Shown piece after piece: positions 1 to 64,000 of a stretch of 64,000 bases of DNA (positions within the stretch are counted from its first letter, which is position 1; every line of letters starts with the position of its first letter). A program made the position numbers and the translations under genes. The notes beneath the pieces were generated by a model. The model did no database searches and was not told the origin of the DNA. It saw nothing but the letters and a program-made list of their open reading frames with translations. Source of the DNA: Rhyacophila brunnea (Eukaryota; Arthropoda; Insecta; Trichoptera; Rhyacophilidae); assembly GCA_022495005.1 (NCBI GenBank), contig JAGYXB010001012.1, positions 62,001-126,000 of the forward strand. The letters are read 5' to 3'.

Positions 1-527
1 AAACTTCACTCTTAATACACATTACATCGGCGCGAAGACGGTCAAATTGTACTGAATTAAATAAGTAATCATTAAATTTATTGAAGTTGATTCAATCGGT
101 AAAGCAGATTTCCCCACCATATCAGCTGTGATGTTATCCTTGTATTCGTCCCTGATACGTTTACATACAATATTTAAACCGATTCGCAATGCAAAATAAT
201 TTTGTTTAAGTGCATTATTTATTTATTTATTTACCTTGATGTGTACAAAAGTAATCAGAAACAGACAAATCAATCTGACTTGTATTATTATGTTATTTTT
301 TAAACTAATACTAACAAAAAATCTACTATATTCATTTATCTAGTACTTACCTACGTAACTATAAGTGTGCCTAATAGAAATTCTAATTAATTATCGGTTA
401 TTAGTTGGTTTTGTTTATTGCTTATCATATTAAGTTATCGAAGGTCACAATAAAAACGTACAAGTCTCCGTTGACTAACTAGGTCACGCAGTCATATTTA
501 ATGGATCGTTTCGTTAGGGTAGTTGGT
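1..527. other. AT-rich stretch without a recognised gene
   Basis: No coding potential or RNA gene was recognised. The sequence is AT-rich with a short ATTT-rich run near 218-232. It ends at the first TIR element. Confidence 0.5.
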
Positions 528-769
528 CAGGGTTCAAATTGGACCGGAGCACCATTCCGGTTCATGAAATCCCCAAAATTGTCACTCCGTCTCGTGGACA
601 AATTAATTTGACAATCTGAGCTAGATAGGCCCTATAACAAAAAATTTAACACACTTATTTTTATATTCTTACATAAAATTAGATAACTAATTCCCTACTT
701 ACTTATGATAATATTTTCAGAAAATTATTTAGCGCTACGGTTCATAAAAAAAAATCATTTAGAGCGCTG
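528..769. mobile_element. Short non-autonomous hAT-like element, family CAGGGCTCGAAATGGA
   Basis: The left end reads CAGGGTTCAAATTGGACCGG and the right end, reverse-complemented, CAGCGCTCTAAATGA. The flanking octamers TAGTTGGT (520-527) and TGGTTAGT (770-777) agree at 6 of 8 positions, as expected for an old 8-bp TSD. The same family lies in the opposite orientation at 22406-22619. Both copies share an internal block containing CTAGCTCAGA. There is no coding capacity, so it would need a hAT transposase supplied elsewhere. Confidence 0.7.
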
Positions 770-779
770 TGGTTAGTGC

Positions 780-1140
780 AACAAGTCTCAAAACGTGTAT
801 TATAAGGGTCAGGAAAACTCTCAGAGAGATTACGTGACCCGAGAACTACAAGGTTCTATGTGTCGATTTTTGGCCAAACTAAAGTAATAATGAGGCAGTC
901 TTCACATCGCATTATCTAAATGCTACATTAATATAAAGTCGATATTTCTTATAATTTTTCATTAACACCCAATACTACCTAGTTCTATGTGCACTTTACA
1001 AAATATCTGTGGTACTACAGAGTTCTATCAAAATCTAGAAAGATTCGTCGTTCTACAAAGTTCTATGTGCTTTGTCGTTTCGCGGTTGTGAATAGATTTA
1101 AAGTTGTTAAAATGGTTTTATTTGCAAAATGAAGGGTAAC
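780..1140. other. Unassigned stretch with repeated TTCTATGTG words
   Basis: No gene was recognised. The short word GTTCTATGTG or a close variant recurs near 853, 982 and 1059, which may be the relic of a degenerate local repeat. Confidence 0.35.
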
Positions 1141-1189
1141 ATTTTATTGTTTTATATTTTAAATTTATTAATATTGGCCCACGTGAGCC

Positions 1190-1560
1190 ACGTAGGTCAA
1201 AATGGAGATTTTATGGTATTTTCAGAGCATACGCCTGGGCATTAATTCTTAAACGTTGTAGATAATCTATTTATATAATTTTGAAGCCTTATTATCCTTT
1301 ATATTTATTTTAGATATGTGATGACTGCATAAAGTATTTTTATTACATAAAATAGTATTCTTTTAAACCTCTCGATCTAATGTTTTAGAATATAGTCATA
1401 TTTCAGTACATCCATGTGCAGTGGCGTTAAGATTTTTTAGAGTTATTAATTTTTAAACGCATTTATAAAACCATTAGTAAAATTGTTAACATTATATAGT
1501 GAAATATTTACGATACAAAATTATATTTATAATATCTGTGATCCCAAATGCAGCAATAAT
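1190..1560 (+). repeat. Dispersed repeat FB, single arm
   Basis: This segment recurs in inverted orientation at about 9878-10262 and in direct orientation at about 10955-11350. Shared landmarks are AAATGGAG near the start, a CCTTATTATCCTTTATATTT block, and ATTCCAAAT or ATCCCAAAT near the end. No coding capacity is seen. The other two copies form the arms of a large inverted repeat, so this is a solo copy. Confidence 0.75.
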
Positions 1561-2240
1561 AATATTGTTGAATATAATATTTACATAATTTGGAACATAT
1601 CAGTACCTAACTCCAATGAAAGTGAGTTTAGTCCCGCTCCAAACAAACGTTTTTTTTTCAAAAAAATTGTCTATCTCTTTCAGATTGTTTTTTTTCATTT
1701 TTTTATAAGTGTAAATTAATTACTATATTATGATATTGTACAAAACAGTGTAGATGTTCCATAATAAACTGGTGTCAGCTAATAGTACTTACTTTTATTT
1801 AATGAAATTTGTATCGTACCCACTTATGTTTAAGCGAATCTGAGTCGAGGCGACCGCAATTGCAAACCGTGAATCCTTACCGGTTGTCCTCCTTACATGG
1901 TAATAGAGATTCGATTAACTGGTAACCGGTTTACCGGAAAATTATTGTATTTTTCGGTTTATCAACTGATCGGTTATAATACATCATGAATATGAGGGTA
2001 TTTTTTACCACGTTTTTATTAGCTCGTATTCTTGTTTGTCCAGTACAATTTTTTTCTTGTTATATGTAACACTCCTCCTTATATGTAACACTACACTGGT
2101 CATGGAATATGCTATGACACGTTGTCGTCTGCAGGAATTTATATTGTTTGTTATATCAGTCATGATCAATTTTGTAAATCTAACAAAAACGCTAGCCTTA
2201 TAAACCAATTCGGTAATTGTGCCGCAGAGGTGGACACGAG

Positions 2241-2241
<1 letters not shown>

Positions 2242-2304
<63 letters not shown>
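2242..2304. repeat. (TA)n microsatellite
   Basis: About 30 uninterrupted TA units lie just inside the left terminus of the 2212-2560 element. Its length is likely to vary between individuals. Frames translating it as repeated Ile-Tyr have no meaning. Confidence 0.95.
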
Positions 2305-2308
<4 letters not shown>

Positions 2309-2463
2309 ACGAAAACAGTTTATTCCATGTAGACGATTATTATAATAAATGCCTTTTTCTGCCGGCGCACCAACTTTTCGATCCAATAATCGTTAATTGA
2401 AAATTTGAAATTTTCATTCATTTTGATACACCATTATCACAAACTAAGATTATATGAGATAAT

Positions 2464-2510
2464 ATTAGGTTGAAATAGGTTAGATTAGGTTAGGTTAGGT
2501 TTGGTTTGGT
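2464..2510 (+). repeat. Short TTAGG-like array inside a TIR element
   Basis: Imperfect GGTTA and TTAGG units fill this stretch. TTAGG is the canonical insect telomere unit. Here it sits inside a transposable element, so it is an interstitial array and not a chromosome end. Confidence 0.8.
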
Positions 2511-3014
2511 CTAAAAAGAAAGTTGTAAAATCTCACGTCTACCTCTGCGGCACATTTACCACCAATTCTCTCAAAATCCTCAGGCGGAGATGTAGCAAGG
2601 TGTTTTAGCAGCCAAGGCAGTAAACAAAGCTTGTACATCTGCACATTTGTACTTGTACTACTTATATTATGCTCATATGTGTTCGTGTATCATTAAATAA
2701 TACGAATTAAATAATTATCAGTAAGTAATAGATAATCTAGTAAGTGTTTTGAAAATGTACTGTCGCCTAAAACTGAACAAAAACTTTAAGTTTACTCTGT
2801 GTTAGTTTACCTAACCTAACCTTACAAAGGTGATAAAATTAAAATATAAACAATAATCGAAAAGTCTTTTTATATCAAATAAAAAGTGAGGAAATTTGCA
2901 CCTCAGGCGATTTAAAAAAATGATAAAATATTATTTTTTATCGTAATCATTAGAAGAATATTTTTTCCTTTAATTTGGTCGATTCGGGATGAAATTTCCC
3001 TTTCTTTAATGGTC

Positions 3015-3043
3015 GGTGCTCCCAGTTTGAGAAGCAGTGGCCT
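3015..3043. mobile_element. Solitary hAT-like terminus
   Basis: Read on the minus strand the sequence is CACTGCTTCTCAAACTGGGA, which resembles the ends of Charlie-type hAT elements. No matching opposite end was found, so this is a one-sided fragment at best. Confidence 0.35.
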
Positions 3044-3049
3044 ATTGCT

Positions 3050-3700
3050 TGTAACGACACTTTTGATATCTTTTTCAAATGTGGACAGAATTATTTACTA
3101 ATAGTCAGGAGCAATTCGCTCAGCACACTGAGTATTTGCTCTTGATTAAATACGCTTTGGAATATATTTTTTATTATTAGACGCGCGATTTGAACCGGCA
3201 TTCACGGCTTTAGAGACCATCACAATTATTTTTCCACAGTGGGCCTTAAGTAGTACCCACTTGTTACATGTATTTACAGTTTTGACATTTGAATTAAGTA
3301 AGTAGTCGATTATTCGGTTATTCATAACGTCGAGTAATATAACATGCCTATCTTTTCTGACTGTCATTATTTGATAACAAACGTATTTAAATAAATATTT
3401 AGATCTCTGGATAATAATATTATAATATACATAATCAACATTTATACGCAGAAATTCCATGTTATTCATACTTGATGAATAATATTTTTCTTATCAGAAG
3501 GTCTATCAAAGTACGCCGTATATTTTAATACGTTAAAATTTGTAATAATTTAAATTAAAATAACTGGCCATGGTGATTTTTTTGGAATTCATTGGTTTTA
3601 ACCTTTTTCCAGGAATTTATTTGTAATTGCCTTTCTGGTAATTGTAAAATATATAATATTTTACTACGCAATATCACTCGTCGTTATTATCAATTGATTT
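3050..3700. other. No gene recognised
   Basis: The stretch is AT-rich. A 107-codon frame on the minus strand at 3146-3469 has AT-driven composition and no recognisable domain, and was not called. Confidence 0.4.
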
Positions 3701-4690
3701 TAGGTTCCCCAACTCCACCCGTTATGTATGTACAGTCGCGGATATGCTGGGCCGCCTTAGCCAGCTCTCACATCTAAACTCGCCTCGTCTACCGCACAGC
3801 CATAAATCAAACCTTTTAGGAACGTCGCTCCCATGTTGCATATGAAAACCGCGCACACCTATTAAGCGACAATCGCGCGTATCGTCTCGAAACGTATATA
3901 TTTTTTTATGAAATGACCAATTCGTAGGTGTGCGTATGGGTTCTGGCGTCTTCAACTCGCAGCCCGAGACACGTGCGATTTGTTACTAGCAGCACTAGAT
4001 GTTTTTTTATAACTGAAAAGTCGCATTCCTCCAATGTGCGGAGCTCCATTTTGCAACGTGTGTTTTGTTAATAACGATAACGTCATATCGACGTATTCGA
4101 CATGTTGCAGACGAGACGAGTTTTGATGTGCGAGCCGGCTTACATGACAAACGTGTCGGAAAGAAAGGATTTTACGAGCTCATTTTGGTATCCCGATACG
4201 GAGCCGCACGGGACTGATGTAACAACCATGGACCGTGGTGCTTAAAGAAAGAATTTAGAGAGAAAATAAAAGTGTTGGACTGGCACAGCCAGTCTCGGTG
4301 ATATTAAGTGTCCTCTGCATCCGTATAATGAATATCACGATTTGAATTCGATGATGACTCTATGGAGGAATTGTAATCAGCTCCATACGACGTTGCAAAT
4401 TTCGAAAATGCCTCAAAGTGGGTTTCGGTTGATATCAAGAATGCGTGGCGAACAGCCCGCTATTTCATAGTTCATAAGCGGTAATCCAAGATAACGTGTT
4501 CAACGTATATTGCAAGTGCAGTCCGGCCCATTCACTATCAAGCGAAATCATCAAAGTGATCGATTGACCCGCAGTTAGACGAATGCCGCCCCTAACTCTA
4601 TCTCCCCTTTTAGATACCTAGTTCTTTGGTGCCCTAATTTTTCCTTGAAACTGATCCAGATAATTTTCTGACGACCTTGTCATTATTTTG
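3700..4690. other. Moderately GC-richer unassigned stretch
   Basis: Base composition is more balanced than in the surroundings, with many CpG dinucleotides, but every frame is broken. The words around 3708-3757 (CACCCGTTATGTATG and following) resemble an insert at about 56440-56480 within repeat family G. It could hold decayed exons or an unrecognised repeat. Confidence 0.3.
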
Positions 4691-4694
4691 AGAC

Positions 4695-4770
4695 CTCAGT
4701 CTATTTATTTATTATAAAAAAAACATTGTGTATTTGCAAATCAGAATTCAGGACGTTCACAACATGTGAT
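4695..4770 (-). mobile_element. 3' end of a non-LTR retrotransposon (minus)
   Basis: On the minus strand this reads ATGTTGTGAACGTCCTGAAT followed by a T-rich then AT-repeat tail. The same 3' signature ends the LINE fragments at 12810-13345, 44720-45170 and 47812-48262. Only the 3' untranslated end survives here. Confidence 0.55.
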
Positions 4771-4977
4771 TAATTATTATAGTCGCATTGTTTGTAGTTT
4801 TCCCGTGGAATAAATATCGCATAGGACTGAACCTCTGAACATAAAAATATAATGTTAATAAGGATTTTAATATATTTATCCTAACTTATATGACTACAAT
4901 CACTGGATCTGAAATATAATATGATCGGATAATATGATAAGTTTTTTTAAATTCATATTAATCAAAAAATAAGTAAC

Positions 4978-5218
4978 GTGCATAATTAAATTTGGAAACA
5001 TCCCATGCATATACCTACACACTAGAAAAAATCATTTTGTAGAAAAAAAATATGACACCCGACGGGACGGGACTAGTATGCTTTTTCCAATTAAGCTATG
5101 AGCATCTTACTAAATTACGAATAAACTAGTAGTTGTTACATGAAATGTTTATCGAATTGCGGTATAATGTTGGCTATCGGTTTTAGTATATTAAATTAAG
5201 GTAGGTATCAATTAATTC
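4978..5218 (-). repeat. tRNA-derived SINE, family B (minus)
   Basis: On the minus strand the order is leader (5218 to about 5110), a decayed tRNA-like head ending in CCCGTCGGGTGTC, then a body with CTACAAAATGATTTTTTCTA and GCATGGGATGTTTCC. The head has lost part of its B box compared with the copy near 63336. The same leader appears at 51122-51378, so the pieces form one SINE. Confidence 0.7.
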
Positions 5219-5250
5219 CTTAATTACTAACTGACGTCGTGGATCACTCC

Positions 5251-5637
5251 ATTATTCAGTACTTCTTCTTCTTATTGTGCCATCCCCTAGCGGAGGTCGG
5301 CCACCATCAAGGCGATCTTATTGTATGCTACCCGGAACAGTTCAGTGGAGCTGCACTCGCACCAATCACGGAGGTTTTTAAGCCACGAAATGCGGCGCCG
5401 TCCTCTGCTACGCTTCCCATTGATCTTTCCTTGAATGACAAGTTGGGGAATGCCATATTTTTGTCCTCTCATAATGTGACCGAGGTACTGTAGTTTCCTG
5501 GTTTTGATACTATGTAGAACTTCTCGTTCCTTCCCTATTCGATTGAGAACTTCAACATTTGTCACCCGGTCAGTCCAAAGAATTTTGAGGATGCGTCTAT
5601 ACAGCCACATCTCGAAAGCTTTAAGTCTCCGTGACAT
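5251..5637 (-). pseudogene. RTE-like non-LTR retrotransposon, reverse-transcriptase C-terminus
   Basis: The open frame (5637 down to 5287) encodes about 116 residues typical of the region after the RT domain in RTE-clade and related endonuclease/RT proteins. Visible signatures are WLYRRILKILWTDRVTN, EVLNRIGKEREVL, RKLQYLGHIMR and GKRSRGRRRISWLKNLRDW. These proteins reverse-transcribe the element's RNA at nicked target DNA. Here only the extreme C-terminus is left. A stop follows MVADLR, where the family would continue into its last residues. It is a dead 5'-truncated copy and its boundaries are uncertain. Confidence 0.85.
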
Positions 5638-5679
5638 CTCTTGGTAGTCATTCAGTACTTAGACTTGCTAATAAATAAT

Positions 5680-5815
5680 ATAAACTATTTTTTTATTCAA
5701 GGAATGAGACGCTATATTTGAGAATGTAATAGTATGCAGGTAAGTTGAACATACATAATCTGAAAACATCTCATGCATATTATACACATTAGAAAAAAAC
5801 ATTTTTTAGATTTGC
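5680..5815 (-). repeat. SINE 3' tail fragment (family B, minus)
   Basis: The tail signature TTTTTTTATTCAAGGAATGA, then TTTGAGAATGTAA and ATCTCATGCATAT, is shared with the other family-B copies. No tRNA-like head remains beyond about 5815. Confidence 0.65.
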
Positions 5816-6305
5816 GTACCACAAAACAAATTTCCCTTCCCCAGTGTTAGGTTAAAAAGTTTGGCAGACAATGAGCTAGATATATCATATTATTACCTAT
5901 TACTTTTACATTTTCATACAAACTCCATATCTCAACTAGCTATCTTTCGAATTATTAGGCATTCGATTGTTATTAATAATTGATTTGAAAAGGTTTTGAA
6001 ATGATTCGAATTATGTTTGAAAAGCATTTCTTTTATTAAATATACGAATTATTTTATATGTAGATAGCAGATGTATTATAATAATAATTCTTAGAGTTAT
6101 TGTACATTCAATTGTATATATTTGTAAAATCTAATAAATTTGTGTATTGTGTGTCTATATTCTCTACTGTATATTAAATCCGATTAAAAATTGTTTTTCA
6201 ATTATCTAATAAAGTGGCTTACAACCTTTATCGCATCATGGCACACTGGTCAAATCACATTTTAGCGACATGAACCACTTCTTTTAAAGTATTAAAATTT
6301 GCGTA

Positions 6306-6700
6306 TCGTGGGTATTCTGGGAAAAAGCACTAAGTCAAAATTTTGCTGTTTTGACTTAATGATGAGGTAATCTTATTAAGAGTACGCTCTATAGTCTACA
6401 AAAACACACACAGTCATATCTATAAAACTGGCGAAGATAATTTATGTTATAAGTCAAAAAGACTTACATCAATTCAGAGAAAAGGCACTAAAGGGACTTA
6501 GTGCATTTGCTTCTCTCATTCTCAGCTGTATTCACAAAATTCTGCGTGCAAAACTGCACTAAGTCATACTCAAAGCAATATCGCAGAAAGGAATTTGCCT
6601 TTTATATGTGTAAAACAAGTTAAGACCGTCCAAACTTTCAAACTCGATTATCTCAAAACTAGTATTTTTGACTTAATGCTTATTCGCAGAATACCCACGG
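6306..6700. mobile_element. 395-bp TIR element with repeated AAGTC motifs
   Basis: The left end CGTGGGTATTCTGGGAAAAA and the reverse-complemented right end CGTGGGTATTCTGCGAATAA begin an inverted repeat of about 34 bp, which continues to AAGTCAAAA. Flanking bases allow either a TA or a GTAT duplication, so the superfamily is open (Tc1/mariner-like if TA). The interior repeats AAGTC or GACTT words many times, which could be internal transposase-binding repeats. No coding frame is present. Confidence 0.7.
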
Positions 6701-6817
6701 TATGTTATACCTGAAAAAAAAATAGCCCGATGCAGAGTTGTGACTTTTTCATTTGGCGCCATCTTCTATCGAATGTTGGCGATTAATTTGCAGCACACTT
6801 CCCTATGCTGGACCAAG

Positions 6818-7096
6818 AAATCTATTCTATACACAAGGCTGTTATCGGGTGATGTCGGCCGCTATCGAGGGTAGTTTATCGAATTTATGTGTTGAGGTAT
6901 TATAATAATAGTTACAATAAGTGAGCCGTCTCAGCTGTCTCGCTCTAAAAGTTAACACAGCCAGGTGAGGTGCTGTTAAAACATAGCACTTATTCTAACA
7001 ATTACAACTAACTTATTGTAACACGTATACCTCAATATATAAATATGATAAACTACCCTCGATAGCGGCCAATAGCAGTCTTCTGTATAGAATATA
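6818..7096. mobile_element. Fold-back TIR element with arms of about 90 bp
   Basis: The arms 6818-6918 and 7014-7096 are near reverse complements. They share ATTCTATACA, GGCCGCTATCGAGGGTAG, TTTATC and TTACAATAAGT. The loop is about 95 bp. A single strand would fold into a long hairpin. TSD borders could not be fixed because both flanks are AT-rich. Confidence 0.75.
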
Positions 7097-7779
7097 TGCG
7101 CAGTCGTATCAGATCCCAAACTCCTTGGACACTGAGCCACTTATGAAGCTACGGTTTAAATCAAGGATATATTTATACAGGTTGAATCTAGGCGCGTCTC
7201 TTTACCCGCACCTTACCAGTCCACCGCTGCTATCTCACCTTTTTACCTACGATTAACTATTAAGTTGGTTGCAACAATGTTGTATAATAATATAAGATGT
7301 GAAAGTCTCATCAATATTGGTCTAGTAGTTTTGGAGTTATAACGAAACAAACAGACAAATATAATAAAATTATAATATGTGCTTAGCAGTGGCGTGCGGT
7401 GACTTTTGTTTGTAGGGATGTTTGTTGAAAAAAATAAGTATTTTATTCCAACTAATTGTTACAAATTATCCACTAAGGGCTTTTTAACAAATTTGGTTTT
7501 GGTGCACGGACGGCTGGTGAAGTAACAAAGTAGTATAGTGTATGTTATTGTGGAATGGTAGTTCTGCCATATTATAAAATAAAATATTACCTAGTACCTA
7601 CTAAATGACCATTAAAAGATTTATAGTAAAATACAGACTTCCTATAATATAATTGCGCAATGCATTGTATTTTTTCATTATTATTGGGGGTGCGCCTGAA
7701 TAATGTCTTCAAAGGTGACCTTCTCTGTGCCTAAAGCGCAAAGTATTCAACCAGAGTGTGCTTCCCGTGATCAATTATA

Positions 7780-8440
7780 TGCGTGTGAAACATCGACCCT
7801 AAGTAAAAGAGAGATCCAGAAACTTAGAGTAGCACAACGTGGTATGGAGAGGTGTATGCTGGGCATAACGCGAAAGGACAAAAAGAGGAATGAGTGGATA
7901 AGGAAGCAGACAAGCGTTTGCGATGTAATAGAGTTTATTAAAAGCCTTAAATGGAGATGGGCTGGACACATAGCTCGAAGAATCGTTGGACAAATCTAGT
8001 CATCCCGTGGTATCCAAGAAGTACAAAACGTCCGCAAAGTAGGCCTAGAGGCCGTTTTTTTCCGACCATGTCCGATCCTAATATGATCATATAGGCCTCC
8101 ACAGAGTAGAGGTTTGTATTAACAGATTTTGTTTTTTTACGAGAAATGGATGTCAACAACTTGCTCAACCTATTAGGTCCATACCCTGACTCACACACAA
8201 ATTGAAAAACAATATGTGTACTAGCCAGACCCAGGATTCTAACCTGGGACCCACGGCGTGATAGTCCAACGCTTAAGACGCGCGGCCACCGTGGGTGGGT
8301 GGGCTAGAGGTCGTTAGATCGATGAAACGATAAAGTTCTGCGGAAGTACGTGGCAGCGCACAGGATCGAGAGAAGTGGATGCAGCTTGAAGAGGCCTTCA
8401 TCCAGCAGTGGATAGATTCAGGCTGATGATGATTGGGGAT
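7780..8440 (+). pseudogene. Non-LTR reverse-transcriptase C-terminus, split by a SINE
   Basis: The first part (7780-8060) reads LSKREIQKLRVAQRGMERCM and then WRWAGHIARR. After a frame change it continues NLVIPWYPRSTKRPQSRPRG. A SINE occupies 8062-8295. The reading resumes at about 8305 and ends with REKWMQLEEAFIQQWIDSG and a stop (TGA), followed by a TGATGATGAT tail. This order matches the C-terminal tail of RTE-like and related RT proteins, with the family's short TGA-repeat 3' end. Frameshifts and the SINE make it non-functional. A second copy of the same terminal piece lies at 21056-21165. Confidence 0.85.
8062..8295 (-). repeat. tRNA-derived SINE, family A (minus)
   Basis: On the minus strand it starts CCCACGGTGGCCGCGCG (A-box region). 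It continues to a box-B-like GGTTAGAATCC, where other copies have GGTTCGAATCC, and then a unique body containing GGTCCATACCCTGACTCA on the opposite strand. The LINE target word CTAGAGGCCGT before it recurs as CTAGAGGTCGT after it, a diverged TSD of about 11 bp. Confidence 0.9.
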
Positions 8441-8479
8441 GCAGCGCATCTAAAGCATATGGGCCGCACGCCACTGGTG

Positions 8480-8985
8480 ATTACGTATTATATAAGACAA
8501 GTAGTCAAAACACTGATCAATAGGAAGGTATTTCAAAATTACAGATAGATATTTCAATTTTATTATTAGTAGGTTACCGGCAAAATTAATAAGTTTTAGA
8601 ATTTAATTTACTTTCACCAATTATTATTTCGTTATTGTTTTAACAAATATACAATACACATAATAAAAATAATTGACAATTGAATATACGTCCTGTATTG
8701 TTATTAATTGTTAAATAATAATTTTCATTAAAACGATCGAATAATAAATGATTGCTTTCGAAGTTACTTCAAATTGGCAGAAATTTTGACATAGTTTTAT
8801 GAGTGAAAGACTTGGAAGAATTGGATATTACATACAATGCAAGTTATATAAAACAATTATTAAGTTAATCACATGTCATTAATCTAACGTCAGGAAATAA
8901 ATTGGATCAATATTCCTAAGTAAGTCAACTGAAGTTTCTTCTAAAAGTGTTAAATATATTTCCCCGGGTAGACACTCTATGAAGG
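8480..8985. other. No feature recognised
   Basis: AT-rich DNA with no RNA gene or open frame of note. Confidence 0.4.
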
Positions 8986-8987
8986 TT

Positions 8988-9040
8988 TAATAAACTATTT
9001 TTTTATTCAACGAATAATTCACAAGATTTAAGAATTAGTT
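8988..9040 (-). repeat. SINE 3' tail fragment (family C, minus)
   Basis: The sequence TTTATTCAACGAATAATTCA followed by CAAGATTTAAGAAT is the 3' end shared by the family-C SINEs. Nothing of the tRNA head is present. Confidence 0.6.
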
Positions 9041-9354
9041 AACTCCATTAATTAATTTTCTTAGAATTGACGATTTACACCTCTTGAGTGTAGTATTTTT
9101 ATTGTTTATAAAGAATAATGATCTATTATTACGTTTGACGATTTATTATATTAATATGCTATCGAGTGTATTGTTATTAATAAGATAGGGTTTTAACTAA
9201 TTGGGTTTTTACTGACACTTCAACTATTCATAATTTGTTTATTGTATTTTTTGTGACCTCTGGCTAGATAGGTAGGTAATGGTATTTTTACCTACTTTAT
9301 TGTATTGATTTACTATATAAGGTAGAGTGTTCGTTGTCAGTGTGTGTTTGCCTT

Positions 9355-9420
9355 TGGTGAGTGTACACGAAGCCTGAAGATGCCGAAAGGCGAAACCCGG
9401 GTCGCAAAAAACGACTTAAA
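9355..9420 (+). ncRNA. Hammerhead-ribozyme-like motif (type I layout)
   Basis: The core CTGAAGA (9374-9380) matches the conserved CUGANGA box. A short stem GCC-GAAA-GGC follows (9382-9391), then GAAA (9392-9395) and a minimal self-complementary stem ACCC/GGGT ending in the cleavage triplet GTC (9401-9403). A predicted stem I pairs GC before the core with GC after it (9404-9405), with a CG/CG pair beyond an internal loop. Hammerheads with a very short stem III are known from Penelope-like retroelements. One oddity is an unpaired T (9381) between the core and stem II, which could reduce or abolish activity. No retroelement protein was recognised next to it. Confidence 0.5.
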
Positions 9421-9444
9421 TGAAGTAGTACAGAGCTTGAATCC

Positions 9445-9595
9445 ATTAGAATTTAATATTCTAAGTATTGAACATACATAATTTTGAAAACACTTCTGAA
9501 AAAATGTATTATAACCAATAGAAGAAATCTTTTTGAAAAAAATAAGACAACCCGCAGGAATCGAACCTGCATCTCTCCAGGTATTGCGCCCATGA
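9445..9595 (-). repeat. tRNA-derived SINE, family C (minus)
   Basis: On the minus strand the box-B-like GCAGGTTCGATTCC (around 9555-9570) lies in a tRNA-like head. The body reads AAAAGATTTCTTCTATTGGT, then the shared tail with GTATGTTCAATAC. The 5' part of the head merges into the outer end of the inverted repeat FB that begins near 9590. Confidence 0.75.
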
Positions 9596-11620
9596 TCTTA
9601 CTCCCTACTTCAGTTATCGTTTGTCAATTTATGGCTACGGCCGTATGTTGCAGCTTAACCACTGGGAAATGCCAATAGAAATGGCGTATTTCAAAAAAAT
9701 ACTACCTTATTCTTCGGTCAATAATTATTATAAAACAATCATTATTCGTAGGATGTTTATCACATTTGAATGGTCAAAGACATAGCTTATCTATAATAGT
9801 ATATATACCTAATCATAATATCATAGTATCTTTAGAATTATCTTCAAATGTCTTAATCGTGCCTATTTTTTTAATAATAAAATGCCTAATTCTTGTCAAA
9901 TTTGGGATCACAGAGATTATAAAATATAAATTTTTATCGTAAATATTTCAACTAATGGTTTTATAAATGCGTTTAAAAATTAATAAATCTAAAAAATGTT
10001 AACACCACTGCACATGGATGTACTGAAATATGACCATATTCTAAAACATTAGATCGGGAGGTTAAAAAGAATGCTATTTTATGTAATAAAAATACTTTAT
10101 GTAGTCATCAAATGTTTAAAATAAATATAAATGGTAATAATAAGGCTTCAAAATTATATAAATGGATTATCTACAACGTTTAAGGAATGTTCAGGCTAAT
10201 GCTTTGAAAATACCATAAAACCTCCATTTTGACCTACGTTGGGCATGTGGGTCGTTAACGAAACCGTGTATTGTAATGAAATCGTTAATTTTTATTTTAT
10301 TTTAATTTTTACAGCAAAAATTGACAGTACCTACATATTTTAATATACAAAATGTATATTTTAAAATCGGCAATATCGGCATAGAAAAACACAAGCATAA
10401 GAAAGTTAATTAATACATGATATTATTATAATAAGTATAGAAAATAATGACCAAAAATGATTAATAGAATGCATAAGTCTTTTAATAACAATGCACGTTT
10501 TTAATCATTTTTATTAAATGTTTTAAATGAATGTTTTATTTATGTCGGAATAATATTATTTAAATAAAATGATTAATGAATAATATTGATAGCATTTGTT
10601 TTGTAATTCAGTCTCATTAGACAGAGTAATAAAAAAGTTACCTTCTATAATATTACGATGCAAGAATGGGTAAAATAATGTCAATTTTATAAAAGTGATA
10701 CGTGACTATTTTTTTTGGTTTCAGTTATTGCAAACTGGCAATTGTCGTAGATTTTTTTGAAGTAAAGGTAATTGGTTATCAAATAAAATTACAATGAAGG
10801 AACCATTCGGATATATACGTTGACGTTGTGGTGACTACACTTTGTCTCGAAGTGAACGTTGGGCTTGAAAAAATAGTGTTTTTTCTTCTTCTATATTTTG
10901 ACACAAATAATATCATTCATAACAATGCAAGAATAACTTTGAAGATGATTTAAGGAGGGACATGCTCAGCGTACATCAAAATGGAGCTTTTATGCTATTT
11001 TCAAAGCATGATCCTGAACATTCCATAAACGTTGTAGATATCTATTTAGATAAATTTAAAGCCTTATTATCCTTTATATTTATTTTAAACATTTGATGAC
11101 TACATAAAGTAGTTTAATTACATAAAATAGTATTCTTTTAAACCTCTCGCTCTAATGTTTTAGAATATAGTCATATTTCAGTACGTCCATGTGAAGTGGT
11201 GTTAAAATTTTTTATATTTATTAATTTTTAAAAGCATTTATAAAACCATTAGTAAAATTTATGTCGACATTATTATAGTGACATATTTACAATAAAAAAT
11301 TATATTGATAATCTCTGTGATTCCAAATTTGACAAGAATTAGGCATTTTATTATTCAAAAAAAGGGCAAGATTTACACATTTAAAGATAATTTTAAAGAT
11401 ATTGATTATAAGCTATGTCTTTGACCATTCAAATATGATAAACATTATATGAATAATGTTTCCTTTATAATAATTATTGACTTAAGAATAAGGTAGTATT
11501 TTTTTGAAATACGCCATTTCTATTGGCATTTCCCAGTGGCTAAGCTACGACATACGGCCGCAGCCATAAATTGACAAACGATAAATGAAGTAGGTATTAA
11601 GATCATGTAAACGCGCGTAT
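9590..11620. repeat. Large inverted repeat, arms about 650 bp, family FB
   Basis: The left arm (about 9590-10262, minus) and right arm (about 10955-11620, plus) are diverged reverse complements. The outer ends share GCCATTTCTATTGGCATTTC, a TACGGCCG block, and GATCATG. The inner parts share the repeat also found at 1190-1560. The spacer of about 690 bp (10263-10954) is AT-rich with no gene seen. This is either a fold-back element or two opposed copies of one repeat. Small reading frames within the arms (for example 9484-9678 and 11520-11717) translate the arms and are not genes. Confidence 0.8.
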
Positions 11621-11743
11621 TTGAACATGTACGCTGATCATGTGGGCCGTTAACATTGTATTTTTGATAAATTTTGTAAATTTTGATATCCATTAAAAAC
11701 CCACTTAGGGTTTGCAAAGTATTGATATTACACAGTCATAACA

Positions 11744-12440
11744 TTGTTGGAACGAATAAGAAAATGTGTTCTGTCTCTATGTATACGTACAGTATTTAAG
11801 CCAAGGAAAACGGCTAATGTGAATAGAATATCTGAAAACCACAGCGGAGGGGTTTTTGGCCGGAGGTGCTGCTTGCTCACCTCCGGAGTTTTTTCACCCT
11901 CCGCGGCTCAAATTTTGATGAGCAACCAGGTTAAGGACCCGGAAGCAACAGACGAAAAAGATGCGATTACTGCTGTAACATTAGATACTGATTAACTACG
12001 AGCCTCTCTCCCGGTCTCCCTGGGAGCACACGCCTGGAACTCACTCCCAAAACCTGAAGAAGACGACCCCAGAACTGGAAGCAAACTGGACCAAACGCTG
12101 GACTCCATGGACCGAACGCTGGACTTCGCGGGGCCGGACAAAAGCGAGGTGGGGGGTGGGGACAACGACGGTGACGGGTGGCGGTGGCGCGAGGAGACGG
12201 ACGAACCTTGTTGAAGAATCTGACGAAGCTACTAGCTACTACTACCAAGCTTACTAAAATCTCTTTCTTAACTTCTTTTTATACAACTTTTTCTTTCCTT
12301 TTTTTCTTACCTTTTACTTTTAGTATCTGCTAAACTTTGCAATACACCACTAGAAATTATAGAGGAGAACCCTCTTCCGGCTTTCCTCAAAAACCGGTCT
12401 AAATTAAATTAAATTAAAAACACTAAATTAAACTAAAATC
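11744..12440 (+). mobile_element. GC-rich segment ending in an (AAATT)n tail, probable LINE 3' end
   Basis: This block is strikingly GC-richer than its surroundings. One plus-strand frame reads SLPVSLGAHAWNSLPKPEED and continues as an acidic Gly/Asp-rich tail to a stop near 12213. A pyrimidine-rich 3' region and repeated TAAATTAAATTAAATT (about 12397-12420) follow. Short A/T-unit tails after a frame are typical of I- and R1-type non-LTR elements, so I infer a truncated LINE. No RT motif is visible. A nested GC hairpin lies at 11844-11904. Confidence 0.45.
11844..11904 (+). other. Nested perfect GC-rich hairpin
   Basis: The outer stem GCGGAGGG (11844-11851) pairs with CCCTCCGC (11897-11904). 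The inner stem CCGGAGGTG (11860-11868) pairs with CACCTCCGG (11878-11886) around a 9-nt loop. Both stems are perfect. In an AT-rich genome such a structure is unlikely by chance, and it probably forms in RNA from this strand. Confidence 0.7.
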
Positions 12441-12599
12441 AAATTAAAATCGCATACAGTAAACTTAAACAACCTATAGCCCAGATCATATACTCCAGAT
12501 GAAGGGGGTGACGCGAATGCTAATGCGCCCCATAAACAAGTAGGAATATCGCAAGTCAAGTTATCTGAATAGTCTTGAAAATGGTGTTACAACCGAAAT

Positions 12600-12690
12600 C
12601 GATAAAATCTGTTTTTTAAAAAACCTGTAGAATTTAATATTATTTATATTTTCGTTTCTTGTACAATGGAATTCTACCAAGTAAATGCTA
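12600..12690 (+). repeat. Fold-back family fragment (related to 38040-38235)
   Basis: The words GGTGTTACAACCGAAAT and AAAAACCTGTAGAATTTAAT recur at 38138-38200. At 38 kb they form one arm of a hairpin element. Here only one arm is present. Confidence 0.55.
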
Positions 12691-12809
12691 ACTCAATTAA
12701 TAAAATTATACTTTTCACTAATGTGTGGTATTTTTGAATAAGGGTTTATTATTTGGAGTCCTTATGAAGTTTCCTATAAGCTTATTCTAGATTGCGTCTT
12801 TATCTTAAG

Positions 12810-13345
12810 GCATATAACTATTTTCCTTTCGATAATTCGTCAAACGATTATTTTCCGACTGCCTTTCTACAAGGCTTGCTCGCTTTTCACTCTCTTGATT
12901 CTCGTATGTCACTTCTGCTCTTGAGAAATTTTTGCCTGCTATCACGAGATATGGTTTCCAATCCTGACGTCCTAAAGAATTTATATTCACCTGTCAATTA
13001 TCTACGTAGTTGCAGCCATGACCTATTCTCGGTCAGAACTATTTTCTCGTGTTAAGCTTATCAGGCACCATTAGCGAGGGGTGTAAGACTAATCAGCGCG
13101 CTCACCAAAGAAAGCCAATTTCAATGAAGTGCTGTGTATTTTGTTTTTGAAATATTATTTTAATGTATAACATTGTTTTTTTAAATTTTTTTCTTCTCTC
13201 CTGTAAGGATAATAATATTTGGTATACAAGTGTGTATTTTTATTTAACTTTGTTTGATTAAAACTAGCGTTTTTTCAATTTAAATCTCATGTTGTGAACG
13301 TCCTGAATTTTAATTTGTCCACAATGTTTTTTTTTAATAAATAAA
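12810..13345 (+). pseudogene. Non-LTR retrotransposon RT C-terminus and 3' UTR
   Basis: The frame at 12792-13055 reads LAFHSLDSRMSLLLLRNFCL, then NPDVLKNLYSPVNYLR, and after a stop APLARGVRLI. This is the layout of the region after the RT domain in CR1/Jockey-type ORF2 proteins (length-varying helix, then an R-L-hydrophobic motif). An AT-rich 3' UTR follows, ending in ATGTTGTGAACGTCCTGAAT and a short AATA-rich tail at about 13345. The stop and the 5' truncation make it inactive. Confidence 0.7.
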
Positions 13346-13901
13346 TATAAGACATGTGAAAAACTACTCAGTGGCAAAAAGTAGAATTAAAAGTTGAATA
13401 GAAGATAAAGTTAGTGTACAAAGGTAGATATAGCTTATAACACTATTCGTGATCTTCATCTGAACAGTATAAATCTTAAGATAATATTTAAAATAGATAG
13501 GTACATACCTACCTAATTAGTCAGTTCACATACCAATAAAATATTAACATAAACACAATAATGGTTGACAACTCCGTGAGTCAAGTTATTTTTTTTTTTA
13601 CATTTAAAAAGACATTATTTTGTTTTCAGCGAATCGAGCATTGCCCTACTTCCCAGTAGAACGAACACAACGAGCATTATTTCAAATTAATTTATCTAAA
13701 AAAACTGTAGAATTGTTACGATATATTTGTTCAATCAAAACGTGGTATGCAAATCGAGTTGACGTTTTATGAGTTTTTGAAATGTATTATATCTATGCTA
13801 GAGTAACCGCCAACTTTTGGTTTTTTTTTATACTAATTCTTGTTGCGTTTTCTAATACGTAAGTACTATAATTCGCATATCTAATACACTTTGTTAGATT
13901 A

Positions 13902-14436
13902 TTGAAGTTATACTTCATTTGGCGCGTCTGGGAAATTAGATCAGAGTGTATTTTTGGCGTGTGACATGTAACACATAATTTATTTTTTCATACGAAAAAA
14001 AACCGCACTCGATTGGATTCGAACCATCGATTGTTCGGTTATCAGCCGAACGCACTACCTTTACGCCACAGTATGATACTGCAATCGTGACGATTATACA
14101 GTATAATATTATGGTTTAGAATTGTTCCGTTGCCTAGGCAGCGAATTTATTATTGTCGGCCATTTGCAATTCCTTACGTAAACAACCGATTAAACGTCAG
14201 AGTGACAGTTGGTACTTTAAAAATAAAAACAATGAGAAACTATCATATAATTTAGTAATATAAGTTAATGTGTATAGAAATAAACCAACGGCGTTCCAAT
14301 AAGCGTTCCTTTTTCTGTAGTGTGTAATTTGACAAGATAATTAAGAGCTAGTCAAAGAAATTAGTTTATCACAAGTTCTGTTACGCCAAAGAAGTATAAC
14401 TTCTAATGCGCGTACACAAGTACACACACCGACTTT
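13902..14436 (-). mobile_element. TIR element E carrying a tRNA-Ile-like module (minus)
   Basis: The left end TTGAAGTTATACTTCATTTG and the right end, reverse-complemented TTAGAAGTTATACTTCTTTG, are inverted repeats with GCG just inside. A conserved outer extension, CGCGTACACAAGTACACACA, lies beyond the right end. A tRNA-like module sits inside at about 13999-14080. Other copies are 46445-47305 (with the tRNA module) and 22318-22800 (without it). No protein-coding frame is present. Confidence 0.65.
13999..14080 (-). other. tRNA-Ile(GAT)-like module inside element E
   Basis: On the minus strand it contains an A-box-like TGGCGTAAAGGTAGTGCG, an anticodon arm with loop CTGATAA (anticodon GAT, Ile) closed by a TTCGG stem, and the B box GGTTCGAATCC. 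The 5' acceptor strand does not pair properly with the 3' strand GAGTGCGG, so a functional tRNA is unlikely. It is probably an internal Pol III promoter. Confidence 0.65.
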
Positions 14437-14689
14437 TTTTACTGATATACTTACATATTATATAAATTTTCTCATGACACAGTTAACCAACTTTTAAGGG
14501 GCTAATGCATCGATGGTCATTAAACTTATAACATGAATATCTACTTAAAATTAGGACAAATGTATGTTAATAGGAAGCCCCAAGCATGCGCATAACTTGG
14601 AATTTGGAAGCGTGCAAAACGCCCAATTTGTAAGTGCTCTTATATTATTTTCTTCCTTCATCTGCCACTCATACAACATGCAAACAATA

Positions 14690-14880
14690 TGACTGTGTAA
14701 TAATATGTATTTTTAATCCAACGAAAATAAATTAGTATGAATGAAAAAGTGGGCAAAATTTTGTTGTATCGCCCAAAGTATACCAAAACTATCATGGTTT
14801 GGTTTAGGCAGGGTTTAATTAACTTTGAAAAACTAGCCAATATCATCTGTAAATTGTAGTCTTGGTTCAATAAAAACAAA
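14690..14880. repeat. Dispersed repeat J
   Basis: It shares an ordered set of words (TGAAAAAGTG, GGTTTAGGCAGG or GGTGTAGGCAGG, TAATTAA, GTTCAATAA) with 38385-38565. The reading frame at 14658-14879 lies in the repeat and is not a gene. Confidence 0.6.
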
Positions 14881-14902
14881 TACGTATGACTAAAAATTCC
14901 TA

Positions 14903-15018
14903 AACCTATTCACCGCGTCCAACGCAACTGGTGCGTTGCCCATCAGGTGGCCATTAGAATTACCATGTTATTTAAATGTGGTAATTAAATATAAATAAAA
15001 GGTCCGCAGTGAATGGGA
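14903..15018. repeat. Short MITE-like repeat K
   Basis: The ends ATTCACCGCGTCC and, reverse-complemented, ATTCACTGCGGACC form short inverted repeats. Related copies lie at about 60112-60222 and 55398-55500, all sharing TAATTACCACATTTAAAT or its complement. Confidence 0.6.
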
Positions 15019-15170
15019 ACTATTTATGGCGGATATTAACAGCCTACCTCCACCCTTCCCTACTGAAACGCCAGAGGCGACTTTTTTACAATTCATGGAA
15101 AAAATTGCAAGAAAACTGTATGAAAATGTTACTTTTCATCAGAATTTTAGAATAGTCGATGACCCTATAG

Positions 15171-15826
15171 CAAGGGTCGGCATATGCGGCTCTTTGCATA
15201 GACGTTTGCGGCTCTTCAGACATAAACTCCAATTTCACCTCATCTCAGTTTGATGTTAATAGATTTAAAAAGCAAGGAACTGTGGAGCAACAAATTCACA
15301 GATCTGACCAACCGCTTGGAAGAACTCGAAAAAGAGAAATCCAATTTGATTTCTCAGCACAAGTGGACAGCTATAAAACAACTGCCTATAATAGAAACAA
15401 TAATATTTGATACATGGAATTGTTTGCCTGAAACATATGACGCGTTAAATAAAACTAGCTTTTGGTATTTTCACAATCTTTGACTCTACATATAAATGCG
15501 AACAAACATTCTCAACTATGAACCAAATAAAAAATAAACTTAGAAGCAGAATAACGGATGAAAATTTACAATCATGTAGGTATTCAATTAAAAATAAGTA
15601 GCTATTTGCCAGATATAAGAAAAGCTATCAAAAGCGATGCATGGACGTCGATCTAATTAATTTTATTAATAAAAAATCTTGAACTTCCCCCCCCTCTAAA
15701 AATCCATATCCATATGTATATTACATTATAATATGTAATATACATATTATGTGACTCTCTGGCACCTTTGTTATCCTGTTTCCTTAACAATTTGGCTCTT
15801 CTCACTTGACAAACTGCCGACCGCTG
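15171..15826 (+). mobile_element. 656-bp hAT deletion derivative, perfect 8-bp TSD
   Basis: The termini are CAAGGGTCGGCATATGCGGC and, reverse-complemented, CAGCGGTCGGCAGTTTGTCA. CCCTATAG is duplicated exactly at 15163-15170 and 15827-15834. The inside keeps a transposase C-terminal remnant. The ends resemble those of 42659-43611 (CAGGGGTCGGCA), so the two belong to related hAT families. Confidence 0.9.
15262..15650 (+). pseudogene. hAT transposase C-terminal remnant (GTF2IRD2-like)
   Basis: The first frame reads WSNKFTDLTNRLEELEKEKS, then HKWTAIKQLPIIETIIFDTW. After a frame change at about 15480 it continues TYKCEQTFSTMNQIKNKLRS, then RITDENLQSC and, after another shift, LPDIRKAIKS. This is the C-terminal dimerisation region of hAT transposases of the kind related to GTF2I-repeat-domain protein 2, with the Cys-Glu pair of the catalytic Glu motif (YKCE). 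The N-terminal zinc finger and the two Asp motifs are absent. It cannot encode a working transposase. Family assignment is from recognised motifs only. Confidence 0.8.
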
Positions 15827-16189
15827 CCCTATAGGAATCACTGCTGGGAATTCGTAGTAAATCATATGATACATTTTTAATAAGTCACCCGCAATAATAA
15901 TAAGCAGCCTTCACGGATGAGCGGATGAAAGATTAACAGACTGAGAGAGATGTAATTTTGAAATAGTCACTTTAATCCGGATTGTCGCGGCAAAGTCTGT
16001 CATCTCTGTGACAATACGATTAGTTCCGGTTCCACAGTTTTTGTTAGTATTAACAGCCTACTATTAATCTAAAGCCGCTTAACAGAGAATGGTCGGGTCT
16101 TAGGACAGCGTATACCAACCATTTAAGTCGTGGTACATTTCGACTGTAGAAAGGAAAAATAGCCTAATCCACATAAATCAAATGATAAG

Positions 16190-16745
16190 GCAAAAAACTT
16201 TTTGTCATGGTTTTCGGTTAAAGTTAAAATACAATAATTAGAAGATAAAAATAACTTTTTATATACCACGTTTTCAAATGTTCTGTTGAATTATACAAAT
16301 TTGACAATTCTATGTATTAATAATTTTGGAACAAATAAGGCAATTGTCAACAAATCATTAATTTGCTATTTTGCAACAAACAAACAAATATAGAATACTG
16401 AAATGTCATTTTGATTTCCATAGGAACGCACGTATATATTAATAATTAAGTTGCTAGGACCACCCCCTTAGCAACCAATAATAGTGGATGGAATTAAGGA
16501 TTTCTTCCGAAATAACTTTTCATACAAAACAGAATTAACTGAAAATGAATTCAATTCTACTTAAAGATGTCTAAAAGTATTAAAAGAATGCATTGGCATT
16601 GTGTTTTGATATATTCTAAAAGTTTCAAATATCTAGCTATTCGGGAAGTGAGTTAAAAATCGATTGCAAGATTTGTACTGGATAAACAACCACCGGACAA
16701 ACAAGAATACGATCTAAGAAAAACATGGTAAAATAGACATAACCG
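16190..16745 (+). repeat. Dispersed repeat H, copy 1
   Basis: A long collinear match lies at about 54650-55160. Shared words include TACCACGTTTT, AGAATACTGAAATGT, TTAGTTGCTAGGACC or TAAGTTGCTAGGACC, AAAGTATTAAAAGAATGCAT and GTACTGGA. The nature of the element is unknown. No TIR or coding frame was found. Confidence 0.75.
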
Positions 16746-16910
16746 TAAAGTGCATGATAATTAATAATTCGGGATTTTTTAAGTCGTTCTTTACCACTTT
16801 GCTTCCCTCTTTAAAAAAAATCCAGATAAATTTAGATTATAAATCAGTGTTTGCAGATTACATCCTTTGGACACCACGTGTATTTAACCATGTATAGGTA
16901 AATCGTTTTA

Positions 16911-17609
16911 CAGTGGCACCATGGGTACGGTAAATGCGGCTTGCAGTTGTATTGTTTGCTAGCATTGAAACAGGCATTGTTGATAAAAGGTCTACATATG
17001 TGTGAGCTAGTTTCCAAAAGTATCGCCATCAAATCGGGGCGAAACGCTTCACATAGCGTCGATAACTTGCGAGCTCGTGTTGCTAAAATTGGTATTTTTT
17101 GTGTTAAACATAAAGTCAGTGGTAAATATTTTTAGTTAATTAAGTAGAAAAGATGATTCTGTGTGTTGTCTTAAAGAGTGGTAGCCGTACTGATAAGCAA
17201 GAAGATGGTATTACGTTTCATAGGTAAGTTGATACATGTTCGTGATAATTTATTTGTATTTTATTATATATTTAAATATCAGTGACCTAGTGTTTCTTTA
17301 AAATAACTTAAATTATGGATATCTTTATTTAATGGTTGCATTTTGACCGCTTAAAAATACTATATAACGTAAAAAAATAGAAAATTATATTTTAATTCTG
17401 AGCGTCTAGTGCGAGCACTTTTGGCGAGCACTAGCGAAATGGTCTATGGTCTCGAACATTTGTAGACGAATGCGTTCGCTCGCCCACAAACCAAACGCAA
17501 GGCACGCGGCTTCATTTAGCAATGCAACTGGTGGCGTCTAGATGTATCCATAGTCTAAGCAATGTCGCAAGCAATTCAATACACGCTCGAATCGCCTATG
17601 GTGCCACTG
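16911..17609. mobile_element. 699-bp TIR element with TA flanks and a THAP-like exon
   Basis: The left end is CAGTGGCACCATGGGTACGG and the reverse-complemented right end CAGTGGCACCATAGGCGATT, identical over 13 of the first 15 bases or better. TA flanks both sides. The octamers do not match, so a TA target (Tc1/mariner or pogo type) is the simplest reading. The inside has a THAP-like start at 17153 and a CpG-containing block at 17400-17560. Confidence 0.7.
17153..17225 (+). pseudogene. THAP-domain-like first exon fragment
   Basis: The frame begins MILCVVLKSGSRTDKQEDGI, then TFHR, followed by GTAAGT (17223-17228), a good splice donor. THAP zinc fingers begin with a Cys close to the N-terminus, then a charged S/R-R-x-x-K stretch, then F-H-x-F-P. 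The first Cys, SRTDK and FHR are visible, but the expected second Cys is missing. THAP domains bind DNA in P-element-type transposases and in host regulators. Because it lies within a TIR element, I take it as a degraded transposase exon. Confidence 0.5.
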
Positions 17610-18064
17610 TAGAATGAGTTACATAAATACAACGTTATTATAAAAAAAATCTATTTTGAAAAAACTGACGGTAACGTTCTTTTTCCTTTCTACAGTCGAT
17701 TTGTAGTTAAGTACTGATACACCCTCCTAGCTGGATCCTGAGTGAGAATGCTCGGGATTCCTTCGTTATGAGAACATAGGGGTTGAAATTTTTACACCTT
17801 CGCGCTGAGTTTGCTATAATAATTATTTTAAACATTGGATACATTCATCACAAAGACCTGGCAATTAGCTATTCTATATATTTGGTTTACATTTACGGAA
17901 TTTTATTAGGGCAGTAAACCAACAAAGTAGGTAAGTATTGTAATTTCGGATTGTTTAGAAGTCCAAAATTTTCTCACTGTAGTACACTTGAATAATATTA
18001 TACTGTATTTGTGCACTATTATTAATTACACGTTAATTATAATATAACATTATCTTAATCCTTC

Positions 18065-18298
18065 CCGACCATGTCCGATCTTAATAGGATCATATGGGCC
18101 TCCACAGAGTAGAGGTTTGTATTAACAGATTTTGTTTTTACGATAAATGGATGTCAACCACTTGCTGAACCTATTAGGTCCATACCCTGACACACACACA
18201 CATATTGAAAAACAATATGTGTACTTGCCAGACCCAGGATTCGAACCTGGGACCCACGGCATGATAGTCCAACGCTTGTGCCGCGCGGCCACCGTGGG
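18065..18298 (-). repeat. tRNA-derived SINE, family A (minus)
   Basis: Same layout as at 8062-8295. On the minus strand the head is CCCACGGTGGCCGCGCGG, box B is GGTTCGAATCC, and the body has GGTCCATACCCTGAC on the plus strand. Nearly full-length. Confidence 0.9.
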
Positions 18299-18299
18299 C

Positions 18300-19550
18300 C
18301 TTACAACAAACTAAACTAGGGCGATTTTGGTGGGCTATGAATGATCGCGCTATACGGGAACTCGTTCACCCGCCCTTAAGACATCGTGATGTTTTTCATA
18401 CTGTCGTGTTTATTTAAAATATTATAAACATCACCTTAATTATTTTCGAGATTGAGTTTTTTATTTCTCAAGAATTCTCTAGATTTTCAAGAAATCGACA
18501 TTATTACGAAATTCAAAGTCAAGACCTATTATTTTCTTATTAATTTTTTCCGGCCAAACTTTTTTTACCGACGAATTAAAAAAAAATCAGAACCAAACTG
18601 AGGCCTTTTTTATCGAGAAATTTCATTCGATTTTTTTCTAAATTTCAGTTGCGATCGGCGGTTTTGCTTAATGATAATTTTCCAATTTTTAGAGAATCTC
18701 ATTACTAATTTCTCGAGATTTGAGAATTCTCAAAATTTTGGAAAATTAATTACCAGTGATTAGAGATTGACCTTTTCTGATTATTTCTTGAGATTTTTCG
18801 ATCACAACTTCTAGTCATGGTCATAGTATTATCCTCAGTAAGTTGTATAACAAGGCCTTCTCTATTCAGCATTTCACTTCAATTGCGTGGTCCGACTGCA
18901 ATCTGGGTGCGATTTTTGAACAATTGCAATTTAATCACGTGTTTTAATCATTTAATTAAATAATCAAAATTGCAATCGATTATTAATCATTATTGACTTT
19001 GTTTAATATTTTTCGCAAAGCATTTTATGTGTATCATTCAAACAGCCGTATCTCTATATCTATTGAAAACTCGACACGTAATTAAATTAACTTTGTTCAA
19101 CCTCTTAAAATATTTATTAGTCCTTTCGAAATATCCTGTATTTGGACGTTACTAAAATAATAGTTTCTTCAATATTTTTTACTATAATATATAAGTAATA
19201 CTTACTATTTTTAAAGAATTTTATCGGCAGCTTTGAAGTGATATAATAAAATATCGCTTTGTGGTTTATTGTTATCGCTGTCTCATAATATTATTACTCT
19301 CCTTCTTTGTCTTTGTATAAATTATTTCATTCAATCATTTATCAGAATTACATGCATAGTAAAACCACAAACATTTTGCGGTTAAAAATAATAATTGTCA
19401 TACTTTACGTAGGGAATATTTTTCCACTTAATTTTCGGTCACTGTGGTTTAATTAACATATTTTTATTAATCAGAATAGCATATTGTCTGCACATACTAG
19501 TTCTGACCCAGTGTGAATTTTGAAAATTCATAACGATCGATTTATGTAAA
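18300..19550. other. Unassigned AT-rich stretch with TCTCGAGAA words
   Basis: No gene was recognised. Between 18440 and 18800 words such as TTCTCAAGAATTCTC and TTTCTCGAGATTTGAG recur. Similar words occur at 19975-20035 and 31850-31910, suggesting an old dispersed repeat. Confidence 0.4.
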
Positions 19551-19554
19551 AAAT

Positions 19555-19866
19555 AAGGTATTGCCACAGAACAGATAATAAATAGAAATCCGATAGGCTA
19601 TATTCAATACGCAGGGTTTTGAATGTGTGAGTGTCCTACGAAAATGAAGCACGCATTATGCACGTGCAATAGTGTGTGTAATACACCAATATTAAATGAG
19701 CGTCAATGCATAAACCGAGAGCAGTTGTCAGTATTCGACGTATGACGTATTCTTGATACATGTTTAAGTTCATCCCGGATTCTTCTTTACTCGAGATCGT
19801 TAACCTACTACTCCTTATCCGTTAGGTATTTCAGTTCCCATTATTTCTAAGTTCCCTCGGTATTGC
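19555..19866 (+). repeat. Dispersed repeat F, copy 1
   Basis: The family is recognised by GATAGGCTATAT, GAGTGTCCTACGAAAATGA, TGCATAAACCGAGAG and the end TTCAGTTCCCATTATTTCT. Other copies are at 26037-26162 (partial), 29042-29368 and 29424-29697. No coding frame is present. Confidence 0.8.
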
Positions 19867-20116
19867 TAAAAAAAATATCCACATTATCATGACTATCTTA
19901 CGGTCATGAATCCATATAGGTATTAAATATGATTCTAGATGATATTATATTACTACCTCATTTAGAGGTTTAGTTTTCTCGAGAAATACTTTCATTTTAG
20001 GTTATGTGAGGTTTTTAGTAGAGAACTTCTCGAGAAAGTAATCAATTCAACTCGAATTAGTAAACTTAAATTATTTAGAATAAAATATACCTACATCCCT
20101 ATTCATTAAGAGCATA

Positions 20117-20480
20117 AATAAGTGAAACGGAAAATAATTTTCAATAGTAGGTGGAACGAAATTTTTCACTCGTCGCCAATCGGAGACTGACAGTCGAGGT
20201 GTGAGCACGTAAATTTGTTTTGTGATGGCGTCGGAGAAATATATTTTAAATACTGTAAAGGTGACTAAAAAACATTACCATGTACTGAAAAAGAAAACAA
20301 GTCGATGCATATACTATTTATATTACTAATATAATAATAAACATAACATTAAATGAACGCATGTTGAATTTTTATGACAAATTATATTATGTTCGGCACG
20401 CGTTATTTACACGATCCGCGCATCGCCTAGTCACGATCTTTTTAGACCATGCCTAAGCTGAAGTATAGCCTTAAGATTCG
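20117..20480 (-). repeat. Dispersed repeat G, copy 1 (minus)
   Basis: The family is recognised by GTGAAACGGAAAATAATTTT, a CGTCGGAG block, GCGCATCGCCTAG and GATCTTTTTAGACC. Other copies are at 29688-30064, 52380-52745 and 56196-56645. Small frames inside (for example 52505-52795) are shadows. Confidence 0.8.
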
Positions 20481-20851
20481 AAAGAACTCGACAAATTATA
20501 ACTTCTAATAGGTATTAAACGATTTATTTTCATCCTGCAGCAGCATAGTGGTTGAGAGTCACTGCAGTAAGGTATTATATTTTATTTATTTACCGTTCTG
20601 GCTATTGCCCTCAAAACTGTCTCTTAAAACGGTTGGGCGCAGGTTTTTTTTAATTACCTACTTTACTGATTATTCTTGGGTTCTAATTACACGGGCCACA
20701 TTTTGATGCTACCACAACAAAATAGTCGCGTCCCATTGAGGAATGTGTGTCATCCAATTTTCTGTCGGAAGCTTTTTTTTAAATTTAAATAAAGTCATTT
20801 ACATAGTGGAACGTATGGACCTCCACATAATGGGGGTCATATCAGATATGG

Positions 20852-21190
20852 TTTAATAAACTATTTTTTTTATTCATCAAATAAGACACAAGATTTGAGA
20901 ATGTAACATTTTATATATTGAATATACATACTTTGAAAACATCTCATGCATATACACACTAGAAAACATTATAACGCAATTCGATTAACATTTCATGTAA
21001 CAACTGTTAGTTAAAATCGTCGTAATTTAGTAAGGTGCCTGTAGCTTAATTAGAAAAGTTCTGCGGAAGTACGTGGCAGCGCAACGCACAGTACCGAGAG
21101 AAGTGGAAGCAGCTTGAATAGGCCTTCATCCAGCAGTGGGTAAATTCAGGCTGATGATGATGATATGTATGAGATGTTTTCAAATTATGT
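20852..21190 (+). repeat. Composite family-B SINE: inverted tail, leader, LINE insertion
   Basis: A minus-oriented SINE tail and body (20852-20965) abuts a plus-oriented leader (about 20975-21040) and the beginning of the tRNA head (TGCCTGTAGCTTAATTAG). A LINE 3' piece occupies 21056-21165. Family-B body sequence (GAGATGTTTTCAAATTATG) then resumes at about 21170-21190. Confidence 0.7.
21056..21165 (+). pseudogene. LINE C-terminus with (TGA)n tail
   Basis: It encodes YREKWKQLE, a stop, then AFIQQWVNSG and a stop, followed by repeated TGATGATGAT. It is the same terminal segment as at 8340-8440. It is a very short 5'-truncated copy lying inside a family-B SINE. Confidence 0.75.
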
Positions 21191-21194
21191 ATAT

Positions 21195-21395
21195 TCAAGA
21201 TATGGTTGTTAGAGTTCGCTCAAGGTATTTTGTGCATGGCTCGAATTTAAGTAGGATGGCCGAAATTGAGATGGCTGGACTGCATTACAGGAGATTTAAG
21301 AATGCTCGGTCAAGGCAACTGGAGAGTGTCGACGCTGGATCGTCCAGGATGGAGGAAATTTTTGAAAGAGGCTAAGACCCGTCAAAGGTTGTAAT
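21195..21395 (+). pseudogene. Second LINE C-terminal fragment
   Basis: One frame reads STLDRPGWRKFLKEAKTRQR and a stop near 21383-21395, like the tail of some non-LTR RT proteins (basic, W-R-x-x-x-E-A-K). It belongs to a different family from the piece just upstream. The 79-codon frame starting at 21136 is a partial shadow of it. Confidence 0.45.
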
Positions 21396-21553
21396 GTCAT
21401 ACATAAATTATAAAGATTGGAAAAAATGAATTTAGCTCGGCAACGGATTTAAAAACGGACGATCTGTCCACGTGGCGGAGAACTATAGGATGCAAACCAC
21501 AATGTGCTCCAAAAGTGGAGAGGTGCACAAATCGGTTCAACCTGGTCGCGGCC

Positions 21554-21610
21554 GCAGTGGCGCGATTAGGGACGCGGGGGTCCGAGGCAAAGACTGAATT
21601 TGAGGCCCCC
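21554..21610. mobile_element. Solitary hAT-like terminus
   Basis: The sequence CAGTGGCGCGATTAGGGACG followed by a GGGGGTCCGAGGC block looks like a hAT end. No partner end was found up to 22300. Confidence 0.35.
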
Positions 21611-22317
21611 ATGACAAAAAAAAACAAAATCTGAAATTCCTACATAGTACCTAATACCTTAAAACATATTTTTTATTGAATATGATAGTGATGACTTGTG
21701 TACAAGTACGTATCTGTTTGGTTGGTTATGTTTGAGTTACATTGGATTTTGTTATGCCTTGGGTAATATTGTATAATGTAGGTATTCAATTTGTGATAGA
21801 TTTAAAAAAAATGGTATGCTCTAATAATTGTTTGACTGATTTCAACGGTTTCGAGGACCCCTTTTAAATCTTCTGATGAAAAGATTGCATCACCTGCTTC
21901 AAATAAAATCTCGTACAATATGCGTGAATTTGTATGCAAGCCGACCGTAAAAAATGCGGTCCGTGCACGGCGGTCCTAAGGTATGACTCGCGGATTACGA
22001 AAGTGGCGAAAAATTGCCGCGCTTTGAAATCTGGAGATAATAATTATTATTTTCAATTTGACACAATGGACATTGTATAAAATACTCGTAACTTTTAAGT
22101 AATGGATGAAAGACAGACACCTGTTGCTCGACTAAAGGTATTATGATTTATAACAATACAAATTTAGACCTTGGTTTTGACACCATTACAGGTATTTTCG
22201 TAACCTAATAGAGGTACTAGAGGTAAATGATAATATTTTTATTTAAAGGTCTAAGTCAGGAGTTCCTAAACTTGTCAGAATTAATACCGGTCTCATTTCA
22301 TCAGCTCAAACGATTAA
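21611..22317. other. No gene recognised
   Basis: AT-rich, with a short GC-richer patch at 21930-22030. All frames are broken. Confidence 0.4.
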
Positions 22318-22800
22318 ACGATTAAACGTCAGAGTGACAATTGGTACTTTAAAAATAAAAACAACGAGAAACCATTGTATAATTATTTAGTAATATAAGT
22401 TAATGCAGCGCTCGAAATGGAAAATTTTACGAACCGGAGCGCTCGATGATTTTACGAAAATATTAACATAGTTATCTAAATTTATGAGTATTTTATAAAA
22501 ATAAGTGTTAGGTTTTTTTGTTTTATGGCCGATCTAGCTCAGACGGTCAAATTATTTTCCTACGAGATTTTATTAATCGGAACGGCGCTCCGGTGCGTTC
22601 CGGTCCATTTCGAGCCCTGATTTAATGTGTATAGAAATAAACCAACGGCGTTCCAATAAGCGGTCCTTTTTCTTGAGTGTGTAATTTAACAAGATAATTA
22701 AGAGCTAGTCGAAGAATCTAGGTTATCACAAGTTTTGTTTTGTTACGCCAAAGAAGTATAACTTCTAACGCGCGTACATAAGTACACACACCTATTTTTT
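22318..22800 (-). mobile_element. Element E, copy without the tRNA module
   Basis: It shares ATTAAACGTCAGAGTGACA, ACCAACGGCGTTCCAATAAG, ACGCCAAAGAAGTATAACTT and the outer CGCGCGTACATAAGTACACA with the copy at 13902-14436. The tRNA-Ile-like half is absent, and a 214-bp element is inserted at 22406-22619. Confidence 0.75.
22406..22619. mobile_element. 214-bp hAT-like MITE inserted in element E
   Basis: The termini are CAGCGCTCGAAATGGA and, reverse-complemented, CAGGGCTCGAAATGGA (15 of 16). The flanks AGTTAATG (22398-22405) and ATTTAATG (22620-22627) match at 7 of 8. The sister copy of element E at about 14259-14286 has an uninterrupted site (AAGTTAATGTGTAT), so the insertion event is directly visible. 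Same family as 528-769. Confidence 0.9.
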
Positions 22801-23944
22801 TAATAAAATAATAGTCTTAAATTGCAAGCTTTATATTTTTCTCCCAGATGTCTCTGGTGGCATTTACCTTACAGGTGTATGGTCATAGTAATGATAACAT
22901 ATTTATTTTATTTATAGGAAGTCTATTTATACTTGACATCAGAAAGATTTGTTATGATAACATTAATAATACAATATACTGTTTCCGTTTTCATAAGTAT
23001 TAAACATGCACATTCTTGAGTGTAAATTACCGTGCATAAATTATAACCACTGGGGCATGACGTATTTTTTATTGGTTTTGGAAATGAGAATATATTATTA
23101 TATCTATCAGAATTGTTACATAAAAATAATGGTAATTGCAAAGAGATTGGACTAGGTACTGTTAATAAAGATAAGGATGTTAACTATTTAACTAATTAGT
23201 TAACTTAGATTTGATAGGGATTTAAGAACGTTTTTGTACGGTTGACTTAGTAACTGGGTATAGACATGTGAACAATAAATGAACCATGCTTGGGCTCACG
23301 CAGCGCCATCTTTAGGTTAATAAAGCCTGATTATATCTTTTTGCACACGCAACGGGTGGTCCACTGTTCAGCTGTCAAAATCAGATCCCAGATTGCCTGA
23401 CATATTGATTCGCCCTTTCTCGTTGCAAATTGAATTATAGAAAATTCTCAAATCAAATATAATATTAACTATCAGTGTTATTTATAAATAATGTACATTC
23501 CTGTTATTCATCAGCTGTCAAAGTCAGAGTCCTTCACACAAAAACCAGTGGTAATATCGATTTCAAAAAAAAAATGTAGCATTGATCTATGCATTACATT
23601 TGTAGAAGGTGTGTTGATGCTAGTCAATGCTAGCTAATGTTAATATAATTCTGAAACTAAGAATACTCCGACAAGTGAACACAACTGACGCGTCAGTAGG
23701 AGCACTCTATAGAATAATGACAGGCAATGACAGGTCATTGATAGATAACGGGAGGGGCCGAGAAGGTAGGACCACTCGTGAATGTTTCGGCTTTCTACTT
23801 GAGTCGGCAATGGCTCACGCCATTTAGAGGTGACGGCAGGATTCGGGGGCAACATACTATCACAAATAATATGTTTCAAAATACATACTATACCTACCTA
23901 CCTAGGTATGTATTATGTATTACTATGAGTTTGGCATCACAGTA
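22801..23944. other. No gene recognised
   Basis: AT-rich with a more mixed patch at 23260-23420 and 23620-23850. Overlapping short frames on both strands at 23627-23963 have no recognisable domain. Confidence 0.4.
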
Positions 23945-24994
23945 CAGTAGAACTTCGTTATAACGGACAAAATATTTGGTCAAATGAGAAAATTGTTAAA
24001 AAAAGATCTCGCTATTGTTATAGGTACATCACCGCTTGTAAACAATGTCCTGCGTTCTAATAACATTGATTGAATATTCGTCAGATAACAAGATTCAACT
24101 ATATTACATGCATTTTTGTAATTTTAGAGAGTTGGTTATAAAAAAATAGCAAACTTAAAAAGTGCAAACAAAATTTTTCTTAAGTATTATTACCGAAAGC
24201 TAACTCGTTGACATAGGACATTAACGTCACTACATAACGGATGATTTTTGATTTTGTCTGCCGCCCAGAACAGTCGTGCTCCGGTTGGGTCTACCTAATA
24301 GTAATCATGGACGTCACCTAACGGAGCACGAGGAAGCCGTCATGTCAAGAGTCTCTGATCGTTCCAATTGGATATTTTAAAACTATTAAATTGATCCACC
24401 ATTCTTGATTTATTTCTTTTCAAACTAAGCCGCTTGTATTTAAAGTTAGATATTTCAAATTTCAGTATCGAGCGGCCTAATATCCATTTAACGTATTTTA
24501 AATTCTTGTCTTTGCGATAATATAGTTTCTGTCAAGTATAAATCGCTCTTTTATTTGTTCCCATATTCCACACTGTTAAATATCTAAAATCTTTCACGGT
24601 CTTAAGATCATGTGGCGCCCATAAATTTATTATGTTATTCTTAACTATGGATTCCACGAGCCTTCAGCCGTGCGAATCCCTTCTTAATCATTCCAGTTCC
24701 ATTTTCCAGGATTCCAGTTATCAATTGCGAGATTTCTGAAGGAGTAGCGGAGTTTGGCTTTGAAAAGATCAGGTAACTTCACGACCCGGTTTCATGTCTC
24801 ATGCTCATGTTTGCTTATTTATTTTGTAATTGTGACATCAAAACTCACAATTACAAAATTTATACATATATAACATATATAATATCACCCGAAAACGAAT
24901 AAACAGAATTTTGTTTGTATTTTTATATAACGGACTTTCGGCTTTAACGGACACCTCCTCACCCATATTAGTCCGTTATATCGAGTTTCTACTG
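23945..24994. mobile_element. 1050-bp pogo/Tigger-like element with TA TSD
   Basis: The left end is CAGTAGAACTTCGTTATAAC and the reverse-complemented right end CAGTAGAAACTCGATATAAC, both followed by GGAC, and TA flanks each side. This TIR style is well known in the pogo/Tigger branch of Tc1/mariner. The interior keeps a subterminal CCGTTA repeat but no recognisable DDE transposase frame. It is a non-autonomous or fully decayed copy. Confidence 0.85.
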
Positions 24995-25384
24995 TATAGG
25001 TATACAAAATAACTGAAACGAATTCTCTCAAAGCCTCAAAAGAATGTCCAGTCTTAGCAGAAGAATAACACGGCAAAGGGCTCTAATGATAATTGTAATA
25101 GATTGACTGAGCTTGATAAATTATAGGTACATTTGGAAAGTGAAGTTTTCTCATAATTTTTCATAATCTCAAAGTCTGGGTGTTTGTCATCTATTATTAA
25201 ATATATTTAGGTTTACGTTGTAGAATGACGAGAACCATTGGGGTGATACGTGTTGATGATGAAAAGACCGATTGAAGATGTTCGAGTGAATCGAGGAGAG
25301 AGATTATTTTACCGAATGAAGAAATACAATAATACAAAATATGCTGATATATGCTCAGTCTAGGAAGTTATGATCGAATGTCGT

Positions 25385-25810
25385 TCAGTGAGATCGGCTC
25401 AGTAGGTTACCTTTGGGAAATATGCTGACCGACGCACTCTTGCAACTTCGGTGTGTTTTTCTAACCAGGCTTTGTTGTTGCCACACTTGCAGAATGTGCT
25501 GACTGTAGATGAGGTGATTTGTGCGATACTCGTGTGACTTGCTGATTATTGTGTCGCTGCAATAACGCTGACATGGTCTCGGGTTATTGACCATCATGTA
25601 CACTACTGTTTTACTACACATGACAACCAATTGGAAAATGCATAGATTATCGCCGAGATAAACATTCGTAATTGACTCTTCTAGAATCACCTGTTTCGCA
25701 TTACGGAGCTGTTGATTGTAAAGGTAATGGCACCTGGTAATTATGAATGGGTGAATGTTGACAATGTCATGTGTGATGTCGGTGAGTAGGCGAGTGTCGG
25801 AAGAAAACAT
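25385..25810 (-). CDS. Unassigned 141-codon open frame
   Basis: This uninterrupted frame on the minus strand has less AT-driven composition than other frames here. Six Cys and several His residues occur, and there is a stretch HEYRTNHLIYSQHILQVWQQ, but I recognise no domain, signal peptide or membrane segment. The start ATG (25808-25810) has no special context and no splice or promoter signal was confirmed. It may be a decayed exon, a transposon piece or chance. Confidence 0.25.
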   Translation of the reverse strand: MFSSDTRLLTDITHDIVNIHPFIITRCHYLYNQQLRNAKQVILEESITNVYLGDNLCIFQLVVMCSKTVVYMMVNNPRPCQRYCSDTIISKSHEYRTNHLIYSQHILQVWQQQSLVRKTHRSCKSASVSIFPKGNLLSRSH

Positions 25811-26036
25811 AATCGTTTAGCTCTACGGTTTAGGGTAACTACGCAATATTATATTGTCTTTTCGCTGACACACATTTACACACGTTTTCAAAACATTAAC
25901 CTTCTACTGGTACATGGATCAAAACGTCGGAAAATAGGAAGGCGATGAGCTATGAGTTACCGTTGGTCCATTTGATCAATTGGTGCGATTATGACTACAG
26001 AGAATTATGAATAAATTGGGCTATTAATTACATATT

Positions 26037-26162
26037 AGTATTCGGCGTATGCGTATTCTTGACACGTGTTAAGTTTATCCCGAATTCTTCCTTACTCGAG
26101 ATCGGTTACCTGCTACTCCTTACCCGTTAGGTATTTCAGTTCCCATTATTTCTGAGTTCACT
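26037..26162 (+). repeat. Dispersed repeat F, partial copy
   Basis: Only the 3' half of the family is present, from TTCGGCGTATGCGTATTC to TTCAGTTCCCATTATTTCTG. It abuts a partial family-A SINE. Confidence 0.7.
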
Positions 26163-26164
26163 GG

Positions 26165-26312
26165 TTGAAGGTATCGAGTTCGAACCCCAGGTCTGGCACA
26201 ATTCACATGTTGTTTGTTATCGTGTGTTTTGACTTAATGGACTGAGTAAGTGGCTAACATCCATTTCTCGTTAAAACAGAAATCTGTTAACACAACCTCT
26301 GCCTATGAAGGT
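26165..26312 (+). repeat. Partial tRNA-derived SINE, family A (plus)
   Basis: It starts near the B box (GAGTTCGAACCCC) and keeps the body landmarks GTCTGGCA, ACATCCATTTCTCGTTAAAA and TCTGTTAACACAACC. The A-box half is missing. This is one of the most diverged copies in the window. Confidence 0.75.
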
Positions 26313-26357
26313 TCTTATGAACCTCTTTGGATCGAAGATGGTGATATAGATGTAAAG

Positions 26358-26716
26358 CAGGGGTAGTCAACCTTTTTATACAAACCGCCCACTTTTGTAT
26401 CTCTGTAAGTAGTAAAATTTTTTAACCGCCAATCGGTTCCACAGCAATGGTGATTTATAAAGAAGGGAAGTAACTTTACTTTATAAAATGTATAAAACAG
26501 AGTTACAGCAAGTTGAAGCATATAATAATAATTACTTCCCAAATAGTTTATGACTTTCGCTAAGTTTGGTAGAATAAATCTTTATAAAACAACATACTGT
26601 AAAGTTTAATCTATATTTTTATTTATACTTTGCACACATATAAGTATGAAGTCTGATGAAATTATTAAAACCCTTAACGCCGACCATGACAGCTGGGACC
26701 AGATTGACTACCCCTG
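26358..26716. mobile_element. 359-bp hAT-like element
   Basis: The left end is CAGGGGTAGTCAACCTTTTT and the reverse-complemented right end CAGGGGTAGTCAATCTGGTC, identical for 13 bases. The flanks ATGTAAAG and TGTGAAGT share TGTRAAG shifted by one base, so the TSD is not clean. No coding frame is present. Confidence 0.75.
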
Positions 26717-26779
26717 TGTGAAGTAAGGTAACAACGGATTCTCTTGATTCATTGTCTAAATTTGAGCGATTTACCTCAC

Positions 26780-27190
26780 CATGGCCCCCACATCCTGAAG
26801 CGGGCCCCCAGGCTAGGATCTTTGGCGGGCCCCACTACCTATCGCTAAAGATAAAGGCAGTGTGACGTTCTACAGTAGCGTTTTCCAAATGATGTACGCG
26901 ATAAAATTAATATATATATTTAGTGTTTTTTTTTGTATATTTTAATACATTCATTTGAATTATGGAGTTGTCGAGTATTGATACACAATTCAAAATTGTG
27001 TTGTACAAAACCATATAATTTTAAATAAAAATATTATTGAAGGAAAGTGGACTTTTTTTTACTATTAAAGCAAATTATTTGTGATGTGTGTTTATCTCGT
27101 ATCTGGTCGACTCGCTTCACCGGGCCCCTCCTGAGCCCGGGCTCCCAGGCTAGAGCCCTGTCAGCCCCTCCCCCCCTTATGGGGGCCGTG
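26780..27190. mobile_element. 411-bp TIR element, family CATGGCCCC, copy a
   Basis: The ends CATGGCCCCCACATCCTGAA and, reverse-complemented, CACGGCCCCCATAAGGGGGG are inverted repeats. The flanks TACCTCAC and GACCTTAC match at 6 of 8. A G/C-rich subterminal block (GGGCTCCCAGGCTAGAGCCC) is shared with 41443-42084, 35829-36217, 53396-53520 and 58913-59090. The reading frame at 27047-27319 is an artefact of this element. Confidence 0.8.
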
Positions 27191-27199
27191 GACCTTACC

Positions 27200-27770
27200 C
27201 AGCAATTTTCTGCAGTCTGCCACTCCTCCAGTCTTAAACCAGTAACACAAACTGGTCTAAACGTAAACTTTGTTAATCTGAACTATTTTCCCAAACAAGC
27301 TGTGATATTAATCGGTTAAGTATCATTAAAAAATTTTCATCAAATCTAATAAAAAAAAATAAACATTTGCCTCGGTAAATTGTCAAAAATAACACAGGCA
27401 ATCAATACGCAGGTGTATAAAAACCAGATATTAATAAAAAAAAAAACAAAAAATAAACCTTTTTGGAAATCAGCCAACGAAACAATCATTCGCTGGCTTG
27501 AAATCGAATGCACATTGCTATGATGAAAAAAGAATGATCGAGTAATCTGAATAGATTACAAACGACCGTGGAATTCCGTTCTGATAATGAGAAAACGGTA
27601 AAATAAAAATGGTGACGTGAATTGCGTGTAGTTTAGTTTTCGCTGACACTTTCTTTCTTGAGAATTTAACTAGGCTGGTTTTAGTTTCAAGTTACTATGT
27701 CATGTATTTATGACTCAGGCAATTGCAAGGTTTAATATTAATAATTTGAACTTTATTAAGGTTACTTAGG
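27200..27770. other. No gene recognised
   Basis: AT-rich with A-runs at 27348-27360 and 27430-27455. All frames are broken. Confidence 0.4.
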
Positions 27771-27783
27771 GTATAGTCAAGTA

Positions 27784-28034
27784 GTCTTCTTTCTTTTTCT
27801 TTCGACCATGTCCGATCCTAATAGGATCATATGGGCCTCCACAGAGTAGATGTTTGTATTAACAGATTTTGTTTTTTACGAGAAATGGATGTCAGCTACT
27901 TGCTCAACCTATTAGGTCCATACCCTGACAGACACAAATTGAAAAACAATATGTGTACTTGCCAGACCCAGGATTCGAACCTGGGACCCACGGCGTTATA
28001 GTTCAACGTTTAAGCCGCGCGGCCACCGTGGGTG
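27784..28034 (-). repeat. tRNA-derived SINE, family A (minus), 10-bp TSD
   Basis: Full-length, with head CCCACGGTGGCCGCGCGG on the minus strand and B box GGTTCGAATCC. TAGTCAAGTA lies on both sides (27774-27783 and 28035-28044), marking a target-primed insertion. The 3' end is a purine-rich GAAAGAAAAAGAAAGAAG tail. Confidence 0.95.
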
Positions 28035-28149
28035 TAGTCAAGTATAGTCGAAGATTTATATTTATACAGTTTACGCCGCGTAAAGTTAACAATTGTTATT
28101 TTATAAATTATTAATGATATTTTGGAAAATTAAAATCAAGGGACTCGGC

Positions 28150-28560
28150 TCGGTAAAGGATTAGGGTTACACGTAAATTGTAGGTAAAATATTTCACTGT
28201 GGCACAGTTTGGAGATCGTATACTATACGATCTCCATTTTTATTAGATTCAATATGACCATTAATTCAATTTTCATAGCTGATTTTGGCAAATTTCATGA
28301 ATTCAATAATGAAAGCCTAACCTAACGTAACAAATAATCAAGTATATCGGCTATTTTCAAAATGTGTTAGCTGCTGGCTTCCTGTAAAGTGTAAACTGAT
28401 AAGAACCGTGTTTTATGTAGACATTAATTTTATGTCAGTACCTACTATACGACCCAAAGAGGTTACAACGGCCATACATTTCCGATACAACATTTCACGG
28501 TGAAGTGTGATACGGTGAACTGCATACGTACAAGTTTCCGGACACAAGTGATTAAGTCCG
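28150..28560 (+). repeat. Dispersed repeat L, copy 1
   Basis: It matches 55300-55790 in inverse orientation. Landmarks are GGCACAGTTTGGAG, the palindrome AGATCGTATACTATACGATC, AGCCTAACCTAAC, TAGCTGCTGGCTTCCTG and CGGTGAACTGCATACGTAC. The short CCTAACCTAAC is expanded to GGTTAGGTTAGGTT in the sister copy. Confidence 0.75.
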
Positions 28561-28796
28561 AGTAGTCTAATTCCTTATTCCCGGCGCATCTCGTTAACTG
28601 AGCCATGATTTCTCGGAAAATGGGACCAAGTAAAATATTTCATACATACCTCATAGATAATTTTGATCAGCCTTGTAGCCAACTCCTTGTTTAAGATTGC
28701 CAGAAGTCAATTTCGTCCTTTTCCGTGAAGATATAAATAAATAACTAATATATTATTTATTACGATTTTTCCTTTGGTTATTTATTTATCACAGAT

Positions 28797-28880
28797 GTTT
28801 TAAAAATTTGTATGTTCAATAAAAAGTGTTACATTCTTAAATCTTGTGAATTATTCGTTGAATAAAAAATATTTATTAAC
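28797..28880 (+). repeat. SINE 3' tail fragment (family C, plus)
   Basis: It contains GTATGTTCAATAAAAAGTGT, then AAATCTTGTGAATTATTCGT and TGAATAAAA. It is a tail only. Confidence 0.65.
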
Positions 28881-29041
28881 TATTTCCAACATTTCAGAAA
28901 AAATTAAAATTGAATCAAATACTTAGTAAATTGTAGTCAAAAGTATTTAGGTATCGTCAAAAAATTATTTCCATGAATGCATTAATGGTTCTTTGATTGA
29001 CCTTATAAACATATTTAAGCCATGTTTGCTACCTGCATTAT

Positions 29042-29697
29042 TAAATAATTTTAAGGTTTTTATCACAAAACAGATTAATAAATAGAATTCAGATAAGCTA
29101 TACACCAATACACCACATTTTGAAGTAGGGTTTTGAATATGTGAGTATCCTACGAAAATGAAAACGTGCACTAGTGTGTATTGCAACTTTCAAATACACT
29201 AATATTGAATGAGCGTCAGTGCATAAACCGAGAGCAGTAAGTTGTAAGAACGAAATACAAGCGTATTCTTAACACGTGCTTAGGTAAGTTTATCACATAT
29301 TCTTCCACATTCGAGATCGGTTGCCTGTTACTCCACATCCGTTAGTAACTTCAATTCCCATCAATTCTGTGTTTCCTGGTTTTAATACTATTTATTGTAA
29401 AAATCTTAACACAATCCATAGACTAATATAACCACATAACAGATTAATAAATATAATTCCGATAGGCTATATTTCAATACACTAGATTTTGACACAGGGT
29501 TTTAAATATGTGAGTGTCCTACGAAAATGATGGACGTGTAATAGTGAGTGTTGCAACATTCAAATACCACAATATTGAATGAGCGTTAATGCATAAACCG
29601 AGAGTAGTTGTCAGTATTCGACGTATGACATATTTTTAACACTCGTTTAAGTTTATCCCGTATTCTTCCACACTCGAGATCGGTTGCCAAGGCCATG
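29042..29697 (+). repeat. Dispersed repeat F, two direct copies
   Basis: Two diverged copies follow each other in the same orientation (29042-29368 and 29424-29697). Each carries GAGTATCCTACGAAAATGA or GAGTGTCCTACGAAAATGA and GCATAAACCGAGAG. The second runs directly into repeat G. A local duplication or tandem insertion would explain the arrangement. Confidence 0.75.
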
Positions 29698-30064
29698 CAT
29701 TAGTTGAGGCACGGTCTAAAAAGATCGTTGCTAGGCGATGTGCGGATTGCGGGTCGCGGGTGCAGATGACGCCTGTCAAAACGAAATATTATTTCTCATA
29801 TAAATCCAACATACGTCCATTTTATGTTCTGTTTATTATTCTATTAGTAACAATAATAATATATTCATTGACATGTTTTCTTTTTAAAGTAAATGGGTAA
29901 CGTTTTTAGTCATCTTTACACGATTTTAGAATTAATTGACTCGTCGCCATCACGCAGCAAAGTGACGTGTTTCTGGCTCGACATTTTCTCAATGACAATG
30001 AGTCCAAAATTTCGTCGCGCCTACAGTTGAAAATTATTTGGCGTTTCACTGATGCGTCACCTTA
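29688..30064 (+). repeat. Dispersed repeat G, copy 2 (plus)
   Basis: It runs from AGGCACGGTCTAAAAAGATC to GGCGTTTCACTGATG. It includes GCGATGTGCGGATTGCGGG, which is GC-richer than the flanks. Confidence 0.8.
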
Positions 30065-30339
30065 AGAATTTCATTATTTTCGAGTTCTCTGAATCTAACA
30101 ATCCTTCCGATTGGATGTGAGTGTTGCGTGTATCAGCGAACCACAGTTAGAAACACACTGTCAACTGTCATATTAATACAAAGTAATTGATTAATAATTA
30201 TTATTACAAGCTATGTAACGCAATACTTTTTATTTTTACCTACTCAGTATTTATATATGTGAACCAAACCGATTATAAATTGTCACACATTAATAACTTA
30301 CTGGGTACCAGTAAGGTTACATAATATAGACACATTCTG

Positions 30340-30737
30340 CAGTGTTGCCAACCGTGTGTTGAAAATCGTACTATAATTTTATATAAAAGTACTATAATTC
30401 TGCATTTGCCATTTCGCAATCGAGTGGTCTTCGAAAATTTGGAAATCTGCGGCCCGCGGCGAAATATTTTTCCCAAAAAAAACAAGCCGACCACGAAAAA
30501 TCGGGAACCTGCGGCCCGCGACGAAATATTTTTCCTAAAAAAAACGAGCCGACCGTGAAAATTTGGGAACCTGCGGCCCGCGGCGAAATATTTTTCCTAA
30601 TAAAAACGAGCTGACTATGAAAAATTGGGAAAATTTTCATTTTCAACAGATGACAACGCGTACTATATTTTATCTCCAAATACTATAATTTTGGAGGCTC
30701 TGTACTATAATTCCACTTTTAAAATATGGCAACACTG
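30340..30737. mobile_element. 398-bp hAT-like element with internal minisatellite, perfect TSD
   Basis: The ends are CAGTGTTGCCAACCGTG and, reverse-complemented, CAGTGTTGCCATATTTT. ACATTCTG is duplicated exactly (30332-30339 and 30738-30745). Subterminal GTACTATAATT words repeat near both ends. The centre is a 62-bp tandem repeat. Two overlapping minus-strand frames (30273-30679) translate the tandem repeat and are not genes. Confidence 0.92.
30437..30635. repeat. 62-bp minisatellite, about 3.2 units
   Basis: CTGCGGCCCGCG begins at 30447, 30509 and 30571, exactly 62 bases apart, each followed by ACGAAATATTTTTCC or GCGAAATATTTTTCC. The fourth unit is incomplete. It is strongly GC-richer than its surroundings and contained within the hAT element. 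Confidence 0.92.
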
Positions 30738-31055
30738 ACATTCTGACATGAATGTCTTATGCGTATTTGAATCAAGTGAACTGAATTACTGAGAAATATT
30801 ATATTATTTGATGTTTTTTTAATACTCCACTTTTGAAATATCAAGCTAGGTACCTATTTACGTTATACTTACGTACTTTTGAATATATTCGACCAACTCT
30901 GATAATCTTCTACAATGAGAAAGATATTAAAAGTGGAAAAATATTTCGGAAATATTTTACCAAATGAGAAATGTTATTTACTCAAATTCATAATATGGGT
31001 CCATTATCTGGAGTCCTTGTGAGGTTTCCTATAAGCTTGTTTTAGAGCAGTGATG

Positions 31056-31110
31056 GCGAACTTATGGCAGGCGAGATGATTTTGCATGGCACGTGAATGT
31101 TTTAATAATA
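31056..31110. mobile_element. Solitary hAT-like terminus
   Basis: CAGTGATGGCGAACTTATGG followed by CAGGCGAGATG looks like a hAT end. No matching inverted end was found before the next element at 31274. Confidence 0.4.
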
Positions 31111-31273
31111 ATTTTAAAAGTTTTCAAATAAATATGTTAAGTAGTTAAATAATATTAAAAAATCATGACCACATAGCCATGCGTATTTTCTTCGGTTTTT
31201 AATAATATTTTTGCCAATAATATTCACCAATAGATGCGCAAACGGAAACGACGAAAATTTGATATCTTAATAC

Positions 31274-31645
31274 CAGTGACGTCCCTAGACAAAATGCCGC
31301 CGCTGGGCAGCGCCATAATGCCGCCCAATTTTTTATACAATATTTTTTTTATCATCCGTGCTCGTGTCCTTTCTGGTCACCAAAGACGTCGAAGGGCAAC
31401 GGAAGTAAACTAGACATCGCCAACCCGACAAAAAATACAGTCCTGTTAAACTTTTTGTGTTAATTAATAAATTTTGTTTCCAACCAGTGAGTTTAATTTT
31501 TAGAGGAAAGATATTTTCGTTTTTAAGTACTCGGCTTAGGTAGCTATTTCTATATATACCAAACGATTCTCCTCGATTTGCCACCCTTCGGTAACTGCCG
31601 CCCCCAAGCGACGCTCAATCTGCCTACCCCCACGGGCCGTCACTG
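31274..31645. mobile_element. 372-bp hAT-like element, near-perfect TSD
   Basis: The ends are CAGTGACGTCCCTAGAC and, reverse-complemented, CAGTGACGGCCCGTGGG. The flanks CTTAATAC (31266-31273) and CTTATTAC (31646-31653) match at 7 of 8. It has subterminal GCCGCC-rich blocks. A fragment of the same family is at 50014-50069. The minus-strand frame 31333-31584 lies in it and is not a gene. Confidence 0.88.
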
Positions 31646-31654
31646 CTTATTACT

Positions 31655-33380
31655 CGAAACGGAAATTATGAACGAATTTTTTTTTAAATTTCTTGGTTAA
31701 ATTTATTTTCGAAGAGCTTAAAGAAAGTCTTGACTTTCAATCTGACCGAAATTTATTAAATTTCCCAGCTCATTTTTTAGTTAGTTCTAAGAAGTAATTT
31801 CGTAATAATGTAAGTAATACGTAATAATATAATAAGTAATAGTAGATTTTTCGAGAATCTTGAGAATAAAATTCTCGAGAATTCGAAAAACCAATCTTGG
31901 ATTCTCGAAAAAATAAATATACTTGATTTAGAGAAATTACAAGCTCTAAACGTATCTATCTTAATATCCAAATAAAAGTGTAATCACTAATCACTAAACA
32001 AACATATTATATTATAAATTAATTAAATACAACATATTATTATATTGTATTAACACGAATGCCGATTTTTATCGAACGGTCTCAAAGAAGTTGTAACCAC
32101 ATTACGGATAATATTAAAGAAAAATATAAAATATTGTTTTGCTATGACTACTATGAACATTTCCATGTTAATTGCATACAAACACGCATGGCAATTATTG
32201 GTTTACTAGTAAATTATTAATAAGTGGTTGATATACTTTGAAGCTAATGACTGCATACATAACAGTAGTAAGTAGCTGTCTTATGTAACAGACAGTTTTA
32301 TTTGAATGAATAGAATCATTAAGAGAATCTCACTGAGTGACTGACGTGGTTAAATAAAAACTAATCTAATTATTTATTTGGAATTTTGTATTGAATATAA
32401 GTACTATTAAAGAGAATTTGAAAATCATTTATTTCAACTTTTAATTAATTACTTATTTGTGTATAAACTGAAACAGGTTTTATACAAGTTTTTACTATGT
32501 ATTTTTTCTAATTTCATTCAACAGATACAAAGGTAATGTTCTAAAATGTTTGCACAAAATTTACTTGTACATTGTATAAAAAAATGTTTACAAATATTTC
32601 CATAAGACAATTAATAATATTTTAATATCTCCATGTTATTTTTTTATTTCGTTCAACATTGTTCACGTATAGAGATGTTCCTGGTTTAGACTAGGCATTA
32701 GCCGGTTTCAACCAACAAAAACGGTATTAATTAATTGAAAGTTCAGATTTTTTGTATGTCTAACCGACAATGGGTATAATTATCTACAAGTTTTTATTCA
32801 TAAGAAATTGTTAGGTACAACAAAAACATCTTATCTGCTTTTAAAAAAACTTTTATAATCAAAAATCGATTATAGTGCATTTTCAATGTATTTCACGATT
32901 GTAATTGAAATTTGTACGAAGTACCAGAGGTTTTCAAAGTGTACGCCTCGCGTCTCGTTGCACTGCGATTAAGGTTTTGTCCATATGTCGCGATTTGACG
33001 CGCGCGTAAAAACTCGCGTGCATTTCAGGTACATGTGACCTCATTGAGGCGTCAATATGCACTCGCGACGTGTCACATGTCGCGCAATAAGCACACGCAT
33101 TCGCCAAACTCTCGACAACGCGACGTTTTTTATAGCCATTCGTAATTATAAAAATATAAGTGAACGAAGTTCTTAATGACTTCGATGATTTTTGGGTCCT
33201 TTAATTGCAAATCTTCGTGACATCAGGCACAATATTAGAAAGTTGAGTTAATCTGGTGTGGCGTCGAGCCTGTTCCTAGATTTTGACTTCGTTGTACCAT
33301 ACCTAATGAGAAAATCCTGCTTCTCATAAATATGTCATAGTATGCGGAAGTAAAACAATAATAGCTTGTTTTGACTTACT
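31655..33380. other. Long AT-rich stretch, no gene recognised
   Basis: There are CTCGAGAA words at 31850-31905. A possible single hAT-like end, CAGAGGTTTTCAAAGTGTAC, starts at about 32924, and a CpG-rich patch runs 32940-33125. Otherwise featureless. Confidence 0.4.
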
Positions 33381-33386
33381 AGGCCG

Positions 33387-34399
33387 CCCTTCCAAGGAAG
33401 AAGGCAGTAACTGGCGCTCTCACATACTTTCGAGATAAATGACATAAAGTGTTTTTTTCAAATTTTAGTACTGTGAATTAATAAAAAACGATGACATTTT
33501 TTATTAGTAGGATGTTAAAATACAAACAAAGTAATAATAAACAAGCAGTAACTGCAATGAATAGGTGCAATGACTGCGTTTTTGTTAAGAAATATGTATC
33601 ATTTTAGCAGATGTCCATTTTGTCACTATAAAATTAATTAGATTAGACTAGTAAGGTGATGGAGTGCACCTACTTCTTCGGTAAGTTCAATTATTGTATC
33701 CCAACACAATACACATGTAAAGAATAAATATAACTGCGGGCGCGTTGGAGACTAAACTAAAGCAAAAGTGGTAATGATTCGTGTCGTGGCACCAGCGGTA
33801 TTGGTGGGGGTATTGGAATGTGGCCCTTTCTACCACTCCCACGCACCATCTGGAACATTGGGCCTATTGACCATAAAGTCTAGTTTGTAACCCCAAACTG
33901 TTTATTCGTAGGATTTTAAGTTTAAAATGGTATTTCTTCTCATTAAAGTTTGATTTTTACTAAAACGCGTAAACTCATAAACGGTCAGAGATAGAAAGAA
34001 ACATAATAAATAAACATTAATAAGCTTTAAAATTGTATATAACAATATTTTTGCTACGACCGACCGTTTTTTGAGATATAAGCGAAAAACCAAAAAAAAA
34101 TCCCAAAATTTAAATTTAGCGGTTTTTTGCCCGCCAAAAGTTGTGCCGAAGTCATGCGAATTGGCAAATTCGTTTTTTTCTTACTCATTATCATCTATAT
34201 ATAAGTAGGGGAAAAAATCTTCTACACCACCTTTTGCAACCAAAAAGTACATATTGACTGGACTACTAAGGATTTTAACGGTATTTTAGTGATAATACTG
34301 ATTTTAAAGTAAACAGAATAATATATAGCTTTCAAAATTACCTAAAAGTTGGTATTCATAACCTAATTTTGCGAGTTACTGCCTTCTTACTTGGAAGGG
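33387..34399. mobile_element. 1.0-kb TIR element, family CCCTTCCAAG
   Basis: The left end CCCTTCCAAGGAAGAAGGCA and the reverse-complemented right end CCCTTCCAAGTAAGAAGGCA continue to GTAACT, 25 of 26 identical. The flanks show no clean duplication, so superfamily and exact borders are open. Interior frames are short. I recognise no transposase. Confidence 0.7.
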
Positions 34400-34904
34400 T
34401 AGTAGGGTACTCTTCTGAAAAACAACGAGCAACACCTATTAATTCACGAACATAGTTTTGGAAACCCTGATAGACTAAGGGCGTCATGAAACATAACTGT
34501 TTGAACACCACTGTAGCGATGTGATAATAGGCAAGCAAGAGGCATACCTTGCGTGGACATTTTTTTACATTGTACAGTAACCGCATGTCTCCACTCAATT
34601 ATGTTATAAAATGATCAGCTACTTAATTATAATTGTAGTTATTTATAATATCAACTGCGAAAAAGTAACAGTAAAATAAATTATTGGACTCGTCGAGTTG
34701 TGGTGAAGAAAACAAAATTGGAAGAAAGTAGAGCAATACTAAGTTTTGCGTGTACTGTAAATTTAATATTACTTTGATTTTTACTTTTACTTAAACATAT
34801 TACTCGTATTATGATTATGATTTTAAGTTATTTTGACATTTTTTAAGACAAATTAAAAAACTGAAGCACCATTTTTTATATCCACCGTGTTTCATAATGT
34901 CGTG

Positions 34905-35092
34905 TCCACACTGGCAACAATGTGCGTGGGCGCGATACCCGAGAGATGCAGGTTCGATTCTGCGGGGATACTTTTTTCAAAAAGATTTTTTCTATTGGTT
35001 ATAATATATTTTGTGTATTTTCAAAATTATGTGTGTTCAATAATTAGAATGTTACATTCGTAAATCTTGTGAATTATTCTTTGAATAAAAAA
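34905..35092 (+). repeat. tRNA-derived SINE, family C (plus)
   Basis: The tRNA-like part contains GCAGGTTCGATTCTG. The body AAAAAGATTTTTTCTATTGG and tail TTAGAATGTTACATTCGTAA follow, ending in an A-rich run. The 5' half of the head (TGCGTGGGCGCGATACCC) is partly decayed. Confidence 0.85.
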
Positions 35093-35340
35093 AAATCTCA
35101 AAACCTGTGTTTGAAAAATTTAGCAAACCGCTATTTCGACCATCTTTGCTTAAACAGATGACTGTACAACTATTTTCGTTAACAATTATAATTTATTACA
35201 AATCAAAAGTAAAACATAGTCTATGCCCTATTTAATGGTTTAACTCAGTGCTCCGCAACCGGTGTGCCGCGAGACAATGCTAGGTGTGCCGCGGAGCATT
35301 GCTTAAAAAACACAAATGATTTTGTATATTATACAATAAT

Positions 35341-35733
35341 TACTTGATAGCCAAAATTGCGTACATGGCTGGTAATAAATAAATTTGAGCACCTGCATAA
35401 ACTTAATAAAACAATGCAAGATCAGAATGAAAATATATTGACGTGATCTGACAAATTAGAAGGATTTAAGACAAGGATCTCTACAAATGTACCAAAAAAC
35501 CTACCAGACCACCGATGAAAACAAGCAATTAACTTTGGATCCGTCTCCAAAACATTTAACGTTGCTTTAAAAGAAATTTCATCATTACTTTCATTCAATC
35601 AATACGTCTGGATTCGAAACCCTTTTGCAACCAATGCCAAAAATTCTGTAGAAGCGCATATGATATTTTCTGGATTTCGGTTAATAAAGAATATCCTCGT
35701 ATTTTTGACAAGGCTACCAAACTAAGTAAGTAA
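35341..35733 (+). pseudogene. hAT transposase remnant (ZBED5/SCAND3-like region)
   Basis: Pieces appear in order: YLIAKIAYMA; FEHLHKLNKTMQDQNENILT, a stop, then SDKLEGFK; and FWISVNKEYPRIFDKATKLS with a stop soon after. This order (W/Y-L-A-K-I-A-Y, then F-x-H-L-N-x-L-N, then F-W-I-S-V-x-x-E-Y-P) is the C-terminal half of Charlie-type hAT transposases and the domesticated ZBED5/SCAND3 proteins. At least two frameshifts and two stops separate the pieces, so it is dead. It shares the FW-x-S-V motif with the open frame at 62621-63043. Confidence 0.8.
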
Positions 35734-35828
35734 GGCTAAAAACTTTTACGTTCATTGAAACAAACTCAGGTATCATATTAATTAGTTATTCTATTGCTAA
35801 TACAAATACATGGGAATATGTAGGTATT

Positions 35829-36217
35829 GTGGCGCCCAAGCTCAGGGGGGCGGCGTGGTAGGTCAAGCAGATAAGTCAGATAAACACAAATTACATGTTT
35901 GCTCTAATAGCAAAAAAAGTCGCCTGCGGCGCTGTTTACTTCACTAGCCTTACTATTTTAACACATACGATTGTGGGATACAATTTATTATTATTGTGTC
36001 AATACTCGACATATAATTATTGTTAAAACGACAACTAACCGTAACTCAAGTGGATGTTTTAATAAATACAAAAAGTCGTTCAACATAGAATCAATACCTA
36101 TGATTAATTTTACATCGAACATCATTTGAAAAAAACGCTGTTTTAAAGTCTCACACTGTCTTTAACCCTAGCGATAGGTAGGGGGGGGTCGCCGAATATT
36201 CTGGCCTAGGGTCAATG
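35829..36217. mobile_element. Family CATGGCCCC element, copy c (degenerate)
   Basis: It has the family block GTCGCCTGCGGCGCTGTTTA and the right-end block AGCGATAGGTAGGGGGGGGT. The termini are eroded and no TSD was identified. It lies inside the 35246-36310 hAT. Confidence 0.65.
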
Positions 36218-36671
36218 TTTTGGTGTATAGATTGTTTTACATGTGGTGTGCCGCGGAATTCTAGGAAGACCTGTAGTATGCCGTGGCTGAGAAAAGGTTG
36301 CGGAGCACTGGTTTAACTGAAACGTGATATTGGCTTTTGTGATGAAACATAATAATTATTATTGTCTTCAATTATTATAAACCGCTAATAAATAAATTGA
36401 CATAGGATATACGACAAATATTATCCTAAACTGTAAAAATATGTATTTTGTGCATGAAGTGTCTAAATATTGTAAATTTACAACATACGGTTGTTTGAAT
36501 TATTTACCAACTCAACATTCACAAAATTTATTTATTTATTGATATATAATTTTACTCATAAATAAAAGTTGCAACATTCAGTCTTTACCCAACCGGCCCA
36601 AGCCATAGCCCTCAATATCACAGCTGAAAATTACAAACCTTCAGCATTTAGAACACCCGAACGTCGCCGCG

Positions 36672-36812
36672 CAAAATAAATTATGTTGCATCGGCGGGCA
36701 AAACTTCCGTCCCACGCCAAATTAATGCGATACATTTTCGCGCGCAACTTCGTCCCACGCCAATACACTCTGATCCCAAACGCGCCTAAAAAAGTATAAC
36801 TTCAAAAATAGT
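36672..36812 (+). mobile_element. Element E end fragment
   Basis: CACTCTGATCCCAAACGCGC, then AAAGTATAACTTCAA, equals the tRNA-distal end of element E (compare 47255-47305). The tRNA-like module is absent. Confidence 0.55.
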
Positions 36813-36889
36813 TAATTAAAAATAACTGGTTATTATAAAATATCAATCTTTATAACCTACTTACTGTAAAACAGTGTATAAAAATCCGT

Positions 36890-37500
36890 ATCCGGAAATT
36901 TATACGTAAACAGTTCATCGCAGGACACAGTATTCGTACGCCGCAGCACGTGAAACATGAGTTCGTTTAACATTTTTAATCAAATGACGAGTTCTTCGTT
37001 GAACGTTTCACCGTGGAATAAATTTGTACGTATGCTACAACATGTGGAGATGTCTTTACTAGGTTAGGTTAGGTTAGGTTAGGGTTAATCTAATTGGAAC
37101 AGTACTATTTGCAAACTATCGCCGCATTTTGTAAGATACGTACAAATGTATTCCACGGTGAAATGTTCAACGAAGAACTCGTCATTTGATAAAATGTTAT
37201 ACGAACTCATGTTTCACGTACTACGGCGCACGAATAAAACTGTTGCTAGATTTCAAAATTAGCCAAGTCCATAATAGATGAATAGGAAAAAAGCTTTTTG
37301 TTTTCTCAAATACACAGTCACAAGGGTGAAAGTTTATATTTTTTCGAGTATATATTTTGATAATGCAGAAATATTAGAATGCAGTAGTTCTTTAGCAATT
37401 CACAAAAAAGTCAAAAATACCTAAAGGTGGACTTGGCTGATTTTGAAATGTAGCGACACAAGTGTCCCACGAACTGCATACGTACAATTTACATGTAAGT
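36890..37500. mobile_element. Fold-back element with TTAGG loop and an inserted MITE
   Basis: The inner arms 36941-37040 and 37140-37240 are almost exact reverse complements over about 100 bp (ACGTGAAACATGAGTTCGT; AACGTTTCACCGTGGAAT). The loop has TTAGG units. Outer parts containing ACAGTTCATCGCAGGACAC and its diverged complement near 37470 extend the hairpin. A small TIR element, GTTGCTAGATTTCAAAATTA to its complement, is inserted at 37244-37455. Related to repeat L. Confidence 0.75.
37059..37085 (+). repeat. TTAGG array (about five units) in a hairpin loop
   Basis: Five near-perfect AGGTT units (insect telomere motif) lie between the two arms of the fold-back element. Confidence 0.9.
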
Positions 37501-38039
37501 AACCATACAAATCAAGAATAGTATTACAGATTGTTATTTATATCTGAGCAATCTAAAATTAAGATTATCATTATACCGTATTAGGAAAGTCGTGATTGCA
37601 ATTTGAAATCGCAAGATTACAGAAAATTATTATGGTTTATCAAATTGTCATCGTTGGAAATATTGTCATTATTTATTAGTAGAAATACAGAAAATAATAG
37701 TTTTAAGTTGAGTCCTCTTTTGTAACGTTAAAGTGCTGAGAAATCGTGGTTTACTGGTAATAAATAATACCTCGTGAGAAATACAAAGTGGCCATATTAC
37801 AAGCATGTGCGAATCGATTTTATTTGAAAAATGATTTTATGCTTCGTTATAACGAATACCAGTGACGAAGGGCGGAAGTAGACTGTTAAGATCTAACAAA
37901 ACTAAACTTTTCCAGTCAAACGTATTTGCTATCATTGAATTAATATTACAATATGTAGATAGTGTTTGTTAGTTTTTAAAATTCAATTAAGCCGTGCCTA
38001 ATCCAGCTATAGTAAATGATAGTCCAAAAATATTCATTA

Positions 38040-38235
38040 ATTAAGCATTTACATGGTAGAATTCCATTTTACAATAAATGAAAATATAAATAATATAAAA
38101 TTCTACAGGTTTTAAAAAAAAAAGATAGTATTGATAATGGTGTTACAACCGAAATAGCTATCGACAAAACCTTTTTTAAAAAAACCTGTAGAATTTAATA
38201 TTATTTATATTTTCATTTCTTGCAAAAAATATTCG
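38040..38235. repeat. Small fold-back repeat
   Basis: The arms 38080-38125 (AATATAAAATTCTACAGGTT) and 38170-38215 (AACCTGTAGAATTTAATATT) are reverse complements. A single arm occurs at 12600-12690. Confidence 0.65.
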
Positions 38236-38384
38236 TTTATCTATAAAATATTTAAATATTGCCATTAAACCATACATCGTTTTAGATACCTATTTTGTAG
38301 ATAGAATAATATTTTTTATCGATTATGGTTTGGTTGAGCAGAGCTAAATATTAAAAAAAAAACTAACCTACACCATCTGTAATA

Positions 38385-38565
38385 TTCTTATGTACTCTTA
38401 ATTCAATGAAAATAATTACTTATTATTGAAAAAGTGTGCATTATTTTAGTTGGATCACCCATAGCATACCTAATCGATTAATGTTTGGTGTAGGCAGGTT
38501 TCAATTAAATTTAAAAAACTAACTACCACTGCAAATTGTATTCGTAGTTCAATAACCGACAAAGT
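38385..38565. repeat. Dispersed repeat J, copy 2
   Basis: Counterpart of 14690-14880. It shares TTGAAAAAGTG, GGTGTAGGCAGGTTTC and GTTCAATAA. Confidence 0.55.
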
Positions 38566-39094
38566 TTAGTGTGCACATTTTATATCAAAGCCTACTTCTA
38601 CCTCTCGCCACTGAGGAATACTTGGCAGAGAAAGACGCAGCAATATATGACGTAATACTCATTGTAATAGTTACAGAGTCAGGTCAACCAAACTAATGTA
38701 AAAATCGCGTCGAATATGAGCGACCTCAGATAGAAGAGAATAAATTTAGATTTGTCAAAGATTTAAGCTTATAATTGTATTATTAGGCGAAGTTGATAGA
38801 TAGCTCAAAGGAAATTAGCAGTCGCCTAGACAGTGAAAATATGTTTAGTTCTAATCCCAAGAATAAATTGGTCTATCCTCTTTCTAGGATTTTTTCTAAG
38901 GTGTTTTATCTTCTTAAATTATAGAGTAAATATGATATCAATACTTTCAGTCGATATGAGAATTCTACCGACAAGTCACTAAATAAAATTGTGGAAGAAA
39001 ACAACCACAAAAGTTTTCTTCGTGATCAATTATTTACAAAACCACTTAGGTAAAAAATTTCTACTTTGGTTAAGTTAAATTAAAAAACACTCAC

Positions 39095-39533
39095 TTTTTT
39101 GCCGCTGATTACTCCTCAGCTTTTGAGGAGGTCTTCTTGGAAGACTAGGCTGCTGCGACTGCCAATTTGGAAACAGATCACCATCAGGTTGAAACAACGC
39201 CAAACTCTGTCCTGTGAAAGGGTTCTCATGGTCTTGCACAAGCGACAAATCATCATTATCACCTACAACATTCTGCGATCCAGGAAGCACTGAAGACTTG
39301 AACCTAGGATCCTGCGATAAGAATCCACCTCCAGATGGGCCGTAGTTGTACCCTCTGTAAGGATCCGCTGGCGGGTGGATCGGCCCAGTATCGTGATGGA
39401 ATTCATTGTAGTAATTCGTGGTCCTTGGACGAGACTGGAATGATTGGTGATTGATGTTGGATGGATTTCCAAAGAGTGATGCTGGAGGAGCCCATTGCAG
39501 GAACCACGAATGAGATACAGGGGCTACGGCCAT
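39095..39533 (-). CDS. Candidate host gene, first coding exon, product unknown
   Basis: The frame starts at ATG 39533 with favourable context (ACCAAAATGG). It encodes about 146 residues, beginning MAVAPVSHSWFLQWAPPASL, then reads into GTGAGT at 39094-39089, a strong splice donor. If unspliced, the frame would end six codons later. The protein is rich in Pro, Asn, Gln, Ser and Arg (NPFTGQSLALFQPDGDLFPN near residue 105; RRPPQK near the end), with no signal peptide or membrane segment, and looks intrinsically disordered. Codon use is more balanced than elsewhere in the window. I do not recognise the family. Downstream exons were not found and would lie at lower coordinates or outside. A hAT element sits about 130 bases upstream of the ATG. 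Confidence 0.65.
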
Positions 39534-39665
39534 TTTGGTGTTTTGTATGTCGTCACTTTGTGCAGTGTTGCACTGTTATAGATTTTAGTCCATTTGTTTT
39601 GTTTGCAGTTTGTTTATGGCACTTCACTGTAAAAAAAAAAAAAATTAACCATAGTTGATAGGTAC

Positions 39666-40390
39666 TAGGGATTCCAATCCCGGGATCCTGAGCTATTTTC
39701 GATTCATATGAATCCCGGGATTGATAAACATAATCCCGAAACTTTCAGGATTAATTTTTTTATCAATTTTTATGGAAAATAAAATAAAAACGAAAATATA
39801 ACAGAAAAAAATACTTTAAAAAACAAATAACTACATTAGAAATAAACTGAGTTTGAATGAAGTTTGATTTATACCCATGTGTAAGTTGCCGATTCATTTT
39901 ATTTTTTCACATAAATTAATAAAAATGAGAAAGATTGGAAAAAACAATGCTTCGCACTATTAACAAAGTAATTCCACCATAATCTCATACGTTTTACGGC
40001 AGTTTCATATTTGGCTGACTAATTAGATTTATGAAGCGAAAAGGCCATAAGTACACCATGATTATTTGTTTTACTATTTTAAATCTCGCTAATCCATTCA
40101 TTATGTCTTTACTATCAGAAACAGCAGTCTCATATTAAATTCACATTATTATTTATATTACAATATTATTAACTATGTATTTCCAAGATTGAACGTAGAT
40201 ATACAATATTAACAATAAATAAAATAAAAGTATAAATTATATTAGATTTATTTTTGACCCATTTTATCAATGTTATTTGTAAATATAAAATTTTTATATT
40301 AACAATGGAAAAAAATGGCATTCCCGGGATTGTCAAATTGTAATCCTGAAATCCCGGGATCAGAATTTTGGCTCGGTTTTGGATTCCCTA
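39666..40390. mobile_element. 725-bp hAT-like element, perfect TSD, upstream of the candidate exon
   Basis: The ends are TAGGGATTCCAATCCCGGGA and, reverse-complemented, TAGGGAATCCAAAACCGAGC. The octamer ATAGGTAC is duplicated exactly (39658-39665 and 40391-40398). Subterminal ATCCCGGGAT words repeat near both ends and could be transposase-binding sites. No transposase frame was seen. Confidence 0.9.
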
Positions 40391-40596
40391 ATAGGTACTA
40401 TTAATAGTTTATTATAAAACAAAACTATTCAATGACGATGTAATACATACAATTTAATAATGTAACATTCTTTATTGAACACAATATAATATAATTCGTA
40501 ACACCTCAAAATGATAGCAAAACTATTGGTGCCGAGCAGAACTAAAACCTATATATATCAGATATCGGCCAATGTACTTTAATAATTTAGCTAAAT

Positions 40597-41001
40597 GAGT
40601 TGCCTAGAGTCATAACTCACATATTCCAAACATCGAATATCGTGAAAAACCACCAGAGCACTGTCTTTTGTAATTAGAATAAAAGTATTAAACTCCCTTG
40701 AATATTATTAATGAGTGAGTGAGTCAATTTACATTTAAAAAATATATATATAATACTCCTAAAGTTGCAGACATACAACACACCATGAGAAATAGAACTC
40801 CCTGATTGGTTAGAAAGGCCTTGGGTGGCATAACTCACAATATTCATTGAAATATGTGAGTTATGATACCAACAGTCAACTTTCTCAACGATTTTCATAT
40901 GGTTTAAAGTGATTTTTGATAGTCAACTATTTTTCTTTGTATAGATTCTTGGTATATTTAACTCAAAAATGACAAAATTGTAAAATGACTCTAGGCGACT
41001 C
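40597..41001. mobile_element. 405-bp TIR element, family GAGTYGCCTAGAGTCAT
   Basis: The left end GAGTTGCCTAGAGTCAT and the reverse-complemented right end GAGTCGCCTAGAGTCAT match at 16 of 17. AAAT flanks both sides, which may be a short TSD or chance. The frame at 40674-40898 lies in it and is not a gene. Confidence 0.7.
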
Positions 41002-41442
41002 AAATGCACTATATATAACCAAGTCAAAATTATCCAATAAATATTACTGTAAAGTCTGAATGGTGAATAAAAAATAATCTAATAAAATACATTGGCAAGT
41101 GCAAGTGGGATAAAACTAAAATTTAGAGTGATCCGCGGGCCGTCTGTTGATACGCACGCACTATTACTGCGATACTAAACGAATGCACGAAGAGAGACGG
41201 TGGCGGCTGAAAACGGCCGTTTGTAATACCTTTATCCAAAATGTCAAAAAATGATAAACCTCAAGACGCATTGTAAGTAACTGATTAAATTCGTCATGCT
41301 TAGCTATGGTGGTTAAATTGTTGATAAAGCACACTGGGCTGAATCCGATAGATGTGGATTCGAGTCCTGTATCAATATTATGTTGTTGAGGTGTCGATTT
41401 ATGTATATTGTTTACTATCGCAATATATATATATATATTGGT

Positions 41443-42084
41443 CGTGGCCCCTATAAGGGGGGGGGCTGACAGGGCTCTAGCCTGCGGGCCCGGCGTGACG
41501 AACCGACCATACCGAGATAAACACAGCACAAATTTTCTCTAATGGTAAAAAAAGTCGCATGCGGCGCTATTTTCCTTTGATGATACTAATAATTAAGACT
41601 GTTTGGTTGTATGATGCAATTTTTTATTGTATGCTAATACTCAACAACTCCATAATTCAAATTGTCTCTATTCTGGCAGAACACACTAACTGGAGAATAC
41701 TAGTTTTGAGTAATTTGACTTTGAAGTTGTTAAAATGTTTGAAATGGTCTATCGTGTGAGTTTATTAAGTAATCGTAAGAAGGATGACTTTAAAATAAAG
41801 ACTGTTTATTTATTAAGAAGGTTTCCAGACGGTAAAGTTTGAAATAAGGAAGATTTTGGTATAACTAACTCAATATGTAATTTTTTTCAAATTAGTGTCT
41901 TCTGCCAGAACAGTGACGAAATGGTGTAAGTACATATTAAAAATATAAAACATTGCTAAATATACACCATTAAATTTGGATAACGCTACTGCAGCGCGTC
42001 ACATTGACTTTACCATTAGCGATAGGTAGGGGGGCCCGCCAAACATCCTAGCCTGGGGGCCCGCTTCAGGATGTAGGGGCCATG
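41443..42084. mobile_element. 642-bp TIR element, family CATGGCCCC, copy b, perfect TSD
   Basis: The ends are CGTGGCCCCTATAAGGGGGG and, reverse-complemented, CATGGCCCCTACATCCTGAA. ATATTGGT is duplicated exactly (41435-41442 and 42085-42092), which fixes the borders of this family and indicates hAT-type 8-bp insertion. The family block GTCGCATGCGGCGCT lies near 41552. The 121-codon minus-strand frame 41164-41529 overlaps its end and is spurious. Confidence 0.9.
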
Positions 42085-42243
42085 ATATTGGTACAGTAGT
42101 ATTTGAGTTATTACAGATCAAATTGATTGACACGAGTAACATATAAATAACTAAAACGCTGACGAAAAGGCAATTATTTCGAAATCCCGGACAGACATTT
42201 GGTAATATGTGTGTACAATTATTATATATTATTAAAGTCTACG

Positions 42244-42460
42244 CCCACGATGGCTGAGCGGTTTACGCGTCAGTTTATAATATCGTGGGTCCCAGGTTCA
42301 AATACTGTGGTCTAGCAAATACACATATGGTTTTTCAATATGTGTTTGGAGTCAGGGTATGGACCAAATATGTTGAGCAATAATATTCTTTCTCGTAAAA
42401 ATCTGTGTATACAAACTTCAACTCCGTGGAGGCCTATGTTAAGATCGTATTATCGTTCGT
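42244..42460 (+). repeat. tRNA-derived SINE, family A (plus), diverged
   Basis: The head CCCACGATGGCTGAGCGGTT holds an A box and a decayed B box (GGTTCAAATACTG) follows. The body keeps GTTTTTCAATATGTGTTTGG, CAGGGTATGGACC and CTCCGTGGAGGCC. Confidence 0.85.
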
Positions 42461-42484
42461 AATCTCAACTCAATATGTACCTAC

Positions 42485-43787
42485 CAGTAGCGTGCGTTGA
42501 TTTTTAGTTGTAGGAATGCCGATAAAACAAAATATATAACTACTTTTTGCCTCGTATTGTTTTACAACTTAAAGTTTTTTTAATTAATTAAATCGTGGTA
42601 GAAAGCTGCTGAAGTAGTGTTGTTTACAATGTTGAAACTTGGTGGCTTTGGTGTAGTCCAGGGGTCGGCAAACTCTTGAACCAAAAGAGCCAAATATGAG
42701 TGGCACAACGGTAAAAAAAATTTTTAAGAGCCATACGTATATTTTTATAAATATGATATATTTAAATGAATTAATTACATTTTATAATTGTTTATTTATT
42801 AAGTGAAGAAGATTTCCCGAATAACTCTAACGTAAATACTTAATATTATAATATGTTCTTATTGTTGACATTATAAATATAATTTTTACAGAATATTAAT
42901 TACATTACAATTTTTACACATTCCTTAAAACTAATGTGAACAATGACCTTCCTTGCATTTCTTTGGATAGTTTGTATGCTTGGTATGTAACTTGTAGTTT
43001 TTAATTTCAGGCGCGACTCCAAAAAAATCTCATCGGTTATTTATTTGGCTTCTCTAAATGCTATTTATGTTGTTCATGTTTGAAAATGATTGTTCAAATA
43101 CATATTATTATATTGACTCGATATGAGTTAGGAAAGCTATTCTATAATATGTATTAAAAATCGTAGTATCTACTTTATGTAGATATTTTAGAGCGCCCCA
43201 CTTGTGTTGTGAAATCAAATAGCAATTTTCTCTCTCCAAATCCTCAATTTTGGTGGCAAAACCTACAAATTTTGAGTTCCATAACTATTTGCTTGTTAAT
43301 TCCACCAATAAAATTGTATTTCAAAAGTACTCGTGTCGATATCAAATAGAGAAAATTTGATTTGTCGACTTTTGCAATGGGCGGATTTAAAACAACAACA
43401 ATCATAACTTTTTGCATCAACCATCACGGAGGAAAAATTAGGCTCGCGATAATGTCATTATATAATATAATAAGTGTACAAATCAATGACAAAAAATAAA
43501 AATTGTGAATTTTGCAAAAGTTTTTGTAAAAATTGGGAATTTGGCAAAGAGCCGCACGCCAATACCCAATAAGCCACGTGCGGCTCGCGAGCCGTGGTTT
43601 TCCGAACCCTGGTGTAGTCAATTCATATTTACGTAATATGTACCTATTATAAAATTATATAAACTTCAAAGATAAAGAAAAATTACCATAGATTAAAGAA
43701 TAAATAATATATAACTACTTAATGATATAATGTAGCATTTATCCATAATAATTATTGGGTGTGCTCCCCGTCTATAGCACGCCACTG
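42485..43787. mobile_element. hAT-like element, family CAGTGGCGTGCGGT, split by another hAT
   Basis: The left end is CAGTAGCGTGCGTTGATTTT and the reverse-complemented right end CAGTGGCGTGCTATAGACGG. TGTACCTA and ATTACCTA nearby share 6 of 8, with one extra base on the left. Without the nested element it is about 340 bp. Same family as 7387-8476. Confidence 0.7.
42659..43611. mobile_element. 953-bp hAT element, perfect TSD, nested
   Basis: The ends are CAGGGGTCGGCAAACTCTTG and, reverse-complemented, CAGGGTTCGGAAAACCACGG. GTGTAGTC is duplicated exactly (42651-42658 and 43612-43619). It has subterminal AGAGCC and GCGGCTC blocks as in 15171-15826. No transposase frame survives. Confidence 0.93.
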
Positions 43788-44177
43788 ATTACCTAAAATT
43801 AAATGCAATTGCAACTAACCGGTACTATTATATTATGTATATCTGTATAGTTCTACAACATTCCATAGATTAGTTCCCAAAGAAATTTTAATGTTAGACT
43901 TGGTGGTAAAAAATAATGTCACGTCCAGTTGACCATCACCTTTCTGTCAATCATGATTATTATTTATCATAATACAATTACATAATTTTTTATACGACAA
44001 TCGTGATATATCGATTTGTGATAATATGACAACTTAAAGGTGAGTCCTTTCTCAAAGCATTATGTTGACCATAGAAATATAATGCAGACGTACAAAAAAC
44101 TAGCACTGACCTAGGGGGAGATGCATAGAGTATATCACGAAACACTAATTAGCTGTTTGTTGGGTGATTAGCGGATT

Positions 44178-44203
44178 GATTCAATTCAATTCAATTCAAT
44201 TAA
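44178..44203. repeat. (ATTCA)n microsatellite
   Basis: About five ATTCA units lie immediately before a SINE tail. Confidence 0.85.
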
Positions 44204-44205
44204 TT

Positions 44206-44690
44206 ACTATTTATTTTATTCAACGAATAATTCACAAGATTTAAGAATGTACCATTCTAATTATTGAACGTACATAATTTTGAAAAACACTTTCTGAGAA
44301 AATATATTATAACCAATAGAAAAAATCTTTTTGACAAAAAGTAAGCCACCCTGGCAGGGAATTGAACCCTGCATATCCTGGGTTTACGCCCCGTCCGTGC
44401 ATTACCTCTATGCTATAAAGTGACGTACTAATTGGGACAAACTTTAACCATTGGCCTTTTTAATACCCACTCATCAGCGTTCTTCCAAATCGAGCTACTT
44501 TGTAGCTACTTTTGTCGCAATTAGTACGTCACCTTGTTGCATAGAGGTATTGCACGGACGGGGCGTAAACCCAGGAGATGCAGGGTTTGATGCCCTGCCA
44601 GGGTGGCTTACTTTTTTCAAAAAGATTTTTTCTATTGGTAATAATATATTTTCTCAGAAAGTGTTTTTCAAAATTATGTATGTTCAATTC
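44206..44690. repeat. Head-to-head pair of family-C SINEs forming a long palindrome
   Basis: A minus copy (44206-44432) and a plus copy (about 44520-44690) face each other. The arms match very closely, including CACCCTGGCAGGG, GGTTTACGCCCCGTCCGTGC and AGTGACGTACTAATTG. The spacer of about 85 bp includes GCTACTTTGTAGC. Both B boxes are altered (GGTTTGATGCCC on the plus arm). High arm similarity suggests a recent origin or gene conversion. The frame 44451-44696 is an artefact. Confidence 0.88.
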
Positions 44691-44719
44691 AATTAATGTT
44701 TTAACATATTGTAGATATT

Positions 44720-45170
44720 ACAAATTATAAGTTTAAGACGTTCGCAACATGACATGAAACGTTATTATGAAGAAGAAAATAAAATAATAAAAGCGAAAAA
44801 AATGAAAATATAAAAAGAGAACATAATATAAAAGCAGTGAAAATACAATTATACATCTATAGAAGTTTAAAGAAGTACACCGAGTTTGCAAAGGAGACCC
44901 GACCCTATTTTAAGAAATTATAAAATAGCGTCCACCCAAACTCACCCTCACGCAATTGGAATATATCAACACGCGAAGCAATTTTGTTAAACATAGTTAT
45001 CGCCCTCACAATTAGCATTGCCAGTGGCAGGTTGGTTCTGCACCTTGGGAGAATAAACAACTGATCAGTCTCAGCAAACTTCTCATTTATACCTCGTATA
45101 AGTCGAAAAAATAAGTAGCTAAATAAAGATCTCTTCCAAATTGCAGACTGCAGTATGTAAGCATACCTTA
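44720..45170 (-). pseudogene. Non-LTR retrotransposon 3' end (minus)
   Basis: On the minus strand one frame reads LFILPRCRTNLPLAMLIVRA, then ITMFNKI and VDIF, the C-terminal end of a CR1/Jockey-type RT protein. A UTR ending GTTGCGAACGTCTTAAACTT follows. It is collinear with 47812-48262 and 61262-61735. It is 5'-truncated and has no RT core. Confidence 0.7.
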
Positions 45171-45199
45171 GAGAAAGTCAGTTGGATAAAGCCACGGAT

Positions 45200-46440
45200 A
45201 GTATCCATACAACCTAATTGACATATCTACAGCAGGCATGTCCAACGTCAAGTAGGCTATGATCTACTACACCAATTGTCATTCGTCAACTTGACAATAA
45301 TACGTATTTATATATTTGGCTAAAGGCAATGATGCATTACAAATTAAACAACAACGGTATTAAAAATAATTACTTAAGTTAAATTCTTGTTTCCTTTTGA
45401 GTACTCACTGCAGTCATCGTCAAACTATATTTTCATACTGTGAAAAGAGTATACTGTGTGACGGTAAGAAGAAACTACGCTTCTGTTGAAAACGCAGGGA
45501 TTCACAGGGCGCGACTGATGTAATTCGAATAAAGTGATGGCATAAGTTTGGAAATTGACCATTATTATAATACATGTAGATTAATATTTTTCGTCACTTT
45601 CATCACTGTTTTTATCAAGGCATACTTCGTCTACATTTGACATACTTCGTCAATTTAATAATACCTACGTATATGGTTAGTTTAGAGATATAGTAAAAAC
45701 GTATCAATTAAAATAAAATACAATATACTTAATTATAGTTTTTTTTTACTTTATAGTTTAATAATAATCAGGACCGTTCGTAAAAAAAGAGTAAAAAACC
45801 TGTAAATCTGTCGAGGACACCAATTTTTTTAGTACCTAAATTAAATTAAATTGCAAGCTTCGTATTTAGTGACCGGCTTAGCACCACGTTCCCCTTGCGT
45901 GAGATATCCCAAATATATAAACTAAAATCAAAGATTTGAATATAATAGTGTATATTGTACTGTGGTAATTTAGAAATTGCAGTCAATTTAACCAATATAA
46001 ATAAAATTTCAGTTTTATAACACAAATTCTTTTTGCCACTAACAACTGACATGAAATATTTCTTATTATGCGAAGTATATTTAATATATTATAATTTAAA
46101 TGGACTTACAATGATTTGAATGCTGCACTGTGACGTGCCAGTTTAAATAATCTTGACTATAAAATTAATCAGCTATTTCCTGTACGTCAGATCTTGGCTA
46201 GTGATCAGATACTAGTGGATGTACTTAGATAGTGCTTTCCCTTTTGTAGTTATTATTAAAACTTCAGTCATATTTTCACGTAACATTTGCATTGTAATTT
46301 TACATATTATTATATGACTGTCGAATCATCTTTGTAAGTATGTGATCATATCATGTTGGTTATATCATAGCGATGTGTGCTTAAGTAAATTAACAATTAT
46401 TACATTATCCGTATTAATTTTTCCTTATGTATCATCAAAG
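45200..46440. other. No gene recognised
   Basis: A possible single hAT-like end, CAGGCATGTCCAACGTCAAG, starts at about 45234. The rest is AT-rich and featureless. Confidence 0.4.
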
Positions 46441-46444
46441 AAAA

Positions 46445-47305
46445 AAAAAATCGGTGTGTGTAAGTACACACATAAGGATGTACGCGCGTTAGAAGTTATA
46501 CTATTTGGCGTAACAAAATAAAATAATCGCACACCGCGTTAGTCAAAATTCACATCAACCAAAAATATTCAAACAGTTAGAAAATAGTTTTCACATCAAA
46601 TTTCAAACTAAATATCTAATACCAAACAAAAGTAACGTACCTATCACACTTAAAAATATTAAGCTTAGTTTTGACAGCTAATCACATATAAAAAGGAGTA
46701 GGTACAATTCACAACGCAATATAATATTTTTCACCAAGCAAAATAATCCATACTCCTTATTATATGGTCACTATGGTCGGCTATGATCACATCATTGCGC
46801 GAGACGTCATGTTTCAGATCTGTCAAATAATAAAGTAGGATATAAGATAGAATTGACGTTTTAATAGCCCCATATCAATAAAAACTAGAATAAAGGAGGG
46901 CCGCTTATTGGAGTGCCGCTGGTTTATTTCTAGACACTTTAACTTATATCACTAAATAAACTATTTAATTATTTCTCGTTGTTTTCATTTTATTTTGGCC
47001 AACAATAATAAATTCGTTTCCTAGGCAACGAAACAATTCTTCGTACATGTAATAATAAATTCGCTGCCTAGGTAACGGAACAATTCTAAACTATAATATT
47101 ATACTGTATAATCGTCATGATTGCATTATCGCGTAAAGGCAGTGCGTTCGGCTGATAATCGAACAATCGTGGTTCGAATCCAATCGAGTGCGATTTTTTT
47201 CGTGTGAAAAAATAAATTATGTGTTACATGTCACACGCCAAAAATACACTCTGATCTGATTTTCCAAATGCGCCTAAATAAGTATAACTTCAAAAAAGTA
47301 TTTTT
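46445..47305 (+). mobile_element. Element E with tRNA-Ile-like module (plus), expanded copy
   Basis: It runs from the outer GTGTGTGTAAGTACACACAT and GCGCGTTAGAAGTTATACTA to GCGCCTAAATAAGTATAACT. Extra sequence (about 46520-46850) interrupts the family pattern. A CCTAGGCAACG/CCTAGGTAACG segment is duplicated (about 47020 and 47068). The tRNA-like module is at about 47120-47200, with anticodon loop CTGATAA and B box GGTTCGAATCC. Confidence 0.7.
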
Positions 47306-47317
47306 CGAATACTCTAA

Positions 47318-47600
47318 TTTTTAATAAACTATTTCTTTTATTCAAGAATATGACACAAGATTTGAGAATGTAACATTCTATGTACAGAATATACATAATT
47401 TGCAAAGATCTCATTCATATACACAGAAGATACGACACCCGACGGGACTTGAACAACAGTCGTAGTTCAGTAAGATGCCCGTAGTTTAATTGGTAAAGCA
47501 TACTAGCCAGTATCCAGCAGGTAGGTAAAGGTACGATTTTTTTTCTACAAAATGATTTTTTCTAGTGTGTATATGCATGAGATGTTTTCAAATTATAATT
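47318..47600. repeat. Head-to-head family-B SINE composite
   Basis: A minus tail, body and partial head (47318-47470, with GACACCCGACGGGACTTGAA) is fused to a plus tRNA head (about 47475-47540, GATGCCCGTAGTTTAATTGG) and plus body (GATTTTTTCTAGTGTGTATA). Same layout as 20852-21055 and 62317-62433. Confidence 0.8.
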
Positions 47601-47811
47601 TTATTTTATGAAATATTTTGTTGACAGTCTAATAGCGTATATTTTGAAATTATGCAGCATCGTACAGGCACATTTTTTTAACGTATTCGTATTATATACT
47701 GATACATGGAGTAATGCGCCGCAGGCGAAGTTATTTTTAACTTTCATAATGAAGAATTTTTGTTGGATAAGCGTAAAAATGTATTCAAAATTAAAATATT
47801 TAAATGTGTAA

Positions 47812-48262
47812 ATGATAACTCTGCCATTCTTGGTGGTATTAACTTGTGTGTCTGATAACTATCTCAGAAGTCGGAAGCATCAGTCGTTTGTTATCCCAAG
47901 GTGTAGAACTAACCTGCCATTTGGTGATGCCAATTGGGAGGGCAATAACTCAATTCAAACCGAATCGCTTCTGATGTTGATATATTCCACCTACGTGAGG
48001 GTTTATTAATAGGGCGTTGTTTTGTAAATTCTAAAAAGATGGTCCACTTAGCTCATTTGGTGTGCTTCCATGTTTTATAATTTTAATAATTTTTGTACCT
48101 TTTACTTTACATTTCACACTTTCTTTTGTGATACTGCATATATTTATTTCTTCTTTACACTGTTTTAATACTATTTCTTTGTTTTAAAATGTCATGTTGT
48201 GAACGTCTTAAATTTATAATTTGGAATATTCACCGTATGTAAAAAAAAAATGAATTTGAATA
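47812..48262 (+). pseudogene. Non-LTR retrotransposon 3' end (plus)
   Basis: The frame 47812-48009 includes LPFLVVLTC and HQSFVIPRCRTNLPFGDA, the CR1/Jockey-like RT C-terminus. The UTR ends ATGTTGTGAACGTCTTAAAT and an A-run at about 48241. It carries a tail frame and is 5'-truncated. Confidence 0.7.
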
Positions 48263-48269
48263 TCATCAA

Positions 48270-48735
48270 GAAACCATGAGGATACCTTAATATGACTGGT
48301 TCAGACTCTGATACTTAACCAGAAACGTATGAAGAAGATAACGCACCATGAGACTAATCAATATTTAATTAATTGCCAATGCTTTCGTATAGTTTATTTT
48401 CATGTAAGCTATCACTATGTAGAAGTGATAATGAAATTTGTAGTTTTTTTTTTGTTTAATAATTTTGTATGTTATTACAATAAATACTATTGTGTCAATA
48501 AAAGAAAATTCTAAATTTGTAATGAAATAATATTTGAAATAAAATTGTCAATGTTCACAGTTGAATTGATTTTTGCACATCACTCTTACAAAGTGCTCCG
48601 AGCCAAATAGCGTAACCCTCATTTTATTATGAAAAACATTAATAGTTAAATATTTACTTATCTTATCATTGCAAAAATTTTAACAGAGTTTTGAAGTCAG
48701 TTTTCAATCAAATATGATTGATAATTTTGTATTAT
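48270..48735. other. No gene recognised
   Basis: AT-rich, and no frame has a recognisable domain. Confidence 0.4.
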
Positions 48736-48740
48736 ATTAT

Positions 48741-48953
48741 ACATATCCAGTCCGATGTGGCTACACAAAGTGGAGGTTTGTATTAAGAGATTTTTGTTTT
48801 TAAGAGAAATGGATGTTTGCCACTTGCTCAACTTATTAGGTCCATACTCTGACTCAAACACAAATTGAAAAATAATATGTGTACTTTCCAGACCTAGGAT
48901 TCGAAATCCCACGACATTATAATCCGACGTTTAAGCCGCTCGGCCATCGTGGG
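48741..48953 (-). repeat. tRNA-derived SINE, family A (minus), diverged
   Basis: On the minus strand the head is CCCACGATGGCCGAGCGGC. The plus-strand body has AGAGAAATGGATGTTTGCCA and TCCATACTCTGACTC. The B box is damaged by a deletion (TTCGAAATCCC). Confidence 0.85.
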
Positions 48954-49286
48954 CAAATTGTGATAATTTTGATTAATATTAAAATAAATCTAATGCATGA
49001 AGTTTGGTTGACTTCCTGAACAATTTGATATTTAATCGATCATTGGGTTAACCCAGGAATGTGAAAACTACGGTCTGCCAATTATTTCTGTGGAACCAGC
49101 AAGTTTTAATAGTATTTCTATAACATTTTTACTTTTTTCTACATATTAACGCCTTTTAAAAATAAAATTTGAATATACATAACAATGCATTGAAGAATTT
49201 GTCAACTTGTTAATTGTTTTATCATCTCTGGTTTTGTTCAAACTAAGATAGAATTTGAAATTGCAAGCAATGAACGTTTACAAGCA

Positions 49287-49545
49287 GTGACTATTTCTTT
49301 TATTCAACGAATAATTCTCAAGATTTAAGAATGTACCATTCTAATTATTAAACATACATAATTCTGAAAACACTCATGATATAATATAGCCAATAAAAAA
49401 AAGTAAGACACCCGGCTGGAATCGAACCTGCGTCTCTTGGATATCGCGCCCTGTGCATTACCACTATGCTACGACTGCCATGCTTAATTGCGACAAATTT
49501 TAACTATAAACCTTTTTAATACCTGCTCATAAGCGCTCTAGGTAG
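49287..49545 (-). repeat. tRNA-derived SINE, family C (minus), near full-length
   Basis: On the minus strand it has a leader, then a tRNA-like head with TAGCATAGTGGTAATGCACA (A box) and GCAGGTTCGATTCC (B box), then GGGTGTCTTAC, and a shortened body and tail ending near 49300. This is the best template for family C in the window. Confidence 0.88.
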
Positions 49546-49666
49546 GCGATCGATTTTTGTATTCTAAATTAAAGTATTTATTACTTTAATTACTAACCGA
49601 CGTCACGGATCACTCCAATATTTTCTATTGTAACTTACTTGAACTTGCTTATGCTTTTTAATTAAC

Positions 49667-49845
49667 TATTTTTTTCATTAAATGAATAATTCACAAGATT
49701 TAAGAATGTACCATTCTAATTATGGAACATACATAATGCAGCATAGTGGCATAGTGGTAATGCGCAGGGCGCGATATCCAAGAGACGCAGGTTCGATTAC
49801 TGCCGGGTGTCTTATTTTTTTCGAAAAAGATTTTTTCTATTTTAT
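49667..49845. repeat. Head-to-head family-C SINE composite
   Basis: A minus SINE tail (49667-49738) is joined to a plus tRNA head (GTGGCATAGTGGTAATGCGC, B box GGTTCGATTACTG) and body start. It is another example of the recurring inverted arrangement. Confidence 0.8.
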
Positions 49846-49869
49846 ATTAGTATCTGAAACCGTGGACTC

Positions 49870-51120
49870 GCAATATTATCTATTGAAGTAGAGATGGCAT
49901 TTAAATTAGATCGTATGGTATATATTTTGTTAGTAATGCATCCATACAACGATGCAACGCATTTCTTAGCGATTGGAGTCATGAAAAGATGATTAAAAAA
50001 ATACTATATAAAAATGGGGTGGCATTTTGGCGCTGCCTAGAGGCGGCATTTTGTCTAGGGACGTCGCTGTCCCACTCTACTCTACTCAAATACGTTGTGG
50101 AAATAGTGCTTCACAAGTGTACTTTATAATACTTTACAGTTTACTTCCGGAAGATGTCCTATCTTATAGTAGATAATATGGTAATGCGGATCTGAAGCTC
50201 TAGAATACGTTATGATACTTTCACCGAGTAATTGGGATTGCAGCATTTTGAAAGGTAGTAAGTAGGTTTATCTGTCTTTTGCCATACATGGTTTATAGTC
50301 GTTTAATAATATTTATAATAGTACTTAGGTATTATTGATTTAAGGCAAGTGAAAGTAACGATTTATTAATACTGAAAAGGCACACATGAAACGCTAATAA
50401 CAACGAGTTATAAGTACCAATATTTTATCCATCTCAGGACATTGGACTAATAAATACCTATAATGGGATATAAAATAATTTCTTTTATTTGGTTAACTGT
50501 CAATTCATGGTGGAACTGCATTGTATTGTTGTTTTTATTTAATAAAACGCAATTTTTTTATAGTACTTATTCCATTTTTAATTAATATATTAGGACCGGT
50601 TTCGTCCGCCTCAGTGGGACATTTTCAACTGAATACATTTTTTTTTTTTTTTAAACAAAAAACAGAACAAAATGCTTTAGCAGTTCGTTTGCCTATTGTC
50701 ATTGCATCAATGCGTAGGTAATAAATAAACAAAATAGTAGATAAATAATATTTTGTTTAGCATAATGTGCATTACCTACATATAATGTTTTGCATATCTT
50801 TTCGAAGTAATAACACTTCTTCAAAATAAAATATATAATATATTATATAGCACCAAAAACCAACCAGACTATGGTATGTGGCGTTACAACAAATTTATGG
50901 ATTAATAATAACAAACTGACTGTCTAAATCTCGAGTTGTCTGTCTCCACAGAGTCAAAAATATCTTTATGAAAGTTTAGCGAAAACGGATTTCTAAAGAG
51001 ACAAAAAACTCGTCTGCATCCAATACGTATACCTATGATATACCTACCTAAAAAAAAGGATACAAAATAATTAAAAATAATGCTTATATTTCATACATAA
51101 TAAACTATTTCTTTACATAC
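49870..51120. other. Mostly unassigned AT-rich DNA
   Basis: The only recognised item is a terminal fragment of the 31274-31645 hAT family at 50014-50069 (TGTCTAGGGACGTCGCTG). Poly-T at 50638-50652. Confidence 0.45.
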
Positions 51121-51121
51121 G

Positions 51122-51378
51122 GACATCGGTTACTAATTAAGGCATTTAATTGATACCTCTCTTGATTTAATATACAAAAATTGTTAGCCAACATTATTAA
51201 TGCAATTTGATGAGCATTTTATGTAAGAACGACTAGTTAAATTCGTCGTAATTAAGTATAATGCCCATAGATTATTTGGAAAAGCACATTGGCGCGAATC
51301 CAGTGGTTACAGGTTCTAGTCCCGTCGGGTGTAGTATTATTTGCATTATACATGAGATGTTTTCAAATTATGCATCTT
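51122..51378 (+). repeat. tRNA-derived SINE, family B (plus)
   Basis: The leader (TAGCCAACATTATTAATGCA) is followed by the tRNA-like head (ATGCCCATAGATTATTTGGA; B box GGTTCTAGTCCC; GTCGGGTGT) and body (GAGATGTTTTCAAATTATGC). The internal Pol III boxes are partly decayed. Confidence 0.8.
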
Positions 51379-51389
51379 AAATATTTGCC

Positions 51390-52379
51390 TGTGTTCACAC
51401 ACGTAAACATATACCGACATGACGTTGTGAAATGAAAATGGTAACTAACCAATGATGCTAAAAATCTTCATTTATAGAGATTGAGACTAAATGTATGATA
51501 TTGAAGAAAAAAGAACCACTAATTCACATTGAAATCAGCTACAAGTGACTGCATTGCATGCTAATTTGCAGAGAACTTCACACTACTGATTATGACATTT
51601 ATTTAATAATATGTATTGCATATAAAGAGACAATACATTACGATGAGTAGGTATGCAGTCAATAATACGACACTTTGGCATTATTATTTAGTTGAAAAAT
51701 CATGTAAAATATGTGTAAAACCGTTTACAACTGCAGTCGAGTAAGTGAACACAATATAATATGGTTACCGTTGCGTTTGTAAAACTTTATTGGCATATTA
51801 CATTGCATACATTGGCATATTCTCAAACCAAATGTTTGCCACCATCGCCCCCAATTGTGAAAAGTCACTTTTGAGCAGTTCCCTGGAGCCGTGAGCAGTC
51901 GTGAGCGAATATTCCTATTTTTTGAGAACGATCGCGTCAATTGTTAACCTCGCGTTATGTACTCGAGCGTGTTCTGTCTTGTGTTTGACATAACAACACA
52001 AATTTTACGATTACAAAACTTAACAGACAATGATAATACAAAACAAAAATAATACACTATTAAATGCAACTAGCAACTTGTTACTTGTCTTAAATTCATT
52101 TTGTTGTTTTATAATTGTCCACACTAGCAACTGAGGGCATAATATGAACTAATCAAATCAAACGTCAACACGATTGAGTTAGTAGCTAAATCGTTCCGTG
52201 TAATTGCTATCTAAAATCAACGATTGTTGAATCTGGTTGGGTCTGCAAGTTTGCTGGTCTAATTAGACCTTAAGAAAATTGGAATGAAAACTGAGCGATA
52301 TTAATATTTGTGGAGTATACCAACTTTACAATACTTCACGGGCTTACAAAATAATTTGAAATATCATTATAGAACTAAC
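51390..52379. other. No gene recognised
   Basis: AT-rich. The minus-strand frame 51725-51940 has mixed composition but no recognised domain. Confidence 0.4.
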
Positions 52380-52745
52380 GTTTAAGGTTATACCTCAGCT
52401 GAGGCATGATCTGAAAATACCGGTAAAAGATCGTAACTATGCGACGCGCGGATTGAACTAATGACGCGTGCCGCACGGAACATAATTTGCCATAAACATT
52501 CAACATGCGTCCATTTAGCGTTATGTTTATTGTTTTATTAGTAATAATAATATATTCATTGACATGTTTTCTTTTTCGAGTACCTACAGGAATAACGTTT
52601 TTAGTCATCTTTACACGATATAAGAATATATTATTACGACGCCATCACAAAAAAATCAACGTACTGCCACGTCTAATGCCGCCTGGCGATTGGCGACGTA
52701 TGCGAAATTTCGTCTCACCTATTGTTGAAAATACTCACCCGCGCG
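52380..52745 (+). repeat. Dispersed repeat G, copy 3 (plus)
   Basis: Same family as 29688-30064. It has AGCTGAGGCATGATCT near the start and CATTGACATGTTTTCTTTTT in the middle. The 96-codon frame within it is a shadow. Confidence 0.75.
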
Positions 52746-53092
52746 CGTATTGTAATATTTTGATGTTACCGATCTTATTCCAAAAAAATAATTAGTTCTA
52801 TATAATGTAAACGTATCAACTTCCCTTTAACGTAAGAATACGTATGAGGGTAAATAGGTAATATGTTTAACATCCGGTAGTAGGTATAAAAAATATATGA
52901 TTACCGTTTTCATATCTTTACAACAAGAGGATTTAAAATATGCCGTTTGTTGTTATTTAGTGTAAACAGGCATTTCGAAAAAGATTTGATGATTAAATTA
53001 AAATTCTAAAAAAAAAATTAGTTATTTTTCAAGAACATAGTTCAAGCTTTCCAAATGATCATAGTTTATTCCATTCATTAGACTCATTAGAG

Positions 53093-54145
53093 CAGTGGTT
53101 ACCAAACTTTATGTTACTACGCCTCCCTTTAAAAAAAACTAATCTTGGCGCCTCCCTCCCCCTTCATTTCATTAAATAATACAGACACCTTTTTAAATAG
53201 TCAACAATGTACTAATACAAAAATAAAAAAAAATTAAAAAGGTTTAACTAAGTACTTATATATTCATTTTTAAATTAATTTGTTTTTCATGCGATGAATA
53301 TGCTTGTTTATTAGCACAAACAATTTCAATAGTTTCAATAGTGTCAATCCAAATTTATCATCCTTCATTGACAAATGGATTCTATCATGGGCCCCACATC
53401 CTGAAGCGGGCCCCGAGATCAGGATTTTTCAAGTACATATTTAAAATATATAATAACAGCCCCGAAGCAGAACAGCGCCGCAGGCGACTTTTTCACTATT
53501 AATAAAATAATCTTAAGAGTGCATTATCAAACTAACCGTAAATAGAAAGAAGATAAAATAATTTAAATGTGGATACATGGTGAACTTTTTTTTTGTAATT
53601 TTGATTTCCAAAGCTCCAAATTTTTATGAATGCCTTCCCTTTGTCTTTTTAAATCAGTGAATGCATTAGTGGTCCTTGCATTGATTTATTCACTCATTTT
53701 TTTTAAATTTCAACCAAATACAACAAAATATCGTTTCCAAACAAACTTGCGTCAAATTTCAACATTACGATTTGACCCTTTTATTCAGACTTTATTTTTT
53801 CATGAGATAGCCAGCGCGCTTCACAATAGTGTAGAAGTGAGGTATTATAAAATTTGACTCCATATTTTCAGACAGGTTTCCAAACAACCTTTTATAGGAC
53901 TGTTTTTTTTATATAGTTTATAACTAGCGGCCGTTTTATAAACTATGAATTTGCAAACTGCAAACCTGTGGCTACATTAATTTTTTTTTATATTTTAAAT
54001 AAATTCAATATCTACATATTCAAATAAATATTTGTCACGCCACTTTCACTGTATGAAAATATGGATTCTGGTTGTAAGTGAATTTTGTTAAACTTTTCGC
54101 GCCTCCCTTAGCAACAATCCGCGCCTCCCAGTTTGGAAATCGCTG
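53093..54145. mobile_element. 1053-bp hAT element, perfect TSD
   Basis: The ends are CAGTGGTTACCAAACTTTAT and, reverse-complemented, CAGCGATTTCCAAACTGGGA. CATTAGAG is duplicated exactly (53085-53092 and 54146-54153). Subterminal GCGCCTCCC words occur near both ends. A fragment of the CATGGCCCC family lies inside at 53396-53520. No transposase domain was recognised. Confidence 0.92.
53396..53520. mobile_element. Family CATGGCCCC fragment, copy d
   Basis: It contains CATGGGCCCCACATCCTGAA and then GCGCCGCAGGCGACTTTTTC. Only one family end is present. Confidence 0.65.
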
Positions 54146-54649
54146 CATTAGAGCATTGTCTTGCCGTTTCACTTATACTCTTAATACGTACTCGTTGTAT
54201 TTACAGTCCAATTTTTAAATTAATTATTATGTCCAACTGTCTCCACTGTCGATATTGTGGATGTTCCGTTTTAATGTTAGACTACGATTATTAAGTTATC
54301 ACTCAATGCCATATCAATAAAATAATTTAAATAATTATACATACTTACAACTTTTTTGCGTATAATTTAGATTAGTAGGTACGCACACGATCACTGCCCA
54401 AGAGAAAGAATTATATTTGGATAACTTTACCTTGGACATTTTTAAAGCTAACACTTTGTGTTTATGTAAAAAAAAAATAAGGAAATTAAAATGTTTGATA
54501 AAAATAACAATAATAATTATTATATTTTTAGCTCCCAGGAATTCTTATTTTAATATTTTAATGAGGTGATTGTTTTGACCTTAAAAATGACAACTGTTAA
54601 TAATATTATTGCATCATAGATTTTTACAATTAGGAAAAAATTTCGGACA

Positions 54650-55160
54650 TTCCGATGCAAACTAAATGTTTAATAATTACAAGATAAAAAGAACTTTTTA
54701 ATACCACGTTTTTAAATTTTCTGTTGAATCATATAAACTCGACAATTCTATGTAATTAATAAATACTTTTTTTGTACTTGATAGAAATACTGAATAAATA
54801 TAGAATACTGAAATGTGATTTTGACATTTCATATTGATTTCCATAGTAACGCACGTATACATTAATAATTTAGTTGCTAGGACCCCCTTAAAAACTAATA
54901 ATTGTGTTTTACTTTTTACAAATTTTTTCCGAAATAACTTTCAATACAAAACAGAATTAACTGAAAATGAATTATTCAATTCTGCTTAAAGATGGCTAAA
55001 AGTATTAAAAGAATGCATTGTCATCGTGTTCTGGTATATTGTAAAAGTTTCAAATGTCTAGCTAGTCGGGAAGTTAGTTAAACAAGATTTGTATTGGACA
55101 AACAAGAAAAATTTGTACTGGACAAACAAGAATACGAGCTAATAAAAATGTGGTAAAATA
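54650..55160 (+). repeat. Dispersed repeat H, copy 2
   Basis: Collinear with 16190-16745. It includes ATACCACGTTTTTAAATTTT, TTAGTTGCTAGGACC and AAAGTATTAAAAGAATGCAT, and a local duplication of TGTATTGGACAAACAAG-type sequence near 55090-55130. Confidence 0.75.
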
Positions 55161-55299
55161 TTGTACACTAAGCGAATTTTCTAAAGATTCGTATATGAAA
55201 AATCTTTCACTAAAACTACAAGGCACGACAATAGAGATGATAAAAATATGATTCGGTATCAGGATATCGCAATCTCCGTTAGCTGTTCAATATCCAAGG

Positions 55300-55790
55300 A
55301 CAAATGATATCCGGAAACTGGTACGTATGCAGTTTGCCGTTCATCGTGAAATGTTGTACCGGAATTATATGGCCGTATACACATTGACTGCTGAGTAGAT
55401 AATTACTTTTTAATTACCACATTTAAATAGCATGCTAATTACATCGAATGGCCGCCTGATCGTTACGCGCTAGGTGCGTCTTTAGTGTCCAATGACTTAA
55501 AGGCCGGCCAATCTCTTACGGTTCTTGTCAGTTTACACTTTACAGGAAGCCAGCAGCAAACAAATTTTGAAAAATAGCCGATATACTGGGTTATTTGTTA
55601 GGTTAGGTTAGGTTTTCATTCTTGAATTCATGAATTTTGCCGAAATCAGCTATGAAAATTGAATTAATGTTCATATCGAATCTAATAAAATTGGAGACCG
55701 TATAGTATACGGTCATCTCTTTACGATAAGAAAGCTCACGGCGAACTGTGCCACGGTGAAATGTTTTAAGTACAATTTACATGTAACCCC
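55300..55790 (-). repeat. Dispersed repeat L, copy 2 (minus), with repeat K and TTAGG
   Basis: Inverse counterpart of 28150-28560. It contains CAGTTTACACTTTACAGGAA, GGTTAGGTTAGGTT (55598-55615) and the palindrome CCGTATAGTATACGG. A repeat-K copy lies at about 55398-55500 inside. Confidence 0.7.
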
Positions 55791-56195
55791 ATATTATAAT
55801 AGTAACCACAAGGTCTATGGATAAACGGATGTCGTTAAAAGTAGCTATGCCACGGTTATCGGTTGACAGAAACAATAGAGGTTTTTTAATCGATTCACAG
55901 CTGGCTGAATAAACCGTAATGAGCAATTACATTGACAATTCTTTTTCGCAAAGAGTCGAGAAGACGTTTTTTATAATCTTAAATGCGAGTAATATTGGTA
56001 GGTAAAGAGCTTTATGACGTATTTTTACCGACATTGCACAAGATAACTATATTATATTATTTTAATTTTAAAATAAAACCTATCTCGATTTTGAAAGTTT
56101 AAACTACGAGTATTATGTAAGGTTTGTAATCCTGGGACTCGAACGTTTTCGATCCACGTATTTTATGATCGATACATCGAGCAGAAACTTAAGAC

Positions 56196-56645
56196 GATAC
56201 ATCAGTGAAACGGCAAATAATTTTTAACTATAGGCGCGACGAAATTTTGGACTCGCTGGCATTCGGAGAGAGAACGTCGAGCTGGGAACACGTCAATTTA
56301 TTTCGTGATGGCGACGGGGGTATTAATTCTTAAATCGCGTAAAGATGACTAAAAACGTTACCCATTTACTAAAAAAAAAAAAAACATGTCAATGAATATA
56401 TTATTATTGTTACTAATAGAACATACGTTAAAGTGCCCACCACCACCCGTCATATATGCACAGCCGTGGATATGCACGGCCGCTTTCTATGACGCTAAAC
56501 AGAACATTAAATGGATGCATGTTGAATTTATGTGACAAATTATATTTCGTTTGGCATGCGTCATTTGCACCCGCGACCCGCAATCCGCGCATCGCCTAGC
56601 CACGATCTTTTTAGACCGTGCCTCAACTGAGTCATAGCCTTAACT
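56196..56645 (-). repeat. Dispersed repeat G, copy 4 (minus)
   Basis: From CAGTGAAACGGCAAATAATT to AGACCGTGCCTCAACTGAG. It has an extra GC-rich insert at about 56435-56505 whose words also occur at 3708-3757. Confidence 0.75.
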
Positions 56646-56649
56646 AAGG

Positions 56650-57840
56650 AGTTATAGATAATTTTTAGTACCGTAACATCCGAATCTATCAGACTATCGA
56701 ATTCATGTCAATGCTATACTGCCATTTATTTTCGGTAAAACAGCTCATAGTGGACTGTGCAACGGCGAAGTTTACATTCAAACTATAAACTAACTTAAAA
56801 GTAAAACCTTTAGGCTGTAGTTATTTTTTTTTGTAGCAAAACGTTCAAATGCAAATAACTGTTATAAACAGTCTATGACAAAAATAATATCGAAACATCA
56901 TTGATTTTAGTACCTAGCTAAAAACAAGCGATTGCCAATCCTTTAGCTTATGAATAAAACAATGGAAATTTTATTAATAAATATAATGTAGTCTATAAAT
57001 AAAATATTTTTATCTTATATTACAGTTATAAATACAAAAACTGTATTCAATTAATAGTCAAAACTTACTAATGGATTTTGAAAGAAATTTAATAATCAGT
57101 CCAATGATTATAGTCGATCAAAATTTAAACAATACCTAACACTTTATCTATAAATCTCACACGTTTTCAATACTACACATTCACATCGTCTTCGTTCTAT
57201 TCACAATCAATTTCGTCCACTATTGTCACTCTACAGAACTATGCATCATCATATATTGATCGAATGTAACTACTGTTTTGTTCTCTTGTCTCTTTCAAAA
57301 TTGGTTTTTTTCATAACTATATTCATATTTCTAATCTTCACATCTTTTGAATACCTACAATAGTTTAAAACACAGTCACTATAATATGTGCAACATAAGT
57401 ACTCCGGAGAAATATTAATAAAACCAATTAATTATTATTTCATTGCTCAATATGTTTCAATATGCAGTCTTTCGTAAGCAATAAATGCGTTTTTTGTCTG
57501 CTTGGAAATTGTATTCATGTCCAATTTAACCACACAAGTTTTATTATCATATTATTATACTTTATCACATGTGTAATTACAACTTTACGAAAATAATTGC
57601 ATTGCCAAAAAGTTGTAACATTAAATCTCTTTATAATCTTGTTATAGTATTATACAATAAATTTATTATAGTACGAGTATATACGAACTAGGTCAAATGT
57701 AACTGGATTTTAGATTATATAATATTATTTATAATTATTTAATAAATATTTTTTATGGATTTTACTAATTATTTAGTAAGTAATTAGATTATGTTATTTA
57801 TTTTCAGCATGCTGATGGAATTATAAATATTTTTGCACAG
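56650..57840. other. No feature recognised
   Basis: Long AT-rich stretch with no repeat family or frame that I could support. Confidence 0.45.
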
Positions 57841-57924
57841 TTTGTGCATCCTCTAACTAAGAGCTTTTTTTAAGGTGAAGCCTCTACTGAGCCGTTTTTA
57901 AAGAGGCACCTAGCGGAAGAGATT

Positions 57925-58185
57925 TTTGACTAATTCAAAGTATTAATAATTTTAACAACTATTTTAAAAAACATCGATTTTTATAAAAAATATAAATGTG
58001 TATAACTTGAAATCCTTTTTATTTAAATCAAATCAAGCTTTAGTATTGGGACCATACATAAATGAAGTTTATATAAATAAACAAGTAATACACATTTATA
58101 TACTTTTTTTTTTTTATAAAAATTGATGTTTTTTTAAAATAGGTATAAAAAATATTAAAACTATGAATTAGTCAAAAATATCTTA
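57925..58185. repeat. AT-rich fold-back repeat
   Basis: The arms 57925-58005 and 58095-58185 are diverged reverse complements. Landmarks are TTTTTGACTAATTCA, AAAAAACATCGATTTTTATA and TAAATGTGTATA. No TSD was fixed. Confidence 0.7.
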
Positions 58186-58580
58186 AGCGATGCTTAGAAA
58201 ACTTAATAAACTAAATTTTAACAATAAATATGATCATAAAATATATGTAATAATAAGATGCGGTCCGATTCAACAAATTCACATTTTATTATATTTTTGA
58301 AAAATTGAGAGACCTTGCTTTATACTCGTATCAGGGATGGCCAGTGCGTCGATCGCGAAGGTATTTTTGGTCGATCGCGGACATAATAATAATATTGTAC
58401 TATTTTTTGTTCAAACGAGTCAAAACTATTCGATGTTCCAGATCTTAAAATCCGCTAGTTCTTATCTCTTCTCTTACATATAATTATCAAGAAATACACT
58501 CATGCGAAGAACACAAGTGATGAGAACTTGGAAGAAATTCTACAGGAAAACATTAATAAAATAAATAATATAAATTCCTA

Positions 58581-58853
58581 TCCTTGCAATTTGACGAGTC
58601 GGTAGATTACACGGATATTGCACAACTATGCGTTTTTATTCGATTGGTTTTTAAAGACATGTTTGCGTCAAAAGAATTATTAACAGTTTTACCAATGGAG
58701 GAATGATCCGAAAGAGATGATATATTTAATGCATTTAAGTCGAATATTAATCGTACTTGATCTCCTATTCATAAACTAGTATCGGTAACGACCGATGGAG
58801 TTCCTGCCATGGTTGGGAATCATGTTGGATTTATTACTTTATGTAAAACTGAG
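58581..58853 (+). pseudogene. hAT transposase catalytic-region remnant
   Basis: A single frame with two stops reads SLQFDESVDYTDIAQLCVFI, then KELLTVLPMEE, a stop, DDIFNAFKSN, a stop, HKLVSVTTDGVPAMVGNHVG and FITLCKTE. The Asp in FDES and the Asp in TDG are the first two residues of the hAT DDE triad. The third (Glu, near the C-terminus) is not in the element. Related host genes are the GTF2I-repeat-domain 2 type. It is inactive owing to the stops and missing ends. Confidence 0.85.
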
Positions 58854-58912
58854 GCAACGGTAACCACTTTTATCAGTTATCATTGCATTATATACCAGCA
58901 GGCATGGCTCCC

Positions 58913-59090
58913 ACAAGGGGGGGTCTGACAGGGCTCTAGCCTGAGGGGAGCCCGACGTAGCGGGTCGACCAGTTAAGTAGGAAAAACACAAGCCACAAAT
59001 TTGCTCGAATAGTAAAAAAGTCATTTTAAAATACATGGCTGTGCGACGCAATTTATATGATATGATTATTGATGTAATTAAATGATAATT
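58913..59090. mobile_element. Family CATGGCCCC fragment, copy e
   Basis: CATGGCTCCCACAAGGGGG, then GACAGGGCTCTAGCCTGAGG, as in copies a and b. Only one end is seen. It interrupts the hAT transposase at about residue 91 of the remnant. The minus-strand frame 58839-59093 is an artefact. Confidence 0.7.
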
Positions 59091-59499
59091 CATATTGTAT
59101 AGAATTTATTTTAAGTATGTTTCTTGGCGAAGGGTTGTATCTTGGCTACTACAAAATTTCTAATAATCGATATACAGGTAAATTGTGTAACTATCTCGAA
59201 ATTACAGTTAATGTGTACCTACTTAATTTTTTTGTAGGTAAGAAGTGAAGTGAGTTTTGTATGAAGTGAAAGACATAATAATATTACTTAAGTACCTACC
59301 TATATTATTGTCGTTAATTCGATGTTTTTGTATCGTTATTTTTTATGATATGTATAAAATATCTGTTTTCAAAATACATATTTGAATTATGAAAAATGGT
59401 GTTTAATTGTACTCGCATGATATCAGTCGATCGCCATAAATATTTTTTTCAACTAGTCGATCCTAGTAAACAAAATTGTGGCCACCCCTGCTTTATATG

Positions 59500-60110
59500 A
59501 TTGCAAGAAACGAAATAAATAATGCAAAAATGTTATAGAATATGTATAATAAAGGTTTACACATTCGACACACATACTATGCATGATAATTGATAACGTG
59601 TAACATAAAATTCTTTACGTAGAGAAAGGTGTACTAATTCACACACGGCGATAACAATCGTTTTTGTTGCAACGGAATCGAATAGCTTAAAATCCGGCAG
59701 TCAAAATTGATTTCGTGACTCACATTGTAACCTTTCAAATTTTCGGTTATTAACGATTCGAAGAAAAATGACCTTAGACTCGATTCAGAAATGCATTCAC
59801 TGTAAAAAAATATATGTATCACAATTTTGACAACTGTATCGTTTATTACAAATGCGTGCTGTAACAGGTCAAAGCAATAAAATTAGATAATAATGTCAAA
59901 TAAGTATTGACTGGGCTTGTATTAATGAACACAAATCTACATTATCTACTGTTGGTAGAAAATTATTGATACTTATCAACCAGTGGCGTGCGGTCTATAT
60001 ATGCTGTGGATGCGACGCGTGCCTTAATTATTTCAAACTATTCATAATAATATGATAGTATCTCATTCGTCCGTTGCAAACAGTTTTCCATTATATAATT
60101 ATCATTTTGA
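59500..60110. other. Mostly unassigned; one hAT-like end at 59984
   Basis: CAGTGGCGTGCGGTCTATAT at about 59984 is a single end of the family seen at 7387-8476. Otherwise AT-rich without features. Confidence 0.45.
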
Positions 60111-60111
60111 T

Positions 60112-60222
60112 TAAAACTCATTCACTGCAGACCTTTTAATTAATATTTAATTACCACATTTAAATAAAATGTTAATTATATATAATGGCCAACGTACCAA
60201 TTGCGTTGGAACAAGAGAATTT
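60112..60222. repeat. MITE-like repeat K
   Basis: From ATTCACTGCAGACCTTTTAA to AATTGCGTTGGA. The inverse counterpart is 14903-15018. Confidence 0.6.
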
Positions 60223-60302
60223 ACAACCGTATTCCTAGTCGATTTATTTAACTTGGTCACCGGTGCACTAGTATTCATTAAATAATTAACATCTCAATTA
60301 TC

Positions 60303-60544
60303 TTCTTTCGACCATGTCCGATTCTAATAGGATCATATATGGGCCTCCACAGAGTAGAGGTTTGTATTAACAGATTTTGTTTTTTACGAGAAATGGATGT
60401 CAACCACTTGCTCAACCTATTAGGTCCATACCCTGACTCACACACACATTGAAAAACAATATGCGTACTTGCCAGACCCAGGATTCGAACCTGGGACCCA
60501 CGGCGTGATAGTCTAGCGCTTAAGCCGCGCGGCCACCGTGGGTG
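60303..60544 (-). repeat. tRNA-derived SINE, family A (minus), perfect 9-bp TSD
   Basis: Full-length. On the minus strand the head is CCCACGGTGGCCGCGCGG and the B box GGTTCGAATCC. TCAATTATC occurs at 60294-60302 and 60545-60553. It is one of the best-preserved copies. Confidence 0.95.
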
Positions 60545-60786
60545 TCAATTATCATTAACTAGAAAAAAATTCCAGGTGATACTGCCACCTGTCAACATTC
60601 TCAGTAATTTGTCAAACTATTATGAAATCCTATTATTTGTTTTCTTTCACGATCCGATTAAAATAAACGAATCCTTTATTTGTGTATCAGTTTATTTTTC
60701 AAATTTAAAATTTACGCTTAGACTTACGTTTTTAATAATGTACTTCGAATCTATATAATTACGTTATATTACATTTCGACTGCTTA

Positions 60787-60968
60787 CGGGGCGTTTTACG
60801 TTGGCGAAGTCGCGCGAAGCGTTGAGCGGGACGCGCAACTCAAACGTATAACCGTGTGTGAAAATGTTCGTAAACAGTGTTTTTTGGATGTACGTTTATA
60901 CGGTATATTCATTTGAGTTGCGCGCGCCGCTCCTTGCTTCGCCGACGTCGCTCACGTAAGACGAGCCG
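60787..60968. mobile_element. 182-bp CpG-rich MITE with TTA flanks
   Basis: The ends CGGGGCGTTTTACGTTGGCG and, reverse-complemented, CGGCTCGTCTTACGTGAGCG begin inverted arms of about 60 bp that share GCGCGCAACTCAAA-type words. TTA lies on both sides (60784-60786 and 60969-60971), which suits PIF/Harbinger-type insertion. No coding capacity. Confidence 0.75.
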
Positions 60969-61261
60969 TTAATCTGCAAACCGGCTAACTCCATTTGGGA
61001 AAATTATTCAGGAAGGAGACAAAACTTAATAATTTAACTATCGAGCGGTATTAACAAAACGCCATTTTGTTGTTTTTTAAACACTTCAATTTCGAACTAT
61101 ACACTTCTGAAATGTCTTCAATCTGAATTAAGCAAAGTTTATAGCAATTTATCAATTCCAGAAATATATCAAAATCATGTTTCCTACATACTTCGGTGGT
61201 TTTCTCGAAATTTTTAAATTCGTACTTAAAACAGTATTATATTAAAAAAGAAATAGACCAG

Positions 61262-61735
61262 TATTAAGTTAACAAACAGTAGAACAGTGTAAATACAAAA
61301 ATTATAAATTAGATACAAGGAAGTACACTGAATGAGCTAAGTAGACCCTATTTTAAGAATTTATAAAACAATGCCCACCTATACCCATCCTCACGTAGGT
61401 GGAATATGTCAATATCCAAGTGTCCAAGTCAATATCCAAGTGATTTGGTTGAACAGAGTTATTGGCCTCCCGATTGGCATTGCCAATGGCAGGTCAGTTC
61501 TGCACCTTGGGAGAACAAACAACTGATGCTGCCAACAGGTCAATACTACGAAGAATGGCAGAATTCTCAGTCGGAAAAAATTCGTGGCCAAATATAAATA
61601 TCGTCTAGTGTTTAAACTATAGTATGTAAACATACCTAAGAGGAAGCCAATTGAAAACAATTGAATGTACACGCTTTTTCCATTTTCCGATTGACCAAAG
61701 TTTATTCCTTTGGACATGACGTCTGACATATACAA
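61262..61735 (-). pseudogene. Non-LTR retrotransposon 3' end (minus)
   Basis: The minus-strand frame 61735-61409 contains LRILPFFVVLTC, then QLFVLPRCRTDLPLAMPIGR and ITLFNQI, the CR1/Jockey-like RT C-terminus also seen at 44.9 and 47.9 kb. A short duplication (CAATATCCAAGTG at 61411 and 61430) interrupts it. It is 5'-truncated. Confidence 0.7.
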
Positions 61736-61739
61736 GCTA

Positions 61740-62225
61740 GTTGTAGTCGCGCCAAGAGTAAATTATCTTGTGCCAGGCCGCGCTTAGACTGTATGGCATT
61801 TTTTTTAATTCGTATTATCTCAACGCGCATCGGTCGCCCAGGTTTTAATTTATTCATACAAGACCGTAGAATTCATATATTATCATGTCAACCTAAAATG
61901 AAACCGAATACCAATACAAAAAAAAAAATTAAATGCAATTTTTTTAACGTCTCTTTAATATAATCAATTATATTGTCATACTTACATTATTCATAATAAT
62001 TACCGCCCATTATTGCACTAAGTAAATAAAACTTTCGCAAATAGTCTTATTTATTGCATCAATTACGTTCAGATGAAATAATTCAAAAATAGAATAAATA
62101 ATAATATCACTGTATGCCGCAGTGATTCTCAAGCATTTTTGGTGACGGTCTAGATATATTTTGTAAAATCTTAGGGATAATAATTAAAAGTTGTTTAATA
62201 AAATTTTCAAATGAAGTCTAAATAA
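61740..62225. other. Unassigned; possible hAT-like end at 62120
   Basis: CAGTGATTCTCAAGCATTTT at about 62120 resembles a Charlie-type hAT terminus, but no partner was found. Confidence 0.4.
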
Positions 62226-62227
62226 TA

Positions 62228-62310
62228 GTAGTACTTATCCTAGTATAGTAGTAAGTAGTAGTACTATAGTAGTAAGCAATAGTACTATAGTAGTAAGTAG
62301 TAGTTTTATT
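62228..62310. repeat. Short tandem repeat of TAGTAGTACTA-type units
   Basis: Irregular units of about 30 bases built from AGTAGTACTATAGTAGTAAG recur about three times. Confidence 0.8.
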
Positions 62311-62433
62311 AAATAACGTTCTTTTATTCAACGAATAAGACGAAAGATTTTAGAATGTAACATTCTTCTATACGCAATTCGAAAAGCATTTCATGTAACA
62401 ACTACTAGTTAAAATCGTCGTAATCATCTAAGG

Positions 62434-63327
62434 CATGGTTTCCCAAACTATGGGCAGCGACCCACAAGCGAATATTGAGTGGGCCCTCGCCATTGTATAC
62501 ATGAATTAAAAAAATAAGTAGTGATAAATTTGATATTTCATTTAGCTATTTATAATTCCTACAAATTGAAATAAACTTAAGGTTACGGAAAATATTGTGA
62601 TAAAATAATAATAATTTGAATTGCCAATGCACTATACACTGCACGGGGAAGAGATGAAAAAGTTTGATTCGTTGCGTTGGATTTGTAACCTATTTCAAGA
62701 CGACTTACCAACTAGTATGTCAACAAAAGCAAGTGAAGAACTCATTGATTTATCAGAAGATACGTCACTGAAAAAAAGTTTCAATCGTAAACAGTTAACG
62801 AAATTCTGGCTCTCAGTTGCTGATAATTATCCTTGCCTGTTCGATGAAGCTATGAAAATCTTCCTCCTCTTTACTACCTCATATCTATGTGAGATCGAAT
62901 TTTCGGCTATGGTTAACATTAAAACTAAATACCGAAATAAATTGGATATATCAAACTCACTGCGATTAAAAGTAACTAAAGTTGAAGTTGATGCTAAAAC
63001 TGTAATGAAGAAAAATAAGAAACAAATACATCCTTCCCATTGAAATAGCTTTGTAAAAAAATCTTGCTTAAGTAATAATTTTTTTTATTTAAGTTGTTTC
63101 TTATTTCAACAGTCTTTCATTCATATTGGTAACACTTATAAAAAATATTTTTTTTATTTCAATTAGAACAAATAAGACAGCATTAAGTAGTTCCACGACT
63201 CGCCACTGGGGAATTTGAGCATTACCAATATTTATGCCCCTTTTCTCTAAGACAGCTAAGAGATGGGTCCCAAGATTGGAAATTTTTGTTAGATGGGTCG
63301 GAGCCCAGTCAACTTTGGGAACCACTG
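62434..63327 (+). mobile_element. 894-bp hAT element, perfect TSD, with an open transposase end
   Basis: The ends are CATGGTTTCCCAAACTATGG and, reverse-complemented, CAGTGGTTCCCAAAGTTGAC. ATCTAAGG is duplicated exactly (62426-62433 and 63328-63335). GACCCA words are found near both ends. It contains the 140-codon frame at 62621-63043. It is a deletion derivative lacking the N-terminal and catalytic Asp parts. Confidence 0.93.
62621..63043 (+). CDS. hAT transposase C-terminal part, frame open (ZBED5/SCAND3-like)
   Basis: These 140 uninterrupted codons match the C-terminal third of Charlie-type hAT transposases. Residues 28-50 contain LPTSMSTKASEELIDLSED. Residues about 64-80 hold FWLSVADNYPCLFDEA. 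Residues about 83-117 hold LLFTTSYLCEIEFSAMVNIK, then YRNKLDISNSLRLKVT, the dimerisation region with the catalytic Glu motif (YLCE). The end, HPSH, fits the usual C-terminus of this family. The BED zinc finger and the two catalytic Asp motifs are missing, so it cannot transpose on its own. Whether it is expressed is unknown. The start codon is simply the first ATG in frame. Confidence 0.75.
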   Translation: MPMHYTLHGEEMKKFDSLRWICNLFQDDLPTSMSTKASEELIDLSEDTSLKKSFNRKQLTKFWLSVADNYPCLFDEAMKIFLLFTTSYLCEIEFSAMVNIKTKYRNKLDISNSLRLKVTKVEVDAKTVMKKNKKQIHPSH

Positions 63328-63479
63328 ATCTAAGGCACCCGCAGTTTAATTGGTAAACATACTAGCGCAAATCCAGCAGATACAGGTTCAAGTCCCGTCG
63401 GGTGTCGTATTTTTTTCTTCTACAAAACGATTTTTTCTAGTGTGTATATGCATGAGATGTCTTCAAATTATGCATATTA

Positions 63480-64000
63480 AGGTATAGTTTGTGTACATTT
63501 CTGAAATATTTTGAACAGTTTTGTTGTGGTATTCATTTTGGAAAGGTCAAAAGAAAAAAAATCAAACATTCTACTTTTAAATGGTGTACAGTAGAGTAGA
63601 GGGAAGATAATAAAAGAAACGAGATTTTTTGTTTTCATTTCTACCCTTATTTCGAACAAGCCTAGTTGAGAAGATATCATACACCTACTTTACCATACTA
63701 TTATCACTTTGGAATTTTATTAAAATCTAAATTATGTTCCGTCGTAGTTAGATGAACAAATATGTACATAAAATCATAACTAATTTTAGGTTATCTGGGG
63801 AACTACGGATCCCTCTACTCCATTCCACTTACAGGTACTAATTTACGCCCCCGACCCCCGCTATAGTCCGTAACACTGCATACAGTGCTATAAAATTGTC
63901 GCCAAGTTATGATGGTTCTAGTATACACTATGATACATTTGGAAACAAAGAATTTGGACTTTAGATATAAGCAGTCGTCACAATTGAATGTGAGCTTTTG
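63480..64000. other. No gene recognised
   Basis: AT-rich to 63800, then a slightly C-rich patch (63840-63870). No supported feature. Confidence 0.4.

Follow-up and report, generated by a model that had tools for sequence, protein, structure and literature searches.

The window, a stretch of 64,000 nucleotides from a contig of the trichopteran Rhyacophila brunnea, holds between positions 9372 and 9405 of its forward strand the letters of a hammerhead core, arranged around a much reduced stem III and broken by one extra T. The locus raises the questions of whether these letters belong to a mobile element, whether the extra T is a sign of decay, and what part a ribozyme might play in the propagation of such an element. 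Hammerhead-type motifs are already known from Penelope-type elements, and minimal type I hammerheads of Penelope-like elements (PLEs) are said to have been treated by Cervera and de la Pena in 2014 and by Lunse et al. in 2017. We conclude that the locus very probably carries a hammerhead-type motif at the presumed ORF start of a PLE, within a 5'-truncated copy. A guess made from raw letters has thereby become a placed feature, a PLE hammerhead-type motif with an apparent defect that is best read as a start codon.

Layout of the motif and its strength as a sequence match

Read directly, the core boxes are as the earlier note described them, all lying within 9374-9403 (30 bases), and G-C pairs do begin stem I on both sides (C9373-G9404 and G9372-C9405). 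Beside the core, stem I consists of these two pairs only, followed by A/A mismatches. The hammerhead core defined in PMC3088659 (C3 U4 G5 A6 N7 G8 A9, G12 A13 A14 A15, U16 and H17) is complete, with its letters at 9374-9380, 9392-9395 and 9402-9403 (Table 1). The first A of stem III (9395) doubles as the last A of the GAAA box. The state of pair 10.1-11.1 depends on U9381: if this base is taken as an insertion, G9382 pairs with C9391, and if it is taken as 10.1, the position is mispaired. The letters of A15.1 and U16.1 in stem III are pairable, and ACCCGGGU leaves the monomer without a loop; since stem III is a loop-less palindrome, full pairing is possible only between two RNA molecules.

Table 1. 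Features of the locus, in window coordinates.
Feature	Position	Strand	Basis
Host repeat, left half	8994..9033	-	self-BLAST
5'-truncated Penelope-like insertion, ~420 bp, with "short" 3' end	9034..9454 (about)	+	genome copies, empty sites
Stem I, 5' strand adjoining core, 2 bp with 9404-9405	9372..9373	+	sequence
Hammerhead box CUGAAGA (C3 to A9)	9374..9380	+	sequence
Presumed start of PLE ORF (MPKGETRVAKNDLNEVVQSLNPLEF), ended by the edge of the insertion	9380..9454	+	open frame
Extra U between A9 and stem II, read as U of AUG 9380-9382	9381	+	sequence
Stem II GCC/GGC with GAAA loop	9382..9391	+	sequence
Hammerhead box GAAA (G12 to A15.1)	9392..9395	+	sequence
Stem III ACCC/GGGT, ACCCGGGU, loop-less palindrome	9395..9402	+	sequence, fold energies
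GUC cleavage triplet; predicted cut between 9403 and 9404	9401..9403	+	sequence
Stem I, 3' strand adjoining core	9404..9405	+	sequence
Host repeat, right half; B-box-like GGTTCGATTCC on minus strand, by eye	9455..9591	-	self-BLAST

As a sequence match alone, the motif is weak. The pattern CTGANGA..GAAAC..GTC occurs once in the window and at least once in four of 100 shuffles, and a looser descriptor requiring stems I-III, which likewise gives one match in the window, also matches 71 of 300 Markov-1 simulated windows. Folding of the single strand stays within the ordinary range (z = -0.43 for 9355-9420 and -1.77 for 9369-9412). The Rfam hammerhead models, to which the earlier note had looked for confirmation, gave no match in the window or the locus, including a 76-base search at E ≤ 10. 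At gathering thresholds, Rfam also reported no hammerhead in 12 phage loci (71 fetched) with CTGANGATGCC..GGCGAAAC motifs, in some of which (e.g. L036) complete stems I-III can be traced by eye together with the same inserted T. Because motifs with full stems go unreported in these phage loci, the Rfam test may be insensitive to this layout. Five matches of 22-23 bases to phage records were taken as chance.

As a separate observation, four hammerhead-like motifs on phage contig L034 (1469-4404, 799-874) and one on phage contig L033 (3954-3987, 1279-1355) lie in the same stretch as Rfam Pistol ribozymes; these motifs carry the extra T, and Rfam at gathering is silent on them.

The motif recurs in a family of Penelope-like elements

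A search of the genome (1.09 Gb) gave 4363 candidates, and the scoring of 40 of them yielded 42 matches, namely the window itself, 40 strong matches and one weak match (E = 0.19, 74%). Over 9034-9464 the other copies match at about 90-94%, and their 5' starts are scattered. It is this recurrence across a dispersed retroelement family in the genome that raises the motif above chance.

The link to Penelope suggested earlier from the letters was borne out by two of the longest fetched copies, L102 and L103, which extend on their upstream side into an ORF where matches to reverse transcriptase (RT) and GIY-YIG share one frame. In L103, which ends with the motif, RVT_1 (E = 6.5e-6) and GIY-YIG (E = 2.1e-4) share a frame; where both domains occur, the Pfam scores are slightly below the curated cut-offs (26.4 vs 29.6 and 21.9 vs 22.6), and L107, with GIY-YIG alone, scores just above (22.7). 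The RT/GIY-YIG ORF of L102 ends about 0.65 kb before the predicted cut. The encoded protein has 317 relatives, the best of which shares 49% identity with the query across 94% of its length; among the best 120 of these 317, the entries that name an organism are from insects (e.g. Phthorimaea and Bicyclus). The YVDD and GIY-YIG residues (GxY/YxG/R) are invariant in a 20-row alignment. The combination that characterizes PLEs, an RT with a C-terminal GIY-YIG endonuclease, is present in the upstream ORFs of L102 and L103, and the window copy is too short to contain it. Of the pLTR-ORF-pLTR organization, the fetched copies show an ORF end, a pLTR-like stretch and a presumed ORF start. An optional "tail", inverted head-to-head copies and target-site duplications, all of them published hallmarks of PLEs (PMC3846280, PMC11167929), are also found in the family, which is a PLE.

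Among five viral and 28 prokaryote-genome loci, the only long PLE-like match, L122, has no match to the hammerhead descriptor. This locus (2464-3476 of JAGLBD010000131.1, a contig binned as Pseudogulbenkiania) holds a PLE-like RT (E = 2e-31) and is possibly eukaryotic contamination.

The insertion and the repeat that it interrupts

When the window is compared with itself, 8994-9035 and 9448-9591 align to neighbouring portions of a single dispersed repeat, which marks about 9034-9454 as inserted. The host repeat has paralogous empty sites at 44206-44377, 34927-35094 and 49290-49451. The ends of the insertion are uncertain by a few bases, given the microhomology of AT on the left and GAAT on the right. 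The inserted sequence comprises a pseudo-LTR-like stretch and about the first 25 codons of the presumed ORF, with the motif near its 3' end. It had been described earlier as a decayed copy; the description holds for its 5' truncation but not for its age, since the copy is young, with 11 substitutions over 421 positions relative to the majority of 30 copies. In the alignment of these copies, the window copy is without eight majority columns.

A further copy of this PLE, L080 (1463-2021), apparently interrupts a member of that host repeat family too, at a point slightly removed from that of the window copy.

The extra T and the presumed start codon

T9381 is present in all 30 aligned copies, the window included. 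The earlier view of it as a departure that might matter was right in so far as it differs from the strict consensus, but a base shared by every copy is not damage. It creates an ATG at 9380-9382, which opens MPKGETRVAKND..., and this frame runs uninterrupted over 40 codons in 16 of the 18 long-ended copies, the exceptions being L098 (frameshift) and L099 (stop); the short-ended L100, having no exact core, was left out of this parse. By analogy with the Poseidon PLE of Anolis carolinensis (PAc), the extra T most plausibly supplies the U of an AUG. We infer that this AUG, embedded in the motif as A9-U-G, starts the PLE ORF, as it does in PAc, and that the frame continues into the RT domain. Counted from the first base of this AUG, the predicted cut comes at 24 nt, after codon 8. 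An MPKGET start was not found in the N-termini of 12 of the 317 relatives, which are predicted proteins with uncertain starts.

Conservation

The core boxes are kept elsewhere in the genome, as anticipated in the earlier note: all core letters are present in 28 of the 30 aligned copies, the window included (exceptions, L083 and L100). The sequence ACCCGGGT is exact in 26 of the 30, and so is the stem III palindrome; the CTGAAGA box shows a single difference in 210 cells, in L100. Over 9372-9405 there are eight differences in 1020 cells (0.78%), which ties this segment for the least variable of 281 windows of 34 nt (median 2.35%). Immediately downstream, the segment 9414-9447 comes close to this (1.27%). 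The low variation of 9372-9405 suggests constraint, which is confounded with coding and with the nearby start of reverse transcription, in copies chosen for their similarity to the window.

Folding and predicted cleavage

In energy predictions made without tertiary contacts, the minimum for the monomer is -12.3, as against -2.6 for stems I plus II, and the dimer in the hammerhead fold (-24.9) does no better than a pair of misfolded monomers (-24.6). The most favourable co-folds take other shapes, at -35.6 through the upstream palindrome GUGUACAC and at -31.3 without GUGUACAC; the latter pairs ACCCGGGU between molecules, with the core misfolded. As stem III is palindromic, two transcripts can pair, and any self-cleavage would be by a dimer. 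Such cleavage would fall after codon 8, parting the start codon from the remainder of the ORF.

Were ribozyme-cut RNA commonly used as template, insertions would be expected to start at G9404. There was no excess of insertion starts at the predicted cut, with five at 9404, four at 9403 and five at 9405. All five places at 9404 are true truncations, as are four of five at 9403 (L154 is an internal duplication) and five of 12 at 9405. The other seven places at 9405 keep motif-like sequence upstream and are mutated copies, two belonging to one inverted pair and two being apparently duplicates. A cleavage footprint at 9404, where true truncations account for every place, was considered and dropped, the neighbours 9403 and 9405 giving similar numbers. 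Since no excess of starts falls at the cut, the insertion templates were not visibly ribozyme-processed, which argues that ribozyme-processed RNA is not a favoured template in vivo.

3' ends and head-to-head insertions

The 3' ends of the 30 aligned copies are bimodal: 11, including that of the window copy, lie at +48 to +60 after the cut, 18 lie at +94 to +96, and none falls between these two classes (L096, unparsed in this count, is elsewhere placed as short, at +54/55). The two classes are about 43 nt apart, as the optional tail (30-40 bp) of PLEs would give. Counted from the presumed ORF start, they fall at about 72-84 and 118-120 nt, near the start of reverse transcription reported for PAc (111-118 bp; PMC11167929).

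An abutting inverted partner is present in 16 of the 30 copies and absent from the window copy. From 62 fetched family loci (L073-L165), which partly overlap and in which each pair was counted once, 32 distinct head-to-head insertions were obtained, which are inverted copies as expected of a PLE. Thirty of these pair a short with a long end, one is long/long (L097), and one joins a short end to an unclassified one (L074, at +69). The 30 short/long cases among 31 classified pairs have a probability of 1.5e-8 against equal odds, in loci that are not a random sample and were picked by two selections, neither of which used end pairing. The best matches to the window contributed 18 pairs, 16 of them short/long, and the loci picked by truncation point contributed 14, all short/long. 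The outer flanks, much like target duplications, share at least 7 bp in 27 of the 32 pairs and 9-17 bp in 24; in 200 reshuffled control sets, the number of pairs sharing at least 7 bp averaged 5.2 and never exceeded 11, the comparison including up to six element letters per side. The two cDNAs of one insertion seem to start at different sites, and the pairing speaks for reverse transcription starts that are coupled and exclude each other.

Comparison with known systems

The closest parallel is PAc, which likewise encodes an RT plus GIY-YIG protein (PMC11167929). According to that paper, reverse transcription of PAc is initiated within the opening ~118 bp of the ORF, at reported sites of 111-118 bp, two adjacent start sites explain the optional tail, and both target strands are extended; the hammerhead motif cleaves in vitro, and ribozyme mutants are without effect on insertion in vitro. 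As in PAc, the hammerhead letters of the family are placed where pLTR and ORF meet, and C3 and G8 precede the presumed start codon (PMC11167929). The family differs in the placing of its short and long ends, at about 72-84 and 118-120 nt from the presumed ORF start as against start sites of 111-118 bp in PAc, and in the behaviour of its pairs, which almost always combine a short and a long end, whereas for PAc in vitro the two strands are reported not to differ in start site (PMC11167929). Cleavage is demonstrated for PAc (PMC11167929), whereas the cut in this family is predicted from the letters.

The tail, inverted copies and duplications of the family are hallmarks published for the Penelope elements of Adineta vaga and, as cited in the same paper, Drosophila virilis (PMC3846280). 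That paper favours an origin of the inverted copies by self-priming, with an antisense RNA or DNA strand as template (PMC3846280); the paired short and long ends would fit two separate initiations better than self-priming. In the parts of the literature searched that were accessible, we found neither a count of short/long pairing nor an inference of mutual exclusion.

The motif itself is like the minimal type I hammerheads described for PLEs in its type I core, its reduced stem III and its pseudo-LTR setting, and such hammerheads are expected to act as dimers (PMC6155905, PMC7761336). It is also like the putative dimeric hammerhead of Aedes aegypti, in which a palindromic stem III gives full pairing in the dimer, although that stem has 10 bp in A. 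aegypti (PMC3088659) and would have 8 bp here.

Alternative explanations

One alternative is compatible with a PLE origin and competes on activity alone: the motif may be a hammerhead fossil, inherited and then kept by coding (MPKGETRVA) and by the translation start, with ribozyme activity gone. We regard this as possible, on the doubtful side. In keeping with it, insertion starts bear no cleavage footprint, the predicted fold is unfavourable, Rfam gives no score, the segment downstream of the motif is nearly as conserved as the motif, and the PAc mutants left insertion in vitro unaffected (PMC11167929). The core letters ahead of the AUG, which would be non-coding, are nevertheless kept too (CTGAAGA, above), the palindrome is exact in all but four copies, and the PAc motif has proved active in vitro (PMC11167929).

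The motif could instead belong to a non-LTR retrozyme, a small ribozyme-bearing non-autonomous retroelement, rather than to a fragment of an autonomous PLE. Short copies that are non-coding except at the ORF start are common among those fetched, and type I hammerheads are found in metazoan retrozymes (PMC7761336), but the long copies hold RT and GIY-YIG in the same unit as the motif, the scattered 5' starts of the short copies match truncation, and unsystematic inspection showed no tandem ribozyme units of 150-300 bp. This reading is very unlikely. Finally, a chance resemblance in ordinary DNA, for which the frequent random matches of loose descriptors and the lack of an Rfam match might speak, is contradicted by a copy family that keeps the motif together with an RT/GIY-YIG ORF, and by the position of the motif where a published PLE, PAc, carries its hammerhead (PMC11167929), and we give it almost no credence.

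A model for the insertion

With the motif read as part of a PLE, the history of the window copy would be as follows, judging from the family and from PMC11167929. The protein of the element would have nicked AT-rich DNA inside another repeat; reverse transcription of an uncleaved RNA would then have begun at a point about 50-60 nt past the predicted cut, and would have stopped before the whole element was copied, leaving a 5' truncation.

The family is large enough for its integration mechanism to be read from genomic scars. We tentatively propose, as a model slightly less likely than not, that PLE integration may be a coupled two-site reaction with distinct, forced starts of reverse transcription, in which the upstream hammerhead may serve as a switch of RNA pairing and RNA fate. 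Both nicked target strands would be extended, and the reverse transcripts, one on each strand, would be forced to start at different sites about 43 nt apart on the template, perhaps because a protein dimer brings both of its polymerases onto a single RNA. Just upstream, a hammerhead that includes the start codon and a palindromic stem III could leave the RNA to be translated, to pair as a template or to be cut, the last option detaching the start codon and the reverse transcription start sites. The pairing of short with long ends is a sharp, testable constraint on how Penelope reverse transcription starts, and this paired-end rule is the part most worth following.

Other features of the window

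Matches to tRNA-like sequence, by ARAGORN and/or Rfam, occur at 14002-14076, 47122-47193 and 49407-49478; all three are also dispersed repeats and are possibly tRNA-derived SINEs. The last of them sits in the host repeat interrupted by the PLE copy. A 142-aa ORF at 62615-63040 has a hAT dimerisation domain (PF05699, E = 8.9e-6), and a tandem repeat of 62 bp, in 3.2 copies, occupies 30432-30631.
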